From: Phosphitispora fastidiosa
GTDB taxonomy: Bacteria > Bacillota > Thermincolia > Thermincolales > UBA2595
Length of the DNA: 64,000 nucleotides
Assembly (NCBI RefSeq): GCF_019008365.1
Contig: NZ_JAHHUL010000002.1
Coordinates: 248,001-312,000, forward strand
Reading direction: 5' to 3'
Within the stretch, counting starts at the first letter, position 1, and each line of letters opens with the position of its first letter. The notes beneath the pieces were generated by a model that did not search any database, had not been told where the DNA came from, and saw only the letters and a list, made by a program, of their open reading frames with translations. A program made the position numbers and the translations under genes. Positions 1-64,000 of the stretch are shown here, piece by piece.

Positions 1-850
1 GTGACTCGTGCAAATGTATCACATCAATTAGCCGGCGCCTTATTTTAATGATCTTTTCAATTGCCCGGTCCTCTTTTGCTGTAAGTTTACCCGCATGGTA
101 TTCATTCATTGTATAATCAATCAGTTCCTGAAGCTCATGAAACACCGCTTTTTCCCTGTTTAACTGCTCATTAATTCTTTCCAGCTGTTTCTCCAATTCC
201 CGTTCCCTGGCCACCTGGAGAACATCACGGATAATCTTTTCCTTGAGCTGCCGTATTCTTTCTTTTTCTGTTTTAACGGCCAGCGCCAGTTCCTCGACAG
301 ACCTTAGCGCCCCGTCAAAAACCCCTTTTTGGATCTGCTGTCTTAAATAAAGCTGAGTAATGGAAACCTGCAGTTCATTATACATTTCCTTGGTCTTGAA
401 AAGCATCTCCAGGCCTGCCGTGGAAAGTTTAAGGCGGACCAATTTATCCTTGATATCATAATCCTCTAACTCTACCAAATGAAATTTATGGGTTTTTTCG
501 GTATTTGTTTCGATATCCGGATAAGTAAAGGAATGAGGACGGCCATTGTTCATCAGCCCTTCCCGAACTATAAAATCAGCCAGTTCCGCGGCTTCCTCCT
601 GACTAAGCTCTTCATTATACTGCTGGCGGACAATATGCTGCAGGAAAAAAGCTATTGCTTCATAAGTACAATCCTTCTCAACCCTAAGCATATCTTCCAG
701 GATAAACAGCATAACGGCTACGCCTAATGTGGGGAGGTTATAAGGGTATTTGGTTTTCTGGCCTAATGCGATAATTGGAGTAAAAACTGCAATATTACTC
801 ATCCGTTCCCCAAAACCGCTTAACATCTCATTGAACCATTCTGTTCGCAC
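1..850 (-). CDS. Probable Wadjet JetA-like (MksF/kleisin-type) subunit, 3' end outside window
   Basis: The frame is open from a GTG at 850 to the window edge, so the C-terminus is missing and at least 283 residues are present. An AGGTGG Shine-Dalgarno sequence lies about 10 bases before the GTG, and the start is only 15 bases after the stop of the JetD-like gene, so the two are co-transcribed. The N-terminal part reads as a winged-helix-like alpha/beta segment. The second half is a long charged helical stretch rich in E, K, Q and R, as expected of the coiled-coil part of a MukF/MksF-like kleisin. I assign it mainly from its JetD neighbour. It could instead be the JetB/MksE-type partner. Wadjet complexes are SMC-like machines that cleave closed circular plasmids. 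Confidence 0.6.
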   Translation of the reverse strand, partial: MRTEWFNEMLSGFGERMSNIAVFTPIIALGQKTKYPYNLPTLGVAVMLFILEDMLRVEKDCTYEAIAFFLQHIVRQQYNEELSQEEAAELADFIVREGLMNNGRPHSFTYPDIETNTEKTHKFHLVELEDYDIKDKLVRLKLSTAGLEMLFKTKEMYNELQVSITQLYLRQQIQKGVFDGALRSVEELALAVKTEKERIRQLKEKIIRDVLQVARERELEKQLERINEQLNREKAVFHELQELIDYTMNEYHAGKLTAKEDRAIEKIIKIRRRLIDVIHLHES

Positions 851-864
851 CGGGTTAACACCAC

Positions 865-1932
865 CTAATCTTTCTGCTCTGCCGCCAAAACCCGCATAGC
901 TGCATAATCAAGTCCTTCCTGAGGAAGGTAATACCCCGCCATCAGCATCTTTTTCATCCCTGCCGCAATATCCTTGGTAAAATATGCCGCAAATTCTTCA
1001 ACTGCCTCATGGGAAAACCTCTGGTTTTTCCTAACCACAGGGGCATCAAAACCATACTTCTCAAACAAAATCTTATAAAAGAAGACAAACGGTTTAACAG
1101 GTATTTTCGCAGCAAGAGCATGCCATATACTAATTCCTTCGGGGTCTAAATCCCCAAAATAGCAAAACTCAGAGGTTACATTTTGATAATCATCAAGTTC
1201 CCCGTAAAAGGAAATACTTTTTTCTATCTTTCGCCCTTCACCATAAATCAGCAGGGAAAACTCTATACCATCCCATGAATTAATGCCTTCCTGAAAAAGA
1301 GTCTTCAAGGAAAAGAACGTGTCTTTGTTCTCTACAATGAGCACATTAACTGGGCCGCTGTTTTGCTTCTTGCTATAATAAAAAAACGGCTCATGAGTAA
1401 TATAACACTGCAATTTATCCAAGTCCAGGCCAACCCGCTGTAAAAAATTCTGCCCCTGAACCGAAAGAAGCCACTTCTCATCACGAAAGACCTGAAAAGA
1501 CCGCTCATTAACAGTAATTGGAGTCAGTTTACCCAAATCAGGGTTATCTTTTAAAAAACGGTCAAGTAAAGATATGTACCTCTCATCCTGCTCAAGCTCT
1601 TTGACGTGCCTGAGATAAAATGAGGTGTTTATCATTGGATGATACTGGGTTAATAGCTGCCGCCTCTTTTCCAGCTCCGGCTTTTCATCACTGGGCACAA
1701 TCCGGTAAATATTATAAAGCTCGGGACTCTTACAGTTTATTCCTCTTGCCTTAACCGGTGAAAGGATGCCCTTTTCAACCATGTCTGTGATTATTTCAGC
1801 AAGTACCGGATATCCTCCGGCCTTCCAGTAGCCGTCAATCCCCAGAGAACCAATTACATGTCTTTCTATAAGTTCACATTCTATAAGTTTTTTCTTTTGG
1901 TTCACTATAAAACTTATTACTGCTTGTTTCAT
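865..1932 (-). CDS. jetD: Wadjet JetD-like nuclease subunit (DUF3322/DUF2220, Toprim)
   Basis: A 355-residue protein with a C-terminal Toprim-type fold. The acidic residue of the VENKD motif (Glu201) and the FGDLDPEG motif (Asp261, Asp263) match the catalytic Glu and DxD of DUF2220 proteins. The N-terminal ~170 residues look like the winged-helix DUF3322-type arm. In Wadjet systems JetD is the nuclease activated by the JetABC SMC motor to cut small circular DNA. Here it comes first in its operon and the kleisin-like gene follows immediately. Type I systems have the order A-B-C-D, so this is probably another Wadjet subtype. JetB and JetC, if present, lie beyond the left edge. Confidence 0.8.
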   Translation of the reverse strand: MKQAVISFIVNQKKKLIECELIERHVIGSLGIDGYWKAGGYPVLAEIITDMVEKGILSPVKARGINCKSPELYNIYRIVPSDEKPELEKRRQLLTQYHPMINTSFYLRHVKELEQDERYISLLDRFLKDNPDLGKLTPITVNERSFQVFRDEKWLLSVQGQNFLQRVGLDLDKLQCYITHEPFFYYSKKQNSGPVNVLIVENKDTFFSLKTLFQEGINSWDGIEFSLLIYGEGRKIEKSISFYGELDDYQNVTSEFCYFGDLDPEGISIWHALAAKIPVKPFVFFYKILFEKYGFDAPVVRKNQRFSHEAVEEFAAYFTKDIAAGMKKMLMAGYYLPQEGLDYAAMRVLAAEQKD

Positions 1933-2134
1933 TGGGCGTCACATCGCTTTTAAGATGATTTTATTAATTCCATTTTTCTTCATTTTTTGCTCAAAACCTT
2001 TAAGCTATCCATATTTTCCCTTAATTTAGGCAAAAAAATCCCCCGCATGTTCTCAGGGGGATCTTAGCATATATAAGTGACAGGTGTTTGTCAGTTTAAA
2101 ATACCCATATTCAGGCGTTGTCACCAATATTTCC

Positions 2135-2338
2135 CTACTGAATAGACTCGTGCTCCCATCGGAGAATAAAATCCTTCTCATTACATATTGATTCATAAAC
2201 GGGGAAAAGAAAACGTTTAATAAGCTTCATTACATCAGGAAATTCCGGAATATCCTTGTTATCAATTCTTCGGACAAATAAATCCCATCTTTTTCTCAAC
2301 TCCTCGTTTTGGCAAAATATAATGTCCCCGCTTGTCAA
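2135..2338 (-). pseudogene. C-terminal remnant of an AbiEii-like nucleotidyltransferase toxin
   Basis: An open frame of 67 codons with no proper start; its first codon lies in the end of the adjacent IS element. The residues RKRWDLFVRR, followed by a conserved-looking helix ending in FLFPVYE, resemble the C-terminal end of AbiEii/AbiGii-type nucleotidyltransferase toxins (W-x-x-F-x-R then a helix with F-x-x-P). The rest of the gene is not found on the other side of the IS, so insertion was probably followed by a deletion. Family assignment is from a short stretch only. Confidence 0.45.
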
Positions 2339-2388
2339 GACACGAAAATAGATTTGCTAAGATAAATATCCCTTCCATATTTTAGTTG

Positions 2389-3201
2389 TTAAGCTGCAAG
2401 CGTATTGTACTTGTAATAGATATTATGCGGAGTAGCATAATCAAGCCCTTGGTGGCTTCTTTCGATGTTGTAATGGGCCATGAATTCATTGGTCATCTCT
2501 TTTACTTCTCGGATAGTTTCAGGGCGTAACAGATATAACCGTTCCCACTTAAACGATCTGAAAAAGCGCTCTATCATGATATTGTCAGTGGCGCGGCCTT
2601 TTCCATCCATGCTGATCCTGATGGATTCGTGACCCTTTATATAATCGATATAAGCCCTGGATGTAAACTGGCTGCCCTGGTCGCTGTTGATAATTTCAGG
2701 CTTTCCATAAGTGGCAATGGCAGCTTCTACTGCCCGAACAATGAAGTCAGAATGCATAGTGTTGCTGATTGACCACCCCACGATGAACCTAGAGTACCAG
2801 TCGATTATGGCTACCATATACACAAATCCTTCTGGTGTCCCTATGTAGGTTATGTCGATTGACCAGACATGATTCGGATGATTGATATCTAGGTTTCGCA
2901 GTAGATATGGGTAAGTCTTAGCTTTCTTGTCTCGCTTACTAAGATTTGGTCCTGGATAGAATACGTGGATACACATTTCTTCCATGTATCGCCGCAGAAG
3001 CCGCTTGCCGACTTTTTCAAACCCTAGCTTCTGAAGCTCGTTCCGGATGCACCTAACCCCATAAGAAGGCTCCTTGTAGTGAATTTTGTCAATCGCATTC
3101 TTAATCGCAATCTCACTTGTTGACACTTCAACTTCAACATTTTGATAGTAAGCGGTTGATCGCGGGAGCCCAATGAGCTCACACTGGCGTTTGATTGTCA
3201 A
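2389..3201 (-). CDS. IS3-family transposase OrfB (rve integrase core)
   Basis: A 270-residue DDE transposase part. The N-terminal HTH_21-type segment (KRQCELIGLPRSTAYY) is followed by the integrase core, with D in VWSIDITYI, D in NSDQGSQFTS and E in the DNIMIERFFRSFKWE region, spaced as in D,D(35)E enzymes. The frame is open upstream to a TGA at 3240-3238, so translation probably enters from OrfA across the A7 run at 3229-3235. The TTG at 3201 is only a formal start. The catalytic residues look intact. Confidence 0.9.
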   Translation of the reverse strand: MTIKRQCELIGLPRSTAYYQNVEVEVSTSEIAIKNAIDKIHYKEPSYGVRCIRNELQKLGFEKVGKRLLRRYMEEMCIHVFYPGPNLSKRDKKAKTYPYLLRNLDINHPNHVWSIDITYIGTPEGFVYMVAIIDWYSRFIVGWSISNTMHSDFIVRAVEAAIATYGKPEIINSDQGSQFTSRAYIDYIKGHESIRISMDGKGRATDNIMIERFFRSFKWERLYLLRPETIREVKEMTNEFMAHYNIERSHQGLDYATPHNIYYKYNTLAA

Positions 3202-3202
3202 C

Positions 3203-3541
3203 TTAGACTTTTTGTGTTCTACTAGCGCTTTTTTTCCTCAGTTCCAATACTTGAACTTGTTTTTTTTTAAGCCAATCAAGGTCGATGGTTAGTTCTCCAA
3301 CTTTACGCTCGAGAGCTACCTTCTCAACTTCGAACTCCTGCTTTAGCTTCTCTAGCTCTGTAGCCTTCTTGTCGAAGACTGAAGGCATATTGGTGAGAAA
3401 CTCGGATCTCCAACGGCTTATCAACTGCTGACTTACTTCATACTTGTTTGCAATTTCAGCCAATGTGTTTTCCTCTCGAAGGGTCTCAAGAACGATATTG
3501 GCTTTTTCCTCTGGGGAATATTTTTTTCGTTTATTCATCAT
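3203..3541 (-). CDS. IS3-family transposase OrfA (HTH_Tnp_1)
   Basis: A 112-residue protein with an N-terminal helix-turn-helix (KRKKYSPEEKANIVLETL through SQQLISRWRSEF) and a leucine-zipper-like coiled coil in residues ~58-100, the usual OrfA layout. It binds the IS ends and supplies the N-terminus of the OrfAB transposase. The reading frame of OrfB relative to OrfA is +1 at the A7 run, not the usual -1. Removing a single A would fuse both frames. Confidence 0.88.
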   Translation of the reverse strand: MMNKRKKYSPEEKANIVLETLREENTLAEIANKYEVSQQLISRWRSEFLTNMPSVFDKKATELEKLKQEFEVEKVALERKVGELTIDLDWLKKKQVQVLELRKKSASRTQKV

Positions 3542-3675
3542 GTCACCATTATATCTTAGTTTTGAAATTTTGTGTCCAACCCTATGTGTACATTATATTT
3601 TGGAAACTTCTATTTATCGTGGTCATATTCTCACTCCCACTAACACATATTTATCTTCTAAAGATAAGTTGCATT

Positions 3676-3825
3676 TTACAAAACAACTGCAATTTTTAAT
3701 TTTTGCAGTTGTTTTGTAAATTAACCTAATACTATCATATCAATAATCCCGGTTATTTCAAACTATCTCAAATTATATATTATACAAAACAACTGCATTT
3801 TCCCCTTTTTGCAGTTGTTTTTGTA
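3676..3825. repeat. Two related perfect hairpins in a gene-free stretch
   Basis: Arm TTACAAAACAACTGCAA (3676-3692) is matched perfectly by its complement at 3703-3719. A second copy of the same palindrome lies at 3783-3797 / 3810-3825, with one extra T in the right arm and a different loop. The stretch 3579-4177 holds no credible gene; apart from these hairpins it is AT-rich spacer. Confidence 0.8.
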
Positions 3826-3863
3826 ATACTTATTTTTTTAATAAAAGAACGATTTTCCTGTAT

Positions 3864-3895
3864 CCTTCGAATTGGTTGAATAACCAATTCGAAGG
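3864..3895. repeat. Perfect 14-bp inverted repeat with 4-base loop
   Basis: CCTTCGAATTGGTT (3864-3877) and its exact complement (3882-3895) flank the loop GAAT. The sequence is unrelated to the hairpins at 3676-3825. There is no run of T beside it, so it is not a standard terminator; it may be an operator or a recombination site. Confidence 0.75.
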
Positions 3896-3979
3896 TAAAC
3901 AGCAAAACAAGTGAGTACAAGTCAGATGAAAAAAATTTTTAAAGGCACAAAAAACTAAAAACACTACTCACTTTTAAAA

Positions 3980-4030
3980 GACAAATAAAAAGCTTGGAAC
4001 GCCCTATTTATAAGGGATCCCAAGCTTTTC
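3980..4030 (-). terminator. Intrinsic terminator of the nucleobase permease operon
   Basis: Read on the minus strand, AAAAGCTTGGGATCCC pairs imperfectly with GGGCGTTCCAAGCTTTT across a short AT loop and is followed by TTTTTATTT. It lies about 150 bases after the permease stop codon. Confidence 0.7.
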
Positions 4031-4177
4031 TCATTCCACAACTGTCAAAGACAGGAGTATATATTAGGATAATTGGCCCTTTTTAGCGGGAAGTTGGGTT
4101 AAAGGCAGGCAATGTAGTCTCTAACCGCCCCTGTGACACTCACATAAAGAAATTAAGCACTCACTACTTCTTCTTGG

Positions 4178-5530
4178 TCAATTTTTTTTTCTTTTTGCCA
4201 TGACAAAGGATAAGACCAGATAACTCACTGAGCCGACTATAAACGAAAGCCCGCTGCTGGTGGTGAAATAGAATACAGGACTGAGGATCTCGCCGGTACC
4301 AGGGTTATACACCAAAGCCCCTGACACAAGACCCAGCACAACGGAGACGAAACCTATCGGTTTGAAGCTCTTATTTGAGTCATAAAGAGCGCGCAGTGAA
4401 ACCTTTTGTTTGCGAATAAAGAAATAATCCACTATCAATATACCGCAAATCGGAGCCAGCAGAAATGCAGAATAGGAAATAAACGCGCCAAAGTATTCTA
4501 CTACGCCACCCCAAAGGGTCAAGACCGCCATGTAAGCTGTCGTAATAAAGGCAAACCACTTAAACTTAAGATTCGGGAAAACTGCTTTCAGGATCATGCT
4601 GTATATGTAAGTACCCGTACCGGCAGTTCCGATGTTGGCAATTGCAACCAATAACAAAGAGAGCAGTGCTAACTTGGGTCCGCCCAACGTGGCAAGAATG
4701 GTTGTCGGATCATCCGTGAAGATTCCGGTCTTTGCAAACATTGCCAGAGACAATACGCCCCCGGTAAAGACAAAGAACGGAGCGACAACACCATAGCTGA
4801 TGGAAGTGGCCCAATAACCTTTTCGCTCATTGTTGCACAGCCTCGGTATGACAGCTACCCCCATAGCCCAGGAAATGGCAAACGCCACGCTGGCTTCTAT
4901 ATTCAGAGCGTAGGTGTCTTTCGTATACGTCGCAGGAGTAAAGCTGGTAATCGACTCAAGCGGTACAGCGGTAAATGCTACAACAGTCGCGATTATTCCA
5001 ACCAGCAGCAGAGCAGAGACCATAAACCGGTTGGTCAATCTGATTGTCCCCGGGCCTCCAAGCGCGATAAACATTCCGAGGAGGACGCAAACCAAGGCAA
5101 CTACCGGCCGTAATCCCGGCGCAATTCCAAACCCTAACTCCTCGGCCAGACGCATCATGGAACCCGCGAATATATCCGCGCACACTGAAAACCAAGGCAG
5201 CACCATGATTATTACCGCAACTGCAATCACCCTGTTGGCCGTTACACCGAAGATGGAGCGCATCCAAACCCAAATGTCCACGCCATACCGGACCGCAAAA
5301 ATCGCCGGAAGCGCTATCAGCGTGATGAAAAGTATGTTGGGACCGAACACGCTTGCTATTAACTGCTTAAAAGTCAGGTTTTGCGCCATAAAAGCGCCCT
5401 GTGTATAACACCATGTGGCAATGGCATATCCGCTGGTAATCAGCAGTGTGTCAATAAATCCGTATTTCTTTTCGCTTTTTATCATCGGCACTACGCCGAA
5501 AATGGCTTCTTGATCGGTTGCTTTACTCAT
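4178..5530 (-). CDS. NCS1-family nucleobase:cation symporter (CodB-like permease)
   Basis: A 450-residue polytopic membrane protein with about 12 hydrophobic helices. It has the NCS1 signatures in helix 1 (GYAIATWCYTQGAF) and in the middle of the protein (SWAMGVAVIPRLCNN), and the length is normal for cytosine/purine/allantoin permeases. It imports a nucleobase or hydantoin-like compound by Na+ or H+ symport. A small membrane-protein gene lies 16 bases upstream and probably shares its transcript. The substrate cannot be read from the sequence. The nearest other gene is a broken EutQ-like cupin, which gives no clear pathway. Confidence 0.88.
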   Translation of the reverse strand: MSKATDQEAIFGVVPMIKSEKKYGFIDTLLITSGYAIATWCYTQGAFMAQNLTFKQLIASVFGPNILFITLIALPAIFAVRYGVDIWVWMRSIFGVTANRVIAVAVIIMVLPWFSVCADIFAGSMMRLAEELGFGIAPGLRPVVALVCVLLGMFIALGGPGTIRLTNRFMVSALLLVGIIATVVAFTAVPLESITSFTPATYTKDTYALNIEASVAFAISWAMGVAVIPRLCNNERKGYWATSISYGVVAPFFVFTGGVLSLAMFAKTGIFTDDPTTILATLGGPKLALLSLLLVAIANIGTAGTGTYIYSMILKAVFPNLKFKWFAFITTAYMAVLTLWGGVVEYFGAFISYSAFLLAPICGILIVDYFFIRKQKVSLRALYDSNKSFKPIGFVSVVLGLVSGALVYNPGTGEILSPVFYFTTSSGLSFIVGSVSYLVLSFVMAKRKKN

Positions 5531-5546
5531 ATTCTTTCTCCTCCAT

Positions 5547-5723
5547 TCACACTAATCCCCAAATAATCATGCCCGCTCCCACGAAAATCGCCACACCAAC
5601 GAAAAACCAGTCCACTTTGTTGAAGGGCTTGCCGAGGTCATACTCTTCATTTTCCAGCTGAGAAATTCGGTTTTCAATCTCTTGATTCATTGCCTTTTCG
5701 AAATCAGATATTTCTTTTGCCAT
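5547..5723 (-). CDS. Small single-pass membrane protein beside the NCS1 permease
   Basis: 58 residues starting MAKEISDFEKAMNQEI, with an acidic N-terminal helix and one C-terminal transmembrane helix (residues ~37-57). The ATG at 5723 is preferred to one at 5741 because the upstream ATG is immediately followed by the AAAGGAGAG Shine-Dalgarno sequence that serves the inner start. The size and position suggest a small accessory subunit of the transporter. I know of no named family, so the function is inferred from the operon only. Confidence 0.75.
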   Translation of the reverse strand: MAKEISDFEKAMNQEIENRISQLENEEYDLGKPFNKVDWFFVGVAIFVGAGMIIWGLV

Positions 5724-5836
5724 TGTTAACTCTCCTTTCAATCATCTCATGTTTTGCTTTTCAGGCGGTAGTAATCCTGCATATCGAGATACATCGCAAG
5801 CGGATACTCGCCAAATATTGTCGAGTGGCTGATTCA

Positions 5837-5933
5837 AAACCGCTGAAAAATTCATAAGATTTATAGTTTTTAGGCTTTTTGCACCCCCCATTCGCATAGA
5901 TTCGTTTCGAAAACGCGACTTTTTCAGCGGTTT
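5837..5933. repeat. 14-bp perfect inverted repeat flanking ~70 bp
   Basis: AAACCGCTGAAAAA at 5837-5850 and its complement at 5920-5933. The stretch between the small membrane gene and the EutQ-like remnant (5742-5994) has no credible full gene. A short frame just before 5742, ending in a YLDMQDYYRLKSKT tail, may be a leftover C-terminus of a lost gene. The repeat could be a small MITE-like insertion. Confidence 0.5.
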
Positions 5934-5994
5934 CGGACGGTTCTTCTGATACAACAAGTGTCAAGAGAACTTTCTTTTCGACACTTGATTTGGA

Positions 5995-6310
5995 CTAATT
6001 GGGGTCGGCGTTATGCGGTGTCGCCGGAGATGACCAGAATAACGCTCCGCTCAATCTATCCACAAACACAATGGTGACTTTGAACTTTTTCGTGGCGACA
6101 TCGCCGGCATGTCCGGATATCACCCTGTCGCCAATCTTTATTTCAAGCGTGCCCTCCATCATGTATTCAACTTCATTGTAGCTAAGCGCCCATTCAAACT
6201 CCGAGCGGTCCATCTCTATAAAGACGCGCCCAGATCACGGTTTTCGCTAAGCTCCAGTACGTCTTTCAGGTATACCTTGTCTCTTCTAAAGTCCTTTCGA
6301 ACAAACTTCT
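5995..6310 (-). pseudogene. EutQ-like cupin, frameshifted
   Basis: Two frames together read as a EutQ-type cupin. The upstream part reads DKVYLKDVLELSENRDLGAS and hits a TAG. The downstream part resumes one base out of phase with IEMDRSEFEWALSYNEVEYM and EGTLEIKIGDRVISGHAGDV, which matches the EutQ cupin core. One missing base near 6238 explains the break. The last ~35 residues drift from the family, suggesting further damage. Intact relatives are ~115-residue cupins near transport or catabolic genes. It lies upstream of the NCS1 permease on the same strand and may once have been in that operon. Confidence 0.6.
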
Positions 6311-6542
6311 AAATAAATTATATATGCAAAATTCATACCATCAAATTATTCAATGATTTTCAAATAAGGCCTGCACATAATTTCTTAATTTTCGAAGCTA
6401 CTATTAGGAAAACAAGCGTTTTTTGCTCACCTTTTTAAAACTGCACTTGTGCTGTCAAAAAGTGTAATTATTTTTTTCACTGAAAAATCTCATTCCACTT
6501 TTTTGGTCCTACCCGAACAAATCACAATTGAAAAGTTCTATC

Positions 6543-7010
6543 CTAGTTTAAACACTTTAATATTGCAGCAAAAACCTTTGTTTCATCTTCAACAAAAGAA
6601 AAATCCCCTGTTCCCTTTACCGCCAATTGACGGATTTTTCCTTGTTTAGCCGGAGGGAAACCAATAACACTGAGTTTGTCATAATAGGCTGCCACCTTAA
6701 GTGGGTCCCTTCCTTGATTCCATGCGCCATCTGTAAGGATTAAGCCCCTTTTTTTCAAATTTATTGAGCTGCTTTAAACCTTCCTCCAATACCAATCCCA
6801 CATCTGTATCACCATAAAGTTCCAATGCAAAAAGTATTTGTAGAACAGTTTCAGGCCCAACGTTCTCATCAAGGGCCTTAAAACCGTAACTCCGCTGCTA
6901 AAAGCCAACACAGCATAATCCCTCTTAAAATAGTGTGCAATTGAAGCTGCAGTAATAGCCGCAAGAATAACCTTTATACCCTTCATAGAATAACTCCGGT
7001 CTCTGAATAG
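6543..7010 (-). pseudogene. VWA-domain protein remnant with two frameshifts
   Basis: Three consecutive frames add up to the C-terminal part of a von Willebrand A domain protein. A MIDAS-like motif DRSYSM begins at about 7001, then KVILAAITAASIAHYFKRDY and AVLAFSSGVTVL follow. A one-base shift near 6880 leads to a frame reading LDENVGPETVL and LELYGDTDVGL, and a second shift in the A-run near 6750 leads to LILTDGAWNQGRDP and VIGFPPAKQGKIRQLA. The N-terminal part is missing where an IS remnant abuts. It is clearly non-functional. Confidence 0.75.
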
Positions 7011-7250
7011 GAAATATTCTTGGATACATTAAGCAGACCATTTGGACCTATTGATTGATAAGTTTGAATCCATTGTCTGATGTTTGAAGGGTAAACACCT
7101 AACAGAATTGCTAAATGATTAAGTGAGTCTTCCCCGCGAAGGTATTTTTCAACAGCCGATATTCTTTCTACTCCTGATATTTTCGATTTGTGGGACAAAA
7201 AAAGCTCCTCCTTGTGATAAACAGTTTTATTATTTAAACTGTCTACCACA
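6990..7250 (-). mobile_element. Remnant of an IS3-type element (5' end and OrfA helix-turn-helix)
   Basis: The end TGTGGTAGACAG (7250 inward) is followed by an AAGGAGGAG site and a TTG start at 7198. The frame encodes a transposase helix-turn-helix (KISGVERISAVEKYLRGEDS then LGVYPSNIRQWIQTYQ) typical of the OrfA of IS150-like elements. The frame leaves the family after SKNISYS, where VWA sequence begins. OrfB and the other end are absent. Confidence 0.7.
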
Positions 7251-7312
7251 AGGGGAGCATATCACCCTGTTGAGAAACGGAGGCTTTAGTTATTGGGGTA
7301 ATCATCCTAATA

Positions 7313-8136
7313 CTATCGTGGGCTGCAAACACCACATGGTGTATATCCATACGCTCTGGCATTATTAACATCCGTAAACCAAATCTCATTCCCGGGAAGT
7401 ATCTTTTTTGCCCATTGACATTCCTGGTAATGGTATTTATTTGATTTTTTGCTGCCTACATATCTCCCCCTTGAGGACTCTGACCCCGTGAATCCCCACA
7501 ACCCATTGCCGTCTTTCCGGGCCTGAGCTTGAAGGTCTTTAAAGTAATCGACATATTTTACATTTGGCGGAACTGTCATCAACTAGGCATATCCATTAAG
7601 CAGCAGAACCGCATTGAACATTTTGGATCTGATTTCCTATTACTGCCCGTTAATGGCTTTTCAAGCCAAACATAGGCTAACATCCGCCCGTATTTATCTC
7701 TCTCTGTTACATCGAATTCCAAAAAGACTGACTTACCGTTTAATACTCTATTGGTAAAATTCGAAGCTTCCGGGCCATAAGCCTCCACCGGTTGGGTGGG
7801 GTGTTTGGTTTCAGGAGTATCTACCCCTATCAACCGTATCCTTTCCCGATTCCGATCCACAATGACATCTACAGTATCACCATCAATTACAGATGTGACC
7901 TCTGCCGGGACCACTTCTATCTGACTGTCAACCCTGTGGTTGTTTACCGTGCGATTATTTACTGCCTGGTTATCTGTTATCAGGTTGTTTTTACCTGTAG
8001 CTGCATAGTTACAACCTGTTACTAAGGCAAAACATATGACAGCACTTGCAACAACCCTAGGCTTCTTATATAGCCGGGGAAGAATCACTGCGAAAAATAT
8101 TGTTAATAATAAAACAAGCATAAAAGTGTTTTCCAT
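7313..8136 (-). pseudogene. Secreted thermonuclease (SNase family), frameshift plus stop codon
   Basis: The N-terminal frame has a hydrophobic export segment ending in a possible lipobox (LVTGC) and the staphylococcal-nuclease core VIDGDTVDVIVDRNRERIRL, with Arg, then Glu in DTPE, then Arg in DKYGRMLAYVW. The frame is lost after SDPK. One base restored in the A-run near 7610 gives MFNAVLLLNGYA, then a TAG (normally a codon such as CAG), then LMTVPPNVKYVDYF. The second frame ends in the Ada-like zinc segment YHYQECQWAKK through YTPCGVC that is common at the C-terminus of Firmicute thermonucleases. Two independent lesions make it a pseudogene. Confidence 0.85.
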
Positions 8137-8282
8137 AGAGCCTCCTTGAAGTGCTGTTTTAGATTAGCTAGACTTTATGGAACCTTATTGCAGAATATTA
8201 GATTTCCTTTTTAACTACTGTCATATTTAAAAATCCCACAGTTTGCACCCGATTGTCCCTGTCCAGTCACTGAGGACCAGAT

Positions 8283-8426
8283 TCAGGAAACAGCCCGGTT
8301 TGTTTTTGTAGTTTTGCACCAATGAGCTTTTCTATGGCAGTTTGGACACAGTGCCAGTGCATTGTTAACAGTATCACCCCCTTCACTCTCCTTTTTGTTT
8401 CTTTTGATGAAAAAAATAAATCCCCT
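8283..8426 (-). pseudogene. C-terminal fragment of an HNH endonuclease
   Basis: A short open frame on the minus strand reads DTVNNALALCPNCHRKAHWC before a TGA. N-x-x-x-L-C-P-N-C-H-x-x-x-H is the end of the HNH zinc-finger nuclease motif. Nothing upstream continues the fold, so it is a relic. The surrounding stretches 8137-8282 and 8427-8555 show no other gene. Confidence 0.6.
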
Positions 8427-8555
8427 TTAAGTACCAAGGAGATTATCTTATATCAAGGTGACAACAATTTATCAGTTATGATAATTTATTGCCAAATTCG
8501 CAAATTATAAACTACTAACCATTCTGAATCTATAAAGGCCATTTATCTACTGAGC

Positions 8556-9740
8556 CTACAAAATTAATGTATCATTCGATTTCATAAAACTATCAAAATC
8601 CTCAAAATCGGCATGTTTCAATTCTTTCCCAAAGTATGATGCGATTTCTGACATGCTATTAATACATAACATTAAATCAGACTTCATTACCCCTTCATCA
8701 AAATTATTGAAGAAATTGTTGAAAACATACTGGTTTTTTTGCAGTCTTTCTTCAACTAACTTTTCAAATTGAGCTCTTTCTGCCCTCATGACCTCAATAG
8801 ATTCTTCGTACAATCTAATTAGTCTCACGGCCTCTTCTTCTCTAAGTTTTGCGTGTTTGAAAGTATCAACACATGTCTGATAAATATTTGACGCGAGCAT
8901 GTATCCAATCAAACTACCCACCAATGCTCCACCCGGTCCAAAAACAACACCTGCAGTCATTCCTGAATATACACTGGCCATGGTACTAAAACCTTTTTCT
9001 CCAATCTGAATCATTGCTTGTTCAGAATCTATATCACCCTTGATAAAATCTATTACGGTAATTCCAACATCGATCATTCCAACTGCGATGCTTGTAGCCA
9101 CATTTGTTTTCGAAAGAATAGCATTACCAGACTTTTGTGCAACAGTTCTAACCCCGGTACTCACCATACCGGTAACTCCACCACGAAGCCCAGCCTTACC
9201 AGTATCTATCACCACATTTCCAACAAACTCTTTCGAATCAATTTCCGATTTGCACAATGATATAGAATTTTTTAAAACAGAAATTCCTCCACCAATTACT
9301 ATTGAAGCAATCATGGTTGATTTAACAGATTGGCACAATTCTTCTCTAAATTGTTTTGACTCAAGTTTGTGGGAATAACCTTGTGGATTCCTGGCGGCTT
9401 CCATTGCTTCATTATAGCTCGTACCACCGGAACAGATTTCTCCATGCTTCAACTCTCCAGTCATATTTTCCAGCGTGTCTGCGTATTCCGGTGCCTTTAA
9501 TGTCCCAGCTTCAACTCTTTTCTCAGCGAGTTCACGGGCTTTATCAACTTTATCAGAGTTGAACAGTTTTTGCATTCCCTCATATTTTTTATCTGACATC
9601 TCAAATAAGGCACTAGATGCTTTATCGCTCGACTTTGCTTGAACTTCCCTAAGAACTTTATTTCCATCTCTGATTAATATATCTGCCGGATCATGAGGAA
9701 AGCCTATATTTTCGACAATAATAACCAACATTACCGACAT
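8556..9740 (-). CDS. Protein of unknown function with glycine-rich membrane hairpins
   Basis: 394 residues. The N-terminal ~100 residues are soluble and begin abruptly with DPADILIRDGNKVLREVQAK, which looks like the middle of a domain. There is no Shine-Dalgarno site before the first ATG, so the gene may be truncated at its 5' end. Residues ~140-165 and ~255-290 are glycine-rich and hydrophobic (MTAGVVFGPGGALVGSLIGY), suggesting membrane-inserting hairpins. The C-terminal 100 residues are a charged helical region. I do not recognise a family. It is AT-rich like its decaying neighbours. It could be an effector or toxin-like protein, but nothing proves this. Confidence 0.6.
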   Translation of the reverse strand: MSVMLVIIVENIGFPHDPADILIRDGNKVLREVQAKSSDKASSALFEMSDKKYEGMQKLFNSDKVDKARELAEKRVEAGTLKAPEYADTLENMTGELKHGEICSGGTSYNEAMEAARNPQGYSHKLESKQFREELCQSVKSTMIASIVIGGGISVLKNSISLCKSEIDSKEFVGNVVIDTGKAGLRGGVTGMVSTGVRTVAQKSGNAILSKTNVATSIAVGMIDVGITVIDFIKGDIDSEQAMIQIGEKGFSTMASVYSGMTAGVVFGPGGALVGSLIGYMLASNIYQTCVDTFKHAKLREEEAVRLIRLYEESIEVMRAERAQFEKLVEERLQKNQYVFNNFFNNFDEGVMKSDLMLCINSMSEIASYFGKELKHADFEDFDSFMKSNDTLIL

Positions 9741-9837
9741 AAATTATTTTTTATTGCAATTATAATGTTTCTTTCTAGAATAAAACTGTCTGTCGTCCCT
9801 TCGAAATAGGTCTATTTTTGGCAACCGATTTCCGCAC

Positions 9838-9872
9838 AAAAAAACAGCGCATATTTGCAAAAATATACGCTG
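9838..9872 (-). terminator. Terminator of rnpB
   Basis: On the minus strand AGCGTATATTT pairs with AAATATGCGCT around a short loop and is followed by GTTTTTTT. It lies directly after the RNase P RNA. Confidence 0.85.
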
Positions 9873-9890
9873 CCGTTGCATAATTAAAAC

Positions 9891-10267
9891 CGAGTAAATC
9901 GATAAGCCGAGTTCTGTCGTTGGATGATCATCTATCTCGAACGGCTGTTACCAGCCGCCTCTAGCGACCTAACCCGGGAGCGGAACGGGCCGTTCCATTG
10001 CCCCCCTATTCGGTCTTGCTCCAGGTGGGGTTTACCTAGCCAGCCAGTCGCCTGGCTGCTGGTGAGCTCTTACCTCACCTTTCCACCCTTACCACGGATG
10101 AACTCCGGCCTTAAAGGCTCTGGCCTCTTACCGTGGCGGTTTATTTCTGTGGCACTTTCCTTAGGGTCGCCCCCACTGGGTATTACCCAGCACCCTGCCC
10201 TGTGGAGCCCGGACTTTCCTCAGATACCGCCTTTCGGACTGGTATCCGCGATCACCTGATTTACTCG
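9891..10267 (-). ncRNA. rnpB: RNase P RNA, class A
   Basis: The minus-strand sequence has the conserved RNase P elements: GAGGAAAGTCCGGGCTCC near the 5' end (P4 5' strand and flank), the GGGTAATACCCAG hairpin, the CCGCCACGGTAAG-type segment, and a 3' end with ACAGAACTCGGCTTATCGAT. Terminal stem P1 pairs CGAGTAAATC (10267 inward) with GATTTACTCG at 9891-9900, which fixes both ends at about 377 nt. It is the catalytic RNA that matures tRNA 5' ends. Small open frames on either strand here are spurious. Confidence 0.95.
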
Positions 10268-10408
10268 ATTTATATTCAACTTTGGATTCTTATCTTAACA
10301 CCTTTTCAGAAATAAGTCAAATACCTTGTTTATCCATGTTACTTCCATATATCTAACTCCCATATATCTAGCTTTCATATAACTATTAAATATCGCAGGT
10401 TTAACCCA

Positions 10409-11155
10409 CTATTTGTGCTGGCTCACTTCCAGCAGATCTGCTCTCATTGGTTGATATGTGACTATTTCTATCGTGTCCTCCAGAGCTTCAATCTCATGGT
10501 CGGAATATGAACTAACCACCAGACCGGCGCCTTTAAGCATTACGATATCCTGGTCGGCAACCACATACTTCAGCGCTCCCTGGACGATATAACTGCCCTG
10601 CTCGTGATAGTGCCGGTGAACTCCAATCTTGGAGCCCTTCTCGTACTTAAATCTGACAAGCATCATTTTAGGAGTAAAGGCAAGAATAAGCCCCGATATG
10701 CCCGGATAAACCTCAAAATTCAGGGCTTGGGCGGTTATGCGTTCTGATGATGCCGCCGAGGCTGCCTTTGCAAGCTGCTTGGGTTTCTGATTATTTTTCC
10801 CTTTTATAAAAGATACCTTCAGACTGTTAAATGACTTGGAAATCTTTTTTACACTTTCATGAAGCGGCATGATACTTTGTGCCCTGACAGACATATTATC
10901 GGCAAGTTGACCGACTACCAGCCGATTATCTGATAATATGACCACATTTTTAAATTTCCATTCTGCAGCCCTTGATAAAGCCCGGAAAATCGCATGATAA
11001 ACTGTCGAATTCTGTGTCTCTATACCGAGGTACTCCGCTTCCTCATAAAATGGCACCCCGGCAGGGTCGGTATAATAACAGATTCCAATACCCGATTCGC
11101 CATTATTCTGGTGTGCATGGCCGGCTACTGCTATATATAAGGTATTCAATTTCAT
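10409..11155 (-). CDS. RNase H-like domain fused to a cupin
   Basis: About 248 residues. Residues ~1-125 follow the RNase HI-like (RVT_3) pattern: a first strand, an acidic residue in ESGIG, NSTVYHAIFRALSRAAEW, and VVILSDNRLVVGQL. Not all catalytic acids of a true RNase HI are obvious. Residues ~150-248 form a cupin barrel with KIGVHRHYHEQGSYIVQG, i.e. the H-x-H and downstream acidic/Gln metal ligands. The inner ATG at 11155 is chosen because a GGGAG site precedes it; an upstream in-frame ATG at 11191 is possible. It lies just upstream of rnpB. RNA binding with a small-molecule or metal sensor is conceivable but unproven. Confidence 0.8.
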   Translation of the reverse strand: MKLNTLYIAVAGHAHQNNGESGIGICYYTDPAGVPFYEEAEYLGIETQNSTVYHAIFRALSRAAEWKFKNVVILSDNRLVVGQLADNMSVRAQSIMPLHESVKKISKSFNSLKVSFIKGKNNQKPKQLAKAASAASSERITAQALNFEVYPGISGLILAFTPKMMLVRFKYEKGSKIGVHRHYHEQGSYIVQGALKYVVADQDIVMLKGAGLVVSSYSDHEIEALEDTIEIVTYQPMRADLLEVSQHK

Positions 11156-11270
11156 ACACTCCCTACTATCTTCATATTTTTCATAATTCAACAGGAATTG
11201 CTTAATATCATTATATGAAGATAAATAGTTATGTGCTTTATCAAAACAGACAAGAAGTGATTTTTTCTGT

Positions 11271-11990
11271 TTACTTCATTATCAGAAGCCTCCCGCAATT
11301 ATCACACTTTACATCGCTGCGGTCTTTTGCTTTTTTTAATATGTCAAAAGAAACACTCATATTGCACCCCGAACAGATCCCTCCCTGCAGAGCCGCAATC
11401 CCTTTGCCGTCTTTAAACCCGGTACAAAGTTTTTGATACTTTTGCAGCGCCTCCGGCGGTACTTTTCCCTTAATTACATCCAAGCGTGAAGTAACCTCTG
11501 TAAGAGCGTTGTATAAACCCTCTTTTGTTATTTTATACCTGCTGTTCAGGCTTTTAAAGGTATTCTTCCGGTCTTCCAGTGCGGACCTCAATTTTTCAAT
11601 CTTTTTTTCCTGATTATCGGCCTTTTCCATAATTACCAATATCTTTTCTTCAACAGCAGTGCACTGCAGCCTGAGTTTGGCAACATTTTTTTCGGCCGTT
11701 TCCAGCTCCTTGGCGCTGCTGTTTTGACCTCCATACAGTTCCTCACTTGCTTTTTCAATCTTCTCCTTGAAAACTGCCAGTGCATCTTCTTCACAACGAA
11801 TACTTTTTTTCACCAGTTCCAGTTCCCTTTTCAATCCATGTACTTCCTTCTGCCCTGCCTCAATCTCTGTTTTTAACTCTTTAAGCTCCCTGTATTCAGG
11901 AATAGACTTAATCTGTCGTTGTATTTTCCCTTTGTTTTCTTCGAGGTTCTGTATTTCCCAAAGGTTTGTAATATTCTTCAATCCCGTCAC
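11271..11990 (-). CDS. COG1579 family coiled-coil protein with C4 zinc ribbon
   Basis: 239 residues. Residues ~10-165 are an almost continuous antiparallel coiled coil. The C-terminus has a four-cysteine zinc ribbon, CSGCNMSV and CDNCGRLL. This is the layout of the COG1579/zf-RING_7 (CT398-like) family, found next to nif3 and trmK in many Firmicutes and suggested to act in nucleic-acid or secretion contexts. The start is a GTG at 11990; a TTG three codons later is also possible. The function is not established. Confidence 0.85.
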   Translation of the reverse strand: MTGLKNITNLWEIQNLEENKGKIQRQIKSIPEYRELKELKTEIEAGQKEVHGLKRELELVKKSIRCEEDALAVFKEKIEKASEELYGGQNSSAKELETAEKNVAKLRLQCTAVEEKILVIMEKADNQEKKIEKLRSALEDRKNTFKSLNSRYKITKEGLYNALTEVTSRLDVIKGKVPPEALQKYQKLCTGFKDGKGIAALQGGICSGCNMSVSFDILKKAKDRSDVKCDNCGRLLIMK

Positions 11991-12029
11991 CCCTTTTTGT
12001 TTTTCCTATTTTTTATCTGATAGAATTTT

Positions 12030-12063
12030 TTATTCAATAAAAATAGAAGGCTATAGCCTTCTA
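12030..12063 (-). terminator. Intrinsic terminator after nif3
   Basis: A perfect palindrome TAGAAGGCTATAGCCTTCTA followed by TTTTTATT on the minus strand, directly behind the nif3 stop codon. Confidence 0.85.
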
Positions 12064-13185
12064 CTAAAAATATCCGAAAGGATCATTGTTGTTTTCCGAA
12101 ACATGAACAGGTACGCTGTATCCCGCTTTGTCAAAGCCATTCCGCAGCAAACCGGCAACCCTGTCAACAACAGGAAATTCGGTGGCAAAATGCCCGGCAT
12201 CCACAAAAGCCATTTTAAGTGCGAGAATATCCTGAGCTTCGTGGTATTTCAAATCACCGGTAAGAAATACATCTGCCCCCGCAAATGCGGCTTTATGCAT
12301 CAAACTGGCCCCGCTTCCACCGCAGACCGCTATTTTCCGCACTGTCATATCCGGACTGCCGCCATAGCGCAAGTTTGAAATATTAAGATTTCTTTTAATA
12401 CTTTTAAGCAGATCTTCTAAGCGCACCGCCTGGGGAAGTGTGCCCACCCTTCCAAGACCCATCCTTTGACCGGTGTTTTCCAGCCTGAAAATATCATAAG
12501 CGACCTCTTCATAAGGATGGGCTTTAATCATGGCTTTGACAACCCGGTGGACATGTTCTTCCCGGATTACCGTTTCCATCCTGAATTCATCTGTTTTTTC
12601 TAGTACGCCCACCTGACCGATAAACGGGTCACACCCTTCTGCCGCCTTAAAAGTACCGGTCCCCTGCACCGAAAAAGTGCAGTCCGAATAATTACCAATC
12701 CACCCCGCACCCGCCCTGGCCATGGCTTCACGGACTACATCCTCATAGCCCCGGGGAATATAAACCACTATTTTAAATAGTCTCTCAGTTTTATCGGGGT
12801 TTAATACTTCCAGGTCCTGAAGCTCCAACAGCTCTGCCAGCTCCTGGTTTACTCCTTCCCGGGCGCTGTCCATATTAGTATGGGCACAATATACGCTGAT
12901 ATCATTTTTTATCAGTTCAGCCAATAAGCTGCCATGGGCCAAATCACGTCTGATATGCTTTAGCGGCTTGAATATCAAAGGATGGTGCGAAACAATCATG
13001 TTTGCACCCTTGGTTACAGCCTCAGCTGCTGTTTGGACATTGATGTCCAGGGTTACCATGACTCCGGTGACCACACTCCCGGGGTCCCCGACCTGTAGAC
13101 CTATACTGTCCCATTCCTCAGCAAGACTTTTGGGGAAATAATTTTCCATTAAATTAATTACTGTCTGGCATTTGAGAGCAGGCAT
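12064..13185 (-). CDS. Nif3-like dinuclear metal-centre protein with inserted YqfO-type domain
   Basis: 373 residues, the length of the long Firmicute/YqfO form in which a PII-like domain is inserted between the two Nif3 halves. The metal ligands are in MIVSHHPLIFK and AHTNMDSA in the first half and GHFATE in the last third. The central ~130 residues (VYIPRGYEDVV to HPYEEVAYD) are the inserted domain. The family forms toroidal hexamers with two metals per subunit and has been tied to GTP cyclohydrolase-like chemistry and tRNA/DNA functions without a settled role. An AGAGG site precedes the ATG. It overlaps the end of trmK by 28 bases. Confidence 0.93.
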   Translation of the reverse strand: MPALKCQTVINLMENYFPKSLAEEWDSIGLQVGDPGSVVTGVMVTLDINVQTAAEAVTKGANMIVSHHPLIFKPLKHIRRDLAHGSLLAELIKNDISVYCAHTNMDSAREGVNQELAELLELQDLEVLNPDKTERLFKIVVYIPRGYEDVVREAMARAGAGWIGNYSDCTFSVQGTGTFKAAEGCDPFIGQVGVLEKTDEFRMETVIREEHVHRVVKAMIKAHPYEEVAYDIFRLENTGQRMGLGRVGTLPQAVRLEDLLKSIKRNLNISNLRYGGSPDMTVRKIAVCGGSGASLMHKAAFAGADVFLTGDLKYHEAQDILALKMAFVDAGHFATEFPVVDRVAGLLRNGFDKAGYSVPVHVSENNNDPFGYF

Positions 13186-13889
13186 TTTTCAATCCTCTCC
13201 AAAATCTCGATTTCCTGCCGAACTTCCCGCCTTTTTAACGCGGTTTTCGGCGAAGCGCTTTTTCCCATATCTAAAAAAATCCTATTATAATTATCCAATT
13301 CATTCCGTATTACTTTAATCAGGAGCGGGTGTCTTTTTTCAAACAGCCTCGGCCCCACTGCTACTATCTCCATATCCGCAGTCTTTTCATTTCCAGGGAC
13401 AGCACAAATAATCTCATAAAGCCGGCCGTCTTCCTCAACAACATCCTCGTCCTCAATGCCCCACCCGTTTTTGACCAGCCACTGCCTTAACCGCCGGGAA
13501 TCATTCATCGGCTGAAGAACCAGTCTTTTCAAGCTATGAGCAGCGCCCCCGGCATTTTCAATGATCTCCCGGATCGTGGCACCTCCCATCCCCGCAATAA
13601 CAACTGTATCTACTTCGCCAGCATCGATTATTTCCAGTCCGTTACCCTGTCTGAGCCTTATTTTGTCCAAGAGGCCTGCTTCAAGAACATTTTTTTCAGC
13701 CATTTCCAGCGGGCCTTTGTTGAGGTCTCCGGCAATCACTTTCTCTGAAATGCCCTGTTTAATCAAATAAACCGGCAGTATAGCATGGTCTGTACCAATA
13801 TCTGCGACTACGCTGCCAGTTGGAATAAATTTTGCAATTGTCATTAACCGCGGGGGAAGTCTCAATACATATCCCTCTTTAATGACCAT
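13158..13889 (-). CDS. trmK: tRNA (adenine22-N1)-methyltransferase TrmK
   Basis: A Rossmann methyltransferase of 243 residues. The SAM-binding motif VVADIGTDHAILPVYL and the TrmK signature VIAGMGGATIREII are both present, and PMNDSRRLRQWLV is typical of the family. It methylates N1 of A22 in tRNA. It has the usual neighbour, nif3, with overlapping ends. The first ATG (13889) has no clear Shine-Dalgarno site. A TTG at 13865 follows AGAGGG at a good distance and would give a protein starting at the residues LRLPPRL, so the true start may be there. Confidence 0.93.
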   Translation of the reverse strand: MVIKEGYVLRLPPRLMTIAKFIPTGSVVADIGTDHAILPVYLIKQGISEKVIAGDLNKGPLEMAEKNVLEAGLLDKIRLRQGNGLEIIDAGEVDTVVIAGMGGATIREIIENAGGAAHSLKRLVLQPMNDSRRLRQWLVKNGWGIEDEDVVEEDGRLYEIICAVPGNEKTADMEIVAVGPRLFEKRHPLLIKVIRNELDNYNRIFLDMGKSASPKTALKRREVRQEIEILERIEKCLLSNARQ

Positions 13890-14044
13890 TTTTCTAAATT
13901 CTTATCTCATCTTATTATTTTCCACATTTCACTGTTAAAAACCTTTTTAGAAGATTATTTTCTCATGAAATTAACTGATTTCTAAAATTTCTTTAATTGC
14001 CGCGTATTTTAAAATTATATTCCGGGCACAATACTGAACGTAAA

Positions 14045-14476
14045 GGGTTCATAACAGCCGAGCGAAGATCATTACAGGCTCTTAAAAGGGTCTGTGATGG
14101 TCGAGCAAAGGTCATTACAGGGTCTTCTCTAGTTTCCTTTTGGCTTCTTTTTGGCTCTGTAATGGCCGGAGCGCAGATTATTACAGGTCTCGTATGGGTC
14201 TTTAGTGGTCCGAACGATTACTATGGGCTCAAAAGGGATTTGTAATAGTCGAGCCACGATCATAATAGGTTCTGGAAGAGTTCTTTTCAGATTTTGCTCT
14301 GAATACGCGGCTTAGGGGTCTGTACTGGCCGAAAGGTCATTACAGGCTCGTTAGGGGCTTATTATGGTCTGACAAAGGTTGTCATAGGTTCCGTAAGGCT
14401 CTGTAGCAGCCGAAAGGTTGTTGCTGGGTCTGTAGGGATTTATGGTAGCCGGCGGTAGGTTGTTATGGGCTCTTTT
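14045..14476. repeat. Tandem array of about nine degenerate hairpin units (~42 bp each)
   Basis: Units start near 14045, 14088, 14153, 14196, 14235, 14315, 14354, 14397 and 14435. The rough consensus is GGGTCTGTAATGGCCGA then a short loop then GGTCATTACAGGCTC. Each unit folds as an imperfect hairpin (CTGTAATG with CATTACAG); the unit at 14315 has a GGCC-GAAA-GGTC tip. Extra unrelated sequence interrupts the array at ~14130-14152 and 14278-14314. It fills the space between trmK and the XrtG locus; no gene is seen in 13890-14475. Confidence 0.75.
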
Positions 14477-15795
14477 TAATGCTTTAGTTTCCCGATAGCC
14501 TTTATTGTCTGATTAACCGGGTCTTCCACTGTCCAGATGGCTCTTTCGGTTACCGCATGAATTGCCCCGGCAGCACGGAACCAGAATACCAGAAACCTGT
14601 AGAGCGGCATAAAAATCACCCTCCAGGCATTATTCTTTAAATAATCCTGATATTCTCCATCTATGTGCTGATAGGCAATTAACAAATAATTAATATCAAT
14701 GAACAAATAAACCAGGTATACAAAAAAGTTTGCCAAAATAATGAGTTCCATCGGATAACCAAAAAATATTAATAACGGGGTTAGAATCGTCCATACAATG
14801 CGCGGGAACATCAGGGTGTGGTCCACAAACAAAGTGCGGGCGGCATACGACCTCGCTAATTTCAATAAACCACCTTTATAATGGTCAACATATGATGCGA
14901 TAACCTCAAGTTCTCCCCGCTGCCACCTAACCCTCTGGGAATACAGCTTTTTCAACGAAGGAATTGGTTCTACATACACCTTCGCATTTTCAAGAAACAT
15001 AATTTTCTTACACTGATTTTTTCTGCGCAGTTCAAAGGTGAGTTTGGTATCTTCTGATATCGAATTCTGGTCATAAAGAAAGGTTTGCAGAAGACTCTTC
15101 CTGTTAAAACACGAAAAGGCTCCTGCCAGGGTAAACAAATTATTATGATGTGCCTGATATTTTCTCCCAATAAAAAATGCTTCCAGGTATTCAACGAGTT
15201 CACATGACTGGACCAACCTAAGCAGCAGGGATTTTTTTGATATCCTGCTGAAATCGATCATAATTGCTGCTGTGGCGCCGGCAACTTCCTCCTGCGCAAA
15301 AAGGGCCTTCACCGTCTCCATAAGCACATTAGGCCCAAGCTTGGTGTCAGAATCGATGTTAATTAAAATTTCGCTGCTGCCCAAAAAAATTCCCGTGTTT
15401 AAGGCCTTAGCCTTGCCCGGTTCATTAAGTTTAATCCATCTTAGAATCATATCCGGGTTTTTGTCGGAAAAGCTTTGAAAGACTGCAAGACTGCCATCAG
15501 TACTGCCATTATCAATTAAAAATAACTCGACTCTACCCATAGGATAAGTCTGGCAGGCAACTGATTCCAGACACTCCAATAATGTACTTTCCGAATTAAA
15601 AACCGGTATAACCACAGATATCTGGGGATAAAAACCTGGTAATCGGCCATCATTGGCATCATCCTTTTTTCTTTCCCTAAGTTCCCGCCAGGAAAATACA
15701 ATGTGGACCAGAGCAATTACCCCATCAACCAAAATAGGAATCAGAATCCATATCCCCCAAAACACTATAAAACTGTAAAGCAAATCCCTGTTCAT
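14476..15795 (-). CDS. XrtG-associated membrane glycosyltransferase, family GT2
   Basis: 439 residues: one N-terminal transmembrane helix, a GT2 domain (residues ~45-290), then 3-4 C-terminal helices. The processive GT2 motifs are visible: VVIPVFNSE, the DSD of NIDSDTKLG, the EDT of SISEDTKLTF, and the QRVRWQRGE motif. These are the features of cellulose-synthase/IcaA-like enzymes that extrude polysaccharide. Next to an exosortase G gene it corresponds to the Gram-positive exosortase-associated glycosyltransferase (TIGR03111 type). Last gene of a three-gene operon, 5 bases after xrtG. The donor sugar is not known. Confidence 0.9.
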   Translation of the reverse strand: MNRDLLYSFIVFWGIWILIPILVDGVIALVHIVFSWRELRERKKDDANDGRLPGFYPQISVVIPVFNSESTLLECLESVACQTYPMGRVELFLIDNGSTDGSLAVFQSFSDKNPDMILRWIKLNEPGKAKALNTGIFLGSSEILINIDSDTKLGPNVLMETVKALFAQEEVAGATAAIMIDFSRISKKSLLLRLVQSCELVEYLEAFFIGRKYQAHHNNLFTLAGAFSCFNRKSLLQTFLYDQNSISEDTKLTFELRRKNQCKKIMFLENAKVYVEPIPSLKKLYSQRVRWQRGELEVIASYVDHYKGGLLKLARSYAARTLFVDHTLMFPRIVWTILTPLLIFFGYPMELIILANFFVYLVYLFIDINYLLIAYQHIDGEYQDYLKNNAWRVIFMPLYRFLVFWFRAAGAIHAVTERAIWTVEDPVNQTIKAIGKLKH

Positions 15796-15800
15796 TATCT

Positions 15801-16400
15801 TTATCCCTCCAGGGACGACTGCCTGTCTATAAAGAACAGAGTTCTCCTGGTAAAGAAAAACCAGTACAGGACAATCATCATTAAAAAGAACACACCCCTG
15901 CCTAAGATGGTATGTGCCACAAAAATCGTATTTCTTCCTCCCAGAAAAATTGCAGTAACAATAAGCTGTACCCGAAGCAGGTTAACAAAATAAATAAGCA
16001 TACTCCCTATAATCAGGGTCTCTAGCTTTTTTTTAAGATTAAACACCGGATAAAACAAAGTCAATCCCCAAAAAACGGCGCCTTCCAACAGACCCGAACA
16101 CTCAGTTCCGATTTCCAGCGAGGTATAGCCGCTCATGAGGGTTCCGGTCATCAGCATAGTTCCTACATCAGCAAAAGGCATTACCGGAATTTTCATCACT
16201 GCATTAAAATAGGTTATTACTTTTATGGCTGTGCGGCTCAGTGTAGTTTCAATAATCGTCCCCTGGAGCATAAAAGCTGCCAAAACGGTAAAACCTATCG
16301 CCCCCCACAAAAAATAAAATACCCATATTTTGTTAGCCCTGAAAAAAACAACTCCACCGGCCCAAATGACTAATAAAGGAATATAATTAATTAATTCCAT
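15801..16400 (-). CDS. xrtG: Exosortase family protein XrtG
   Basis: 199 residues, about 6-7 transmembrane helices. The Cys-Arg-His transpeptidase set of exosortases/archaeosortases is present: Cys101 in EIGTECSGLLEG, Arg143 in VNLLRVQLIV and His163 in FVAHTILGRG. Exosortases cut C-terminal sorting signals in the membrane and attach or release the protein. The G type (TIGR03110) occurs in Gram-positives with exactly the two partners seen here. It overlaps the 3' end of the upstream 1287-residue gene by 14 bases. Confidence 0.92.
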   Translation of the reverse strand: MELINYIPLLVIWAGGVVFFRANKIWVFYFLWGAIGFTVLAAFMLQGTIIETTLSRTAIKVITYFNAVMKIPVMPFADVGTMLMTGTLMSGYTSLEIGTECSGLLEGAVFWGLTLFYPVFNLKKKLETLIIGSMLIYFVNLLRVQLIVTAIFLGGRNTIFVAHTILGRGVFFLMMIVLYWFFFTRRTLFFIDRQSSLEG

Positions 16401-19400
16401 TAGCTGTCCCCTGTTTCTTTTTTAGCAGCAGCGCCCCTGCAGCAAGACCCATGGCCAAAAGCACACCCAGCAGCGGGTATCCCAGTACAGGCACCGGACT
16501 GTAAAGAATGTCGCCTTCATCCGGAATAAGGTCAAAATCATGCTTGTACAAATCAGCATCATCAAAACCGGGGTCCAGAACCCAGTCATCATCCTGCTTG
16601 GGATTATCATTGGCAATGAATGAGGTTGTTGCATAAAACCGTATCGACTGGTTAGAAATTATCCCCAGTTCCTCCAGCGGAAAGAAAAATTCGAACTGAA
16701 GCCCTTCGTCTTTGCCGGCTGCCTTTTCCCCCCACTTTCCAATAGTATGCCAGGCTGGACTGTTATTTTGGTCATCAACCCTGAAGACCTTTACGGCAAC
16801 CATTCCTGAACCGGGGTCATAACGAAAAAACCCAATCTTATCTACAGATTCTCCATAATCACCGTTATCATTGGTGTCAAAAAATATTTTTCCAGTCATC
16901 TTATGTTTCTGGTCCTGCTTTGTGAGAGAAGGATATCTGATAATACTAAAATACAGGTTTTCACCGTCTTTGTCTGTACCCCAATAGAGGCGTCTGGTAT
17001 CTCCGGCAGTCTCGGTCTGGTGAGAGACATTCATTATATCCCCTTGTGGGTCATCGATATACACCTGTGCCTCCCAGTCACCAAATTCGCCATCTGCAGC
17101 AATATTCTCTGCCGCCAATACAGCCGGTGGCAAAAACAAAGACACTGTGGTCAGAATCACCACTATGGGCAGTATCGCTGCTGCCTTTTTAACGGCTCCC
17201 CTGAGTTGCACTCTCAGCTTATCTCCCCATATTAGCCAGATGCAGCTAATAATCCCCAAAAGGGTCAAAATACCTCCCGCCTTTGTTGCCTCAGGCCACT
17301 TATTGACAATCTTCATCCTATACTCCCCCCCGTTCCCCTGAAATTCAATCAGGTTATGAATAATCCCCGTGACCGCTCCTTCGGGACCCTCAATTTCAAC
17401 ATTCATGCTGTCCAGGTAAGCTGCAGGAATAACCATGCTCTGCCCGGCGAACCTTTTGGGCAGGGAAAAGTCTATCAACTGATTATTTCCCTCCAGGACG
17501 TATCTGCTGAATTCAACTATTTCTCTAACCGGTGTTTGGCCCGGTTCCGTATGCAGCAAATTCCCGATCATGTCCAGGATAACTTCATCTCCCGTTAAAA
17601 ACCCATAATAGGGAAGATTTAGACCCATAAAATAAATGTTCTGGTCGCGATATATCTTGTAACCCTCTATAGGACGTTTGCGGTCATAAAATGTTACCAG
17701 TGAAGAAACCTCGTCAACCCCTTCCAGGACAAAAGTCTTCCAGGGCAAACTCTCTTCCGGTATCGGCGCCAGTTTCACATTTTTTGAATTGGCGCTTATT
17801 ACAGGAGCAGTTTCCAGAATTACGGGTTCTGCCACTACACCCAGAAACGAAGCCCTTTTGGAAAAAACATCCTCAGGCGCCCCGGAGAGGTCTATGACCA
17901 CCCGTCCCCCATTTTGAACATATTCCAGCACCAAGTCTTCAGCCTCTTTTTTGGAAACCCAGTCAAAACCGGACAGCATCAGGGATTCATAATGCATTAG
18001 TTCTTCGATACTGTATTTATCTACTTCACTGTAGCGGCCCAGTTTAATCTCGGGATAAATCATGGCCAGATTTGGGGCAAATTTTCCTATGCCGAGAATC
18101 CGGTAGTCTGCACTTACCATGTACGGCCCGGCTTCTTTAACATAGAGGGACAATCCGTTTTCACTTCCCTGAAAAACGAAGCCAGACTGTCTGGCCTCTT
18201 CCCTAAATTTTCCGGGTTCCTTCACAGTCTCATCCAGTACGATTATATGTGTTGTCCCCAATTCTATCAGGCGGTCAAAGAGAAAATTGTACCACCCTTT
18301 TTCCAGGGATGTATTCAGCATCATCAGATTGTGGCTTGTTTGGGCCCCCTGCCAGGCAGCGCCAAAAACCTGTTCCCGGCCATGATCGCGGGAGATTATA
18401 TAAGACGGTACAGAACCGGTTTTACTCAGGTCAAGAACAGCAGTCTTAAAAGACCTGTCATTTTTTGTTTTTTCAAGAAGTCTGGTGATTTCTTCCGGAT
18501 AATCACGTGTCTTGATCATGTTGGTTGAAATAAGGCAGTCAGCTAATAATAATCCGAAAACCAGTACCAGGGTAACTATTCTTATAATTTTTCTTTGCTT
18601 CAGGCGCTCCTTTAAATTCCTAAGGTCTACACCCCCCAGAATTAAGAAACCGACTCCCACAGGGACAAAACGTTCCGGCCACAACAAATGACTAAGGGGC
18701 AGTTTTCCGTAGAAGGGTTTTGCTGCCGGTGTGGTTATTAGAAATATGCCCAAAGCTACAAATATACCGGCCTTTTGAAAAGGGGTTTTTCCTTTCCAAT
18801 TATATACGGCTAAAGCTGCTAACAATAAGTATCCCAACCCTATGTAAAATTTTTCCGGGTCAGTCAACCGAATAAGAGGATTAAAGGAATGCAACGGATT
18901 ATAGTAGTTGAGTGATTGTATCACTGCCTCCTTATCAATAGCCGCCACCCCGCCTATCTGACTGGGGACGAGCCACCAACCTGATATGGCAATACTTAAA
19001 ACCAGCAGTAAAACTGTCTGCACAAATCTCTTTAAACCAGTACCGCGGAAAATGTAAAGTAACATAACAAAGAGAGTAACGCCAACAAGAAGTAACGCTG
19101 CAACCATGGCGTGTGCTAAGACAATCAGATTAACCACTGCAACCAGGGCCAGTATTTTAAGTTTTTTGTGCTGTAAATCTTCCTGCAGTTCCATAACCAG
19201 ATAAACCAGGACAGGGAAAAAAGCGAAACCCAAAACCCACAGAGCATTGCCGGAAGCAAAGGCCATATAAAGATTATATGGTACTATCGGCCAGAGAAAC
19301 CCCATGATGGCGGCACTTGATAGCGAGACATACTTCCTGAAAAGCAGCCAGCTCCAACTGCCGATTAAACTGGCCGTAAAGAGAAATGCAATTAAAGCCT

Positions 19401-20250
19401 CGGCAGCATTTCCGGTAAAGAAGCGGAAAACCACCAGACCGTAGTAAGCCAGGGGCGCCCAGTATCGAAACGGGTCGATGCCATTGTCCCAGGCAGGCAT
19501 GTACCGGGGAAACCAATTCCCCTGTTGGAGCGAATCATACAAAAACTCTGTTTTATAGAGATGGGCCCAGGCATCAGACCCCCAGGGCCACGGCAGACTG
19601 CTGAACAGCACCGGAGAGTATAATAACAGGTTGAACCCAAATAAAACAGCCAAGGCCGCGATGGTGTGAAATGTGTCCTTTTTAGCAGGCGTGTCTGCAG
19701 TCTCCTGTGCTGCAGCCTCTTGTACTATAATCTCCTGTGAAGAAACATCCTCCTGTGAAACCGCAGCCTCTTTTTCGGCCCGGACAGTTTCTGCATGAAT
19801 GCTTTGGCTACCAGGACTTTCGAATCCAGGATATAATTCCCCCTGGAGATATTCCTCGATCTGGCTGAGACTTTCATTCTGCAGGTCACTGACAGTAAAT
19901 CCCCTGGTAGGTGATTCCTTAATAGTGAGTTGTTCCAGGATAAATCCGTGTCCTGACAAAAGTTCCCTGAATCTCAGGGAGAAGAACACACCAAGGTTTT
20001 CTGTGGAAGGATTATATCTCTGGAATTTTTCCAGCATGTTCAGGGTCTTTCCTTCAAAATAAGACAGATACCCACTGATAATCGTCTCAATCTCGGTGAA
20101 CCCAATTTCCAGGTCAGGGCCCTTCAGGGAATCACTGGTAATCCTGAGGGATATCTCCCAGATGTGTGTATGTGGTTCTCCCTTGATACCGTTCATGGTC
20201 ACCCAGTGCCTGGCAGAAAGAAAAAAAGACATAGTTAAATGAAGCTGCAC
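16387..20250 (-). CDS. XrtG-locus giant membrane protein: PTPS-like + multi-TM + CBM9-like domain + C-terminal anchor
   Basis: 1287 residues. Residues ~1-125 resemble 6-pyruvoyl-tetrahydropterin synthase (FLSARHWVTMNG and PHTHIWEISL with the His ligands), as in the XrtG-associated TIGR03112 family. After an Ala/Glu/Gln-rich linker, residues ~193-585 hold about a dozen membrane helices like those of YfhO/GT-C-type proteins. Residues ~590-1010 are extracytoplasmic. After two more helices, the second ending like a signal-peptide site (LPPAVLAAEN), residues ~1072-1240 look like a secreted CBM9-type beta domain (DGEFGDWEAQVYIDDPQGD). The protein ends with P-rich residues, a hydrophobic helix and KKK, a sorting-signal-like tail. 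First gene of the operon. Confidence 0.85.
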   Translation of the reverse strand: MQLHLTMSFFLSARHWVTMNGIKGEPHTHIWEISLRITSDSLKGPDLEIGFTEIETIISGYLSYFEGKTLNMLEKFQRYNPSTENLGVFFSLRFRELLSGHGFILEQLTIKESPTRGFTVSDLQNESLSQIEEYLQGELYPGFESPGSQSIHAETVRAEKEAAVSQEDVSSQEIIVQEAAAQETADTPAKKDTFHTIAALAVLFGFNLLLYSPVLFSSLPWPWGSDAWAHLYKTEFLYDSLQQGNWFPRYMPAWDNGIDPFRYWAPLAYYGLVVFRFFTGNAAEALIAFLFTASLIGSWSWLLFRKYVSLSSAAIMGFLWPIVPYNLYMAFASGNALWVLGFAFFPVLVYLVMELQEDLQHKKLKILALVAVVNLIVLAHAMVAALLLVGVTLFVMLLYIFRGTGLKRFVQTVLLLVLSIAISGWWLVPSQIGGVAAIDKEAVIQSLNYYNPLHSFNPLIRLTDPEKFYIGLGYLLLAALAVYNWKGKTPFQKAGIFVALGIFLITTPAAKPFYGKLPLSHLLWPERFVPVGVGFLILGGVDLRNLKERLKQRKIIRIVTLVLVFGLLLADCLISTNMIKTRDYPEEITRLLEKTKNDRSFKTAVLDLSKTGSVPSYIISRDHGREQVFGAAWQGAQTSHNLMMLNTSLEKGWYNFLFDRLIELGTTHIIVLDETVKEPGKFREEARQSGFVFQGSENGLSLYVKEAGPYMVSADYRILGIGKFAPNLAMIYPEIKLGRYSEVDKYSIEELMHYESLMLSGFDWVSKKEAEDLVLEYVQNGGRVVIDLSGAPEDVFSKRASFLGVVAEPVILETAPVISANSKNVKLAPIPEESLPWKTFVLEGVDEVSSLVTFYDRKRPIEGYKIYRDQNIYFMGLNLPYYGFLTGDEVILDMIGNLLHTEPGQTPVREIVEFSRYVLEGNNQLIDFSLPKRFAGQSMVIPAAYLDSMNVEIEGPEGAVTGIIHNLIEFQGNGGEYRMKIVNKWPEATKAGGILTLLGIISCIWLIWGDKLRVQLRGAVKKAAAILPIVVILTTVSLFLPPAVLAAENIAADGEFGDWEAQVYIDDPQGDIMNVSHQTETAGDTRRLYWGTDKDGENLYFSIIRYPSLTKQDQKHKMTGKIFFDTNDNGDYGESVDKIGFFRYDPGSGMVAVKVFRVDDQNNSPAWHTIGKWGEKAAGKDEGLQFEFFFPLEELGIISNQSIRFYATTSFIANDNPKQDDDWVLDPGFDDADLYKHDFDLIPDEGDILYSPVPVLGYPLLGVLLAMGLAAGALLLKKKQGTANGIN

Positions 20251-20897
20251 CGATAGTCACTCCCAGCAAACCAATTCTGCACAATTTTTTTCTAATTATT
20301 TTTATTATCGTTTATTCCCTGTTCAAACTTAAGCATTTTTTCTGTATTTGTGTCGCTTTTTGCTGTATTAGTGTCGTTTTTGCTATTAAACAAAAACAAT
20401 AAGACCACCGATATGGCGGCCTTACTTTTTTGCCCTAAATGAGAAAACAATATAAATGACTCACCAGGGCAACGCCCCTTTATACAAATTTTGCCTCGAG
20501 AAAAACCAGGAGACGCCATCTTTGGAAAAAACAGATTATCCCCTAAAAAAAGACCGCCCATGTTATGAGCGGATTTCACTTAAAAGAGAAACGACCCCTG
20601 AAAATAATCAAAGGTCTTATTACTAAATTTAAGTTAATTGCCTGAACACGATGATAACACATATCACTTACCAAGATAATGGCGTGTACTCAGGACTTAC
20701 TGTTAACTCAATTACAGAATACATCATTCAATATCATTTGTCAACAGTGAAAATTAGTACAATCTAATTATATTAGATTACCGTAGCATCAATTGCCTAT
20801 GCATGACACTAATATATAGTGCTTACCTAGAAAAAGGCATAACATAGGACTTAATGTTGATGCTACACTATATATTATTAGGAAATTAGTAAAAAAA
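20251..20897. other. Gap between XrtG operon and DUF3800 gene
   Basis: No credible gene. A 95-codon minus-strand frame at 20292-20579 has no family look. 20343-20383 is a tandem direct repeat of about 20 bp (TGTATTTGTGTCGCTTTTTGC, then a near copy), which resembles repeated IS end motifs. At 20783-20792 and 20857-20866 GTAGCATCAA and its complement form an inverted repeat with further matched blocks (CCTATG) inside. These may be scars of mobile DNA. Confidence 0.5.
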
Positions 20898-21590
20898 TTA
20901 TTCAGTAAGGGGAAATCTAAATATATTTAACAAGTATCCGTTATCAATCATATGTTTAATTTCATTGTCGTAAGTGCCCTCTGTCAGTATATTAGAATAA
21001 AATAGGTTTGAAAATACATCTGCTACTTGAATAATTTTATTTTGACTAGAGTTAAAGTATTGTACAGAAATATCATCAACAATATCCTTACCTGTTGATA
21101 GCTCTGTATTTAAAAATTCATTTAATTGATGCTTGGCTTCAGTTTTTAGATTCCGTTCATCTATGTTTAAAACCCAATTTCTGTCAACTAATATGCCCCT
21201 GTTGTTCAGATGCTCAAAAGCTAATTTTAGAACATAATTAAAAGCTCTTGCTTTACTTTTGTAAAGATTCTGGCTGGCCTTTGAATTATCTATCTTTATG
21301 TAGAAAACCCTAAAGTGATTATTTCTACAGAAATAGCTCACAAATTCCCTTTTCATGTCTGGTGTAAAAGCAGAACCTTTTAATTCAATAAAATCGTTGC
21401 CATCAAACATTTTGCTGTCTGTATCTATCGCTTTTAGTTTACTAAAATTTTTTTGAATAAACCTTTTGTGAACTCTCTTCAATTTTTCAGGTTCTTCAAC
21501 AAGTATTAGAGTAGTTATAAAATATTTATTCTTTTTTATATGCACCTCGTGGGTCATACTTCCAGACTCATCGATATATATATTAGCCAT
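20898..21590 (-). CDS. DUF3800 domain protein
   Basis: 230 residues beginning MANIYIDESGS, the first strand and catalytic-type acid (D-E-S-G) of DUF3800, an RNase H-like fold family. Later landmarks are VFYIKIDN, WVLNIDERN and the acidic IIQVADVFSNLFY motif near the C-terminus, which matches the D of the family's last motif. DUF3800 genes are frequent in mobile and defence islands, and the cellular role is not established. The gene is much more AT-rich than its neighbours, stands alone between the XrtG locus and tRNA genes, and is probably acquired. Confidence 0.88.
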   Translation of the reverse strand: MANIYIDESGSMTHEVHIKKNKYFITTLILVEEPEKLKRVHKRFIQKNFSKLKAIDTDSKMFDGNDFIELKGSAFTPDMKREFVSYFCRNNHFRVFYIKIDNSKASQNLYKSKARAFNYVLKLAFEHLNNRGILVDRNWVLNIDERNLKTEAKHQLNEFLNTELSTGKDIVDDISVQYFNSSQNKIIQVADVFSNLFYSNILTEGTYDNEIKHMIDNGYLLNIFRFPLTE

Positions 21591-21972
21591 ATGTTACCTC
21601 CATCACCGTCAAATCTTGATTTTCGACAAAATGAAGGAAACTCCTGCCAATATTCAAGAATTAGTTTTATTCCTCTGCACCTTCAATATATTTACCAGGA
21701 AGCCTTGCCGGCATCTATTCCCGGCCTTTACAAGCAGGGAGTCGCCCGCCCCTAAGGTTTTACTGAAATTATCACCGCCCTCAAGAGGCTGTTCAACATT
21801 CGATGACAGGATCGCCATGCCTGCGGGGCTCCGCCCCTTGCCATGTCCCCTTTTTGTTACCGGTACCCCGGGCTTCCTCCAGAAGCCCGCCGTCCCGACA
21901 AAATGGGGAGCCCCCTGACTGCCGACATCCTCCCTAGGCCCTTACAAGTAGGATGTCGTCTGACCCTGAGGT
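21591..21972. other. Gene-free stretch with partial tRNA-Val copies
   Basis: The minus-sense tRNA-Val 3' region is echoed at 21804-21817 (CGATGACAGGATCG) and 21921-21933 (CTGCCGACATCCT), and in the opposite sense at 21941-21958 (CTTACAAGTAGGATGTCG, one mismatch to the anticodon arm). The last two form a hairpin. No protein gene is credible here. Confidence 0.55.
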
Positions 21973-22081
21973 AGAAAAATGGCATTTGACAAGGCGTACG
22001 GTCTGCCGCAACCACAGGCGTACTGAAAGTACTCCGAGGATTGCGGCTGACCGCACAACGCAGCCAAATGCCATTTTTCTC
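21973..22081. repeat. ~108-bp imperfect palindrome (REP-like)
   Basis: Outer arms AGAAAAATGGCATTTG (21974-21989) and its exact complement (22064-22080). Inside are GTCTGCCGCAA / TTGCGGCTGAC and AGGCGTACT / AGTACTCCG around a short loop. Long hairpins of this general kind, with AAATGGCATTTGG ends, occur near tRNA genes in many anaerobes. The predicted proteins over it are artefacts of symmetry. Confidence 0.7.
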
Positions 22082-22091
22082 TGCTTGCACA

Positions 22092-22218
<127 letters not shown>

Positions 22219-22249
22219 GTTTTATATGAAAATTTGTTATTTGTTATAA

Positions 22250-22325
22250 TGGTGACCCCTACGGGATTCGAACCCGTGTTACCGCCGTGAAAGGGCGGTG
22301 TCTTAAACCGCTTGACCAAGGGGCC
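22250..22325 (-). tRNA. tRNA-Glu (TTC)
   Basis: A 76-nt cloverleaf with encoded CCA. Acceptor GGCCCCT/AGGGGTC (one G-T pair), anticodon loop CTTTCAC (anticodon TTC), and T-loop GGGTTCGAATCCC. Confidence 0.97.
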
Positions 22326-22339
22326 ATTTTTTTTATTTA

Positions 22340-22414
22340 TGGTGGGCCCACCAGGGATCGAACCTGGGACCAACCGGTTATGAGCCGGTTGCTCTACCGC
22401 TGAGCTATAGGCCC
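22340..22414 (-). tRNA. tRNA with CAT anticodon (Met or lysidine-type Ile2)
   Basis: A 75-nt cloverleaf with encoded CCA. Anticodon loop CTCATAA in stem ACCGG/CCGGT. The GGCTCATAACC anticodon arm resembles that of tRNA-Ile2 (k2C34) as much as elongator Met. The D-loop lacks the features of initiator tRNA. Which of the two it is cannot be settled by eye. Confidence 0.93.
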
Positions 22415-22473
22415 ATCTTAACTTGCAGCGATATCGGATAACGCTGAAATAGCCAGAATTTAAAGAATTTAAA

Positions 22474-22548
22474 TGGCTCCCCGGGTAGGACTCGAACCTA
22501 CAACCTACCGGTTAACAGCCGGTTGCTCCACCATTGAGCTACCGAGGA
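22474..22548 (-). tRNA. tRNA-Asn (GTT)
   Basis: A 75-nt cloverleaf with encoded CCA. Acceptor TCCTCGG with CCGGGGA, anticodon loop CTGTTAA (anticodon GTT), and T-arm TAGGTTCGAGTCCTA. First tRNA after the promoter. Confidence 0.97.
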
Positions 22549-22571
22549 ACGTGTCACAAGTGACAAAACTT

Positions 22572-22600
22572 ATTATACGACAGATTTAATTTTCGGTCAA
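22572..22600 (-). promoter_or_regulatory. Sigma-A promoter of the tRNA operon
   Basis: Minus-strand TTGACC (22600-22595), a 17-base spacer, and TATAAT (22577-22572), about 23 bases before tRNA-Asn. A TGTCACAAGTGACA palindrome (22552-22565) lies at the predicted transcript start. Confidence 0.85.
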
Positions 22601-22675
22601 GAGTTTTATACAAGGTTTAAGTGAATTCAGTGCAAGTTATCTTAACCAAATTACTGCTATCTGGAGTATGCTCTC

Positions 22676-23776
22676 TTAATCTAAAAAATCTTTAAGTTTT
22701 TTACTGCGGCTCGGATGGCGTAGTTTTCGCAGCGCCTTGGCTTCAATCTGCCTGATGCGCTCCCTGGTAACCCCAAACTCCTGCCCCACTTCTTCAAGGG
22801 TCCGTGATCTTCCGTCATCAAGCCCAAACCTCAGCCTCAATACTTTTTCCTCACGCGGGGTAAGGGTCTCCAGAACATCTTCCAACTGCTCCCGGAGCAG
22901 GATAAATGATGCAGCTTCTGCCGGAGCAGGAGCTTCCTGGTCCTCTATAAAATCACCCAAATGGGAGTCCTCTTCTTCACCTATAGGTGTCTCCAGGGAA
23001 ACAGGTTCCTGGGCAATCTTCATTATCTCCCTGACCCGTTCAACCGGTATATCCATCTCCTCAGCAATTTCCTCAGGAACAGGCTCCCTGCCAAATTCCT
23101 GAAGAAGCTGACGTGACACTCTAATCAGCTTGTTAATAGTCTCCACCATGTGTACCGGAATCCTGATGGTCCTTGCCTGATCGGCAATTGCTCTGGTGAT
23201 TGCCTGTCTGATCCACCATGTAGCGTAAGTACTGAATTTAAAACCCTTCTGGTAATCAAACTTTTCAACAGCCTTTATCAGGCCAAGGTTCCCTTCCTGA
23301 ATGAGGTCCAGAAACAGCAGTCCCCTGCCAACATAACGTTTGGCAATACTTACTACCAGCCTCAGGTTTGCCTCTGCCAGCCTTCGTTTGGCTTCTTCCT
23401 CACCTTTTTCCATCCTTTTAGCGAGTTCTACCTCTTCTTCAGCTGTTAGGAGGGGGACTCTGCCGATTTCTTTCAGGTACATGCGTACAGGATCATCTAT
23501 TCCTATGCCTTCGGGTACGGAGAGGTCAACTTCTATTTCATCTTCCTCACCTTCGGCTTCAATTTCCTCACTATCGAGGGGTTCCAGGTCCGGCACTTCA
23601 GGCACAACTTCAATACCAGCGCCTGCCAGTTTGTCATAAACATCTTCTATCTGTTCAGGAGTCAGTTCAACTCCCTGCAAAGTGTTCATTATATCAGTAT
23701 ATGATAAAATTCCCCGTTTTTTCCCTTTATCAATTAATTCCTGAACTCCTTCGATCTGAACGATATCCTTTGACAT
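22676..23776 (-). CDS. rpoD: Primary RNA polymerase sigma factor (SigA/RpoD)
   Basis: 366 residues. An N-terminal region 1.1-like domain (residues ~1-50) and an acidic linker precede region 1.2 ([18 protein letters not shown]). Region 2 holds the -10-binding helix ([20 protein letters not shown]), region 3 follows, and region 4 has the -35 helix-turn-helix ([20 protein letters not shown]). The length and acidic spacer fit the housekeeping sigma of clostridial firmicutes. It lies 45 bases after dnaG in the classic dnaG-sigA pair. Confidence 0.98.
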
Positions 23777-23821
23777 GTACTACCCCCCTTTCATTTGGAA
23801 TTTACCACTAATTTCTCCAGT

Positions 23822-25642
23822 TTAAATTAACTTAGAATATTCCAACAGGAGCTGCTTCCTGAGTTCCTGGTCACGTGCTTTATCTGCCTCTTCCATCCTT
23901 TTTAACAGTTCCTCACGTTTTTTCCGTATTTCATCTTCTTTAACGGTCCTGATACAGTCCTCAATTACCTGGTTCATATTCTCCCTTGGTATCTCCATAA
24001 GGATAAGTCTTTTCAGAACCTGTGTCGCAGATTCGTCTTGTAAACGATCAAAAAGTACTGCCGGTTGATAATCTAACTCATTTTCAACAATTTCATTCAA
24101 TAAGTTTACAATATTAAGATATTCCTGCCTTAAACTAAAATGAACTCCTATTTCTTCCTTTACTTTCAAAAATATATTGCTATCATTTAACATTAAAACC
24201 AGTAGTGATTCTTCAGCTTTTGACCTGGCATCCTCGTCTCCGGAAGCAATTTGGCCCAGAACACGATTATCGTTATTATTCCTAGCGTCAGTAATTTTAT
24301 CCCGTTTTGACCAGGTATTTCTTGCTGTCCGAGGCTTTTTTTCAACTTCGGCCCTGACTGCCTCCGGGCTCAGGTGAAGCCTTTGGGCCAGCCTCATAAT
24401 GGCTTCGTTTTTCTCTATTTCATTTGAAATATTCGTGATACTAGGTATTACTTCGCTGGCAATCTTGAATTTTCCTTCTAAAGTTGCCATATCATATTTT
24501 TCCAGGGCCCTATCTGTATTAAATTCGCTGAGTGTCTGGGCGCCTTGCCTGACAACCTGAAGAAACTCATCCGCCCCGTGAGTTCTGATAAATTCATCGG
24601 GGTCTTTTCCATCCGGGATACTGACAACGCGAACCCTGCAGCCCAGGTCATCAAGAAGCTGCCAACCGCGCATTGTGGCATGGACACCGGCAGCATCAGC
24701 ATCATAAGCCATAATTACTGACTGAGAGTACCTTAGCAGGAGTTTACCCTGCTCTCTGGTGAAAGCTGTGCCCAGTGAAGCCACTACATTGGAAATCCCC
24801 GCCTGATGGCACGTTATAACATCAAGATATCCCTCAACTATTATAGCCTGGTCCTCGCGCCTGATACTTTCAGCTGCTTTGTTTATTCCATATAGTAGAT
24901 GGCTTTTGTTAAAAAGAATCGTTTCAGGTGAATTCAGGTATTTGGGAACACCGTCATCCAAAACACGGCCTCCAAAACCCACCACCTTACCACGGATATC
25001 CCATATAGGGAACATCACCCTATTTCGAAACCTGTCATAAAACCCCGGTTTCCCTTTGCTGCGGGCCAAAACCACACCCAACTTTTCCAGTTTTTCCGGA
25101 GCATATCCCTTCTTATTTAAAAAATGGAGCAGACCGTCCCACGAAGGTGGGGCAAAACCTATCTGAAATTTATCTATTGTTTCCTCTGTTAATCCCCTTT
25201 TTTTCAGGTAATTCCTGGCTTCCCCGGCAACCGGGTGATTCGCTAATATATATTGATAAAAATCCTTAACAAGTTCATTTATTTCATATGCCTCATTAAG
25301 CTCTTTTAATCTGGCGTTTTTTACAGGGTCTTCTTCTTCAGAGATTGTAATTCCGGCCCTGTTGGCAAGAAACCTAACAGCTTCAGGGAAACTAATTTTT
25401 TCCCACTTCATAATGAAAGAAATAACATTACCACCCTCACCACAGCCAAAACAGCGGAAAATCTGTTTGTCCGCGCTGACCATAAATGAAGGGGTTTTTT
25501 CGCTATGAAATGGGCAGAGGCCAACATAGTTATTACCCTGTTTTCGAAGTCTTACATAATCCGAGACCACATTAATTATGTCACTCGAAGCACGCACTTC
25601 ATCAATTACTTCTTCCGGAATAAACACCTTCAATTTAACCAC
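23822..25642 (-). CDS. dnaG: DNA primase
   Basis: 606 residues. The N-terminal CHC2 zinc-binding domain (CPFHSEKTPSF ... CFGCGEGGNV), the Toprim-type polymerase core (VEGYLDVITCHQAG, then MAYDADAAGVHA with the metal-binding acids) and a C-terminal helicase-binding domain are all in place. It makes RNA primers at the replication fork and binds DnaB helicase through its C-terminus. Upstream of rpoD as in most Firmicutes. No anomalies. Confidence 0.98.
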   Translation of the reverse strand: MVKLKVFIPEEVIDEVRASSDIINVVSDYVRLRKQGNNYVGLCPFHSEKTPSFMVSADKQIFRCFGCGEGGNVISFIMKWEKISFPEAVRFLANRAGITISEEEDPVKNARLKELNEAYEINELVKDFYQYILANHPVAGEARNYLKKRGLTEETIDKFQIGFAPPSWDGLLHFLNKKGYAPEKLEKLGVVLARSKGKPGFYDRFRNRVMFPIWDIRGKVVGFGGRVLDDGVPKYLNSPETILFNKSHLLYGINKAAESIRREDQAIIVEGYLDVITCHQAGISNVVASLGTAFTREQGKLLLRYSQSVIMAYDADAAGVHATMRGWQLLDDLGCRVRVVSIPDGKDPDEFIRTHGADEFLQVVRQGAQTLSEFNTDRALEKYDMATLEGKFKIASEVIPSITNISNEIEKNEAIMRLAQRLHLSPEAVRAEVEKKPRTARNTWSKRDKITDARNNNDNRVLGQIASGDEDARSKAEESLLVLMLNDSNIFLKVKEEIGVHFSLRQEYLNIVNLLNEIVENELDYQPAVLFDRLQDESATQVLKRLILMEIPRENMNQVIEDCIRTVKEDEIRKKREELLKRMEEADKARDQELRKQLLLEYSKLI

Positions 25643-25688
25643 CCTTTTTCCGGAATCTTATTGTTAAACCATTCGCCAAAATTATCTG

Positions 25689-26204
25689 TTATCCTTCCGG
25701 AGGGTTATCACCTTGTAAAATATCCAGATTATTCCGAGCCTGCTGTTTGACTAATTTCCTTAACACCCTCTCAAAACTCTGCCGATCCGCTTCTGTCAAT
25801 GCTTTGGGGCCTTTGGTCCTGCCACCGCCTCTGCGTATTTTGACATCAATATGCCTCTGTAACAGCAGCCTGTCTATGTTGTCAGACGTAAAAACAAATC
25901 CCCTTGATGAAACCGGTATTGCTCCTCTTGCCAATGCCAGTGAGGCCAGTCCATAATCCCCTGTAACCACAATGTCTCCGGCATCAGTATGGTTTATCAC
26001 GGCCATATCCGCTGCCTGAGGAACATTATCAACAGTTATTACCTGCACATCTTCATTATCACAGGAAATAAGGTGGGAAATACTTGCCACCAAAACGACA
26101 GGAGTCCCAGTATCACCGGCTGCTTTAATAATTATGTCTTTTACCGGACACGAATCAGCATCTACCAGAATTTTAGGAGTTGCTCTACTACTATTCGAGA
26201 CCAC
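25689..26204 (-). CDS. YaiI/YqxD family protein (DUF188)
   Basis: About 172 residues. The PIN-like DUF188 signature ILVDADSCPVKDII is near the start, with VITVDNVPQAADMAVINHT and GDIVVTGDYGLASLAL following. A GTG at 26204 with AAGGAAGG upstream is preferred; a TTG at 26270 would add 22 residues unlike the family. DUF188 proteins are found next to dnaG/sigA in Bacillus (yqxD). They are predicted nucleases of unknown function. Confidence 0.9.
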   Translation of the reverse strand: MVSNSSRATPKILVDADSCPVKDIIIKAAGDTGTPVVLVASISHLISCDNEDVQVITVDNVPQAADMAVINHTDAGDIVVTGDYGLASLALARGAIPVSSRGFVFTSDNIDRLLLQRHIDVKIRRGGGRTKGPKALTEADRQSFERVLRKLVKQQARNNLDILQGDNPPEG

Positions 26205-26306
26205 ATAGAATTTTCCTTCCTTAAGCGACAAATTTTTTAAAAATTTCGGAAACTCATGCCAATTAACCAAAACAATAGTATTATATCCATTTATTAGTTA
26301 TTTAAA

Positions 26307-27308
26307 CTATTGGTCAAGCCATGGGTTGGGGAGAAAAAGCTTTTTGTAGGTATGCAGAGCATATCCGTCTGTCATCCCTGCCACATAATCACAGGCTGTG
26401 CGGGCCCCGGTACTTTCCGCCTGCATTTTTCGCAGATATTGCGGAAGCGCTTCCGGGGTTTCAACATAATAGGCAAAGAGCTTTTGAAGTACCTTTTTGG
26501 CCTTCTGTTCCTCTGTTTTGGCCTCTGAGCCTATGTATACCCTGTTGAACAGGTAATCCCTCAGGCTATTCATGGCTTCCCATACCTCAGGACTCATACT
26601 TATTTCAGGACTTTCCCAGCTGGAGCCAATCATGTCTGTGACCATGGTGTTAATCCTTTCATTGTGCCTGCTGCCCAAAACCATGATACATTCCGGGGGA
26701 ATATCTTCCTCGGTGATAATTCCACCTCTGAGGGCATCATCGATATCATGATTAATATATGCTATCCGGTCAGCTGTCTTGACGATACGGCCCTCCAAAG
26801 TTATCGGGTCTGTTTTCCCGGTATGGTTCAGAATGCCGTCCCGTACTTCCCGGGTCAGGTTCATGGGCTCTAAAATGTCAACAACCCGCAGGCTCTGCTC
26901 ATTATGTTTAAATGACAGCCCAAAGTCTGCGAGCACTTCGTCAAGGGCTTCCTCACCGGCATGTCCAAAGGGAGTGTGCCCTAAATCATGTCCCAGCGCA
27001 ATTGCTTCAGTCAGGTCTTCATTCAGCCTGAGAGCCTTGGCAATTGTGCGGGCTATCTGAGCGACCTCAAGAGTATGGGTAAGCCTCGTCCGGTAATGAT
27101 CACCGGTAGGAGAAATGAAAACCTGTGTCTTTTGTTTCAGCCTGCGAAATCCTTTGGAATGGATAATCCGGTCACGGTCACGCTGGAAAGCCGTTCTGAC
27201 AGGGCATAGCTCTTCCCATACCTCCCTGCCTCTGCTAGCAGAACTGAGGGCAGCATATTGAGAAAGCTGCTGCTTTTCCATTTCTTCAATACGTAACCTG
27301 ATTTTCAT
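26307..27308 (-). CDS. dgt: dGTP triphosphohydrolase-like HD protein
   Basis: About 333 residues. The HD metal centre is built from RTRLTHTLEVAQIAR, the double motif ALGHDLGHTPFGHAGE and the distant Asp in YINHDIDDALR. FSRDRDRI-like (FQRDRDRIIHSKGFRRL) is the family N-terminal signature. It hydrolyses dGTP or other dNTPs to nucleoside and triphosphate. The start is the ATG at 27308, placed after GAGGTGG. Downstream are yaiI-like, dnaG and rpoD. Confidence 0.94.
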   Translation of the reverse strand: MKIRLRIEEMEKQQLSQYAALSSASRGREVWEELCPVRTAFQRDRDRIIHSKGFRRLKQKTQVFISPTGDHYRTRLTHTLEVAQIARTIAKALRLNEDLTEAIALGHDLGHTPFGHAGEEALDEVLADFGLSFKHNEQSLRVVDILEPMNLTREVRDGILNHTGKTDPITLEGRIVKTADRIAYINHDIDDALRGGIITEEDIPPECIMVLGSRHNERINTMVTDMIGSSWESPEISMSPEVWEAMNSLRDYLFNRVYIGSEAKTEEQKAKKVLQKLFAYYVETPEALPQYLRKMQAESTGARTACDYVAGMTDGYALHTYKKLFLPNPWLDQ

Positions 27309-27345
27309 AACGGAAACCACCTCACCCGCTGCTTACCTCACCCGC

Positions 27346-27945
27346 TTACCTCTTCCGCAAAGCCATCGTAGCTCCTGCCAGTTCAGCAACCCTGCGTCCC
27401 ATGATAGCTGCTCTCTCAAGTCCGAAACTGTCTTCAGAAGAGGGCTTTTGGGCACAGGCTCCCAGGTGTCCGGCATCATCCTCAATGTAACCATCCCCGA
27501 TAACCGTCATTCCCTGGACTAACATCATATCCTGAATGGCCCTTACTGTTGTTTCCTGGCCGCCGAAACGCGACGCACCTACACTTACAGCTCCGCCCAC
27601 AACATTTACCAGGGCCTTTTCCTTACGAAGCACCCTTGATTTATCCCAAAATCCCTTGAGCTGTGCAGAAACAGTTCCAAAGTATACCGGACTGCCGATA
27701 ATGATACCATCAGCCCTACGCAACAGGTCAAATGCTTCTCCAAGATTATTGCCCCTGGCACATACACCCTCACATACAGGTGAGCAGTTATTGCAGAAAG
27801 GCTGGGCAACTCCCTTCATGGCATCGGTAATATGGAGCACCCTGGTCTCTGCACCCATGCGTGATGCAGCTTCCAGGGCAGCATTAATCATGTTTACGGT
27901 ATTGCCTTCTTTTTGGGGACTCCCATTCAAACCCACTATTAACAA
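27346..27945 (-). CDS. NADPH-dependent FMN reductase / flavodoxin-fold protein with cysteine motif
   Basis: 199 residues of flavodoxin fold. The FMN phosphate loop GLNGSPQKEGNT and the GSPVYFGTVSAQLKGFWDK loop are typical of iron-sulfur-flavoprotein/NADPH-FMN reductases. A cysteine cluster C-x2-C-x3-C-x3-C (CNNCSPVCEGVC) after residue ~50 suggests an Fe-S site. It reduces small acceptors or carries electrons. The start is TTG after GAGGTG. It stands between dgt and the cobalt-type QO pair. The substrate is unknown. Confidence 0.85.
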   Translation of the reverse strand: MLIVGLNGSPQKEGNTVNMINAALEAASRMGAETRVLHITDAMKGVAQPFCNNCSPVCEGVCARGNNLGEAFDLLRRADGIIIGSPVYFGTVSAQLKGFWDKSRVLRKEKALVNVVGGAVSVGASRFGGQETTVRAIQDMMLVQGMTVIGDGYIEDDAGHLGACAQKPSSEDSFGLERAAIMGRRVAELAGATMALRKR

Positions 27946-28098
27946 CGTCTAACACCTCACAATTCAATAATAGAGCTCTTCTCATCAAGTGATGCCGCTT
28001 TCGAATAAAACAGCGATAATTTATATAGTATTCGAGGAAGTTACAGATGTTCCTGCAAAACAAAGGATCTAATGCAAAAAATTCCGGACCCTCCGCAC

Positions 28099-28914
28099 TT
28101 ACTTTAAATACCCTTTCAGAATACTCACCGCTTCGGCAACCGTCCTGGGCAGCGCTTTCCCCTTAAACCCATCGAAGTGGCTGAATACCAGTGAAACCGT
28201 GGGCAGCTTTAAATTTGCTTCCTTCATCAGCGAACAATCCCCAAGCAGCTCTGTCCCGCCCTGGGCAAGGGTGGCGCCGTGCTTAATGATAATAACTGAA
28301 TCGGCCCACTCTGCAGCCATATCCATATCATGAGTGGCCACAATCAGTGTTTTGCCGCGGCTGTGAAAATCCCGGAGAATAGCCATCAGCACTTCCTGCC
28401 CGCCAGGGTCAAGATAAGCCGTAGGTTCGTCCAAGACGATGACCTCCGGGTCCATCGCCAGAACTCCGGCAATGGCAACACGCTTCTTTTGCCCAAAACT
28501 AAGGTGATGTGGCGCTTTTTCTCTTAATTCCCACATACCCACAGTATTCAGGGCATCAGCCACCCTGTGTTCAATATCATGCCTTGACAGGCCCATATTC
28601 AAGGGGCCAAAAGCCACATCATCCCAAACCGATGTGGAAAACACCTGATCATCAGGATCCTGAAATACCAGTCCTACTTCCCGGCGGATCACCGCCTCAG
28701 TCTTTTTATTCACCTGACGGCCAAACACGTTGACCGCACCCTGCTGAGGAAGGTTTATCCCATTTAAATGCAAAAGCAGAGTAGATTTCCCGGCCCCATT
28801 AGGTCCCAACAAGGCTACCCTGGCCCCTTTTTTTATGGCCAGGGAGATTCCTTTCAGCGCCATTGTCCCATCAGCATAAGTATATCTTAAGTCACTTATT
28901 TCAATAGCCGTCAC
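28099..28914 (-). CDS. cbiO: ECF transporter ATPase, CbiO/NikO type
   Basis: 271 residues, one ABC ATPase domain: Walker A LLGPNGAGKST, signature LSFGQKKRVAIAG, Walker B VIVLDEPTAYLDP and H-loop ATHDMD, plus the short C-terminal extension seen in cobalt/nickel importers. It drives uptake with the T protein encoded just upstream (15-base gap). No M or S gene is adjacent, so this A-T pair must serve an unlinked component; the second CbiM operon at 57-58.6 kb lacks its own A and T and is a candidate. Confidence 0.92.
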   Translation of the reverse strand: MTAIEISDLRYTYADGTMALKGISLAIKKGARVALLGPNGAGKSTLLLHLNGINLPQQGAVNVFGRQVNKKTEAVIRREVGLVFQDPDDQVFSTSVWDDVAFGPLNMGLSRHDIEHRVADALNTVGMWELREKAPHHLSFGQKKRVAIAGVLAMDPEVIVLDEPTAYLDPGGQEVLMAILRDFHSRGKTLIVATHDMDMAAEWADSVIIIKHGATLAQGGTELLGDCSLMKEANLKLPTVSLVFSHFDGFKGKALPRTVAEAVSILKGYLK

Positions 28915-28929
28915 TACAAAAGCCCTCCC

Positions 28930-29712
28930 TTATCCAGCCCTGTCCAACACCAGCAGTACTGCAGCCACTATGCTGATAACCGCTGCCAGCAGGTAGTCTT
29001 TCGGGCCGGCTGCAAAATTACTCATACTGTTCATCTTTCCCGTAAACCCTCTGGAAATCATGGCAATATAAACCCTGTCACCGCGTTCATAGGCCCTGAT
29101 AAACATGACCCCTACCATCTGTGCCAGGGTTTTTACAGTTTGGGAGTGCCATAGATTCCGGCCAAGGACAAAGCCCCTGGCTCTCCGGGCCCTGGCCATC
29201 CTTTTTAACTCATCAATAGTCACAAATATGTACCTGATGGTAAACTCCAGCATTTGTACAATAACGGTGGGAACTCTAAGGTCACTCAGGGCCTTCATCA
29301 GATTATTGAACCTGGTCGTGGACATCAAGGTTACAATCCCCAATACAGATGCCAATGCGCGTAATAACAGCATCAGGGCTCTTTCTAAGCCCTGTGAGGT
29401 GGCAGAAATCCTAATAATACGCAAATCCGCATTCCAGACCGTGTCCCCAGGGGTAATGAAAGGAAACAATATAATAAGCATTCCGGCAAAAGGAATGACC
29501 CATGTAAGCCGGCGCAGCACATAACCTACCGGTATGCGGGAAATCAGCAGTACAAGCGCCCAGAAAATAACCGCCACTGCCAAAAAACGCGGCTTTGTCA
29601 GGGTTACTGAGACGAAAATGAAGAGGATGATTGCCAGTACCTTCACCCGGGGGTCCATAGCATGAAGTGGTGACTCCAGTTTGGCAAACTCATCCATATG
29701 AATATGCTTCAT
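28930..29712 (-). CDS. cbiQ: ECF transporter T component, CbiQ type
   Basis: 260 residues, 5-6 membrane helices, with the two Ala-Arg-Gly coupling motifs (ARRARGF and ISRGFTGK) in the cytoplasmic loops that dock on the ATPases. Its N-terminus FAKLESPLHAMDPRVKVL is typical of CbiQ. It couples ATP hydrolysis to the metal-binding component. It pairs with the following cbiO. Confidence 0.92.
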   Translation of the reverse strand: MKHIHMDEFAKLESPLHAMDPRVKVLAIILFIFVSVTLTKPRFLAVAVIFWALVLLISRIPVGYVLRRLTWVIPFAGMLIILFPFITPGDTVWNADLRIIRISATSQGLERALMLLLRALASVLGIVTLMSTTRFNNLMKALSDLRVPTVIVQMLEFTIRYIFVTIDELKRMARARRARGFVLGRNLWHSQTVKTLAQMVGVMFIRAYERGDRVYIAMISRGFTGKMNSMSNFAAGPKDYLLAAVISIVAAVLLVLDRAG

Positions 29713-29915
29713 TGATATTTACCTCTCTTATTTAGCCTGGTACAGCCTGCATAACTGTTACTTATTATATCACCGGAGCCCGTAACACAAAACATATTTT
29801 TGGAAAATTGAATAAATAAAAGGAGAGGACTACCCTTTTCAAAATAGCCCTCCCTATATAATGGAGCGAATCTTCCTTTAACTGAAACTGATTCCCTTAG
29901 CTGTGCCTGTTTTAT

Positions 29916-30296
29916 TTAACTGTGGCCGCACCCGTGATTGTGCTGCTGATGTTCCCCATGATGACTGCAGACTGTCCTTTTGGAAACAAATTTACCTTCC
30001 GCAAAAGCCTCGGCGGCATCCTTAACCGGCCCCGCAGCGCCAAACAATACCTTTAACCCCCGGGACTCCAAACCACTAATGGCCCCCTGCCCGATACCTC
30101 CGACAATCACCACCTCAACATCCTGGTTCTTAAGGAAATCAGCTATTCCTTCATGCTGATGCTGTAATCCCGAAGCAGAAACAGTGTTGATGCCGACAAC
30201 CTGATTACCGTTGTCAATTTCAATTATGGAAAAACTTCTGCTCTGCCCAAAATGCTGGTTTACCTGCCCATTATCGTCAGGTATAGCAATTTTCAT
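29916..30296 (-). CDS. NifX/NifB-type dinitrogenase cofactor family protein, His-rich tail
   Basis: 126 residues. MKIAIPDDNGQVNQHFGQSR is the Fe-Mo-cofactor-binding fold signature, with VIVGGIGQGAISGLESRG in the second half. The C-terminus CSHHGEHQQHNHGCGHS is His/Cys-rich and probably binds metal. The family binds metal clusters (NifX, NafY, the orange protein ORP). A good Shine-Dalgarno sequence (GGAGGAGA) precedes the ATG. Third of three such proteins within 4 kb. Confidence 0.9.
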   Translation of the reverse strand: MKIAIPDDNGQVNQHFGQSRSFSIIEIDNGNQVVGINTVSASGLQHQHEGIADFLKNQDVEVVIVGGIGQGAISGLESRGLKVLFGAAGPVKDAAEAFAEGKFVSKRTVCSHHGEHQQHNHGCGHS

Positions 30297-30467
30297 GTTG
30301 TCTCCTCCTTGGAATTTGCCTGATTGAAATAATGCAACTTCATTTACTTGTACTTTTACTGCGCCTTTTTAATATGCTCAAAACAGCAAATAAACAAACT
30401 GGTTTTTGGGCATACGCTAATTATTTGTTTTTATTATATAATACTGCTGTTAATTTGTAAACAACTA

Positions 30468-30932
30468 TTACTTCATTCTTTTATGACAGCACTTTGAACA
30501 AAAATCACCCTTGAGGTTCCGGCATTGGATAACCTCTGAGCCGCAGCGAGGACACTTATAGCCGTCTTCATCTGCATCATTATAATTTTCATATCTCTCT
30601 TCCCAGCGTTCCTCGCACTTGGGACAAAAAACCTTACAGACATTCCGCGTAAAATCTCCGCCCTGCACCTTCAGCGCCTTTCCCTCAATAAGGGCGGTGG
30701 CAATCTTGGTGCGTGCGTCAGATAAGATACGCTGAAAAGTCTGCCGCGAAATCTGCATCCTTTCGGCACACTCGTCCTGGTTAAGGCTTTCAATATCCTT
30801 CAGCCTGACTGCCTCTATTTCCTCCACCTTTAAAATTTCCTCCTCCAGGTCACACTTGGGCCTGCCGGCAGGAATAAAATGGATATTCTGTGGAACAAAT
30901 TCCACTATGCGCCATTTTCTGGGTCTGGGCAT
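30468..30932 (-). CDS. DUF134 (UPF0251) helix-turn-helix protein with C-terminal zinc ribbon
   Basis: 154 residues. The N-terminal DUF134 part starts MPRPRKWRIVEFVP, and its helix-turn-helix reads LNQDECAERMQISRQTFQRI. The C-terminal 50 residues carry two Cys pairs plus CSKCCHKR, a zinc-ribbon-like tail. DUF134 proteins are predicted DNA-binding regulators that usually accompany NifX-like genes, as here between two of them. It is the likely local regulator. Confidence 0.9.
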   Translation of the reverse strand: MPRPRKWRIVEFVPQNIHFIPAGRPKCDLEEEILKVEEIEAVRLKDIESLNQDECAERMQISRQTFQRILSDARTKIATALIEGKALKVQGGDFTRNVCKVFCPKCEERWEERYENYNDADEDGYKCPRCGSEVIQCRNLKGDFCSKCCHKRMK

Positions 30933-31045
30933 CTTATAACCGCCTCCGATATACTGACAGATTCATACATCAAATATTATACTATAATTATCGGCTGACA
31001 GCTAACTTTTCTAAACCATTAATTGCAATTTAGTCGGGAAAGCAG

Positions 31046-31069
31046 CCAGGGACACAACCGTGTCCCTGG
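31046..31069 (-). terminator. Hairpin after the NifX-like gene
   Basis: CCAGGGACAC and its exact complement separated by 4 bases, directly after the stop codon. There is no clear T-run, so it may act as an mRNA-stabilising hairpin or a weak terminator. Confidence 0.5.
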
Positions 31070-31075
31070 AATAAT

Positions 31076-31438
31076 CTATTTGTGGCCGCCACACTCCCCG
31101 GCATGCATATGTTCAGTACATATACTGCCCGTAGAATGCAACTCCCCCTTCAAATACTTATTCAAGACTTCTTGATCTGTACCCCGGGCTCCTGAAATTA
31201 CAGCAATATTGTTCTGGTTAAACAGTTGGACAGCCTTGGCCCCGATACCACCGGTAATAACGCAATTTACGCCTTTACCGGCCAGAAATTCGGGGAGAAA
31301 TCCAGGGACATGCCCTGGGTTATCAATTACCTGTAAATTAGTTATCTGGCAATTATCTATATCTGCCAGGCAAAACCTTTCACAGTGGCCGAAGTGTTCC
31401 GAAACCACATTTCCTTCCATAGCTACAGCAACTCTCAC
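31076..31438 (-). CDS. NifX/NifB-type dinitrogenase cofactor family protein
   Basis: 120 residues with the signature MRVAVAMEGNVVSEHFGHCE and VITGGIGAKAVQLF. A short tail CTEHMHAGECGGHK has possible metal ligands. It closely follows two ferredoxin-containing MinD-type ATPases, the set seen around the orange protein ORP of sulfate reducers. No nitrogenase genes are present, so a nitrogenase role is unlikely. Confidence 0.9.
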   Translation of the reverse strand: MRVAVAMEGNVVSEHFGHCERFCLADIDNCQITNLQVIDNPGHVPGFLPEFLAGKGVNCVITGGIGAKAVQLFNQNNIAVISGARGTDQEVLNKYLKGELHSTGSICTEHMHAGECGGHK

Positions 31439-31477
31439 TTGAAAAAACCCTCCTTATTTTCTGTTATATTTAGCATC

Positions 31478-32335
31478 TTAAACAAGAGACAATTCTTTAC
31501 TTAAATTAGCCCAGATTTTTTTGACAGCTCTTCCGGCAGCGCTGTGCGGAACCCGTACCACCGGGATGCCCCGGTTTATTGCCTGGCCGACCTCCCTCTC
31601 AAAGGGAATACTGCCCAGGACCTTAACATTGCGCTCTCTGCAGTGATCCGAAATCTCCTCAGTTATGCCTGCATTCAGGTCATATTTGTTTATGCAGACA
31701 TAGGCCTTTATCCCAAAGTGTTCTGCCAGGTCAAGCACCCTTATCAGGTCATGTTTTCCCGACAACGTTGGTTCTGAAACCACAAGTATGGCATCACACC
31801 CGGTTATTGATGCTATGACAACACAACCTATTCCCGGAGAACCGTCAATTATTACGATGTCATCCTCACCGGCATAACCTGAAGCATTTTTCCTGACCTC
31901 TGTAACCAGCTTCCCGGAACCGTCGGCGCCGATATTAAGCCTCGCATGAGAGAATTTACCCCAGGAACTCGCCGACAAAATTGTTTTGCCTGTAATCGCA
32001 TCTCTGATAACAACTGCCTTATGCGGACAGATGAAAACACAGGCAGCACATCCTTCACACTTTAGTTCATTTACGGAAAAATCCCTAATGGCATCAAACC
32101 TGCAGACAGTCAGACATTTTTCGCACTCCTGGCACTTTTCCCGATCAATCTGAGCAAGTTTCGAACCATAAAAATCCTTTTCGCGGAGGACCTCTGAATC
32201 AATAAGTAAATGCAGGTTGGGGGCCTCCACATCACAGTCGGCAATTACCTTGTTTTTTGCCAGTTCTGCCAGGGAGGCACAGACAGTTGTTTTTCCCGTA
32301 CCCCCTTTACCACTTACTATGGCAATCTGTTTCAT
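31478..32335 (-). CDS. MinD-superfamily ATPase with inserted 2[4Fe-4S] ferredoxin domain
   Basis: 285 residues. The deviant Walker A SGKGGTGKTT is at the N-terminus. Two 4Fe-4S motifs follow in residues ~65-110 (CQECEKCLTVCRF and CEGCAACVFICPHKA). The second half has DGSPGIGC and a MinD-type end. The ATG overlaps the stop of the upstream paralogue by 4 bases (ATGA), so they are translationally coupled and probably form a heterodimer. By analogy with the orp operon it may load or modify a metal cluster. Confidence 0.93.
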   Translation of the reverse strand: MKQIAIVSGKGGTGKTTVCASLAELAKNKVIADCDVEAPNLHLLIDSEVLREKDFYGSKLAQIDREKCQECEKCLTVCRFDAIRDFSVNELKCEGCAACVFICPHKAVVIRDAITGKTILSASSWGKFSHARLNIGADGSGKLVTEVRKNASGYAGEDDIVIIDGSPGIGCVVIASITGCDAILVVSEPTLSGKHDLIRVLDLAEHFGIKAYVCINKYDLNAGITEEISDHCRERNVKVLGSIPFEREVGQAINRGIPVVRVPHSAAGRAVKKIWANLSKELSLV

Positions 32336-33171
32336 GAGATAACCCCCTCCAGTTTGGCCATTAAGTCCTGAAACTGTTGTTTCAGAAGCATATCCTCCTG
32401 GATCAGCAGCTTTCCGGTTGAATATATCTGGGCAACTCTTTTACTAAAGGGCAGTTCCATCAGAATCGGAATACCTTCTGCTTCGCAGTATCCCCTGATG
32501 ATCCGGGAACTGTCATCGGCCTTATTCACCACCACACCTGCAGGAATATCCAAGGTTCTTATCAGATTTACTGCAATTTTCAGGTCATGCAGCCCAAAGG
32601 GAGTCGGTTCTGTAACCAGAAGACAAAAATCGCTCTTTTCAACAGCTGCAATAACAGAACAGGAAGTCCCGGGAGGGCAGTCAATAATCACAACATCCGC
32701 AGTTATTTTCCATATCTCTTCTATTATCCTGTCAATAACAGGTACGGCCATAGGTTCACCTGTTTTCAGCACTCCGTGGATGAACACATTATTATTGAAC
32801 TTTCCTCGTTCAATTACACCAATTTCCCGCGGGACCTCGCTAATGGCCTTTTCAGGGCAAACCAGGGTACACAGGCCACACCCGTGGCACAACTGCAGAA
32901 AGCTTAACAGATTATTCTTCACCTGGGCCAGGGCATTGAACTGGCACCATTTGCTGCACTGGCCACAGGCCAGACAGCTATCTTTGTCAATGCTGGGAAC
33001 CATTACATTGACTTTTTCCCTTTGCTCAATGGCAGGATTCAGGAATAAAAACCCATTTGGCTCCTCAACATCGCAATCGATGTAAGCCGTTTTGGGCCCG
33101 GAACAGGCAAGGTTGGTGGCCACCGTAGTCTTACCGGTACCGCCCTTCCCACTGAGAACTGATATTATCAT
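32332..33171 (-). CDS. MinD-superfamily ATPase with inserted ferredoxin domain (paralogue)
   Basis: 279 residues with the same layout as its partner: LSGKGGTGKTTVATNLA, ferredoxin insert (CLACGQCSKWCQF, CHGCGLCTLVCPEKA), and DCPPGTSC in the second half. It starts 6 bases after the upstream NifX-like gene. The pairing of two such ATPases with NifX-like proteins is a recognised cluster in anaerobes. Confidence 0.93.
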   Translation of the reverse strand: MIISVLSGKGGTGKTTVATNLACSGPKTAYIDCDVEEPNGFLFLNPAIEQREKVNVMVPSIDKDSCLACGQCSKWCQFNALAQVKNNLLSFLQLCHGCGLCTLVCPEKAISEVPREIGVIERGKFNNNVFIHGVLKTGEPMAVPVIDRIIEEIWKITADVVIIDCPPGTSCSVIAAVEKSDFCLLVTEPTPFGLHDLKIAVNLIRTLDIPAGVVVNKADDSSRIIRGYCEAEGIPILMELPFSKRVAQIYSTGKLLIQEDMLLKQQFQDLMAKLEGVIS

Positions 33172-33177
33172 TTCCCC

Positions 33178-33627
33178 TCAGGGCCGCCTCTGCCCGTGTC
33201 CTCTGCCACGTGGGCCGTTTCTCATTCCTGCACCGGCCCCTCGGTTCATTCCTGCTCCGGTTCCTGCATTCATTCCTGCATGTGCCTGTCCGGCCTTTGT
33301 TATTTCACTAAGCTTGCCACTATTCAATTCTTCTATTGCCTGTTTTGCATTTAGACCTGTTCCATCATAAATTTTAATTCCTGAGGCCTCAAGAACCTCA
33401 AAAGCATTGGGCCCAACATGCCCGGTGATCAGCGCTTCCGCCTGGTTGTCCACCACAAATTGGGCTGCCTGAATTCCTGCCCCCTGAGATGAATTAACCG
33501 CAGAATTTGCCGTGCAGTCAAAATCCATGGATTCGGAATCCACTGAAATAAACCATTCACACCTGCCAAATCTGGGGTCTACCCGGGCATCTAACTCCTT
33601 ACCCTCTGTCGATATTACTATTTTCAT
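33178..33627 (-). CDS. NifX/ORP-like protein with Gly/Met/Arg-rich tail
   Basis: 149 residues. The core begins MKIVISTEGKELDARVDPRF, very like the start of orange-protein-type DUF family members (DPRFGR), with ALITGHVGPNAFEVLE. The last ~40 residues are low complexity (GMN/GAG/GRG). Of the three NifX-like proteins this is the best ORP candidate. Confidence 0.88.
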   Translation of the reverse strand: MKIVISTEGKELDARVDPRFGRCEWFISVDSESMDFDCTANSAVNSSQGAGIQAAQFVVDNQAEALITGHVGPNAFEVLEASGIKIYDGTGLNAKQAIEELNSGKLSEITKAGQAHAGMNAGTGAGMNRGAGAGMRNGPRGRGHGQRRP

Positions 33628-33680
33628 AACACTTCATCCCCTCAAATATACCATGTGCTTTTTCAATCAAAAACTTCTGA

Positions 33681-34085
33681 TTAACAGAGCTCTTTCCCAA
33701 TATCAGGCCCGGGGCTGGTAACATATATCTTCTCGATATCGATTAAAACAACCCCTTTTGCCCTAAGCTGGGGCATTATACTCTTAACCATTTTTACGCC
33801 TTCATCAAAGAGTTCGCCATTTGTCTCAACTCTTGCATTTCCTTTTAACTGGTAACCCTGAAGTGTGTCCATATCCCATACAGATACAGCAACCTTTGGG
33901 TTCTCGGTGATGTTCTCAAGACTCTTATCCATAAAAACATCAATCAACATTACCTGGCTTTCGGACAACACCTTGCCAAAAGCTATTGAGACCACATTGG
34001 GATTACCGTTCACATCTGCAGTGGCAAATGCCCACCCCTTTGATTTTTCAATTACTCCTTTAACCTCATCAGTTAATCCGGCCAT
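33681..34085 (-). CDS. Pyridoxamine 5'-phosphate oxidase family (split barrel FMN) protein
   Basis: 134 residues. The split-barrel pattern GWAFATADVNGNPNVVSIAF and the later LKGNARVETNGELFDEG match small FMN-binding PNPOx-like proteins common in anaerobes. It lies between Mrp and the ORP-like gene and may support redox chemistry of the cluster. It is too short for a true PdxH. Confidence 0.85.
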   Translation of the reverse strand: MAGLTDEVKGVIEKSKGWAFATADVNGNPNVVSIAFGKVLSESQVMLIDVFMDKSLENITENPKVAVSVWDMDTLQGYQLKGNARVETNGELFDEGVKMVKSIMPQLRAKGVVLIDIEKIYVTSPGPDIGKELC

Positions 34086-34121
34086 TTTCTTTCTCCCCCT
34101 TTAATCAACAGTCTTTTTTGT

Positions 34122-34964
34122 TCAGTTCATCTGTTCAACCGTATCAAAGGTTTTCACTATACCCTCCATAACCCTATTTATCTCTGATTTTTCCCTGGTA
34201 AAATCTTCAATTTTCCCCTTATCACAGAGTTCTACAAACCTTGGCTCCAGCGGGAGCTGCCCCAGTAATGGCACTCCCATTTTACCCGCCATTTCCTCAG
34301 TACTGTCCGAGCCAAATAGCCTAATCTGTTTTTTACAGTCCGGGCATTCCAGGTAAGCCATATTTTCAATTAACCCAATAACGGGAATGTTCATTTTGTT
34401 AGCCATATTAATCGATTTCCGGACGATCATTGAGACCAGGCTTTGTGGTGAAGTAACCACAATAACACCATTTAAAGGCAGGGTCTGCATCACTGTCAGA
34501 GGTGCATCACCCGTCCCTGGCGGAAGGTCCACCAGCAGATAATCCAACTCACTCCAGCCCACTTCTGTCCAGAACTGCTTGATGACCCCTGAAATAATTG
34601 GTCCCCTCCAGATTACCGGTTCTTCTTCACTGGGCAGTAAAAGATTAATTGAGATAACCTCTATCCCCAAACCGGTCCCGGCCGGAACAATTCCCCTGTG
34701 TCCGTTTTCCAGCTGCCCGGCCTGCAGCCCAAACAGCCTGGGTATACTTGGCCCGGTAACATCAGCATCCATTATCCCCACACTGAATCCTTTTTTCCTC
34801 AGAGACGCCGCCAGAAGACCAGTCACCGAACTCTTCCCGACACCTCCCTTCCCGCTCATTACAGCAATTACATTTTTGATTTTCTGCAGCTCCTTTAAGG
34901 CTGCAGGACAGTCCTCACCTGTGCACTCGCTGCTCTCACTGCATGTATTACATGCTTCTGCCAT
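34122..34964 (-). CDS. mrp: Mrp/NBP35-type P-loop ATPase (Fe-S carrier)
   Basis: About 280 residues. The N-terminal Cys cluster (CNTCSESSECTGEDCP) precedes MSGKGGVGKSSVT (deviant Walker A). GDAPLTVMQTLP and IENMAYLECPDC (C-x2-C) are the ApbC/NBP35 signatures. It carries and transfers 4Fe-4S clusters as a dimer. The ATG at 34964 follows GGGAGG and replaces an ATG 42 bases upstream. First gene of the ORP-like cluster. Confidence 0.95.
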   Translation of the reverse strand: MAEACNTCSESSECTGEDCPAALKELQKIKNVIAVMSGKGGVGKSSVTGLLAASLRKKGFSVGIMDADVTGPSIPRLFGLQAGQLENGHRGIVPAGTGLGIEVISINLLLPSEEEPVIWRGPIISGVIKQFWTEVGWSELDYLLVDLPPGTGDAPLTVMQTLPLNGVIVVTSPQSLVSMIVRKSINMANKMNIPVIGLIENMAYLECPDCKKQIRLFGSDSTEEMAGKMGVPLLGQLPLEPRFVELCDKGKIEDFTREKSEINRVMEGIVKTFDTVEQMN

Positions 34965-35202
34965 ATGGCGGTTCCTCCCTTTCAGAATCAGTAATATTTT
35001 GAGCATATGCCCATATAAATATTACCCCATTTTTTGGTTTTTGTCAAATGCCCATAACTAAAAATGTCAGGGCCCATTGCAAAAAATCGTTTACATAGAG
35101 AAATGCCCCCATAGAGGTTCTCTGTGCAATAAGAGAACACTGACTTTAGGGACATTCCCGGATTAAAATTCATTATGATTAAAGTCTATTATTTATAAGC
35201 CG

Positions 35203-35985
35203 TTATTTATCATCCGCCAATATTGACTTCACTCCCTGGAGTACTTGTCCATAAGAGTTTACAATAATTGCATCATGCCCTTTTACCGGCGGTCGTTTTA
35301 TAACTACTACCGGTATCATCAATTTCAGGGCCACCGAGACCTTGTTGTCTGTCCCTCCGGCGCGGCCGCTTTCCTTTGTTACCACTACGGAAGCGCCATA
35401 CATTTTAAAGGTGGCTCGGTTCATTTCCCTGGAAAAGGGCCCCTGCATGGCCACGATATCCCGGGACGGCAGCCCCAGGGACCGGACCTTTGTAATTACC
35501 TGAGGGTCGGGAAGCACCCTGACAACAACTCTTTTCCCGGCCATGTCCGGGTGGCAGAGAAACTGTTCCAGATTAAAGCTTCCTGTAGTTAGGAAAATGG
35601 TATCTCCCATCTCCGCGGCTTTCCTTGCCGCTTCCTCCCACGAATAGACCGCAAAAAGAAGGGGGTTCTCCGGAAGCTGTACTTCCTCCCTGACAAACCT
35701 GAAATAAGGAATATTCCGGTTACTGCAAAACTCTTTGGCAAACTTAGAAACTCCTTCAGGATAAGGATGGGAAGCATCAACAATCAGCCGGAATGGATTG
35801 ATTTGAAATATTTTATTAAAAGCCTCTCGAATCGTGTACTCCCGGGTGTTTTCCATCATATCATTATGTAAAATAAGCCTTGCACCATGGTTTACCACAG
35901 TTGCGGATAACACCTTATAATCCTTTGAGATCAGCAGAGATGTGATCTCTCTCCCTTCCTTTGTTCCTGAAATCACCAAAATCAT
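35203..35985 (-). CDS. cbiJ: Cobalt-precorrin-6A reductase
   Basis: 260 residues. The N-terminus ILVISGTKEGREI, DASHPYPEGVSKFAKEFC and QGPFSREMN are the CobK/CbiJ signatures. It reduces the macrocycle of (cobalt-)precorrin-6A with NADPH in corrin synthesis. It overlaps the end of cbiO by 71 bases and is the last gene of the riboswitch-controlled cbiMNQO operon, linking cobalt import with corrin synthesis. Other cbi genes are not in the window. Confidence 0.93.
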   Translation of the reverse strand: MILVISGTKEGREITSLLISKDYKVLSATVVNHGARLILHNDMMENTREYTIREAFNKIFQINPFRLIVDASHPYPEGVSKFAKEFCSNRNIPYFRFVREEVQLPENPLLFAVYSWEEAARKAAEMGDTIFLTTGSFNLEQFLCHPDMAGKRVVVRVLPDPQVITKVRSLGLPSRDIVAMQGPFSREMNRATFKMYGASVVVTKESGRAGGTDNKVSVALKLMIPVVVIKRPPVKGHDAIIVNSYGQVLQGVKSILADDK

Positions 35986-36850
35986 TAATTATCTCTTCCT
36001 CTCCAACATTTGTGCCGTGATTAATAATGAGTTCAAAAAGGCTTTCCCGGTTACGCGGTAAAACGACCGCTTTGGGTAAACAGCCTTTTATCAGTAGCAC
36101 TTCGGATACCTGTACCAGCCATGGCTTTTCCAAGTCTGCTTTCTTAATCAGTATTTCATTGGTAAAAACCTGTTCCGGAATCCCCTCTCCGATGACCTCA
36201 CCATTGCTCAATACGAAAATGTAATCTGCCCATGAATAAGCCAGGTCAACATCATGTGTTGACATCATGATGGTTGTACCACCGCTATTGATCCGGTCAA
36301 ACAACTTCACCGTCTGCTGTGCATGTTTGGGATCAAGCCAAGCCGTTGGCTCATCACATATAATTACCTCAGGCTCCATGACCAGAATATCTGCTATTGA
36401 AACCCTTTTTTTCTGCCCATAGCTCAGCATATGGGTAGGCTTCTCCTTCAGCCCGGCAACTTCTGTTGCCAACATTGCCCGTTCCACCCGTTTTCTTACA
36501 GTTTCTTCAGGAAGTCCAAAATTAAGGGGGCCAAAGGAAATCTCCTGGTATACACTCGCTGAAAACAATTGGCTGTCGGGGTCCTGAAAAACAATCCCCA
36601 CATTTTTCCTCAAATGCAGCAGACTTTTTCTGTCATACCTGACTTCTTTTCCGTCATATTTCACAATACCCTGCTGTGGTTTCAGAATACCGTTGCATTG
36701 AAGGAACAGGGTAGATTTCCCAGCACCGTTGGAACCAAGGACCGCAACCTTCTTCCCTTTGGGTATTTTTATATTTATACCCCTAAGGGCCTGTGTCCCA
36801 TCGGGATATGTATATATCAGGTTTTCAGCTTCGATGATGTAATCAGACAA
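35915..36850 (-). CDS. cbiO: Cobalt ECF transporter ATPase
   Basis: 311 residues: Walker A LGSNGAGKST, Q-loop FQDPDSQLF, signature LSYGQKKRVSIAD, Walker B VIICDEPTAWLDP. It is 35-40 residues longer at the C-terminus than usual, and the extra part overlaps cbiJ. It overlaps cbiQ by 8 bases. ATPase of the CbiMNQO cobalt importer. Confidence 0.95.
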   Translation of the reverse strand: MSDYIIEAENLIYTYPDGTQALRGINIKIPKGKKVAVLGSNGAGKSTLFLQCNGILKPQQGIVKYDGKEVRYDRKSLLHLRKNVGIVFQDPDSQLFSASVYQEISFGPLNFGLPEETVRKRVERAMLATEVAGLKEKPTHMLSYGQKKRVSIADILVMEPEVIICDEPTAWLDPKHAQQTVKLFDRINSGGTTIMMSTHDVDLAYSWADYIFVLSNGEVIGEGIPEQVFTNEILIKKADLEKPWLVQVSEVLLIKGCLPKAVVLPRNRESLFELIINHGTNVGEEEIINDFGDFRNKGRERDHISADLKGL

Positions 36851-37649
36851 ATTTATTCACCTCCAGCAGGACCGCAGAAATTATCAAAAACGTTTCTACA
36901 ATAATTATCAGAGTTATGTTAGCTTTAGAAACAGGGTATTGCGGGACCAGCACATTTAATTGCCCGGTATAACCTCTTGCCGTGAGAGTGGTGAAAAGCT
37001 CCTGTGAGCGATGCAGCGACCTGACAAACAGAGCAGCTGTAAGACAGCCTAAAGAATTCATAGAGTTTTTGAATGAAGAATATCCCCATCTTGAAGACTG
37101 GCTTGTATAAATATCTTCTGCAGTTTTCAGCAAAACAAAAATAAACCTGTAAATTATTTCAGCCAGCTCAATAAACAAGGCAGGAAGTTTGATTTTTCGC
37201 ATCATCATGGCTATTTCCACAAAAGGTGTTGTTAATGACATAAAATACAGGCAGGAAACCGTACCCAGGGATTTAAAAAACAACCTGGCAGCCGCAAGCA
37301 GTCCCTCAGGAGTAATGCCCAGGGTTATTTTTAGCATTTTTATGCTGACTAACCACTCCGCTGCATTTGCACCAACCACGGTATCACCCGCAGATACCGA
37401 AACAGCAACTGTCATCACCCCAACCAGCAGGAAGGAGAAGGGCAGGAACACCAGCCTGAGGTAAGTTTTAACAGGAATCCCGGCAAGCCCGACAGTCACA
37501 CCTGCCATAAGTAAAATTATAACTGATGATATTGTCACTGATGAAAAAATCAGGCACAAAATCATAGTCGTCAGGGCAAAGGCAGCTTTTTCGGCCGGAT
37601 GTACCTTCCGCAGCTTATTGGCATATGCAAAACTGTCAATTTTTAGCAT
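36843..37649 (-). CDS. cbiQ: Cobalt ECF transporter T component
   Basis: 268 residues from the ATG at 37649 (MLKIDSFAYANKLRKVHPAE), chosen because AAAAGGA lies in front and an upstream start at 37760 would run deep into cbiN. About 5 membrane helices. Coupling motifs ...SSRWGYSS and TARGYTGQ. T subunit of the CbiMNQO importer. Confidence 0.93.
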   Translation of the reverse strand: MLKIDSFAYANKLRKVHPAEKAAFALTTMILCLIFSSVTISSVIILLMAGVTVGLAGIPVKTYLRLVFLPFSFLLVGVMTVAVSVSAGDTVVGANAAEWLVSIKMLKITLGITPEGLLAAARLFFKSLGTVSCLYFMSLTTPFVEIAMMMRKIKLPALFIELAEIIYRFIFVLLKTAEDIYTSQSSRWGYSSFKNSMNSLGCLTAALFVRSLHRSQELFTTLTARGYTGQLNVLVPQYPVSKANITLIIIVETFLIISAVLLEVNKFV

Positions 37650-37932
37650 GTATTTCCTTTTCTTCCGCCTTTTTTCTTCCCCTGACATAACCGATGTAAT
37701 ACCCAATAAATCCGGCTCCCAAAGCTGCCTGAAGAGCAAACAAAAGGCTCTCGATTTCACCGCTGGGGGGTTCCCACAAGGATGAAAACCATGGCTGATA
37801 ATCAGGATTAATTTGGGTAATCACTTCTTCAGCCTGACCATCGGCACCCCCGAATTCGGCTCCGCGGTTCATAAGCAATGGCACAACAGCCAGCAGCACT
37901 ACCAAAAGAATTAGGATCAGATTTTTTCTCAC
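37636..37932 (-). CDS. cbiN: Cobalt transport protein CbiN
   Basis: 98 residues: an N-terminal membrane helix, an extracytoplasmic loop with EFGGADGQAEEVI and INPDYQPWFSSLWEPPSGEI, then a second helix. This is the two-helix CbiN layout and loop motif. CbiN inserts near CbiM and promotes metal loading. It overlaps cbiM by 4 bases and cbiQ by 14. Confidence 0.95.
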   Translation of the reverse strand: MRKNLILILLVVLLAVVPLLMNRGAEFGGADGQAEEVITQINPDYQPWFSSLWEPPSGEIESLLFALQAALGAGFIGYYIGYVRGRKKAEEKEIHAKN

Positions 37933-38717
37933 TGCGACACCTCCTCAGTGATAACAGATAATTCCAGTAGTTCCTGCCTGCTATAAGTAGTCAGCACATT
38001 GAAAACTACTACTGTCAGAATTCCTTCCATTATGGCCAGAGGAAGCTGAGTCACCGCAAATACGCCCAGGAACTTTGCCAGGGCAGCGGTAAAGCCCCCA
38101 CTCTGCAGAGGAAACGCCAGGGCTAGTTGAACTGATGTAGTTATATATGTAAGCATGTTGCCGGCAGCAGCAGCCAGAAACACTGCCAGCCAACCGGGGG
38201 CGCCGATTTTCTTAAGAACCCGGTAAATCACAAATGCTGCTATGGGGCCGACCACCGCCATCGAAAAGGTATTGGCACCAAGGGTGGTTATACCGCCATG
38301 AGCTAAAAGGAGGGCCTGAAAAATAAGTACAACACATCCCAGGACCACCATAGCCAAAGGGCCGAACATTATCGCCCCCAAACCTACTCCCGTAGGGTGG
38401 GAACAGCTTCCGGTAACCGACGGTATTTTCAAAGCCGATAACACAAAGGCGTAGGCCCCCGCCAGACCCAACAGCATTTTAACACTGGGCGCAGCAGTAA
38501 CGGTTTTTTGAATTGAACGCAGTCCCAGGATCAGAAAAGGAATAGTCAGCACAAACCAGAAACCGGCCCAACTCGCCGGCAGAAAGCCTTCCATGATATG
38601 CATGGCAAAGGCATTCTGCGGGAAGGTCAGAAGAAGGGCAGCAGCATACAGGATTATGAAAACAGGCAGTTTTATTTTTTTCAAAGAGCTTTTCATAATT
38701 TCACTTAACATCCTCAT
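37929..38717 (-). CDS. cbiM: Cobalt-binding ECF component CbiM
   Basis: About 262 residues. A cleavable signal segment ends ...NAFA before MHIMEGFLP; cleavage there would expose the Met-His pair that coordinates the metal in CbiM/NikM. Later landmarks are GSCSHPTGVGLGA and LLLAHGGITTLGAN. The ATG at 38717 follows GAGGAGG. First gene of the cobalt importer operon, under an upstream cobalamin riboswitch and terminator, so it is repressed when B12 is plentiful. Confidence 0.95.
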   Translation of the reverse strand: MRMLSEIMKSSLKKIKLPVFIILYAAALLLTFPQNAFAMHIMEGFLPASWAGFWFVLTIPFLILGLRSIQKTVTAAPSVKMLLGLAGAYAFVLSALKIPSVTGSCSHPTGVGLGAIMFGPLAMVVLGCVVLIFQALLLAHGGITTLGANTFSMAVVGPIAAFVIYRVLKKIGAPGWLAVFLAAAAGNMLTYITTSVQLALAFPLQSGGFTAALAKFLGVFAVTQLPLAIMEGILTVVVFNVLTTYSRQELLELSVITEEVSQ

Positions 38718-38767
38718 TTGATTTAACCTCCTCAATTCTTATTTAATATACCTCCATAATTTGAAAC

Positions 38768-38800
38768 AAAAACCCCGGTCATTAAGACAGTGACCGGGGA
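38768..38800 (-). terminator. Attenuator terminator of the cbiMNQO-cbiJ riboswitch
   Basis: On the minus strand CCCCGGTCA and TGACCGGGG form a strong stem followed by TTTTTG, 50 bases before cbiM. A second small hairpin (TTTAGGCT with AGCCTAAA, 38807-38822) lies just upstream and could be part of the switching structure. Confidence 0.88.
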
Positions 38801-39125
38801 TTAGCTTTAGGCTAAGCCTAAACTGACCACCTCCCCAGAACAAATTGACAGTGTGGCAGAATAGGCATCGCTGATTGTTTCCGCTGTCATCACAGGAGTA
38901 AGTATAATACCTCTTTTTACACCCGTTCTGCGGTCAAAAAGCGTTTAAACCTTGTGTTTATTAAGTTACACCCCTCAGGGTATAACACCTACTCAAATAT
39001 ATAATTATTAAAAGCCCATACCGGGTAAACTAAAAATTCCCTCAACACGACTGTGTGGAAGGAATAAAAAACACTAATACTGTAGTCTTCCTCCCCATTC
39101 ATCGTGGGTACCGGCGGTAAGATTA

Positions 39126-39283
39126 AAGCAAGCAGGTCTCCTGGCTCAAGATCACTGCCCAAGCTGCGCCTTCCCGGTTCCCCGGTGGCATTTGCAGCAG
39201 GACTCCCTCTTACAGTGGCGGGACCGCGCCGGATTTTCACCGGCTTCCCTTTTCAATTCTGTCAAACAGAATCACTTGCTCAT
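39126..39283 (-). ncRNA. Cobalamin riboswitch upstream of cbiMNQO-cbiJ
   Basis: The minus strand shows AAGGGAAGCCGGTGAAAATC, GGTCCCGCCACTGTAAG (B12 box region) and GAGCCAGGAGACCTGCTTGC at the 3' end. P1 pairs GAGCAAG (39282 inward) with CTTGCTT (39133-39127). The element ends about 400 bases before cbiM with a terminator in between, so it is an OFF switch by attenuation. Confidence 0.95.
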
Positions 39284-39340
39284 CTATATTCTTTTAATAA
39301 TTGTATCATGACTGCAACTGGACTGTCCAGACAATTTTGC

Positions 39341-40201
39341 TTATACTTTCCAGACCATCATCCCTACTGTGGCTTCCACTTCCTCCCTGACTACACCGCC
39401 GACGGCTTCAGAATCGACTACTGCCTTTATTTCGCGTAATATCGCGGAAGTTATCTCTGTATATCCCGAAATCCAGTCCTTCAGTTTTTGAGCTGTATCC
39501 TCCACAGATTCTTCATTAACCCAGTGTGTATGAAAAAACCTCAGCGCCGGAAAATACCCCATGGCATAAACAATATTTAACGGGTAAATGATATCCATGG
39601 AAGTATCTGCCCGGATACCGCCGAACACCTGCTGCCATAGCTTCTCCTGGAGGTTGTTGCGGCGCGGTCCGGCAAATTTACTTACATAGCAGTAACCTTT
39701 GGAGGCTCTAACCACCTTATCCAGTGTTTCTTGGTCATTAACCCCCGGGGTCATTGAAGCAAATACCAGGTCAAACTTACCGTTCCAGCCTTCCCGCTCA
39801 ATATCGATATCTTCCCAGGGCCTGTTGATACAGGTGATATTACCAATACCTTGATCCGAGACACGTTTCCTCAATATCTCAAGCATCCGGGAAGCCGGTT
39901 CAAGAGCCCATACATGTTCCGCCTCCATAGCTAAAGGTACGGCATAATTCCCGGGACCGCAGCCAACATCAAGTATTTTTGCACCTGTGACCCTGACCCC
40001 TGAGGATCCGAGAAATTCAAATACAGCCCTCTGCCTGCTGCTGTTTTCCCCCTTGACGGTGTTTTTGGCATAGCTCTCGGCCCGGTTGTTCCACATTTCT
40101 ATTTTCCTCCGGGTTTGATAATCAGACGCCTTTTCCCAGGCTGTGACCCAGTACTTCAAATGTCTTTTTCTATCTTCTTCCCAGGCTCCTGCTGCAACCA
40201 T
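39341..40201 (-). CDS. SAM-dependent methyltransferase in a nickel/peptide ABC operon
   Basis: 286 residues. The class I SAM-binding motif ILDVGCGPGNYAVPLA, EPASRMLEILRKR and FDLVFASMTPGV are clear. A leading ~70 residues are unusual (WNNRAESYAKN). It follows the ABC ATPase gene by 33 bases and closes the operon. The substrate is unknown. Proximity to a metal-type importer suggests it modifies an imported chelate or a metallophore, but no other biosynthetic gene is here. Confidence 0.85.
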   Translation of the reverse strand: MVAAGAWEEDRKRHLKYWVTAWEKASDYQTRRKIEMWNNRAESYAKNTVKGENSSRQRAVFEFLGSSGVRVTGAKILDVGCGPGNYAVPLAMEAEHVWALEPASRMLEILRKRVSDQGIGNITCINRPWEDIDIEREGWNGKFDLVFASMTPGVNDQETLDKVVRASKGYCYVSKFAGPRRNNLQEKLWQQVFGGIRADTSMDIIYPLNIVYAMGYFPALRFFHTHWVNEESVEDTAQKLKDWISGYTEITSAILREIKAVVDSEAVGGVVREEVEATVGMMVWKV

Positions 40202-40234
40202 AATTTTGTCACCACCTTTTGTTAATTATCCCAA

Positions 40235-41959
40235 CTAGACGCTCAGCCGCTTGTTGTTATTTGCCGGGAACCCGCTGTTCAACCCGTACGGCAGCGCCGG
40301 AGCAGCTGCCAGCAGCCTTCGGGTATAGGGGTGTCCGGGAAAAGAAACAACTGCACTGGCAGGTCCGTCCTCTACGATGTGGCCGTCCTTAAGCACCACT
40401 ATCCGGTCACTGACCTTCCTGGCCAGGGCAATATCATGAGTAATAAAGATTATACTTAACCCTCTTTTTTCCTGCAGGTTAAGAAAAAGCTTGAGGACTT
40501 TTGCCTGGACACTGGGATCCAAGGCAGATGTTGGTTCATCTGCGACCAGCATTTTAGGTTCCAGGATCAGAGCCCTGGCAATAGCTACCCTTTGAGCCTC
40601 GCCGCCGCTAAGGTGGTGTGGATAGGTCATCAGGAACTCGTCATTTGATGGCAGTTCCACCTCATCCAGTACCCTTTTTATCTTTTCTTTCCGCTCTGCG
40701 GGACTGCCCATCCGGTGGATGTCCAGTGGTTCACTTACAGCTTCCAGCACATTCTGCCTGTGGCTGATAGATTCTGCCGGGTTCTGATAAATCATCTGAA
40801 CTTTCCTGTAAAATTCTTTATCTCTTTTGCCAACAATAGCTCCCTCCAGATATACCTCCCCTTCAGACTGACTGTGGAGTCCCATCACTGTCCTGGCCAG
40901 TGTCGTCTTGCCAGAACCGCTCTCACCTACCAGAGCAACCGTTTCTCCCTCTAAAACAGTGAGATTGGTCCGGCTCAGGGCTCTGACACGACCAAACGCA
41001 GTGCTTAGACCACGGGTTTCCAGCAGGGGCACAATCCCGCCCCGGTGACAGGCAATCATCCACCCACCGGTTTGCCCGGGTGCAGAGCCGGCTTCCCCAG
41101 GTTCTGGATGTGATTCCCTGCATATATCAACCCGCTGAGTACAACGCGGTTCAAACGGGCAGCCCTGCTCAGGCCTGGACAGCCTCCCGGGTATCCCCTG
41201 AAGGTCTTTGGTACCGTTCATGTCAGGATATGAGCGGATCAAGCCACGGGTATACGGGTGTCTTGGGTCTGCCAGGAGGGCCCTAGTGGGTCCCGCCTCT
41301 ACAATTCTGCCTCCATAAAGGACTGCCGTCCGTTCTGCCAGCCTGGAAGCAGCAGCCAGGTCATGGGTCACTACCAGCAAGGCACACTTCTTGCCAATCT
41401 CCCTAAGCAGCTCTATTATTTCTTTCTTAGTCACCGGGTCAAGTGCCGAAGTGGGTTCATCCAGTATTAATACCTCCGGATTATTTGCCATTGCCATGGC
41501 TATCAGGGCACGCTGTTTCTGCCCGCCGCTGAGTTGATGCGGATATAACAGGAAATGAATAGTAGAAAGCCCCACCCTTTTAAGCATGTCACCGGCTTTG
41601 GAACGGGCTTCGCGCGGACTCAGCAACCCATGCTCAATCATTGGCTCCGCTACCTGTTCCAGTATATTGAAAAGCGGATTCAAAGCGCTTTCCACATTCT
41701 GAAACACCATGGCAATCTTGTTCCATCTAATCCGAGCCATTTCCTCTCCCCTCATTGATAACAGGTTTTGCCCCCGATACCTGATCTCTCCGGAACACCG
41801 ACCATCCCCCAGGCCGATAATGCTTTTGGCCAGAGTTGTTTTACCCGTGCCGGACTCCCCTATCAAAACAAGGGATTCTCCCCTTTGCAGGGTAAAGCTG
41901 ATGTCATTTAGAATCAGATTTTTGCCGTACTTTACCGAGAGGTTTGTCAGACTAAGCAT
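40235..41959 (-). CDS. Fused DppD-DppF/NikD-NikE-type ABC ATPase
   Basis: 574 residues with two complete ABC domains. First domain: GESGTGKTTLAKS, LSGGQKQRALIAM, VLILDEPTSALDP, plus the Cys-containing oligopeptide C-terminal motif CPFEPRCTQRVDIC. Second domain: GESGSGKTTLART, LSGGEAQRVAIAR, LVADEPTSALDP. Normally these are two proteins; here they are fused. The motif with cysteines is known to bind 4Fe-4S in some oligopeptide ATPases. It overlaps the permease gene by 8 bases. Confidence 0.93.
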   Translation of the reverse strand: MLSLTNLSVKYGKNLILNDISFTLQRGESLVLIGESGTGKTTLAKSIIGLGDGRCSGEIRYRGQNLLSMRGEEMARIRWNKIAMVFQNVESALNPLFNILEQVAEPMIEHGLLSPREARSKAGDMLKRVGLSTIHFLLYPHQLSGGQKQRALIAMAMANNPEVLILDEPTSALDPVTKKEIIELLREIGKKCALLVVTHDLAAASRLAERTAVLYGGRIVEAGPTRALLADPRHPYTRGLIRSYPDMNGTKDLQGIPGRLSRPEQGCPFEPRCTQRVDICRESHPEPGEAGSAPGQTGGWMIACHRGGIVPLLETRGLSTAFGRVRALSRTNLTVLEGETVALVGESGSGKTTLARTVMGLHSQSEGEVYLEGAIVGKRDKEFYRKVQMIYQNPAESISHRQNVLEAVSEPLDIHRMGSPAERKEKIKRVLDEVELPSNDEFLMTYPHHLSGGEAQRVAIARALILEPKMLVADEPTSALDPSVQAKVLKLFLNLQEKRGLSIIFITHDIALARKVSDRIVVLKDGHIVEDGPASAVVSFPGHPYTRRLLAAAPALPYGLNSGFPANNNKRLSV

Positions 41960-42797
41960 GCTTTTCCCTCCTCAACCTGGGGTCCATGGCCTCTTCCAGT
42001 GAATAACCTATCAGGGTAAAAGACAACACTGTCAGTGACAGCGCCATCCCCACCGGCAACAGCCACCACTGCCAAACATCAAGATAGACGTATTTTAATG
42101 AGTGATAAAGCATTTTTCCCCAGCTTACTGTCATCGGGTCGGTGACCCCCAGAAAGGACAGCCCTGCTTCCATAAAAACCGCGCGCCGCGCCCCCCTGAT
42201 AAAGTTTGCTGTTAACACCGGACCGAGATCAGGAATAATATGCCTTTTTATTACATACAGGGGTCCGGCCCCAAAGGTCCGGGAAGCCCTGACATGTATC
42301 TTTTCTTTCAGGGCCAGGGTCTGAGCCCTGATTATCCTTGCACCTGCCGGCCAGCCAAGCAGTGACAGCAGCAAAACAAGATGAACCATGCCGGGCTGGA
42401 TATAAGCTGCAGCGATAATTACCACCAGCATTGGCGGGACTACCAACAGACCGTCAACCAGGCGCATCACCAATTTCTCATAATGCCCTCCGATTAACCC
42501 GGCAGTTGCCCCGGCAGCCAGGCTGAGCGCTGTAGCCGCAAAAGCCACTGCCACCGCTGTCACAAATGATGTCCGGGCCCCGTACAGCAGGCGTGACAGG
42601 ATATCCTGACCGACATCGTTGGTTCCCAGTAAGTGCTGTCTCGAAGGGGGTTCCAGCGAATCGGGTGTCTGTGCGAAAGGGTCAAAGGGTGCCAGTACAG
42701 GCGCCAGAAGGGCCGCGCCTACCACCAAAACTAAGAGCGCCATTCCGATTCTCCCTAAACTGTTTGTCTTAATTTCTTGCCAGTAGTTGATATGCAT
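41952..42797 (-). CDS. ABC transporter permease, DppC/NikC type
   Basis: 281 residues, about 6 helices. The typical first periplasmic stretch PFDPFAQTPDSLEPPSRQHL and GTNDVGQDILSRLLYGARTS are the DppC/OppC_N hallmarks. The EAA loop is around ASRTFGAGPLYVIKRHIIPD. It overlaps the upstream permease by 43 bases. Confidence 0.93.
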   Translation of the reverse strand: MHINYWQEIKTNSLGRIGMALLVLVVGAALLAPVLAPFDPFAQTPDSLEPPSRQHLLGTNDVGQDILSRLLYGARTSFVTAVAVAFAATALSLAAGATAGLIGGHYEKLVMRLVDGLLVVPPMLVVIIAAAYIQPGMVHLVLLLSLLGWPAGARIIRAQTLALKEKIHVRASRTFGAGPLYVIKRHIIPDLGPVLTANFIRGARRAVFMEAGLSFLGVTDPMTVSWGKMLYHSLKYVYLDVWQWWLLPVGMALSLTVLSFTLIGYSLEEAMDPRLRREKHA

Positions 42798-43759
42798 GGC
42801 TTCAACCTCGGATCAATTTTTTTATAAAGTACTTCCATAAACAAATTCGTAATTAACACCATAATTGTCACTACCAGAAAGACACCTTGCAATACAGGGT
42901 AGTCTCTGGCCTGCAGCCCTCTTTGGATCAGGAGTCCCAGCCCAGGATAAGAGAAGACCGTCTCAATAAACAAAGCCCCGGTTACCATTCGGCCAAACTG
43001 TATTCCGATATGAGTAATCACAGGCAAAAGTGAATTTCTCCCGGCATGGCGGTATCTGACTACCCGGTCCCTGAGTCCCTTTGCCCTGGCGGTAAAAATA
43101 TAGGCCTCACTCAAAGTAGTCACCATAGTATTCCGAGCCAGCAGAAAGGAGCCTCCCAGGTTCACCAGAGCTAGGGAAAATGCCGGCAGAACCAGGTGTT
43201 TAGCAACATCGAGAACTATAGCCAGACCTGTATATCCGGCATATGGGGTCATTGCCCCCGCCAGTGGGAAAACATTCAGGATCACCCCAAAAACAATTAG
43301 CATCACCATCCCGATAAAGAAATCCGGGAAACCTTCCAAAAACATGATTCCTGTGAGCAAAAGCCTGTCAAACCTAGTTCCGCGTCTCCAGCCTGATTCC
43401 ATCCCGGCAATGCTCCCTGCCAGAGCAGATATCGTTACTGCCGTTCCCACCAACAACAGGGTCCAGGGAACAGCTCTTAAAATAACTGCTGATACAGCCT
43501 CATTATAGTAGTAAGAATAACCCAGATCCCCCCTTACCAAAGCCGCCAGGTATCCCGAAAACTGCTCCCACAGCGGCTGGTTCAGGGCAAACCTATTGAC
43601 CAGTTCTGCCCTGGTCTCAGGAGTCATGTGAATCAAGGCTTCTTCACCATAGATGGCTGTCAGCGGGTCTCCCGGCATCATTCGGGGGAGAAAAAAATTA
43701 ACTGCCAGGATAATCAGAAATGCTATTATATAGTTGCTTGAATCCTTTATTCTAAACAC
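42755..43759 (-). CDS. ABC transporter permease, DppB/NikB type
   Basis: 334 residues, 6 helices. It has the DppB pattern MMPGDPL, FALNQPLWEQFSGYLAALVRG and the EAA motif (YIFTARAKGLRDRVVRYRHAGRN). It partners the DppC-type permease and starts 4 bases after the substrate-binding gene. Confidence 0.93.
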   Translation of the reverse strand: MFRIKDSSNYIIAFLIILAVNFFLPRMMPGDPLTAIYGEEALIHMTPETRAELVNRFALNQPLWEQFSGYLAALVRGDLGYSYYYNEAVSAVILRAVPWTLLLVGTAVTISALAGSIAGMESGWRRGTRFDRLLLTGIMFLEGFPDFFIGMVMLIVFGVILNVFPLAGAMTPYAGYTGLAIVLDVAKHLVLPAFSLALVNLGGSFLLARNTMVTTLSEAYIFTARAKGLRDRVVRYRHAGRNSLLPVITHIGIQFGRMVTGALFIETVFSYPGLGLLIQRGLQARDYPVLQGVFLVVTIMVLITNLFMEVLYKKIDPRLKPCISTTGKKLRQTV

Positions 43760-43763
43760 CGTC

Positions 43764-45398
43764 TTACCCCCTAATATCAGTGAAAGCAGCCTTGTTCAGG
43801 AGAAGAGGAATCCCATAACTGATACCCTTTGGAGTATTGAAAAACTTGACTTTCCCATCATGAGCATAGTACCAGTCAGGATAATACAGGGTCAGAAAAG
43901 GCAACTCCCGGGCAAAAAGCGCCTGGCTTCTCCTGACCTTTACCTCCCGCTCCCCCGGGTCAAGAACAGTAAGCTGTTCCGTAAGCAGCTCATTAAGTTC
44001 CCGGTTGGCGTCATATCTGGCGCTAATAAAAGTTTGGTCCAGAATCACCTTATTAAGGATTTCCGCATCCCCCCCAATACTTCCGTTCCCTGACAGGGCA
44101 AGATCGAACTTCCAATCACCGACCATGGTATCAAGGGTCTTTGGCTCCATGCTTTTCAGGTTAACCCTGATGCCGGCTTTCTCCAACTGCTGTTTGATAA
44201 ACTGTCCATCTCTCTCATACTCAGGAGTAATCAACATCTCCAGAGCCAGTTCCTTTCCGTTTTGCGTAAAAAAGTCATGCTCACGGTGGTAGCCCTGTGT
44301 GGTTAACAGTGCAGCCGCCTTTTCGGGGTCATAGCCGTACTGTGCCACGTCCTGATTATACCACTGGGAATCAGGAGACAGCAGACCGGGGCTTCCTGCC
44401 AGGGCATAGCCCCTCTTGGTATTCTCAACCAGCGCTTCCCGGTCGATGGCAAATGCCAGAGCATGCCTGAACTCCTTGGCAGATAAAGGATTTTTCCTAT
44501 GGTTTATCATTAATTTCAAGGCCCAGTCATACTTGGTTTTAATTACCTCGAAGCCTGAGCCTGCCAGTTGATCTTGCATTTCAGGCGGAATTTGGGCAAA
44601 ATTAACCTCCCCCCGTTCCATGGCCGGTACAGCCATCTCATTACTGACTTTGACAAATTTAAGCTCCTGTACCGCCGGACACCCCAGGTAATAGTCCCGG
44701 TTAGCCGCATAAAGGTAGGTCCCATGTTCCCTGCTGTAGTCCAGCAGCTTATAGGGTCCGGTGCCGACAATCGCTTCCGGTTCAATAAACTCTTCCGGGT
44801 TGGTGACATCTTGCCAGATATGTTCCGGAAGGATGGGCAGGGCTCCGGCAATATTATTGAGAAACGGGGCGTACTTTTCACTGAGATAGATCTTCACTCT
44901 GTATTCATCAATTACCTCAACCTTAGAAATCTGTGAACAATCAATCATGTTATAAGGATGTTTCTTCACATATGCAAAGGTGAAGGCAACATCTGCGGCG
45001 GTAAATTTTTGTCCGTCATGCCACTTAACATTTTTATTGAGGTCAAAGGAGAAAGAGTTCTCCTCCGAGTTATAGTGCCATTTTTCTGCCAGAGCCGGTA
45101 TCTGGCCTTTTTCGTCCTTCCATACCAGGGTGTCAAATATCAGACTCATCCTGATATAACCCGGGCCGCGCCGGTAATGGGAATATGGTGAGGGATATCC
45201 CCAGTCTCCGGTTGGGTCAGATATTGTGTATGTAGGGATTGTCTCTTCCACAACACTAAGATTTGATGCCTTTTTCGAATCAGCTTCCGGTTCTCCGCCA
45301 CACCCGACTGCAATTAACCCCGCTGCCCCCACCGTTATTACAAAAAGAACGGCGCAGGCAATAAATTTCCCTTTCTCCGGTAAGGTTTTCCATCCCAT
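43764..45398 (-). CDS. Solute-binding lipoprotein, SBP_bac_5 (nickel/dipeptide type)
   Basis: About 544 residues. The signal peptide ends in the lipobox AVGC, so it is membrane-anchored. Family 5 motifs: MSLIFDTLVWKDEKGQIPAL, WHDGQKFTAADVAFTF and VGTGPYKLLDY. The ATG at 45398 follows AGAGGTG. It delivers peptide, nickel or a metal chelate to the DppBC/ATPase complex. The position inside a cobalt/nickel/corrinoid block and the leader shared with the CooT operon favour nickel, but the binding pocket cannot be read by eye. Confidence 0.92.
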   Translation of the reverse strand: MGWKTLPEKGKFIACAVLFVITVGAAGLIAVGCGGEPEADSKKASNLSVVEETIPTYTISDPTGDWGYPSPYSHYRRGPGYIRMSLIFDTLVWKDEKGQIPALAEKWHYNSEENSFSFDLNKNVKWHDGQKFTAADVAFTFAYVKKHPYNMIDCSQISKVEVIDEYRVKIYLSEKYAPFLNNIAGALPILPEHIWQDVTNPEEFIEPEAIVGTGPYKLLDYSREHGTYLYAANRDYYLGCPAVQELKFVKVSNEMAVPAMERGEVNFAQIPPEMQDQLAGSGFEVIKTKYDWALKLMINHRKNPLSAKEFRHALAFAIDREALVENTKRGYALAGSPGLLSPDSQWYNQDVAQYGYDPEKAAALLTTQGYHREHDFFTQNGKELALEMLITPEYERDGQFIKQQLEKAGIRVNLKSMEPKTLDTMVGDWKFDLALSGNGSIGGDAEILNKVILDQTFISARYDANRELNELLTEQLTVLDPGEREVKVRRSQALFARELPFLTLYYPDWYYAHDGKVKFFNTPKGISYGIPLLLNKAAFTDIRG

Positions 45399-45435
45399 TA
45401 ATAACACCTCTTCTACATTTTAATCGGCAGCGAAC

Positions 45436-45579
45436 AAATAAAAAGACCACGAAAAATCATGCCGGTTCATCCGGCCTGACCTTCATGGTCGTTATCCTGG
45501 AGTTTACTGGTCAATAAGTCGCCTTAGAGGATACCTTCCTAGTATCTGCTAGCTTTTACTTATTACCACTTTAATTATA
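45436..45579 (-). promoter_or_regulatory. Promoter and structured leader of the NikA/DppA-type operon
   Basis: An extended -10 TGTTATAAT (core TATAAT at 45579-45574) starts a ~160-nt leader. The leader carries hairpin GATAC/GTATC, then GACCATGAAGGTCAGG (45490-45475). The GACCATGA part pairs with TCGTGGTC to close a branched terminator with inner GCCGG/CCGGC, followed by TTTTTATTT (45444-45436). The GACCATGAAGGTCAGG segment recurs, with only transitions, in the leader of the second cbiM operon. No known riboswitch class was recognised. Confidence 0.6.
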
Positions 45580-45604
45580 ACATCCCTATCTCTTTTTTAA
45601 AAGG

Positions 45605-47203
45605 TCAATTCAAAAAAACAGTCGTCTCCCTTAGTACATTTACACTGTAAGCACACTGTGCTCTTGTGGCCTGTTGGTCAGCATCAAACCCCGGGTAAAG
45701 CAAGCCAAGGGTTTCAGCCGCCCGAATATACCCTGCATACCAGGTGTCACCGGTGACCGCCTGCGCTTCTTCCTCGTGACCGCCCGCCCTGACCAGCATT
45801 GCCGCTACCTGGGCTCCGGTGATGTTTGCCGTGGGAGCAAAAGTGGTTTCACTCATTCCCTTGATATAACCCCTTTCGACAGATGCAGCCACTGCCTGAT
45901 TAGCCCAATGGCCCAAAGGCAAATCCCTGAACCGGGCTGTTGTTGTAGTCATCTGCCCCTGCAAGTTCAGCCCTTTAACCAGGATTGTGGCAAATTCGGC
46001 CCTGGTGACAGGATTGTCAGGACGAAAGGTGTTGTCAGGATAGCCGTTAACCACACTGCTTTCCACAAGGTCTTTGACAACCGGATAGGCCCAGTGACTT
46101 TCCTGCATGTCACTGAAAATGCCGCTTTGCTGTAATTGTCCCTGTGCCATACGCTGGAATGCAGATGTACCGTTTATGTAATCAGCCAAAGCCATCACCG
46201 CCTGTGCTGTGGCCTTCAGGTTGGAACCGCCCCCTTCATAGTGGGCAAATCCCCCATCAGGCTGCTGGTAATCAAGTAATGCCCTTAATGGGCTGCCGTT
46301 TTGTGTTGTCCAACGTTCGGCCTGAGGGTCAAGTCCCAGTGCCGTCAGTCCCTGGATAACTGCTGCCGGTGACTCAGATGTCTCCATGCTCCAGGCTGCA
46401 AAACCGCCACTCGGCTGCTGGTTATTCTTCAGGTATTCCAAAACCTTCACCACCGGCTCACTGCTGTCACTCTCGCCCAAAACGGCAAAAGCAATTAGAG
46501 CCATTCCCGACATGTCAATATCACTCTGTTCCACTGTTGTATCTATACTGTATCCATTATCGGGATTTATGTGCGCCGCCAACCAACTGCTGGCCTTTTC
46601 CTCATTCATCCCTTCAATTTTGGCAGCCTTCATAGCAATTATCCCCCAAACCTGGGCATTAACCAGCTGTTCACCAATCACCTGTTCACCAACTGCGTCA
46701 GCAAACTTTCCTGAAACAAGCTGGCTTTTGGCCAGAACATTAGCATAATTTACTCCTTCCGTATTTGAAGGGTCAATGCCAAGAGCAGCCAGATTCAATA
46801 TTACTCTTTGGTAGTCGGTATTTCGGCCATACTTTAATAAGGTTCCTGTGCTCAGGTCCGCAAGCATGGCATCCTGTGCGCTTCTGTCTCCAACCGACCA
46901 TTCCGGGCCAGCCAGGTCTTCCCCGGCTGCACTGAGCCCAATGGGCGCCCAGTCCTCAAGCAGGCCCCGGAACTCCTTGGCTTCATAGTATTCATGCAGG
47001 TATTTAACCCCGCTGTCGAGGGCCTTTCGTACCTCTTCCGGAGACACCCGTGTACCGGCAAATGCGAAATCTAATCCCATTGTACCGGCAGCGTAGATTG
47101 AGCCCCCGGTTGAAGCAGGCCCTGCATAAATTGCTGTGCAAACCAAAACCAGTATCAGTACGGTTCCCACTAACTTTTTGCTGTATCTGGTGTACTTCTT
47201 CAT
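45605..47203 (-). CDS. Secreted toroid-repeat protein with three SLH domains
   Basis: 532 residues. After a signal peptide (cut near AGP/IYA), residues ~45-345 are alpha/alpha-toroid repeats of the prenyltransferase/terpene-cyclase type (QPSGGFAAWS, QQPDGGFAHYEGG). Residues ~357-532 are three S-layer homology repeats (FSDMQESHWAYPVVKDL onward). The toroid fold is shared with the N-terminal domain of intrinsic factor/transcobalamin. It is the last gene of the tandem-riboswitch operon, 29 bases after the ECF S gene. Enzymatic prenyl chemistry is unlikely for an extracellular, wall-anchored protein. Confidence 0.88.
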   Translation of the reverse strand: MKKYTRYSKKLVGTVLILVLVCTAIYAGPASTGGSIYAAGTMGLDFAFAGTRVSPEEVRKALDSGVKYLHEYYEAKEFRGLLEDWAPIGLSAAGEDLAGPEWSVGDRSAQDAMLADLSTGTLLKYGRNTDYQRVILNLAALGIDPSNTEGVNYANVLAKSQLVSGKFADAVGEQVIGEQLVNAQVWGIIAMKAAKIEGMNEEKASSWLAAHINPDNGYSIDTTVEQSDIDMSGMALIAFAVLGESDSSEPVVKVLEYLKNNQQPSGGFAAWSMETSESPAAVIQGLTALGLDPQAERWTTQNGSPLRALLDYQQPDGGFAHYEGGGSNLKATAQAVMALADYINGTSAFQRMAQGQLQQSGIFSDMQESHWAYPVVKDLVESSVVNGYPDNTFRPDNPVTRAEFATILVKGLNLQGQMTTTTARFRDLPLGHWANQAVAASVERGYIKGMSETTFAPTANITGAQVAAMLVRAGGHEEEAQAVTGDTWYAGYIRAAETLGLLYPGFDADQQATRAQCAYSVNVLRETTVFLN

Positions 47204-47232
47204 GGCTGTTACGCTCCTTTAAACAATTTACG

Positions 47233-48024
47233 TTAATCCTGGCGAAGTATTTCCCACTTCAGTCTATCAGGCAACCTTTCCACCATCATTCTTTTTCGGA
47301 ACCTCATGAGAACCCGGATAAACTGGGGTCCTAACACAAATGCAAAGAGAAAGTTTCCGGCGGCATGAATCACATCCATTGGCAGGCTAGTGACCTGTGT
47401 CGCCCAAAAGGAATCCCAGTCCAACGGGTAGACAAAGGTGGTCCAGGTGTATATATTCATCAGCCACCCAAAGAGGAAACCCCATGCCAAGGCAAAAAAG
47501 CTCAGTTTAAGCCGCCAGGCGGTCAGCCTTCTTGCTTCTCCGAAAACACCGGCCGGTCCCTTTTCGGGATGATTAACCTTCATTACCTTACCAAGTAAGC
47601 CGGCAGTTACTCCGGCAAGGCCCCAGGCCAACATTTGCCATGGGGTCCAAGGCCCCTGTCCCAACATAAAGTTGGATACCAGAGCTGCAGTTGCCCCTAC
47701 CATAAATCCCGGCTGAACTCCAAAAACATATCCTGTTATGATAACTAAAAAGGTGGTCGGCTGCAGGCTCGGAATAGCCGCAAAAGGGACCCGCCCTGCT
47801 GCTGCCAGGGCAGCCATGGTGGCAATAACCGCCAGGTCTTTGGAATTAACCCGGTGCCTCTCAAACCGGAAATAGAAAGCTGTCATCACAAGTATCATGA
47901 TCAGAGTAGAAATAATGCTCCAGTTCACAGAATCGGCAAGGGAGAGTCCCAGCCCCAAGGCTGCCGGAATCAGGATAACCGCAAGAACCAGGGCCGCATA
48001 AGAGAGGGCCTTAACTGACTTCAA
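47233..48024 (-). CDS. ECF transporter S component (putative corrinoid-specific)
   Basis: 263 residues, about 6-7 helices. VIATMAALAAAGRVPFAAIP and YVFGVQPGFMVGATAALVSN are typical of ECF S proteins (Ala-rich helix 1 with A-A-x-x-A-x-x-R). It supplies substrate specificity to the A and T proteins encoded upstream in the same operon (overlap of 14 bases with the ATPase). The tandem cobalamin riboswitches over the operon imply cobalamin, a precursor such as cobinamide, or a lower-ligand base as substrate. Confidence 0.88.
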   Translation of the reverse strand: MKSVKALSYAALVLAVILIPAALGLGLSLADSVNWSIISTLIMILVMTAFYFRFERHRVNSKDLAVIATMAALAAAGRVPFAAIPSLQPTTFLVIITGYVFGVQPGFMVGATAALVSNFMLGQGPWTPWQMLAWGLAGVTAGLLGKVMKVNHPEKGPAGVFGEARRLTAWRLKLSFFALAWGFLFGWLMNIYTWTTFVYPLDWDSFWATQVTSLPMDVIHAAGNFLFAFVLGPQFIRVLMRFRKRMMVERLPDRLKWEILRQD

Positions 48025-49720
48025 CCGACAATCCCTCCCACCGGCTTAAAGCGTCATCCACAGTAAGTACCCCTGTCTCAAAACCTCTGAACAGCTTCTG
48101 TATCTGGGGACTGTAAAACACGCCTCCGCTCAGCACTTCATATTTATCCCCATCAGCCACAACCCTGCCGTCAAAGAGGAGAATCACCCTTTGGGTATAA
48201 CGGGCTGCAAACTCAATATCGTGAGTTATCATAACAACTGATGTTCCTTCAGCGGCAAGGCCTTGTAAAAAATTTCCCAGACGCTGTTTCAGGTTCGCAT
48301 CCAGACCCCTGGTAGGTTCATCCAGCAGCAGGACCTTGGGGCCTGCCACCAGCACTGAAGCCAGGGCAACCCTCTGCCGCTGTCCACCACTTAGATCACG
48401 GGGGTTTTCATAACGATATTCCAAGATACCCAGCCTGTCAAGCACCTGTTCTATTTGTCCCTCATCAGCGATGCCCAGATTATCCATGGTGAATTTCAAC
48501 TCTTCATCTACTGTATCATGAAACAGGTAGTCATTGGGATTCTGTCCCAGGTAACCGATGGTGGCAGCTATCTGGTCAATCCTCAGGCTTGCTGTGCTGC
48601 GCCCGTCAACAAGGACCGCCCCCCGGTCAGGCTGGAGAAGGCCATTCATGGTTTTAATCAGGGTACTCTTCCCGGCGCCGTTTTCACCCAGGATCACAGT
48701 AAATTCTCCAGCGCCTATTTCCAGAGAAACACCCTTTAAAACCTCATCTCTCTCTTCATATCTAAACCACAGGTCATGGAGCTTAACCAGTGACCCGCCC
48801 ACAGTTTCCCGATTACTTATTTTTTTGCCCAACCGCTCCCAGAGTTTCTTTAACACCGGTTTGGCGGTTTTGGAGGGTTCATTGTCTTCCCGAGGTCTGA
48901 ATCCCATCCCGGAGAGCCTTTTGCGTCCCTCCCTTACTGTCAGGGGAGGCCTGTCACTTCCCGCACAGCAGAAGAATTCTGTCACCGGGGGGAGGATATA
49001 CCGTTTATTCCTGATTGCCCATGCTGCAGCCTCCTGCGGGGTACCCTCATTTTTGATTTGTCCCCGGTCCATGACAATGACCCGGTCTGCTATATGAAAA
49101 CACCGGTCCAGGCGCTGTTCTACCAGGACTATGGTCAATCCCAGTTCCTCATTCAGCCTTTTCAGGGTATTAAATACCTCTTCAGCCGCCACCGGGTCCA
49201 GCTGTGAGGTTGGTTCATCCAGCAGCAGCACTTTTGGCTGCATTGCCATTACAGAAGCAAGAACAACCTTTTGTTTCTGCCCTCCTGAGAGGTCACTGAC
49301 AGAAGTATCCTTTAACCCGGAAAGATCAAAAAAGTTAAGTATTTCAGCAACCCTTTTTCTCATATCTACCGGGGACAGCCCCAGGTTTTCCAGCCCGAAG
49401 GCAATTTCCTGTTCTACTCTTGTTTTCACCAACTGCTTTTCAGGATCCTGGAATACCATACCCACATTCCTGAGGAGCTGCCTTCTATCCATCCTGTCTA
49501 TGTCCCTGCCCCGGAACAGAACCCGACCGCCTATTTTCCCGCCATAGAAATCAGGCATCAGTCCGGCAAGGGCCCTCAGCAGGGTTGACTTTCCACATCC
49601 CGAATCACCCAGCAGGAGAAGGAACTCCCCGTCATCCACATTCATACTTACCTCGTCCAGAGCCGGACGCACCAAATCGGGGTAAATGTACGTCAAATTC
49701 TCCGTCCTATAAAGCTCCAT
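48011..49720 (-). CDS. ECF transporter ATPase, two fused ABC domains (EcfA1A2)
   Basis: 569 residues. Domain 1: LLGDSGCGKSTLLRA, FQDPEKQLVKT, LSGGQKQKVVLASV, LLLDEPTSQLDP. Domain 2 (from ~residue 310): LGENGAGKSTLIKT, LGQNPNDYLF, LSGGQRQRVALASV, LLLDEPTRGLD. It powers the ECF importer encoded around it. It overlaps the T gene by 28 bases. Confidence 0.94.
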   Translation of the reverse strand: MELYRTENLTYIYPDLVRPALDEVSMNVDDGEFLLLLGDSGCGKSTLLRALAGLMPDFYGGKIGGRVLFRGRDIDRMDRRQLLRNVGMVFQDPEKQLVKTRVEQEIAFGLENLGLSPVDMRKRVAEILNFFDLSGLKDTSVSDLSGGQKQKVVLASVMAMQPKVLLLDEPTSQLDPVAAEEVFNTLKRLNEELGLTIVLVEQRLDRCFHIADRVIVMDRGQIKNEGTPQEAAAWAIRNKRYILPPVTEFFCCAGSDRPPLTVREGRKRLSGMGFRPREDNEPSKTAKPVLKKLWERLGKKISNRETVGGSLVKLHDLWFRYEERDEVLKGVSLEIGAGEFTVILGENGAGKSTLIKTMNGLLQPDRGAVLVDGRSTASLRIDQIAATIGYLGQNPNDYLFHDTVDEELKFTMDNLGIADEGQIEQVLDRLGILEYRYENPRDLSGGQRQRVALASVLVAGPKVLLLDEPTRGLDANLKQRLGNFLQGLAAEGTSVVMITHDIEFAARYTQRVILLFDGRVVADGDKYEVLSGGVFYSPQIQKLFRGFETGVLTVDDALSRWEGLSVEVS

Positions 49721-50613
49721 CCTTTATACCCCCTTGCCAGTGCCGGCGGTACGGCCAGCATTATTGACAGAATAATTAATACCAAAACTTCTTCTCCGCT
49801 TCCCGGCAGGTCGCCCACCCGGGGATAAAACTCATAACTGCCTGCCCCAGATAATAGTCCGGCCATAGCTGTCAGCAGCGCTGCTGTAACTGCGACGGCG
49901 ATCCAGGTATCCCGGGGACGCCAGACCTCTGTCACATAGCGTGTCGGCGGTCCGCTCCCAAATGCCCGCGCCTCCATAGCTTCTGCCGTATGCCAGGAGT
50001 TTTCCAGAGATGTTAGGAGCATTACCCTGAGAAAAGGAATCCGTTTTTTCCACCGCTGATATATCCCTCCGCTATCCAGGTTAACTCCCCTGGCCCGCTG
50101 GATATCGGCCACATTTCGCGCCTGAGCCGCCATGCCCGGTATCAGGCGAACAGTAAGCGCCAGCACAACTGCCGATTTCCTGGCTACCCGGGAGACTGCT
50201 GACATGGCCCGGTCAGGGTCCATCATCAGATTATACATCGCAAATACTGCAATCAGCAGGAACATGCGTAAAGCCATGTTCAGTCCGTAAAGCACCGCTT
50301 CCAGGGAAATATCCATCAGCCCGATAACCGGTATCCTGGGCCCGTGCCAAAGGATTGTCTGCCCTTCACGGCTTAGCAGAGGATTGATTACCAGGATAAA
50401 TACTGACATCATCCCGGCAATTTTACCATACCCTTTCAGAGTTTCCCGCCCTTCCAGTTCAATAATGGTCCAGATTATAACAGCCAGCATGGCAGTAAGA
50501 TATAGGGGGTTGCTGTAGATAACCGCCAACACCATTAATAAACCTGTATACAGAAATACGGTAACCGGATGCAATTTTTGCAGAAACAACCCCCTGTCCC
50601 GGTAAAAATACAT
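49693..50613 (-). CDS. ECF transporter T component
   Basis: About 306 residues from the ATG at 50613 (MYFYRDRGLFLQKLHPV), placed 6 bases after AAGGTG; an upstream TTG would put the ribosome site inside the gene. Five or more helices. Coupling motifs DIQRARGVN and AMEARAFGSGPP. T subunit of the putative corrinoid importer. Confidence 0.92.
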   Translation of the reverse strand: MYFYRDRGLFLQKLHPVTVFLYTGLLMVLAVIYSNPLYLTAMLAVIIWTIIELEGRETLKGYGKIAGMMSVFILVINPLLSREGQTILWHGPRIPVIGLMDISLEAVLYGLNMALRMFLLIAVFAMYNLMMDPDRAMSAVSRVARKSAVVLALTVRLIPGMAAQARNVADIQRARGVNLDSGGIYQRWKKRIPFLRVMLLTSLENSWHTAEAMEARAFGSGPPTRYVTEVWRPRDTWIAVAVTAALLTAMAGLLSGAGSYEFYPRVGDLPGSGEEVLVLIILSIMLAVPPALARGYKGWSFIGRRI

Positions 50614-50659
50614 ATTTTTCACCTTCCCTGCATTGCTCAAGTACTGCCTTCACCCGGCA

Positions 50660-51901
50660 TCACTCAGGTACTGCCTTCACCCTGCCTCCGGTTACCAATA
50701 CGCCAACTTTCCGGCTCAACTGGGCCGGGCTGTCACAGATAATACTCACTGCACTGTTAAGCCCGGTGGCATCGACACCTGTTACCAGCCAGAGGGGATA
50801 CCGGTCCCCCAGTCCCCGTCCGGTAGCCACAACAGCTCCCGTACCGGCTTTATATACACCTGCTTCATTGCGCTCATAATCAAGGGCAGTGAAGCTATCC
50901 TTGGCGAAATCAACATATATGCCGGTTTTCCGGCTGTTTTCATTGAGCTCAGCAAAAAAACTGCCTTTTTCCAGTTCAGGCCACAGGCCGACAATCACAG
51001 TCATCTTGCTCCTTTTGGCAGGGTCAACACCGGACAACGCTGATAAGGCTACCCGTGGCGCCCCCTGGCGCCTTAGTGCTCCGGCGACCTTTTCGGCCTG
51101 GGCCTCAGATCCAGGTGCAAAGGCAACCAGGGTCCCTTCATTTCTGCCGTCAAAACCATTTACAAAAGGCTGGGGATAGGCCCCAACAACCGCAGTGACA
51201 AATGAGCCGGAGCCCCAGTCATGATAGTCCCACCATATCCGGTCTCCTGACAGGGGGATGTAGTCACCTGCCCCTTCAGCCACCATAATCCCATTTACCC
51301 AGTAAAACCAATCCATTTTCCTACCGCCGAACAGCTTTCCGGTATAGCCTGACTGCAGGCCGTTAATGGCGTTTATGAAGCCTCCGCCATAGGCCGTATC
51401 AACCTCAAGGTTTGCTTTGACAATATCCAATACAGAAACGTTCCGGTTAACTGCAATCTGTTTATCAAGTAAAACTGATGAAGAAAAATTCTGGGTCACC
51501 CAAAGGGCTGCTTTGTCTCCTGTCGCCTCAGACTCGTTTTTTGCCGTGCCATCGGGTTCTTGTGCGGATACTGCCCCAGCAGGCTTATCTTGCGGACTGC
51601 CCGCTGCAGATCCGGAGTTATCCCTAGCTGTCTTGCCGGAGACTCCTCCACCGGAAGCCCCCGCAGCCGCTGTTCCGGATGCACTGCCCACCGCCGCTGA
51701 AGTGTCCTGCGCCTGACCGTTGGCATTTGCTGAAGAGACTCCACCGGCACCCGAGCCTGTTTCATTAGAAGAGTTCCCGCCTTTTTGAGCTACCGCAGCC
51801 CCTGCAGTGTCCAAAGCTTCCTTCCCGGAATCCCCGGAACTGCATCCCGCAGCGCCAAATATGAAAGCAAGTGCAATCACTAAAACCCAAAACCTCTTCA
51901 T
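50660..51901 (-). CDS. DUF4430 lipoprotein
   Basis: 413 residues. Signal peptide with lipobox FGAAGC (Cys20), then a ~110-residue Ser/Gly/Ala-rich linker that can span the wall. The DUF4430 domain follows (residues ~140-235): SVLDIVKAN, then GRKMDWFYWVNGIMVAEGAG and GDRIWWDYHDWGSG. DUF4430 is the small beta domain that closes over the ligand in transcobalamin-like proteins. The C-terminal ~170 residues form another alpha/beta domain. It lies between the large toroid protein and the T gene, and is the likely membrane-side relay of the capture system. Confidence 0.88.
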   Translation of the reverse strand: MKRFWVLVIALAFIFGAAGCSSGDSGKEALDTAGAAVAQKGGNSSNETGSGAGGVSSANANGQAQDTSAAVGSASGTAAAGASGGGVSGKTARDNSGSAAGSPQDKPAGAVSAQEPDGTAKNESEATGDKAALWVTQNFSSSVLLDKQIAVNRNVSVLDIVKANLEVDTAYGGGFINAINGLQSGYTGKLFGGRKMDWFYWVNGIMVAEGAGDYIPLSGDRIWWDYHDWGSGSFVTAVVGAYPQPFVNGFDGRNEGTLVAFAPGSEAQAEKVAGALRRQGAPRVALSALSGVDPAKRSKMTVIVGLWPELEKGSFFAELNENSRKTGIYVDFAKDSFTALDYERNEAGVYKAGTGAVVATGRGLGDRYPLWLVTGVDATGLNSAVSIICDSPAQLSRKVGVLVTGGRVKAVPE

Positions 51902-51924
51902 ACCGGATCCCCCTCGTTAATTAA

Positions 51925-54900
51925 TTACCAGTTTAGTTCCAGCATTCGGTGGATAACTACCGCACATTGAGCCCTGGTAGCCTGACCGCGTGGGCGGAAG
52001 TCCCCTGCGGGAAAACCGGTTACCAAGCCCTGCCCGGCAGCAGCGGCTATGCCGTCAGCGGCCCATGATGATACATTATCCCGGTCACTGAATGAAAGCT
52101 GTGCTCCTTCGGCTTCTAATTCCATAGCATTAGCAATAATCACAGCCAACTGTTCCCTTGTAATCATATCATCGGGTCCGAATCTGCCGTCTCCATAACC
52201 CTTAATCAGCCCAGCCTGGACGGCGGCAGTCACTTCGGCGGCATACCACTTGTTCGAGGGCACGTCTTTAAATTCTGCAAACTCAGATACATCCTGCTTC
52301 AGACCCAGTGTCCGTGCCATCAGGGCCACCAATTCCGCCCTGGTGATAGACCGTGCCGGCTCAAAATTCTTCTCACTGGTTCCATTTATAATACCGGCAC
52401 CTGCGAGGGTTTCTATACTCCGGTAGGCCCAACTGTATGTGTCGGCAGTAACGTCTGCAAATTTTCTGGCAGCCTCTCTGCCAAAGACCGCAAAATCTGT
52501 AAAATGTTCCACTCTCACTGCCATTACCCCATTTTGGGCATCATAAACGGCAGGGATGGAGACCCATTGTTTCTTGTCTGTATCATACCAGGCCAGTGCC
52601 AGGTTCTCCGGTTTCACCTGAGGAGGTATAGCAACTCTGATTCGCAGTATGGCTGGAGTATCAAATACTGTTCCGTCAGGACCAAAACTGTAGACCGAAG
52701 AAACAGCCCTGAATCCGGTAGGAACAACCTTTTCCGCATCACCGGAAAGACTGTTTTCCTGAATAGTTAACTTAGTATTGCTGTCAAGCGCTCCGGAAGG
52801 TATCTCCAGGGCAATTTCGTTCAAACTGTCAGTAACAGTAACATCCTTGCTTGAAGATACCGTCTGGCTCAAATCAACAACATTCCCTGCCAGCCTGGTC
52901 TTTATTTCCTTTCTTTCACCCCAGGCCATCGTCCGGTCATTATCCAATACTATCACGGCAATAGCTGCCTGGCCCAGTGGTCCCAGTTCTTCACCGTCTT
53001 TCAGGCCTAAAGTTTCCTCTATTTTATCCAGAGTCTCTCTGGCATCATCGGAAAGTTCTGCATTATCCAAATCACTCTGAGTATTAGCCTTTGTTCCATC
53101 TTCAAGGGGGATGTCCTCCCATTCAGGACCTGTAGAATTCATACTGTCACTGTACCACCAAATGATGCGATCCCCTTCGTCCACAGAGGCGTAAGCAGCA
53201 GGGCCGGTACCGGGCCTGTCATTGACCTTGTACATCCAGCCGTTCATCCCGCTGTTAAGCTCGCCCTCGATGCTTTCAACCTTCCCGCCACTCTCAATAA
53301 AACCGAGATCATATTCCTTACCGGTTGCGTCAAGAGCCCCCAGGACGGTCAGTCCATATTCACTATCCTCATTTACAGTAACCTCGTCACGTCCCAGAAT
53401 AGGTTTTTGGACTCCTTCCTTGCCTACAATGGCAATTTCAACTTCAAATTCTTCTTCAGGTGTAGTCCCGGGATTACTGCCGCCAGGGGTTGTGGGGTCA
53501 TCATTATCCCCGGTATCATAAGCAACATTAACTGTGCTAAAATCAACCCAGCTAAAGCTGTCGTTGTATTCCAGCAGTGCTAGCAAAGCCGGCACTGTTG
53601 AACCGACATTGCCGGCATAACTTTCCTTATCCCCAAAGCTGCCGTCTGAATTCTGGCATTCCTGCAGCAAAAGGTGGTCTATAAGACTATTTCCATCTTG
53701 TATCCATTCCGGCCCGGCTGGATTTCCCCCTGCCGCCAATACTGCCAAAACAGCTTCCGCAGTATCGACAACCGGAATATCCCAGCCCGGGCTGCCATTG
53801 ATTGCCCCGGTCTCAAGCTGCTTCGATTTCAGCCAGGTCAGGCCGTCCTGAACCGCCTGCCACGTGGCCGAAGCTTCAGTATTAGCCTCCGGAAAATGAG
53901 TCAACACATAAATTGCCTGAGCACTAGAGACTGTATCCACACCAAAGGAATGCATCCAACTGCCCTTGTCCGGGTCCACCTCTGTCTGGGCATCAATCAG
54001 CCAGTCTCTGGCCGCCGCCCTCTTTTCAGCAGCCAGCATATCCCATCCGTCTGCCAGGGTCAGCGCCAGGTAAGGCCACATTTCGTTATATATTTCCCCA
54101 TCGGAGAAATTCCCGTCTTCCAACTGTTTGGTTGCAATCATCCCAACCAAACGGCTGCGTTGCAGGGCGGCATTTTCACCTGTCATCCCGCTCAGACTGA
54201 CAAGTGCTTTAGCCGTGTCAATCACGGTATCCGCTTCCGTTACTCCCGCAGCTTTTGCAATTATCCTGTCCGCCAGGGTATCACCGCCCCTGCTCCATTG
54301 GCCGGAAGCTATATCCTGAGATGCAAGGCTTAGGGCAATAGAAGCCCTTTCGCCGCCATATTGTTCTAATAAGTAGGTATCGTTTTCGTCAGTCCCGTCA
54401 TCTAAGTACTGGTCATTCAGGTATTTCAGCCCGTTTTCCACAGTACCCACGATATCCGCATTCTCCATGGCAATACACCCGTAAAGGACTGCGGCAGCAC
54501 TGCCAATATTTTGGGAACTTCCAAAACTGCCGTCATCTTCATTGAAGGTTCCTGTCAGCAGATATGATACCGGATTCACCCGGGTTGCACCTGATGTTTT
54601 GGTCCAGTGATCACCTTCAGGGTCACAACCGGTCTCCCGCAGCATTACTATCAGTTCTGCGGTGTCAACTGCGGCATCATCCCAGACGTAAAACACACTG
54701 TCGTCATCCTGCTGAACTCTAATAAGATAATTTAAACCATTATAGACAGCTTCCTCGACAGTTGGGTTAGTATCGGCTTCAGGGAAATAACCTAGCGCAC
54801 GTACTGCCTGAATACTTGACAAAACATCTTCATAATATGTGCCGAAAAAGCTTTCACCCCATGACCCGCCATATACTGCTTCAGTGGTACTCTGTTTGGA

Positions 54901-56364
54901 TAATATGTATGTTACCGCGTCAGTTGTATTGATATCAGCAATTTTACCCGCTTCACCAAGGGCAATATATGCCCACATATCACTGTAGACACTGTCTTCA
55001 AAAGAGCCCTGCCCAGGTTCAGATATCTTCTGCCGCCCTGCCAGGATGCCTGAAAGCCGGTCAGTTCGTGAGGTGTCATCCCAGGCGTTAACTGCCAGCA
55101 ATAACTGGGCAATTGTTTTGGTCTGAGAGTCTAACACCCATGCTGACTCAGAACCGGTATAGACTTCCCCGAGAGACTTCAGGGCAATCAGAGCCTCGGC
55201 AGTGGCGGCGGTACTGTCCCACTGCACCTTAACTGCTGCCGTATTAGCATCCTGAACACTTCTCAAGTATGCCAGCCCTCCCTGAATATCCGGGTACACC
55301 TGACTCTCATTGTCGTGAGCCCCGTCAAAGAAGCTGAGAGCTGTAAGAATCTGGGCCGTCAGGTCTGCTTCCTTGGGTTCCCAGCCACCCCAGGCAATGC
55401 CAATGGAATTGCCATAGTAATCATTGACTACAGTCTTGAAGCTGTTAATATAAGCCAGCGCACCTTCCTCATCAATACCGGAAAGGGTGCCAGTCCTGCC
55501 GAGAGCAGTCAGGACAACCGTATTATCGTAAATACTGCTGCCAAAGTAAACCTGTCCGGAAACCGTACCCGCCTTTCCCTTGATAGCGTCAGCCAAATCA
55601 GCAATAACTTCAGCCGATTCCGGAGCAGCGGCATAGAGGGCACTGAGTTCTTTGGCCAAATCTGCCGCACTGAGGTTCGCACTGTCGGCAGCAGCGGCGG
55701 TTGCAGAGCTAATAACTGTTTCCCCTAAAGACAGCCCGTCATATACCCAGTCACCCACTTCAGAGATGTCTTCACCTGCTGCAACAAGGGCTTCCACACA
55801 GCGATAATCAAAATCCCACCCCGCGGCCTCATAAGTCAGTTCCCCGTCTTGATAACCCAGAGCCTTGAAATAGTTAACGGCATTGGTTATGGCATCATTC
55901 ACCCTGATGGCAGCCGCGGATTCAGGCTCAAGGTCGCCTCGTGTCACAGCCAGAGCCTGCAGAGCTGTTCTGGTCCCATACATATTGGCATATGGTCCAA
56001 AGCTGCCGTCATTGTTCTGGGTGGCTGTAATATAGGATATCAAATTAACATCATCACCTACCAAGTCGGTCAGATCTTGGATTTCGCGTTTTAGGCTCTT
56101 ACCGTCTCTGATCCACTGCCCGCTTGTAAGGTCTTCTCCGGCAATTGTCAGTATGTAAGCCGTATACCCATCAATACCTTCTCCAGATACAAACTTCCCA
56201 TTGATAAATTCAACAGCTTTATCAGCTAACTCATCAGCGGAATAAGTAACAGTGCTTTCCTCGGCAGCAGCAGGTTCAGTTAAACCTACCGGAACAATAC
56301 TGCCAAAAAGAAATATAAATATCAGCAAACCGATAAAACCTTTATTAAGCTTATGCTTTTTCAT
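51925..56364 (-). CDS. Giant S-layer-anchored transcobalamin-like protein (toroids + DUF4430 + SLH)
   Basis: 1479 residues. Signal peptide (about residues 1-34). Residues ~35-940 are two consecutive blocks of alpha/alpha-toroid repeats, e.g. YITATQNNDGSFGPYANMYG, QQDDDSVFYVWDD and ECQNSDGSFGDKESYAGNVG. DUF4430 is at ~972-1075 (SEYGLTVLGALDATG, GMNGWMYKVNDRPG, GDRIIWWYSDS). A ZU5-like beta region is at ~1172-1295 (EIALEIPSGAL ... FTDFAVFG). Three SLH repeats run 1302-1479. Toroid followed by DUF4430 is the two-domain architecture of intrinsic factor/transcobalamin. It is the first gene after two cobalamin riboswitches and followed by a DUF4430 lipoprotein and an ECF importer. Corrinoid capture is therefore inferred, not proven. 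Confidence 0.88.
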   Translation of the reverse strand: MKKHKLNKGFIGLLIFIFLFGSIVPVGLTEPAAAEESTVTYSADELADKAVEFINGKFVSGEGIDGYTAYILTIAGEDLTSGQWIRDGKSLKREIQDLTDLVGDDVNLISYITATQNNDGSFGPYANMYGTRTALQALAVTRGDLEPESAAAIRVNDAITNAVNYFKALGYQDGELTYEAAGWDFDYRCVEALVAAGEDISEVGDWVYDGLSLGETVISSATAAAADSANLSAADLAKELSALYAAAPESAEVIADLADAIKGKAGTVSGQVYFGSSIYDNTVVLTALGRTGTLSGIDEEGALAYINSFKTVVNDYYGNSIGIAWGGWEPKEADLTAQILTALSFFDGAHDNESQVYPDIQGGLAYLRSVQDANTAAVKVQWDSTAATAEALIALKSLGEVYTGSESAWVLDSQTKTIAQLLLAVNAWDDTSRTDRLSGILAGRQKISEPGQGSFEDSVYSDMWAYIALGEAGKIADINTTDAVTYILSKQSTTEAVYGGSWGESFFGTYYEDVLSSIQAVRALGYFPEADTNPTVEEAVYNGLNYLIRVQQDDDSVFYVWDDAAVDTAELIVMLRETGCDPEGDHWTKTSGATRVNPVSYLLTGTFNEDDGSFGSSQNIGSAAAVLYGCIAMENADIVGTVENGLKYLNDQYLDDGTDENDTYLLEQYGGERASIALSLASQDIASGQWSRGGDTLADRIIAKAAGVTEADTVIDTAKALVSLSGMTGENAALQRSRLVGMIATKQLEDGNFSDGEIYNEMWPYLALTLADGWDMLAAEKRAAARDWLIDAQTEVDPDKGSWMHSFGVDTVSSAQAIYVLTHFPEANTEASATWQAVQDGLTWLKSKQLETGAINGSPGWDIPVVDTAEAVLAVLAAGGNPAGPEWIQDGNSLIDHLLLQECQNSDGSFGDKESYAGNVGSTVPALLALLEYNDSFSWVDFSTVNVAYDTGDNDDPTTPGGSNPGTTPEEEFEVEIAIVGKEGVQKPILGRDEVTVNEDSEYGLTVLGALDATGKEYDLGFIESGGKVESIEGELNSGMNGWMYKVNDRPGTGPAAYASVDEGDRIIWWYSDSMNSTGPEWEDIPLEDGTKANTQSDLDNAELSDDARETLDKIEETLGLKDGEELGPLGQAAIAVIVLDNDRTMAWGERKEIKTRLAGNVVDLSQTVSSSKDVTVTDSLNEIALEIPSGALDSNTKLTIQENSLSGDAEKVVPTGFRAVSSVYSFGPDGTVFDTPAILRIRVAIPPQVKPENLALAWYDTDKKQWVSIPAVYDAQNGVMAVRVEHFTDFAVFGREAARKFADVTADTYSWAYRSIETLAGAGIINGTSEKNFEPARSITRAELVALMARTLGLKQDVSEFAEFKDVPSNKWYAAEVTAAVQAGLIKGYGDGRFGPDDMITREQLAVIIANAMELEAEGAQLSFSDRDNVSSWAADGIAAAAGQGLVTGFPAGDFRPRGQATRAQCAVVIHRMLELNW

Positions 56365-56419
56365 TCTGTCTCAACCCCTAAATAATTAGTATTCAACCAA
56401 AGTAATGTCCTCTGACAAA

Positions 56420-56453
56420 CTAAAAAATCTCCCCAGAAATCTATGGAGAGATT
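56420..56453 (-). terminator. Attenuator terminator after the second tandem cobalamin riboswitch
   Basis: On the minus strand AATCTCTCCAT pairs with GGGGAGATT and is followed by TTTTTTAG, about 60 bases before the 1479-residue gene. Confidence 0.85.
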
Positions 56454-56510
56454 AATATCAGGTATTCTCATACCCCACCCCCCCATCTGTCGTGGGTCCA
56501 GTGAACTTAG

Positions 56511-56675
56511 AACAAGCAGGTCTCCTGACTCAGGTTCACCACCCCTCTGCGCCTTCCCGGAAAATTTCCAGTGGCATTCTGCAGAGAGGCTCCCCTATAC
56601 AGTGGCGGGACCGCGCCGGACTCACACCGGCTTCCCTTTTAAGCCCTCCTCCTGGTGGAGGCAGAGGCACTCATT
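56511..56675 (-). ncRNA. Cobalamin riboswitch 2 (gene-proximal of a tandem pair)
   Basis: AAGGGAAGCCGGTGTGAGTC, GGTCCCGCCACTGTATAG and GAGTCAGGAGACCTGCTTGT mark the class. It is about 95% identical by eye to the copy at 56813-56987, including the loops. The 5' side of P1 (TAAGCAG) seen in the other copy is not obvious here. Confidence 0.95.
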
Positions 56676-56812
56676 CAATACATTTATTTGATTTTTGTGT
56701 GTTTAGCCTGTTCAGTGGCAGGAAAGAACGAAACTCCCTACCCATGGCAGAGAGTTATATGTCAGGCATACCGAAAATCCAACCCTCCCATCCGTCGTGG
56801 GTCAGTGATCTC

Positions 56813-56987
56813 AGAACAAGCAGGTCTCCTGACTCAGGTTCACCGCCCCTCTGCGCCTTCCCGGAAAATTTCCAGTGGCATTCTGCAGAGAGACTCCCCC
56901 ATACAGTGGCGGGACCGTGCCGGACTCACACCGGCTTCCCTTTTAAGCCCTCCTCCTGGTGGAGGCAAAGGCACTTATTCTGCTTAT
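56813..56987 (-). ncRNA. Cobalamin riboswitch 1 (promoter-proximal of a tandem pair)
   Basis: Same core as the second copy. P1 pairs TAAGCAG (56986-56980) with CTGCTTG near 56819. A possible degenerate terminator (AACTCTCT with AGGGAGTT) follows at about 56731-56757 before the second switch. The duplicated block also includes ~30 bases on the gene side. Confidence 0.95.
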
Positions 56988-57073
56988 TTTGTAGTTTTTT
57001 TGTTATTCCGCTTTGATATAATTATTGTAGCATGACAAAGACTGCCATGTCCAGAAGATTTTGTATTTGATGT

Positions 57074-57265
57074 TTACTCAGTTTTCTCCAGGATAATTCT
57101 GTGGTTCACCAGGGCCATTTCCTTAATCCTTGCCCTTACCAGCTTTTGCTGCCCAAAAATGTTTTCCAACAGAATGCCATCTTCACGTGAAACAACTTTA
57201 TCCACACTCTCCAGAAACAGCTCCTCAACACCGTCTTTTAAGATATACGCATTTGCCTCACACAC
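57074..57265 (-). CDS. cooT: CooT-like nickel-binding protein
   Basis: 63 residues from a GTG at 57265: MCEANAYILKDGVEEL ... VVSREDGILLENIFGQQKLV. Cys2 at the N-terminus and the small SH3-like pattern are the CooT hallmarks. CooT binds Ni through Cys2 and was described with CO-dehydrogenase maturation. The GTG lies inside the last codons of the DUF3842 gene, so translation is coupled. Last gene of the CbiM2 operon, a strong hint that the operon handles nickel. Confidence 0.9.
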   Translation of the reverse strand: MCEANAYILKDGVEELFLESVDKVVSREDGILLENIFGQQKLVRARIKEMALVNHRIILEKTE

Positions 57266-57683
57266 CTGTACCCACCTCCAAAATCTTCTTAACTTCATGC
57301 ACCGCAGCCTCAACCAAGTGCGGCAGCGGTTCTTCCCTAATCCTGACTATTTTCACACTGCTTCGGGTCAATGGAAGTAATATTTTCTGCGCACTGCTCC
57401 CGACTACAGCTTCAGCCATAGGTGCCGTAAATTCGCCAAGCATGGAATTTGGCATGATGATATTGATTGTACCCATTATCAGGTCCGCTTTTGGGGAGTT
57501 GTAAACAACCGCCGCTTCACCGCTGGCCCCTTCATTGGCCCCGGCCTTTATCATCTGGGCAGCAGCCAGGGCATTTGTCCCCAGGGCAATTATCTCTGTA
57601 TCCTCAGGAAGGTCTTTTCTGAGCCTTTCGACAATAACCCTTCCGATTCCTCCCCCCTGTCCGTCGATTACCGCAATTTTCAC
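57258..57683 (-). CDS. DUF3842 family protein
   Basis: 141 residues starting MKIAVIDGQGGGIGRVIVER, a Rossmann-like nucleotide-binding loop, with IALGTNALAAAQMIKAGAN and GTINIIMPNSMLGEFTAPM. DUF3842 proteins accompany CooT and CbiM-type genes in anaerobes; their function is not known. It overlaps its neighbours by 4-8 bases, so it is part of the same translational unit. Confidence 0.88.
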   Translation of the reverse strand: MKIAVIDGQGGGIGRVIVERLRKDLPEDTEIIALGTNALAAAQMIKAGANEGASGEAAVVYNSPKADLIMGTINIIMPNSMLGEFTAPMAEAVVGSSAQKILLPLTRSSVKIVRIREEPLPHLVEAAVHEVKKILEVGTGV

Positions 57684-57982
57684 TGACGGCCACCTACACG
57701 GCGGGATTTCCTGATATATATTTTTCCGACCCCATACATCACAGCAAAAGTAATTAGGGTACCGGCCACACCTGCAAGGCTGCCGGCAGTAGTCTCATTT
57801 TTCACTCCGGGCATAACATAATCAGGCATGGGGGATTTAACCACTTGTTTTCCTTCACTAAGGTGAAGGAACCCTTTATCTTCAGCTACCCGTTCCAGAC
57901 CATCAGGACTTGTGGAAGCAAAGGGAGAGAGAAAAGCCGCAATAGCCAGGGACACTAAGAGAGCTAAAAAAACACCTTTTTT
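57680..57982 (-). CDS. PDGLE-domain membrane protein (CbiN/NikN-like)
   Basis: About 100 residues from the ATG at 57982 (MKKGVFLALLVSLAI), after GAGGTGA. Two membrane helices flank an outside loop with STSPDGLERVAEDKGFL, the PDGLE signature of the nickel/cobalt N-component. An upstream in-frame start would overlap cbiM further. It helps the M protein load metal. Confidence 0.92.
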   Translation of the reverse strand, partial: KKGVFLALLVSLAIAAFLSPFASTSPDGLERVAEDKGFLHLSEGKQVVKSPMPDYVMPGVKNETTAGSLAGVAGTLITFAVMYGVGKIYIRKSRRVGGRQ

Positions 57983-57995
57983 CATATATATCACC

Positions 57996-58634
57996 TCACG
58001 CCTTCTGTTTTTGAAAAACCAGCTCGGATTTAACCTGGGTAAGATAGGCCACCACAACTGATGTTATCAGACCTTCACCTACACCGATCAGCACATGCCA
58101 ACCCAGCATGGCAGGGAGAGCAATATTTAGGGTAACATAGCCGGAAAACACAATCAGAAGGGTCCCAACCACCGATGCCGCAATTGTTGAACACCAGCCA
58201 GCCAAAAAAGTTGCTCCCAGCACTCTGATCCGATCAGTTGATTTCCCTGCAAAAAGCCGATACACCCACCAGCCTACCCAGGGCGCCACAATTCCCATCA
58301 GCAGAATATTTCCTCCCAGCGCTGTTAAGCCACCGTCCAGGAAAACCAGGCACTGGATTATCAGGACTGTTGTCATTATCAGGACAGCGCTCCACGGTCC
58401 CAGCAGTATTGCTGCCAAGGCCGCTCCCAAAAGGTGTCCCGAAGTCCCGCCGGCGATTGGAAAATTTACCATCTGGGCTGCAAAGATAAATGCAGCCATA
58501 ACACTCATTTTGGGTATCTGCCGGTCATCAAAAACCTTTTTAGTCCTGGCCACAGCCACACCTACCAAAGGAGCGCTTACTGCCAGAGATGCAGCTATCA
58601 TTTTTGTATCAAGGAAACCATCAGGAATATGCAT
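57996..58634 (-). CDS. cbiM: Metal-binding ECF component CbiM/NikM, second copy
   Basis: 212 residues from the ATG at 58634 (MHIPDGFLDTKM) after GGAGGTGA. There is no signal peptide; Met1-His2 directly provides the N-terminal metal site, unlike the cobalt CbiM at 38 kb. GGTSGHLLGAALAAILLGPW and FLDGGLTALGGNILLMG are family motifs. With PDGLE, DUF3842 and CooT genes downstream it is more likely nickel than cobalt. No A or T gene is linked; the orphan CbiO/CbiQ pair at 28-29.7 kb may serve it. Confidence 0.92.
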   Translation of the reverse strand: MHIPDGFLDTKMIAASLAVSAPLVGVAVARTKKVFDDRQIPKMSVMAAFIFAAQMVNFPIAGGTSGHLLGAALAAILLGPWSAVLIMTTVLIIQCLVFLDGGLTALGGNILLMGIVAPWVGWWVYRLFAGKSTDRIRVLGATFLAGWCSTIAASVVGTLLIVFSGYVTLNIALPAMLGWHVLIGVGEGLITSVVVAYLTQVKSELVFQKQKA

Positions 58635-58650
58635 GTAAGTCACCTCCACA

Positions 58651-58707
58651 AAATTAAAAAACCACAAACACGGGATTGCTTCAGCAAACCTCCCGACCTT
58701 CGTGGCC
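58651..58707 (-). terminator. Leader terminator of the CbiM2-CooT operon with shared motif
   Basis: GGCCACGAAGGTCGGG (58707-58692) begins a branched hairpin. CCACGAA pairs with TTTGTGG, with an inner GGGA/TCCC and TTGC/GCAA stem, followed by TTTTTTAATTT. It ends about 17 bases before the cbiM start. The first 16 bases match the NikA/DppA operon leader with only transitions, and they take the same place at the base of a terminator. Confidence 0.65.
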
Positions 58708-58856
58708 TGATTGATAACTTATTATGTTTAAAATAAAACGCTGATATCTTATAATGTTTCTTTTGAACATCTTAAAATAATCATTTTAACATCTTACCAT
58801 TAAACACAGTAACATGCATTCTGCATGCACGGACGACTTCTGCCGCCGGTAACTAT

Positions 58857-58885
58857 ATTATACTAAATTTATGTTTCTATAGCAA
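58857..58885 (-). promoter_or_regulatory. Sigma-A promoter of the CbiM2-CooT operon
   Basis: TTGCTA (58885-58880), a 17-base spacer and TATAAT (58862-58857). It gives a leader of ~215 nt containing GTGCATGC/GCATG and TTAAAATGATTATTTTAA hairpins before the leader terminator. Confidence 0.75.
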
Positions 58886-58918
58886 TATGTATAATTCCTG
58901 CCGCATTCAGAAATTACC

Positions 58919-58952
58919 TCAAAAAAAAGTGGTAGAATACAGCTATTCTACC
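58919..58952 (-). terminator. Strong terminator separating the orphan riboswitch from the CbiM2 promoter
   Basis: GGTAGAATA and TATTCTACC around a 4-base loop, followed by ACTTTTTTTT on the minus strand. Confidence 0.88.
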
Positions 58953-59024
58953 GGATTAGAGAATGGGTTTAACAATAACCTTCCTTAAGGAAGGAGATTG
59001 ACTTAGCATTTTACCTGCACTAAA

Positions 59025-59052
59025 ATTAAAATCCCCGCCACAGCGAGGATCG
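59025..59052 (-). terminator. Attenuator terminator of the third cobalamin riboswitch
   Basis: ATCCTCGC and GCGGGGAT around TGTG, followed by TTTTAATTTT, about 60 bases behind the riboswitch. Confidence 0.82.
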
Positions 59053-59110
59053 GTACTTTTTTGGTATAGTTTTAACATACCGTACCTTTCCTCGAAGGTC
59101 TCAGTGTCGT

Positions 59111-59269
59111 AATACAGGCAGGTCTCCTGACTCGTGAATTATCGTGGCTTGTACCTTCCCCGTTCCCGAAAAAACGAGTGGCATTTCACAAGACACTAAT
59201 CACTTACAGTGGCGGGACCGCTCAGGACTTGCACCTGATTCCCTATTATCCCTGGTGGGCACCTGTATC
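59111..59269 (-). ncRNA. Cobalamin riboswitch without an adjacent gene
   Basis: AGGGAATCAGGTGCAAGTCC, GGTCCCGCCACTGTAAGTG and GAGTCAGGAGACCTGCCTGT are all present. P1 pairs GATACAGGT (59269 inward) with GCCTGTATT (59119-59111). Two terminators (59025-59052, 58919-58952) and a separate promoter lie between it and the CbiM2 operon. The only frame in the gap is a 17-codon stub after 59020. Confidence 0.94.
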
Positions 59270-59364
59270 AGCTATTGAATTTTTCACTTGTTAATTTTAT
59301 CACATTCGATATACTCTGTCTACAGGATTTTATTAGGTTATGAAAATAGTCTGATTCCGCCTTA

Positions 59365-59586
59365 TCAGCTAACCCCACCCATTTGGGCTACCAAATCTGC
59401 CACTTTTTCCTCACTTGCCAGAGAAAATGTGGCCATTTTTATAAATAAATCCCGGACAAAATCGTGGTGGACTTCCATGGCCATTGTTGTATAACAGGCA
59501 GCCGCATATGCGGAGTCTTTTTTATAATCATAAAGCATGTCCAGGTCTGTAAGTTCCCCCTGCCCAACCTCATACCTGTCTGTCAT
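59365..59586 (-). CDS. Small helical protein, ferritin/spore-coat-like
   Basis: 73 residues: DMLYDYKKDSAYAAACYTTM, AMEVHHDFVRDLFIKMATFS, then a helix. This looks like a two-helix piece of the ferritin-like/CotF-type small proteins of spore-formers. It follows the next small gene by 33 bases. No firm function. Confidence 0.65.
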   Translation of the reverse strand: MTDRYEVGQGELTDLDMLYDYKKDSAYAAACYTTMAMEVHHDFVRDLFIKMATFSLASEEKVADLVAQMGGVS

Positions 59587-59619
59587 CTCATTTCTCCTTT
59601 CCGTTTACCCATAATTATT

Positions 59620-59835
59620 TTATACCAGCTTTGCCAGGCACTGTTTCAGGTCTTTTAATCCCGAGTGTAAAGCGTTTTCCTGCCCCTGAAAATACTTCTT
59701 TACTTTTATGTTATGTGCCTTTTCCTGGTACAGCTTTACCTTTCTGATTTCGAGTTCAACAGTCACAATTGCCTTACTGAGATAACCTTCATCCATGATG
59801 TTTTTCTTCATGTCCCTGTCAAGTAACAGACTCAT
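59620..59835 (-). CDS. Small charged helical protein of unknown function
   Basis: 71 residues (MSLLLDRDMKKNIMDEGYLS, then helices with QEKAHNIKVKKYFQGQENALHSGL). A helical hairpin is likely. It pairs with the downstream ferritin/coat-like gene in one transcript and may be a related half-domain. I do not recognise a family. Confidence 0.65.
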   Translation of the reverse strand: MSLLLDRDMKKNIMDEGYLSKAIVTVELEIRKVKLYQEKAHNIKVKKYFQGQENALHSGLKDLKQCLAKLV

Positions 59836-60045
59836 TCGTTTCCCACCTTTTCGAATTTGGTTCCCCTACCCTAGCTACAGTTAGTATACTTAAAAATTCA
59901 TTTGAATATCCGGAAAAAAGAGGTTAACCGTCTGCTCCGGCGTGGACGAGGTTTGAGGCAGATTCCCAACAATCACCTTCTCACTCCTCCCCCCATATAA
60001 TAATATACTATTTACTCAATAATTAGGAAAACAGGGGGTTTTTTT

Positions 60046-60462
60046 ATGCAATATTTTTACGGTGATAAGACTCCACTAAGGATACTAGATGAAATAGAGT
60101 TTTGGAAGCATCAGGAAAGTGAGCATACTGTAGTAATCCGCCAAATTGTCGAAAACCTGGAAAGTAATTTTGTGGAACAATTAAAAGATTGGGAACTAGC
60201 CCTTGCTCAAGCGGAAGGAGTTGCAGTCCGTTACACTGAAGCAGTTATCAGATCGAAGGGAATATTCAGCCCTGTTTTGTTGGAAAATATTAAACAGTTT
60301 ACAATGTATGCAATCAATCAAAGCTTAAACTTTGTGGCTTTTTTAAATCAACTTACCGCGGAAAGCGAAGCAGTAAGGAATAACGAAATAGCGGTAGTAG
60401 TAATCAATCATATCCGTCGCGAATCTGAATATTTAATCGGAATCATTACGGCAACTTTGTAA
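60046..60462 (+). CDS. DUF2935-like helical-bundle protein
   Basis: 138 residues, the only clear plus-strand gene. ILDEIEFWKHQESEHTVVIR, with a Glu/His pattern, and the late VVVINHIRRESEYLIGI fit the four-helix, ferritin-like DUF2935 repeat; most family members are twice as long. The Shine-Dalgarno site CAGGGGG lies 9 bases before ATG. Its 3' end is antisense to the scrambled C-terminus of the adjacent anti-sigma gene, so a deletion junction lies next to the stop codon. Confidence 0.75.
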   Translation: MQYFYGDKTPLRILDEIEFWKHQESEHTVVIRQIVENLESNFVEQLKDWELALAQAEGVAVRYTEAVIRSKGIFSPVLLENIKQFTMYAINQSLNFVAFLNQLTAESEAVRNNEIAVVVINHIRRESEYLIGIITATL

Positions 60463-61056
60463 TTTTATATTTTCACTAATAATTTCTACATAACTATTGT
60501 CTTTAAACAAGCTTGGTAAAGTTATTAAAATCTCATTTTCCTTATCTATTGTATCATATTTGAGTTTTTCTACTCCTGAGGCATTGGTAATTACAGTATA
60601 CCGCCCTATAGATAATATCTTATTCGTATCAGTCTTTATCATATACCCACTGTCTACAGCGGAATTACCTTGTCCATTTTTTTGCATATTTTCCATTTCA
60701 ACCTTAAACTCTTCATATAACTTTTTATTTTCAGCAAGATATTTTTCATTTAAACTGTTTTCGAGGGCTTTATTTTCTAAACCATGTATTGAAGGCACTT
60801 TTATATCTGCATTGAATCGATCCTCGTTTACAGTATATTCTCTAAAAGTCAGCACCCTTACAATCCCACCTATGACCGGCACTTTTGTTAGTGCTGCTGC
60901 AAAGACTGGGCTGCTATTGACCCCTGCTGTAAGCAAGACAACGAAAATAGCTGCTGAAGCTACTGCTACACCAGTTTTTTTAATAAAATCCAATCCTTGT
61001 GGAATGGGGATCCGTAAGTACTCCTTTTTGAGTTGATTCAATCTTCTATATTGCAT
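60433..61056 (-). pseudogene. RsiV-like anti-sigma factor (DUF3298), C-terminally truncated
   Basis: From an ATG at 61056: a cytosolic N-terminal segment (MQYRRLNQLKKEYLRIPIP), one membrane helix (residues ~28-50), then an outside domain with GLENKALENSLNEKYLAENK and LPSLFKDNSYVEIISENIK, as in RsiV/DUF3298 proteins. The family's last ~60 residues are missing. After ISENIK the frame runs into antisense of the DUF2935 gene. It is probably non-functional. The apparent upstream extension to 61152 translates a duplicated piece of the relB-like gene. No cognate sigma gene is near. Confidence 0.7.
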
Positions 61057-61085
61057 ACTAAACCTCCAACGACTGGTATGCCATA

Positions 61086-61142
61086 GTTTACGGAAACCGG
61101 TGCTTTCGGCAGCGTTACAGCAAAAGGTATTCCGCCGGTCAT
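61086..61142. repeat. 57-bp exact direct repeat, copy 1
   Basis: Identical to 61646-61702, which lies inside the relB-like antitoxin gene. This copy sits just upstream of the truncated anti-sigma gene. A piece of the antitoxin gene was duplicated about 560 bp away in the same orientation. Confidence 0.92.
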
Positions 61143-61216
61143 GGTTGATCACATCTATAAATCACAAAAATATTTACTGATTAGGACGATTAAAATTGAA
61201 AATAGTTTTACAAAAT

Positions 61217-61526
61217 TTACATATTCACACGTGCGTCATAACTTTTCCATACTTTATAGCAAAATGAAAAGAGCCAGGAATCACGTAACCGCTTGGCTAC
61301 ATCACTGGCACTGTACAAAACGTTTGTAATGATTACCCGCTCTTCTCTGATATGGAAGAATACAGAAAAGTTATCTACACGTATCAAGAGTTTCGATTGC
61401 GTCAGCTATCCTGTTATACTGTCCCATGGCCGCTTCCCGTGCCTGTAGTTGCTCTGCGATATAATTATAAATCTCCTCCATATCGGAAAATGCCTTATCC
61501 GTAATCTGAACTTTATACTGCTTCAT
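61217..61526 (-). pseudogene. ParE/RelE-type toxin with internal deletion
   Basis: The ATG at 61526 overlaps the antitoxin stop (ATGA), the usual toxin-antitoxin arrangement. The frame reads MKQYKVQITDKAFSDMEEIY ... MGQYNRIADAIETLD, then stops. A second frame reads VDNFSVFFHIREERVIITNV then LYSASDVAKRLRDSW, the normal end of the family. About 25 central residues (the catalytic Arg segment) are deleted at the junction, so the toxin is dead. Confidence 0.8.
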
Positions 61527-61828
61527 GCATGCGTCTTCCGAAATCTCTTAAAGGCAGCAGATGCATCTTGTACATTACCTTTTTCGATATCGTTGTATCC
61601 TTCCTTTAACTTCGCATGAATTTCGTCCGTTGTCATCAAATCGGCGTTTACGGAAACCGGTGCTTTCGGCAGCGTTACAGCAAAAGGTATTCCGCCGGTC
61701 ATAGAAATTTGCTTCAGATAAATATCTATCGCTGTGGACATAGGTATGCCGAGTTGTGAAAGGACTTCCTCAGCCTTTCTTTTTACTTCAGGATTAACTC
61801 TTAAATTTAAGGTCGTAGTTTTTTCCAT
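61523..61828 (-). CDS. relB: RelB/DinJ-family antitoxin
   Basis: About 101 residues from the ATG at 61828 (MEKTTTLNLRVNPEVKRKAE), with AAGGAG upstream; an ATG three codons earlier lies on the Shine-Dalgarno site. Ribbon-helix-helix DNA binding is followed by the RelB/DinJ motif GIPMSTAIDIYLKQISMTGG and IPFAV. The antitoxin looks intact while its toxin is deleted internally. Confidence 0.92.
   Translation of the reverse strand: MEKTTTLNLRVNPEVKRKAEEVLSQLGIPMSTAIDIYLKQISMTGGIPFAVTLPKAPVSVNADLMTTDEIHAKLKEGYNDIEKGNVQDASAAFKRFRKTHA
61646..61702. repeat. 57-bp exact direct repeat, copy 2 (in relB)
   Basis: The source copy of the repeat at 61086-61142. It encodes the FAVTLPKAPVSVNA part of the antitoxin. 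Confidence 0.92.
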
Positions 61829-61980
61829 GCTAATCATCTCCTTCTGATAATATTGTAACGCTTTTGTCGTTACGTTTCAATAAGGACTATGTTTTGCGAA
61901 AATTGTTAGAAAACTAATTCCTAACAAAAGGTGCGGAGTGAGTCCCCCGCCCTAACTAAAACTTGACAATTAACAAAGAT

Positions 61981-62020
61981 AGGGTACTGTCTCTTAAAAT
62001 TTCTAAAAGACAATACCCTT
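61981..62020 (-). terminator. Terminator of ppdK
   Basis: AAGGGTATTGTCTTTTAG pairs with its near-complement ending AGTACCCT, directly after the ppdK stop codon; TATCTTTG follows. Confidence 0.75.
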
Positions 62021-62023
62021 ACT

Positions 62024-64000
62024 TTACTTCGTACTTACAGAACTTTCCCCGCCGGCGGCAGCCTGTGCAGAAGCCAGCCGGGCAATAGGCACACGGTATG
62101 GGGAACAGCTCACATAGTTCATACCAATCCGGTGGCAGAAACCTATCGAACTGGGTTCGCCGCCGTGTTCACCGCAGATTCCAACCTTGAGCGCCGGATT
62201 GGCTTGACGCCCCAGGTCTGTGCCCAGTTTAACCAGCTTGCCGACACCTGCCTGGTCCAGGACCACGAATGGGTTGTCTGTCAGGATCTTCTTATTGATG
62301 TAATCAGGGAGAAACTTGCCTTCAGCATCGTCACGGCTGAATCCAAGGGTTGTCTGGGTAAGGTCATTTGTGCCAAAAGAGAAGAAATCGGCTTGGGTGG
62401 CAATTTCATCTGCCGTAACAGCAGCCCTTGGCAGCTCTATCATAGTGCCGATATGGATATCGAAGTCAATGCCGTGTTCCTGCTGGACTGCTTTAGCAAT
62501 TTCCACAGCCTGCTCCCGAAGCATTTTAAGTTCATTCACATGAATAACAAGTGGAATCATTACCTCCGGTTCTGCATCCACACCCTCTTTGACCAGTTGT
62601 GCAGTGGCCTGGTAAATAGCTTTAACCTGCATTGCATAAATTTCCGGGAAGGTTACCCCGAGGCGGCAGCCCCGGTGACCCAGCATCGGGTTAAATTCAT
62701 GAAGCTGTCTTACCTTACGCAGAAGTTCTTCTTTCTCAGCAATGAGGTTTTTATCGCCGCCGGTACATTTAAGCTCAGTAATCTCCACCACCAGTTCCTC
62801 AATATTTGGCAGGAACTCATGGAGCGGCGGGTCCAGCAGCCGGATATACACCGGGAACCCTTCCATAGCTTTAAGGATGCCGTAGAAATCTCCCTGCTGT
62901 ACCGGTAAAAGCTTTTCCAGAGCAGCTTCCCTGTCCTCAAGCGTTTCGGCAAGAATCATCTCCTGCACAACAGGCAGTCTGTCCTGAGCCATAAACATGT
63001 GCTCAGTGCGGCACAGCCCTATTCCTTCAGCGCCAAACTCGCGAGCTTTGGCGGCATCCTCGGGAGTATCGGCATTGGCCCTTACAGCCATAGTCCTAAT
63101 GTCATCAGCCCAACCCAGCAGTTCCTGGAACTCGGGGGACAGTTCAGGGTCAATCATGGGAACAGTACCCAAAATCACCTGACCGGTGGCCCCATCAATA
63201 GAAACAGTGTCTCCTTCACGGACTACTGTGCCATTGACACTAAACAGTTTTTCGGCGTAGTTTATCTTAATAGCTTCACAACCGCAGACACACGGTTTTC
63301 CCATCCCGCGGGCAACGACAGCAGCGTGGCTGGTCATACCCCCCCGGCTGGTAAGAACACCCTGGGCAGCCACAATACCGTGAATATCGTCAGGTGTAGT
63401 TTCAGTCCGGACAAGGACTACCTTTTGTCCGGACTGGCCCTGCTTTTCAGCCTCATCGGCATCGAAAACAACGGTGCCGGAGGCTGCTCCGGGCGATGCC
63501 GGCAAACCTTTGGCGATTACTTCAAATTTAGCAGCAGGGTCAATCCTCCTGTGCAGAAGCTGGTCGAGAGCGCCCGGTTCAACCCGGAGGACCGCTTCAT
63601 TCTTGTCAATCAGGCCTTCAGCCGCCATTTCAACTGCAATTTTGATGGCAGCATTGGCTGTCCTCTTACCATGACGGGTTTGTAATATGTAAAGTTTGCC
63701 TTTCTCAATGGTGAACTCTATATCCTGCATATTCTGGTAATGCTGTTCAAGGGTCTTGCAGATATCCACAAACTGCTGATAAATCACCGGCATTTCTTCC
63801 TGGAGTTTGCTAATCGGCTGGGGTGTCCTGATACCGGCAACCACATCCTCGCCCTGAGCATTGATAAGGTATTCACCATACAGCGCTTTTTCTCCGGTAG
63901 AAGGGTTACGTGTAAAGGCAACCCCTGTACCGCAGTCCTCACCCATATTTCCGAATACCATTGACTGGATATTGACCGCAGTCCCCAGGTCGTCGGGAAT
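62024..64000 (-). CDS. ppdK: Pyruvate, phosphate dikinase (5' end outside window)
   Basis: The frame is open to the right edge; 658 C-terminal residues of about 880 are present. NMGEDCGTGVAFTRNPSTGE belongs to the nucleotide-binding part. The phosphohistidine motif GGMTSHAAVVARGMGKPCVCG holds the catalytic His. The PEP-binding barrel carries GLCRTEHMF, MIELPRAAVTADEIA and SFGTNDLTQ, and GICGEHGGEPSS has the catalytic Cys. It interconverts pyruvate + ATP + Pi with PEP + AMP + PPi, typically gluconeogenic or PPi-linked in anaerobes. Confidence 0.97.
   Translation of the reverse strand: MPDDLGTAVNIQSMVFGNMGEDCGTGVAFTRNPSTGEKALYGEYLINAQGEDVVAGIRTPQPISKLQEEMPVIYQQFVDICKTLEQHYQNMQDIEFTIEKGKLYILQTRHGKRTANAAIKIAVEMAAEGLIDKNEAVLRVEPGALDQLLHRRIDPAAKFEVIAKGLPASPGAASGTVVFDADEAEKQGQSGQKVVLVRTETTPDDIHGIVAAQGVLTSRGGMTSHAAVVARGMGKPCVCGCEAIKINYAEKLFSVNGTVVREGDTVSIDGATGQVILGTVPMIDPELSPEFQELLGWADDIRTMAVRANADTPEDAAKAREFGAEGIGLCRTEHMFMAQDRLPVVQEMILAETLEDREAALEKLLPVQQGDFYGILKAMEGFPVYIRLLDPPLHEFLPNIEELVVEITELKCTGGDKNLIAEKEELLRKVRQLHEFNPMLGHRGCRLGVTFPEIYAMQVKAIYQATAQLVKEGVDAEPEVMIPLVIHVNELKMLREQAVEIAKAVQQEHGIDFDIHIGTMIELPRAAVTADEIATQADFFSFGTNDLTQTTLGFSRDDAEGKFLPDYINKKILTDNPFVVLDQAGVGKLVKLGTDLGRQANPALKVGICGEHGGEPSSIGFCHRIGMNYVSCSPYRVPIARLASAQAAAGGESSVSTK

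Follow-up and report, generated by a model that had tools for sequence, protein, structure and literature searches.

A family of predicted transcription attenuators precedes genes for nickel uptake and handling and spans at least two bacterial phyla

Locus organization

The window (the whole stretch of 64,000 nucleotides analysed here) carries a nik operon and a cbiM-cooT operon on its reverse strand, each behind a leader with a common element (Table 1). For the first nik gene product, the nikA-type family is among the top NCBIfam matches, yet the match stays under the cut-off. The likely start of cbiM is the ATG of MHIPDGF, downstream of the terminator. The CooT-family protein matches the family profile (PF10133), has the N-terminal MC with the Ni ligand Cys2 and matches the structure of Carboxydothermus hydrogenoformans CooT (6FAN) with an E value of 4.7e-20. 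Between the two operons, tandem cobalamin riboswitches (56993-56802 and 56689-56498, reverse strand) precede a large secreted repeat protein (51925-56364), behind which come a DUF4430 protein and an ECF-type transporter set (47233-50640); together they are probably a corrinoid uptake system.

Table 1. Coordinates of genes and leader features in the window
Feature	Position	Strand	Basis
nikA/dppA-type substrate-binding protein, nik operon gene 1	43764..45407	-	SBP_bac_5
NikB-type permease	42755..43759	-	NCBIfam comparison
NikC-type permease	41952..42797	-	NCBIfam comparison
Fused NikD-NikE-type ATPase	40235..41959	-	above cut-off for nickel_nikD and nickel_nikE
Class I methyltransferase, nik operon	39341..40201	-	family match
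cbiM-type substrate-specific transporter component	57996..58667 (ORF as listed)	-	CbiM match
PDGLE/CbiN-type component	57680..58057	-	family match
DUF3842 protein	57258..57683	-	family match
CooT-family nickel-binding protein, candidate trans-acting factor	57074..57265	-	PF10133 at G000:C2:305086-305262
nik leader, extended -10 promoter TGTTATAAT	45574..45582	-	sequence
nik upstream hairpin P0, GATACT-AGGAA-GGTATC	45530..45546	-	place and loop same in G009 and G004
nik P1 hairpin GACC-ATGAA-GGTC, putative antiterminator; its 5' 9 nt double as terminator left arm	45478..45490	-	sequence, covariation
nik P2 hairpin GCCGG-ATGAA-CCGGC, within terminator	45461..45475	-	folding, loop comparison
nik terminator right arm TTCGTGGTC and T-run	45440..45453	-	sequence, folding, covariation
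cbiM leader, sigma-A-type promoter TTGCTA-17-TATAAT	58857..58885	-	sequence
cbiM leader 5' hairpin GGCGGC-AGAA-GTCGTC	58832..58847	-	stem covaries among relatives
cbiM leader second 5' hairpin GCATGC-AGAAT-GCATGT	58812..58828	-	
cbiM P1 hairpin GGCC-ACGAA-GGTC, putative antiterminator; terminator left arm	58695..58707	-	sequence, covariation
cbiM P2 hairpin, apex TTGC-TGAA-GCAA	58671..58695	-	folding, loop comparison
cbiM terminator right arm TTTGTGG(TT) and T-run	58656..58668	-	sequence, folding, covariation

The two look-alike motifs of the original prediction, GACCATGAAGGTCAGG (45490-45475) and GGCCACGAAGGTCGGG (58707-58692), both on the reverse strand, are confirmed, with three differences that are all transitions. 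Both leaders contain GRCC-AYGAA-GGUC, the hairpin P1, which contributes its 5' half to an intrinsic terminator, too, as the left arm. The right arms that pair with CCA(T/C)GAA and end in the T-run lie at 45453-45445 and 58668-58660, and both terminators fold far better than shuffled sequences (z of -6.1 for nik and -4.5 for cbiM). They had been described as branched; the pairing and the T-run hold, and the stems are unbranched with an internal loop. Each leader had also been credited with its own sigma-A-like promoter, which is a good one for cbiM, while the nik leader has an extended -10 only and no valid -35; a TTGACC farther upstream, 23 nt off, was not counted.

Further hairpins lie upstream of P1. 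The nik hairpin P0 has its counterparts in GATTGCC-AGGAA-GGCAATT (G009) and AGACATC-AGGAA-GGTGTCT (G004), and the stem of the cbiM 5' hairpin becomes GGTAGC/GCTGCC in G004, GTCGGC/GCCGAT in G002 and GATGGC/GCCATT in G003. The cbiM leader also has two copies, about 31 bp apart, of the direct repeat AACATWATAAGWTATCA (58757-58710, reverse strand), which was rejected as an operator because no genome has it but the window's and that of a close relative, G005. In the stretch 59281-58918 (reverse strand), ahead of the second promoter of cbiM-cooT, are further terminator-like hairpins and a cobalamin riboswitch; there, GTTAAACCCATTCTCTAATC and GGTAGAA...TTCTACC, which recur in G000, G002, G003 and G004, have no convincing Rfam match. 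The operon may be controlled by both B12 and the new element.

Occurrence in other genomes

By itself, the 11-mer CCAYGAAGGTC shows no enrichment in the genome (4 matches, against 6 for the reversed control), so that the case for the element depends on context and conservation. Together with a terminator, the 11-mer recurs in relatives ahead of cbiM or DUF3842-cooT. Five of the nine genomes of the family have the exact 17-mer, which stands before DUF3842-cooT in G001 and before cbiM in the others. The form of the nik leader, with the CCGGATGAACCGG inner hairpin, precedes cbiM in G009, which links the two window copies. The promoter of G001 stands about 20 nt ahead of the element, with hardly any leader upstream of P1, and this short spacing suggests that a unit of about 50 nt may suffice.

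The class of the window genome is small. A covariance-model search of relatives, proposed with the original prediction, showed that the element recurs widely and in two phyla. A model of six sequences matched many families of the window's phylum (the first phylum below), with several copies per genome. A second model of 46 sequences, used in that phylum at a cut-off of E 0.001 or better, detected it in 118 of the 398 genomes and in up to 14 copies per genome; the window copies have E values of 2.5e-12 and 2.5e-11 with this model, which includes them both among mostly distant members. An exact-pattern scan of 84,980 species genomes yielded 44 matches, of which only L025, L031, L036, L054, L058 and L059 were judged real, the remainder being turned down by the refined model (L061, at E 0.002, scored best among these). 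Of the six, L025 truly belongs to the family and lies before cbiM; its phylum (the second phylum) has 63 matching genomes out of 198 at E 1e-4. As the model was built from the first phylum alone, with no training sequence from the second, the latter provides an independent test of gene context.

Complete elements also stand in tandem before one operon, in the manner of tandem riboswitches (L118 4135-3711, L134 3583-3468, L124 1594-1746 and L083 1435-1551). Overall, the comparison points to a large family of putative RNA on/off switches that spans at least two bacterial phyla, precedes genes for the uptake and handling of nickel and is apparently undescribed. The shared regulatory RNA predicted for the nickel-operon leaders is kept in relatives and is no ordinary terminator.

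Structure of the element

Two structures are conserved. In the terminator stem, 98.1% of the cells are paired, against 92.4% after shuffling, with 32 double-sided changes against 9.6, although this covariation was partly favoured by the search model. In P1, of which the sequence was modelled and the pairs were not, 98.4% of the cells are paired against 92.2%, with 15 double-sided changes against 4.3. The outer P1 pair (1-13) exchanges G-C, A-U and U-A and is kept at 93 of the 99 sites; the maximum in 5000 shuffles was 86. Both covariation signals are repeated in the second phylum. Since the terminator stem and P1 share their 5' strand they are mutually exclusive, and the leaders accordingly combine an intrinsic terminator before the first gene with a competing conserved helix, as in an attenuator.

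The loop of P1 is A-N-G-(A/G/C)-A. Its A5, G7 and A9 are fixed at 99 of 99 sites, positions 6 and 8 vary (position 8 is A at 86 sites, G at 11 and C at 2), and the closing C-G pairs are nearly invariant. Inside the terminator, A5, G7 and A9 are plain pairs that would be free to covary; their fixity is therefore a property of the P1 state. P2, the inner hairpin, repeats the loop as NGNA, mostly with four bases (GAA in 63%, against 13% in shuffled sequences). Moreover, at 43 of 98 sites an (A)NGNA hairpin on an unrelated stem occurs within 150 nt upstream, where chance gives a mean of 4.3 and a maximum of 9 (200 shuffles). Loops that are kept while stems are swapped indicate that the loops are recognised as RNA, and a protein that reads them is suggested by the way in which stems change freely, and hairpins vary in number and spacing, around an unchanging loop.

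Downstream genes

In the first phylum, the proteins scanned behind the element include SBP_bac_5 (11), CbiM (11), ABC ATPases (9), methyltransferases (8), permeases (7), FmdE (6), DUF3842 (5), PDGLE (5), [FeFe]-hydrogenase (5), DUF4198 (4) and FecCD (3); NiCoT, CooC and CooT proteins are found as well. An exemplar-type gene lies within 2.5 kb at 85 of 99 sites, and a nickel or cobalt uptake or handling gene at 67 of 99, the figure for chance-pattern sites in other taxa being 1 of 39; the exemplars were drawn from the same loci, which makes these counts partly circular. The second phylum shows TonB receptors, CbiM, DUF4198, SBP_bac_5 and FmdE behind the element. Three of the four copies in G398 precede cbiM, an SBP_bac_5-like protein and an fmdE-like gene (named by eye), and among the 15 other best second-phylum loci five stand before TonB-dependent receptors and two before cbiM with a small periplasmic partner, while others precede DUF4198 or a methyltransferase.

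[FeFe]-hydrogenase has no nickel requirement, and its place beside importers would be expected of a nickel-starvation regulon. Other downstream genes (FecCD/PBP2, CobN-like, ZnuA-like and radical SAM) could mean another metal or cobalt, and the cobalamin riboswitch upstream of the cbiM leader is a further counterpoint. CobN-like chelatase-type proteins, named by eye, stand immediately behind the element at L128 (102-3956) and L134 (2-3430), a hint that nickel or cobalt is connected with tetrapyrroles here. In either phylum the element repeatedly has a class I methyltransferase as neighbour, in many cases within a nickel ABC operon (window 39341-40201; L084, L080, L105 and L143); these enzymes could serve nickel chelator synthesis or corrinoid chemistry.

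NikR is missing from many bacteria that take up nickel by way of NikABCDE; a survey of 2009 found it in fewer than half of these bacteria, from which NikR-independent regulation was inferred (PMC2667541). Of 32 carriers of the element, 29 lack this usual nickel repressor, which is marginal in the other three. The element, present in about 30% of the sampled genomes of each of the two phyla, is a concrete candidate for such NikR-independent control.

Model and alternatives

The two structures, their mutual exclusion, the conserved loops, the gene context and the presence in two phyla are established by sequence analysis; from them we infer that binding turns the genes on, that nickel is the signal and that the reader is a protein. 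The leaders would then be transcription attenuators of nickel homeostasis, a reading to which we give a probability of about 0.6. By default, the left arm GRCCAYGAA and the right arm TTYGTGGYY with its U-run would form the terminator, leaving the operon off. Alternatively, the same 5' strand would fold as P1 (NNCC-ANGRA-GGNN) next to P2 (apex NGNA), often with further like hairpins upstream. The (A)NGNA loops would be read by an RNA-binding protein acting in trans, in all likelihood a dimer that holds two loops, which would keep P1 shut and so block the terminator; this protein would be bound at low nickel and released at high nickel. Because recognition requires P1 and P1 excludes the terminator, binding should turn the genes on, as suits nickel starvation; importers and a nickel-free hydrogenase are wanted at low nickel, and the binder should thus be active without nickel. 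The element offers an RNA that is short and can be tested, a prediction of sign, and a candidate protein known by name whose structures are solved.

The original prediction had left the choice between a metal-responsive riboswitch and a protein-bound attenuator. The latter fits better, as the conserved loops exist only in the read-through state and are reused on unrelated stems. A switch made of RNA only, in which the loops of P1 and P2 dock, in the manner of guanidine-II, and form a site for Ni2+, Co2+ or a small molecule linked to metal, would accommodate the two or more hairpins with near-identical purine-rich loops and the apparent sufficiency of some 50 nt in G001. It would also agree with the search for a protein common to every carrier, which found none; CooT, for instance, is missing from G011 (7 copies, 99% complete), G015 and others. 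That lack, and the scant leader ahead of P1 in G001, also count against the favoured attenuator model. However, with metal bound to P1-P2 the uptake genes of an RNA-only switch would be expressed in the presence of metal, the reverse of what importers and a nickel-free hydrogenase call for, and the free variation in hairpin number and spacing is better suited to protein docking than to a single folded pocket. We regard such a switch as rather unlikely, and the sign favours a nickel-sensing RNA-binding protein.

The sign would be right for nickel import if the terminator state were itself the aptamer, with a ligand that steadies the terminator, as some riboswitch ligands do, and turns the genes off, and the element does overlap the terminator. 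But in that state A5, G7 and A9 are plain base pairs, conservation is lower in the right arm and the inner part, and the loops of the element are also found on hairpins outside the terminator, all of which makes this improbable. A DNA operator, with GRCC-N5-GGYC as a palindrome for a transcription factor just past the promoter, is more improbable again: P1 is indeed a dyad close to the promoter in G001, whereas covarying arms around a fixed centre are the opposite of an operator, a terminator is attached, and the copy of the cbiM leader is some 150 nt beyond the promoter, with tandem copies at other loci. Least credible of all are ordinary terminators whose sequence is shared by chance or common descent. 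The unenriched 11-mer and the many exact-pattern matches in distant taxa that are not leaders would agree with them, but the gene context in two phyla, the covariation of P1 and the loop repeats contradict them.

CooT as candidate reader

For the protein of the favoured attenuator model, CooT is the leading, though unproven, candidate. Dimers of apo-CooT might clamp paired (A)NGNA hairpins and prevent termination, Ni-CooT would let go, and cooT would be autoregulated; we consider this possible, though doubtful. CooT is a small dimeric Ni-binding protein with a Kd of 9 nM and Cys2 as ligand, whose function has been called unclear (PMC6006190); Cys2, His55 and a basic stretch are conserved in the proteins found here. 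In the first phylum it occurs in 92 of 118 carriers against 27 of 280 other genomes (odds ratio 33), and in the second in 39 of 40 against 19 of 40. A Ni-CODH lifestyle behind this link was rejected by stratification: with CODH status held fixed, CooT still tracks the element (odds ratios 22.8 and 36), and given CooT the odds ratio for Ni-CODH is 1.06. Counting the copies listed, 17 of 50 and 11 of 39 genomes have a cooT gene no farther than 5 kb from one of them, and the distance is often at most a few hundred bases.

On the other side, G011, G015, G361, G205 and G039 carry the element without a CooT match, a few of them being well assembled; the co-occurrence is equally expected if cooT is a mere target gene; and the genomes are not independent. 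RNA binding by CooT appears nowhere in the literature examined. A Foldseek search with the CooT model clearly matched CooT entries only, with no CsrA, Hfq or ANTAR fold among the matches listed; the best hit after the CooT entries, a weak one to a RimM-type barrel, speaks for the proposal. If true, the proposal would give CooT a role, as a metal-sensing RNA-binding antiterminator outside the known classes that acts across the nickel regulon.

Comparison with known systems

The element was compared with NiCo and other known classes, as the original prediction had proposed, and no class of Rfam 15 matches it: at gathering and permissive thresholds, the window and 26 loci gave only sub-threshold chance matches at the element. 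NiCo (RF02683) is unmatched up to E 10 in both leaders and at E 0.1 in the 26 further loci. A literature search, in which few subscription journals were covered, found no description of the element. The NiCo riboswitch has the nickel/cobalt theme in common with it, but governs export, is on with metal and has another architecture. The NikR regulon comprises the same kind of target genes, NikR itself being a DNA-binding protein.

Guanidine-II (mini-ykkC) likewise consists of two similar small hairpins with short conserved loops; it was rejected, as it has no Rfam match in the window or the 26 loci, the loops are ANGRA/NGNA and the genes are nickel genes instead. Hairpins for CsrA/RsmE resemble the element in their ANGGA-like loops, their frequent pairing and their reader, a small beta-rich dimer. 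The CsrA site requires GGA (PMC7652899), within a hairpin loop of ANGGAN, and was rejected because P1 has G at position 8 in 11 of 99 sites only.

The element also resembles the targets of ANTAR proteins (EutV, NasR and AmiR), which are likewise small tandem hairpins with conserved loop bases, exclusive of a terminator and present in several leaders of a regulon. An ANTAR protein is present in 29 of 32 carriers, with no match in G340 and G380 (99% complete). ANTAR target RNA has two hairpins with six-base loops and conserved A1 and G4 (PMC3369931), and was rejected as an identity for the element, since the P1 loop has five bases with A1 and G3 in 99 of 99 sites and P2 mostly has four, NGNA. 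In its predicted working, then, the element is similar to dual-hairpin antitermination of the ANTAR type, while its loops fall outside the ANTAR definition.
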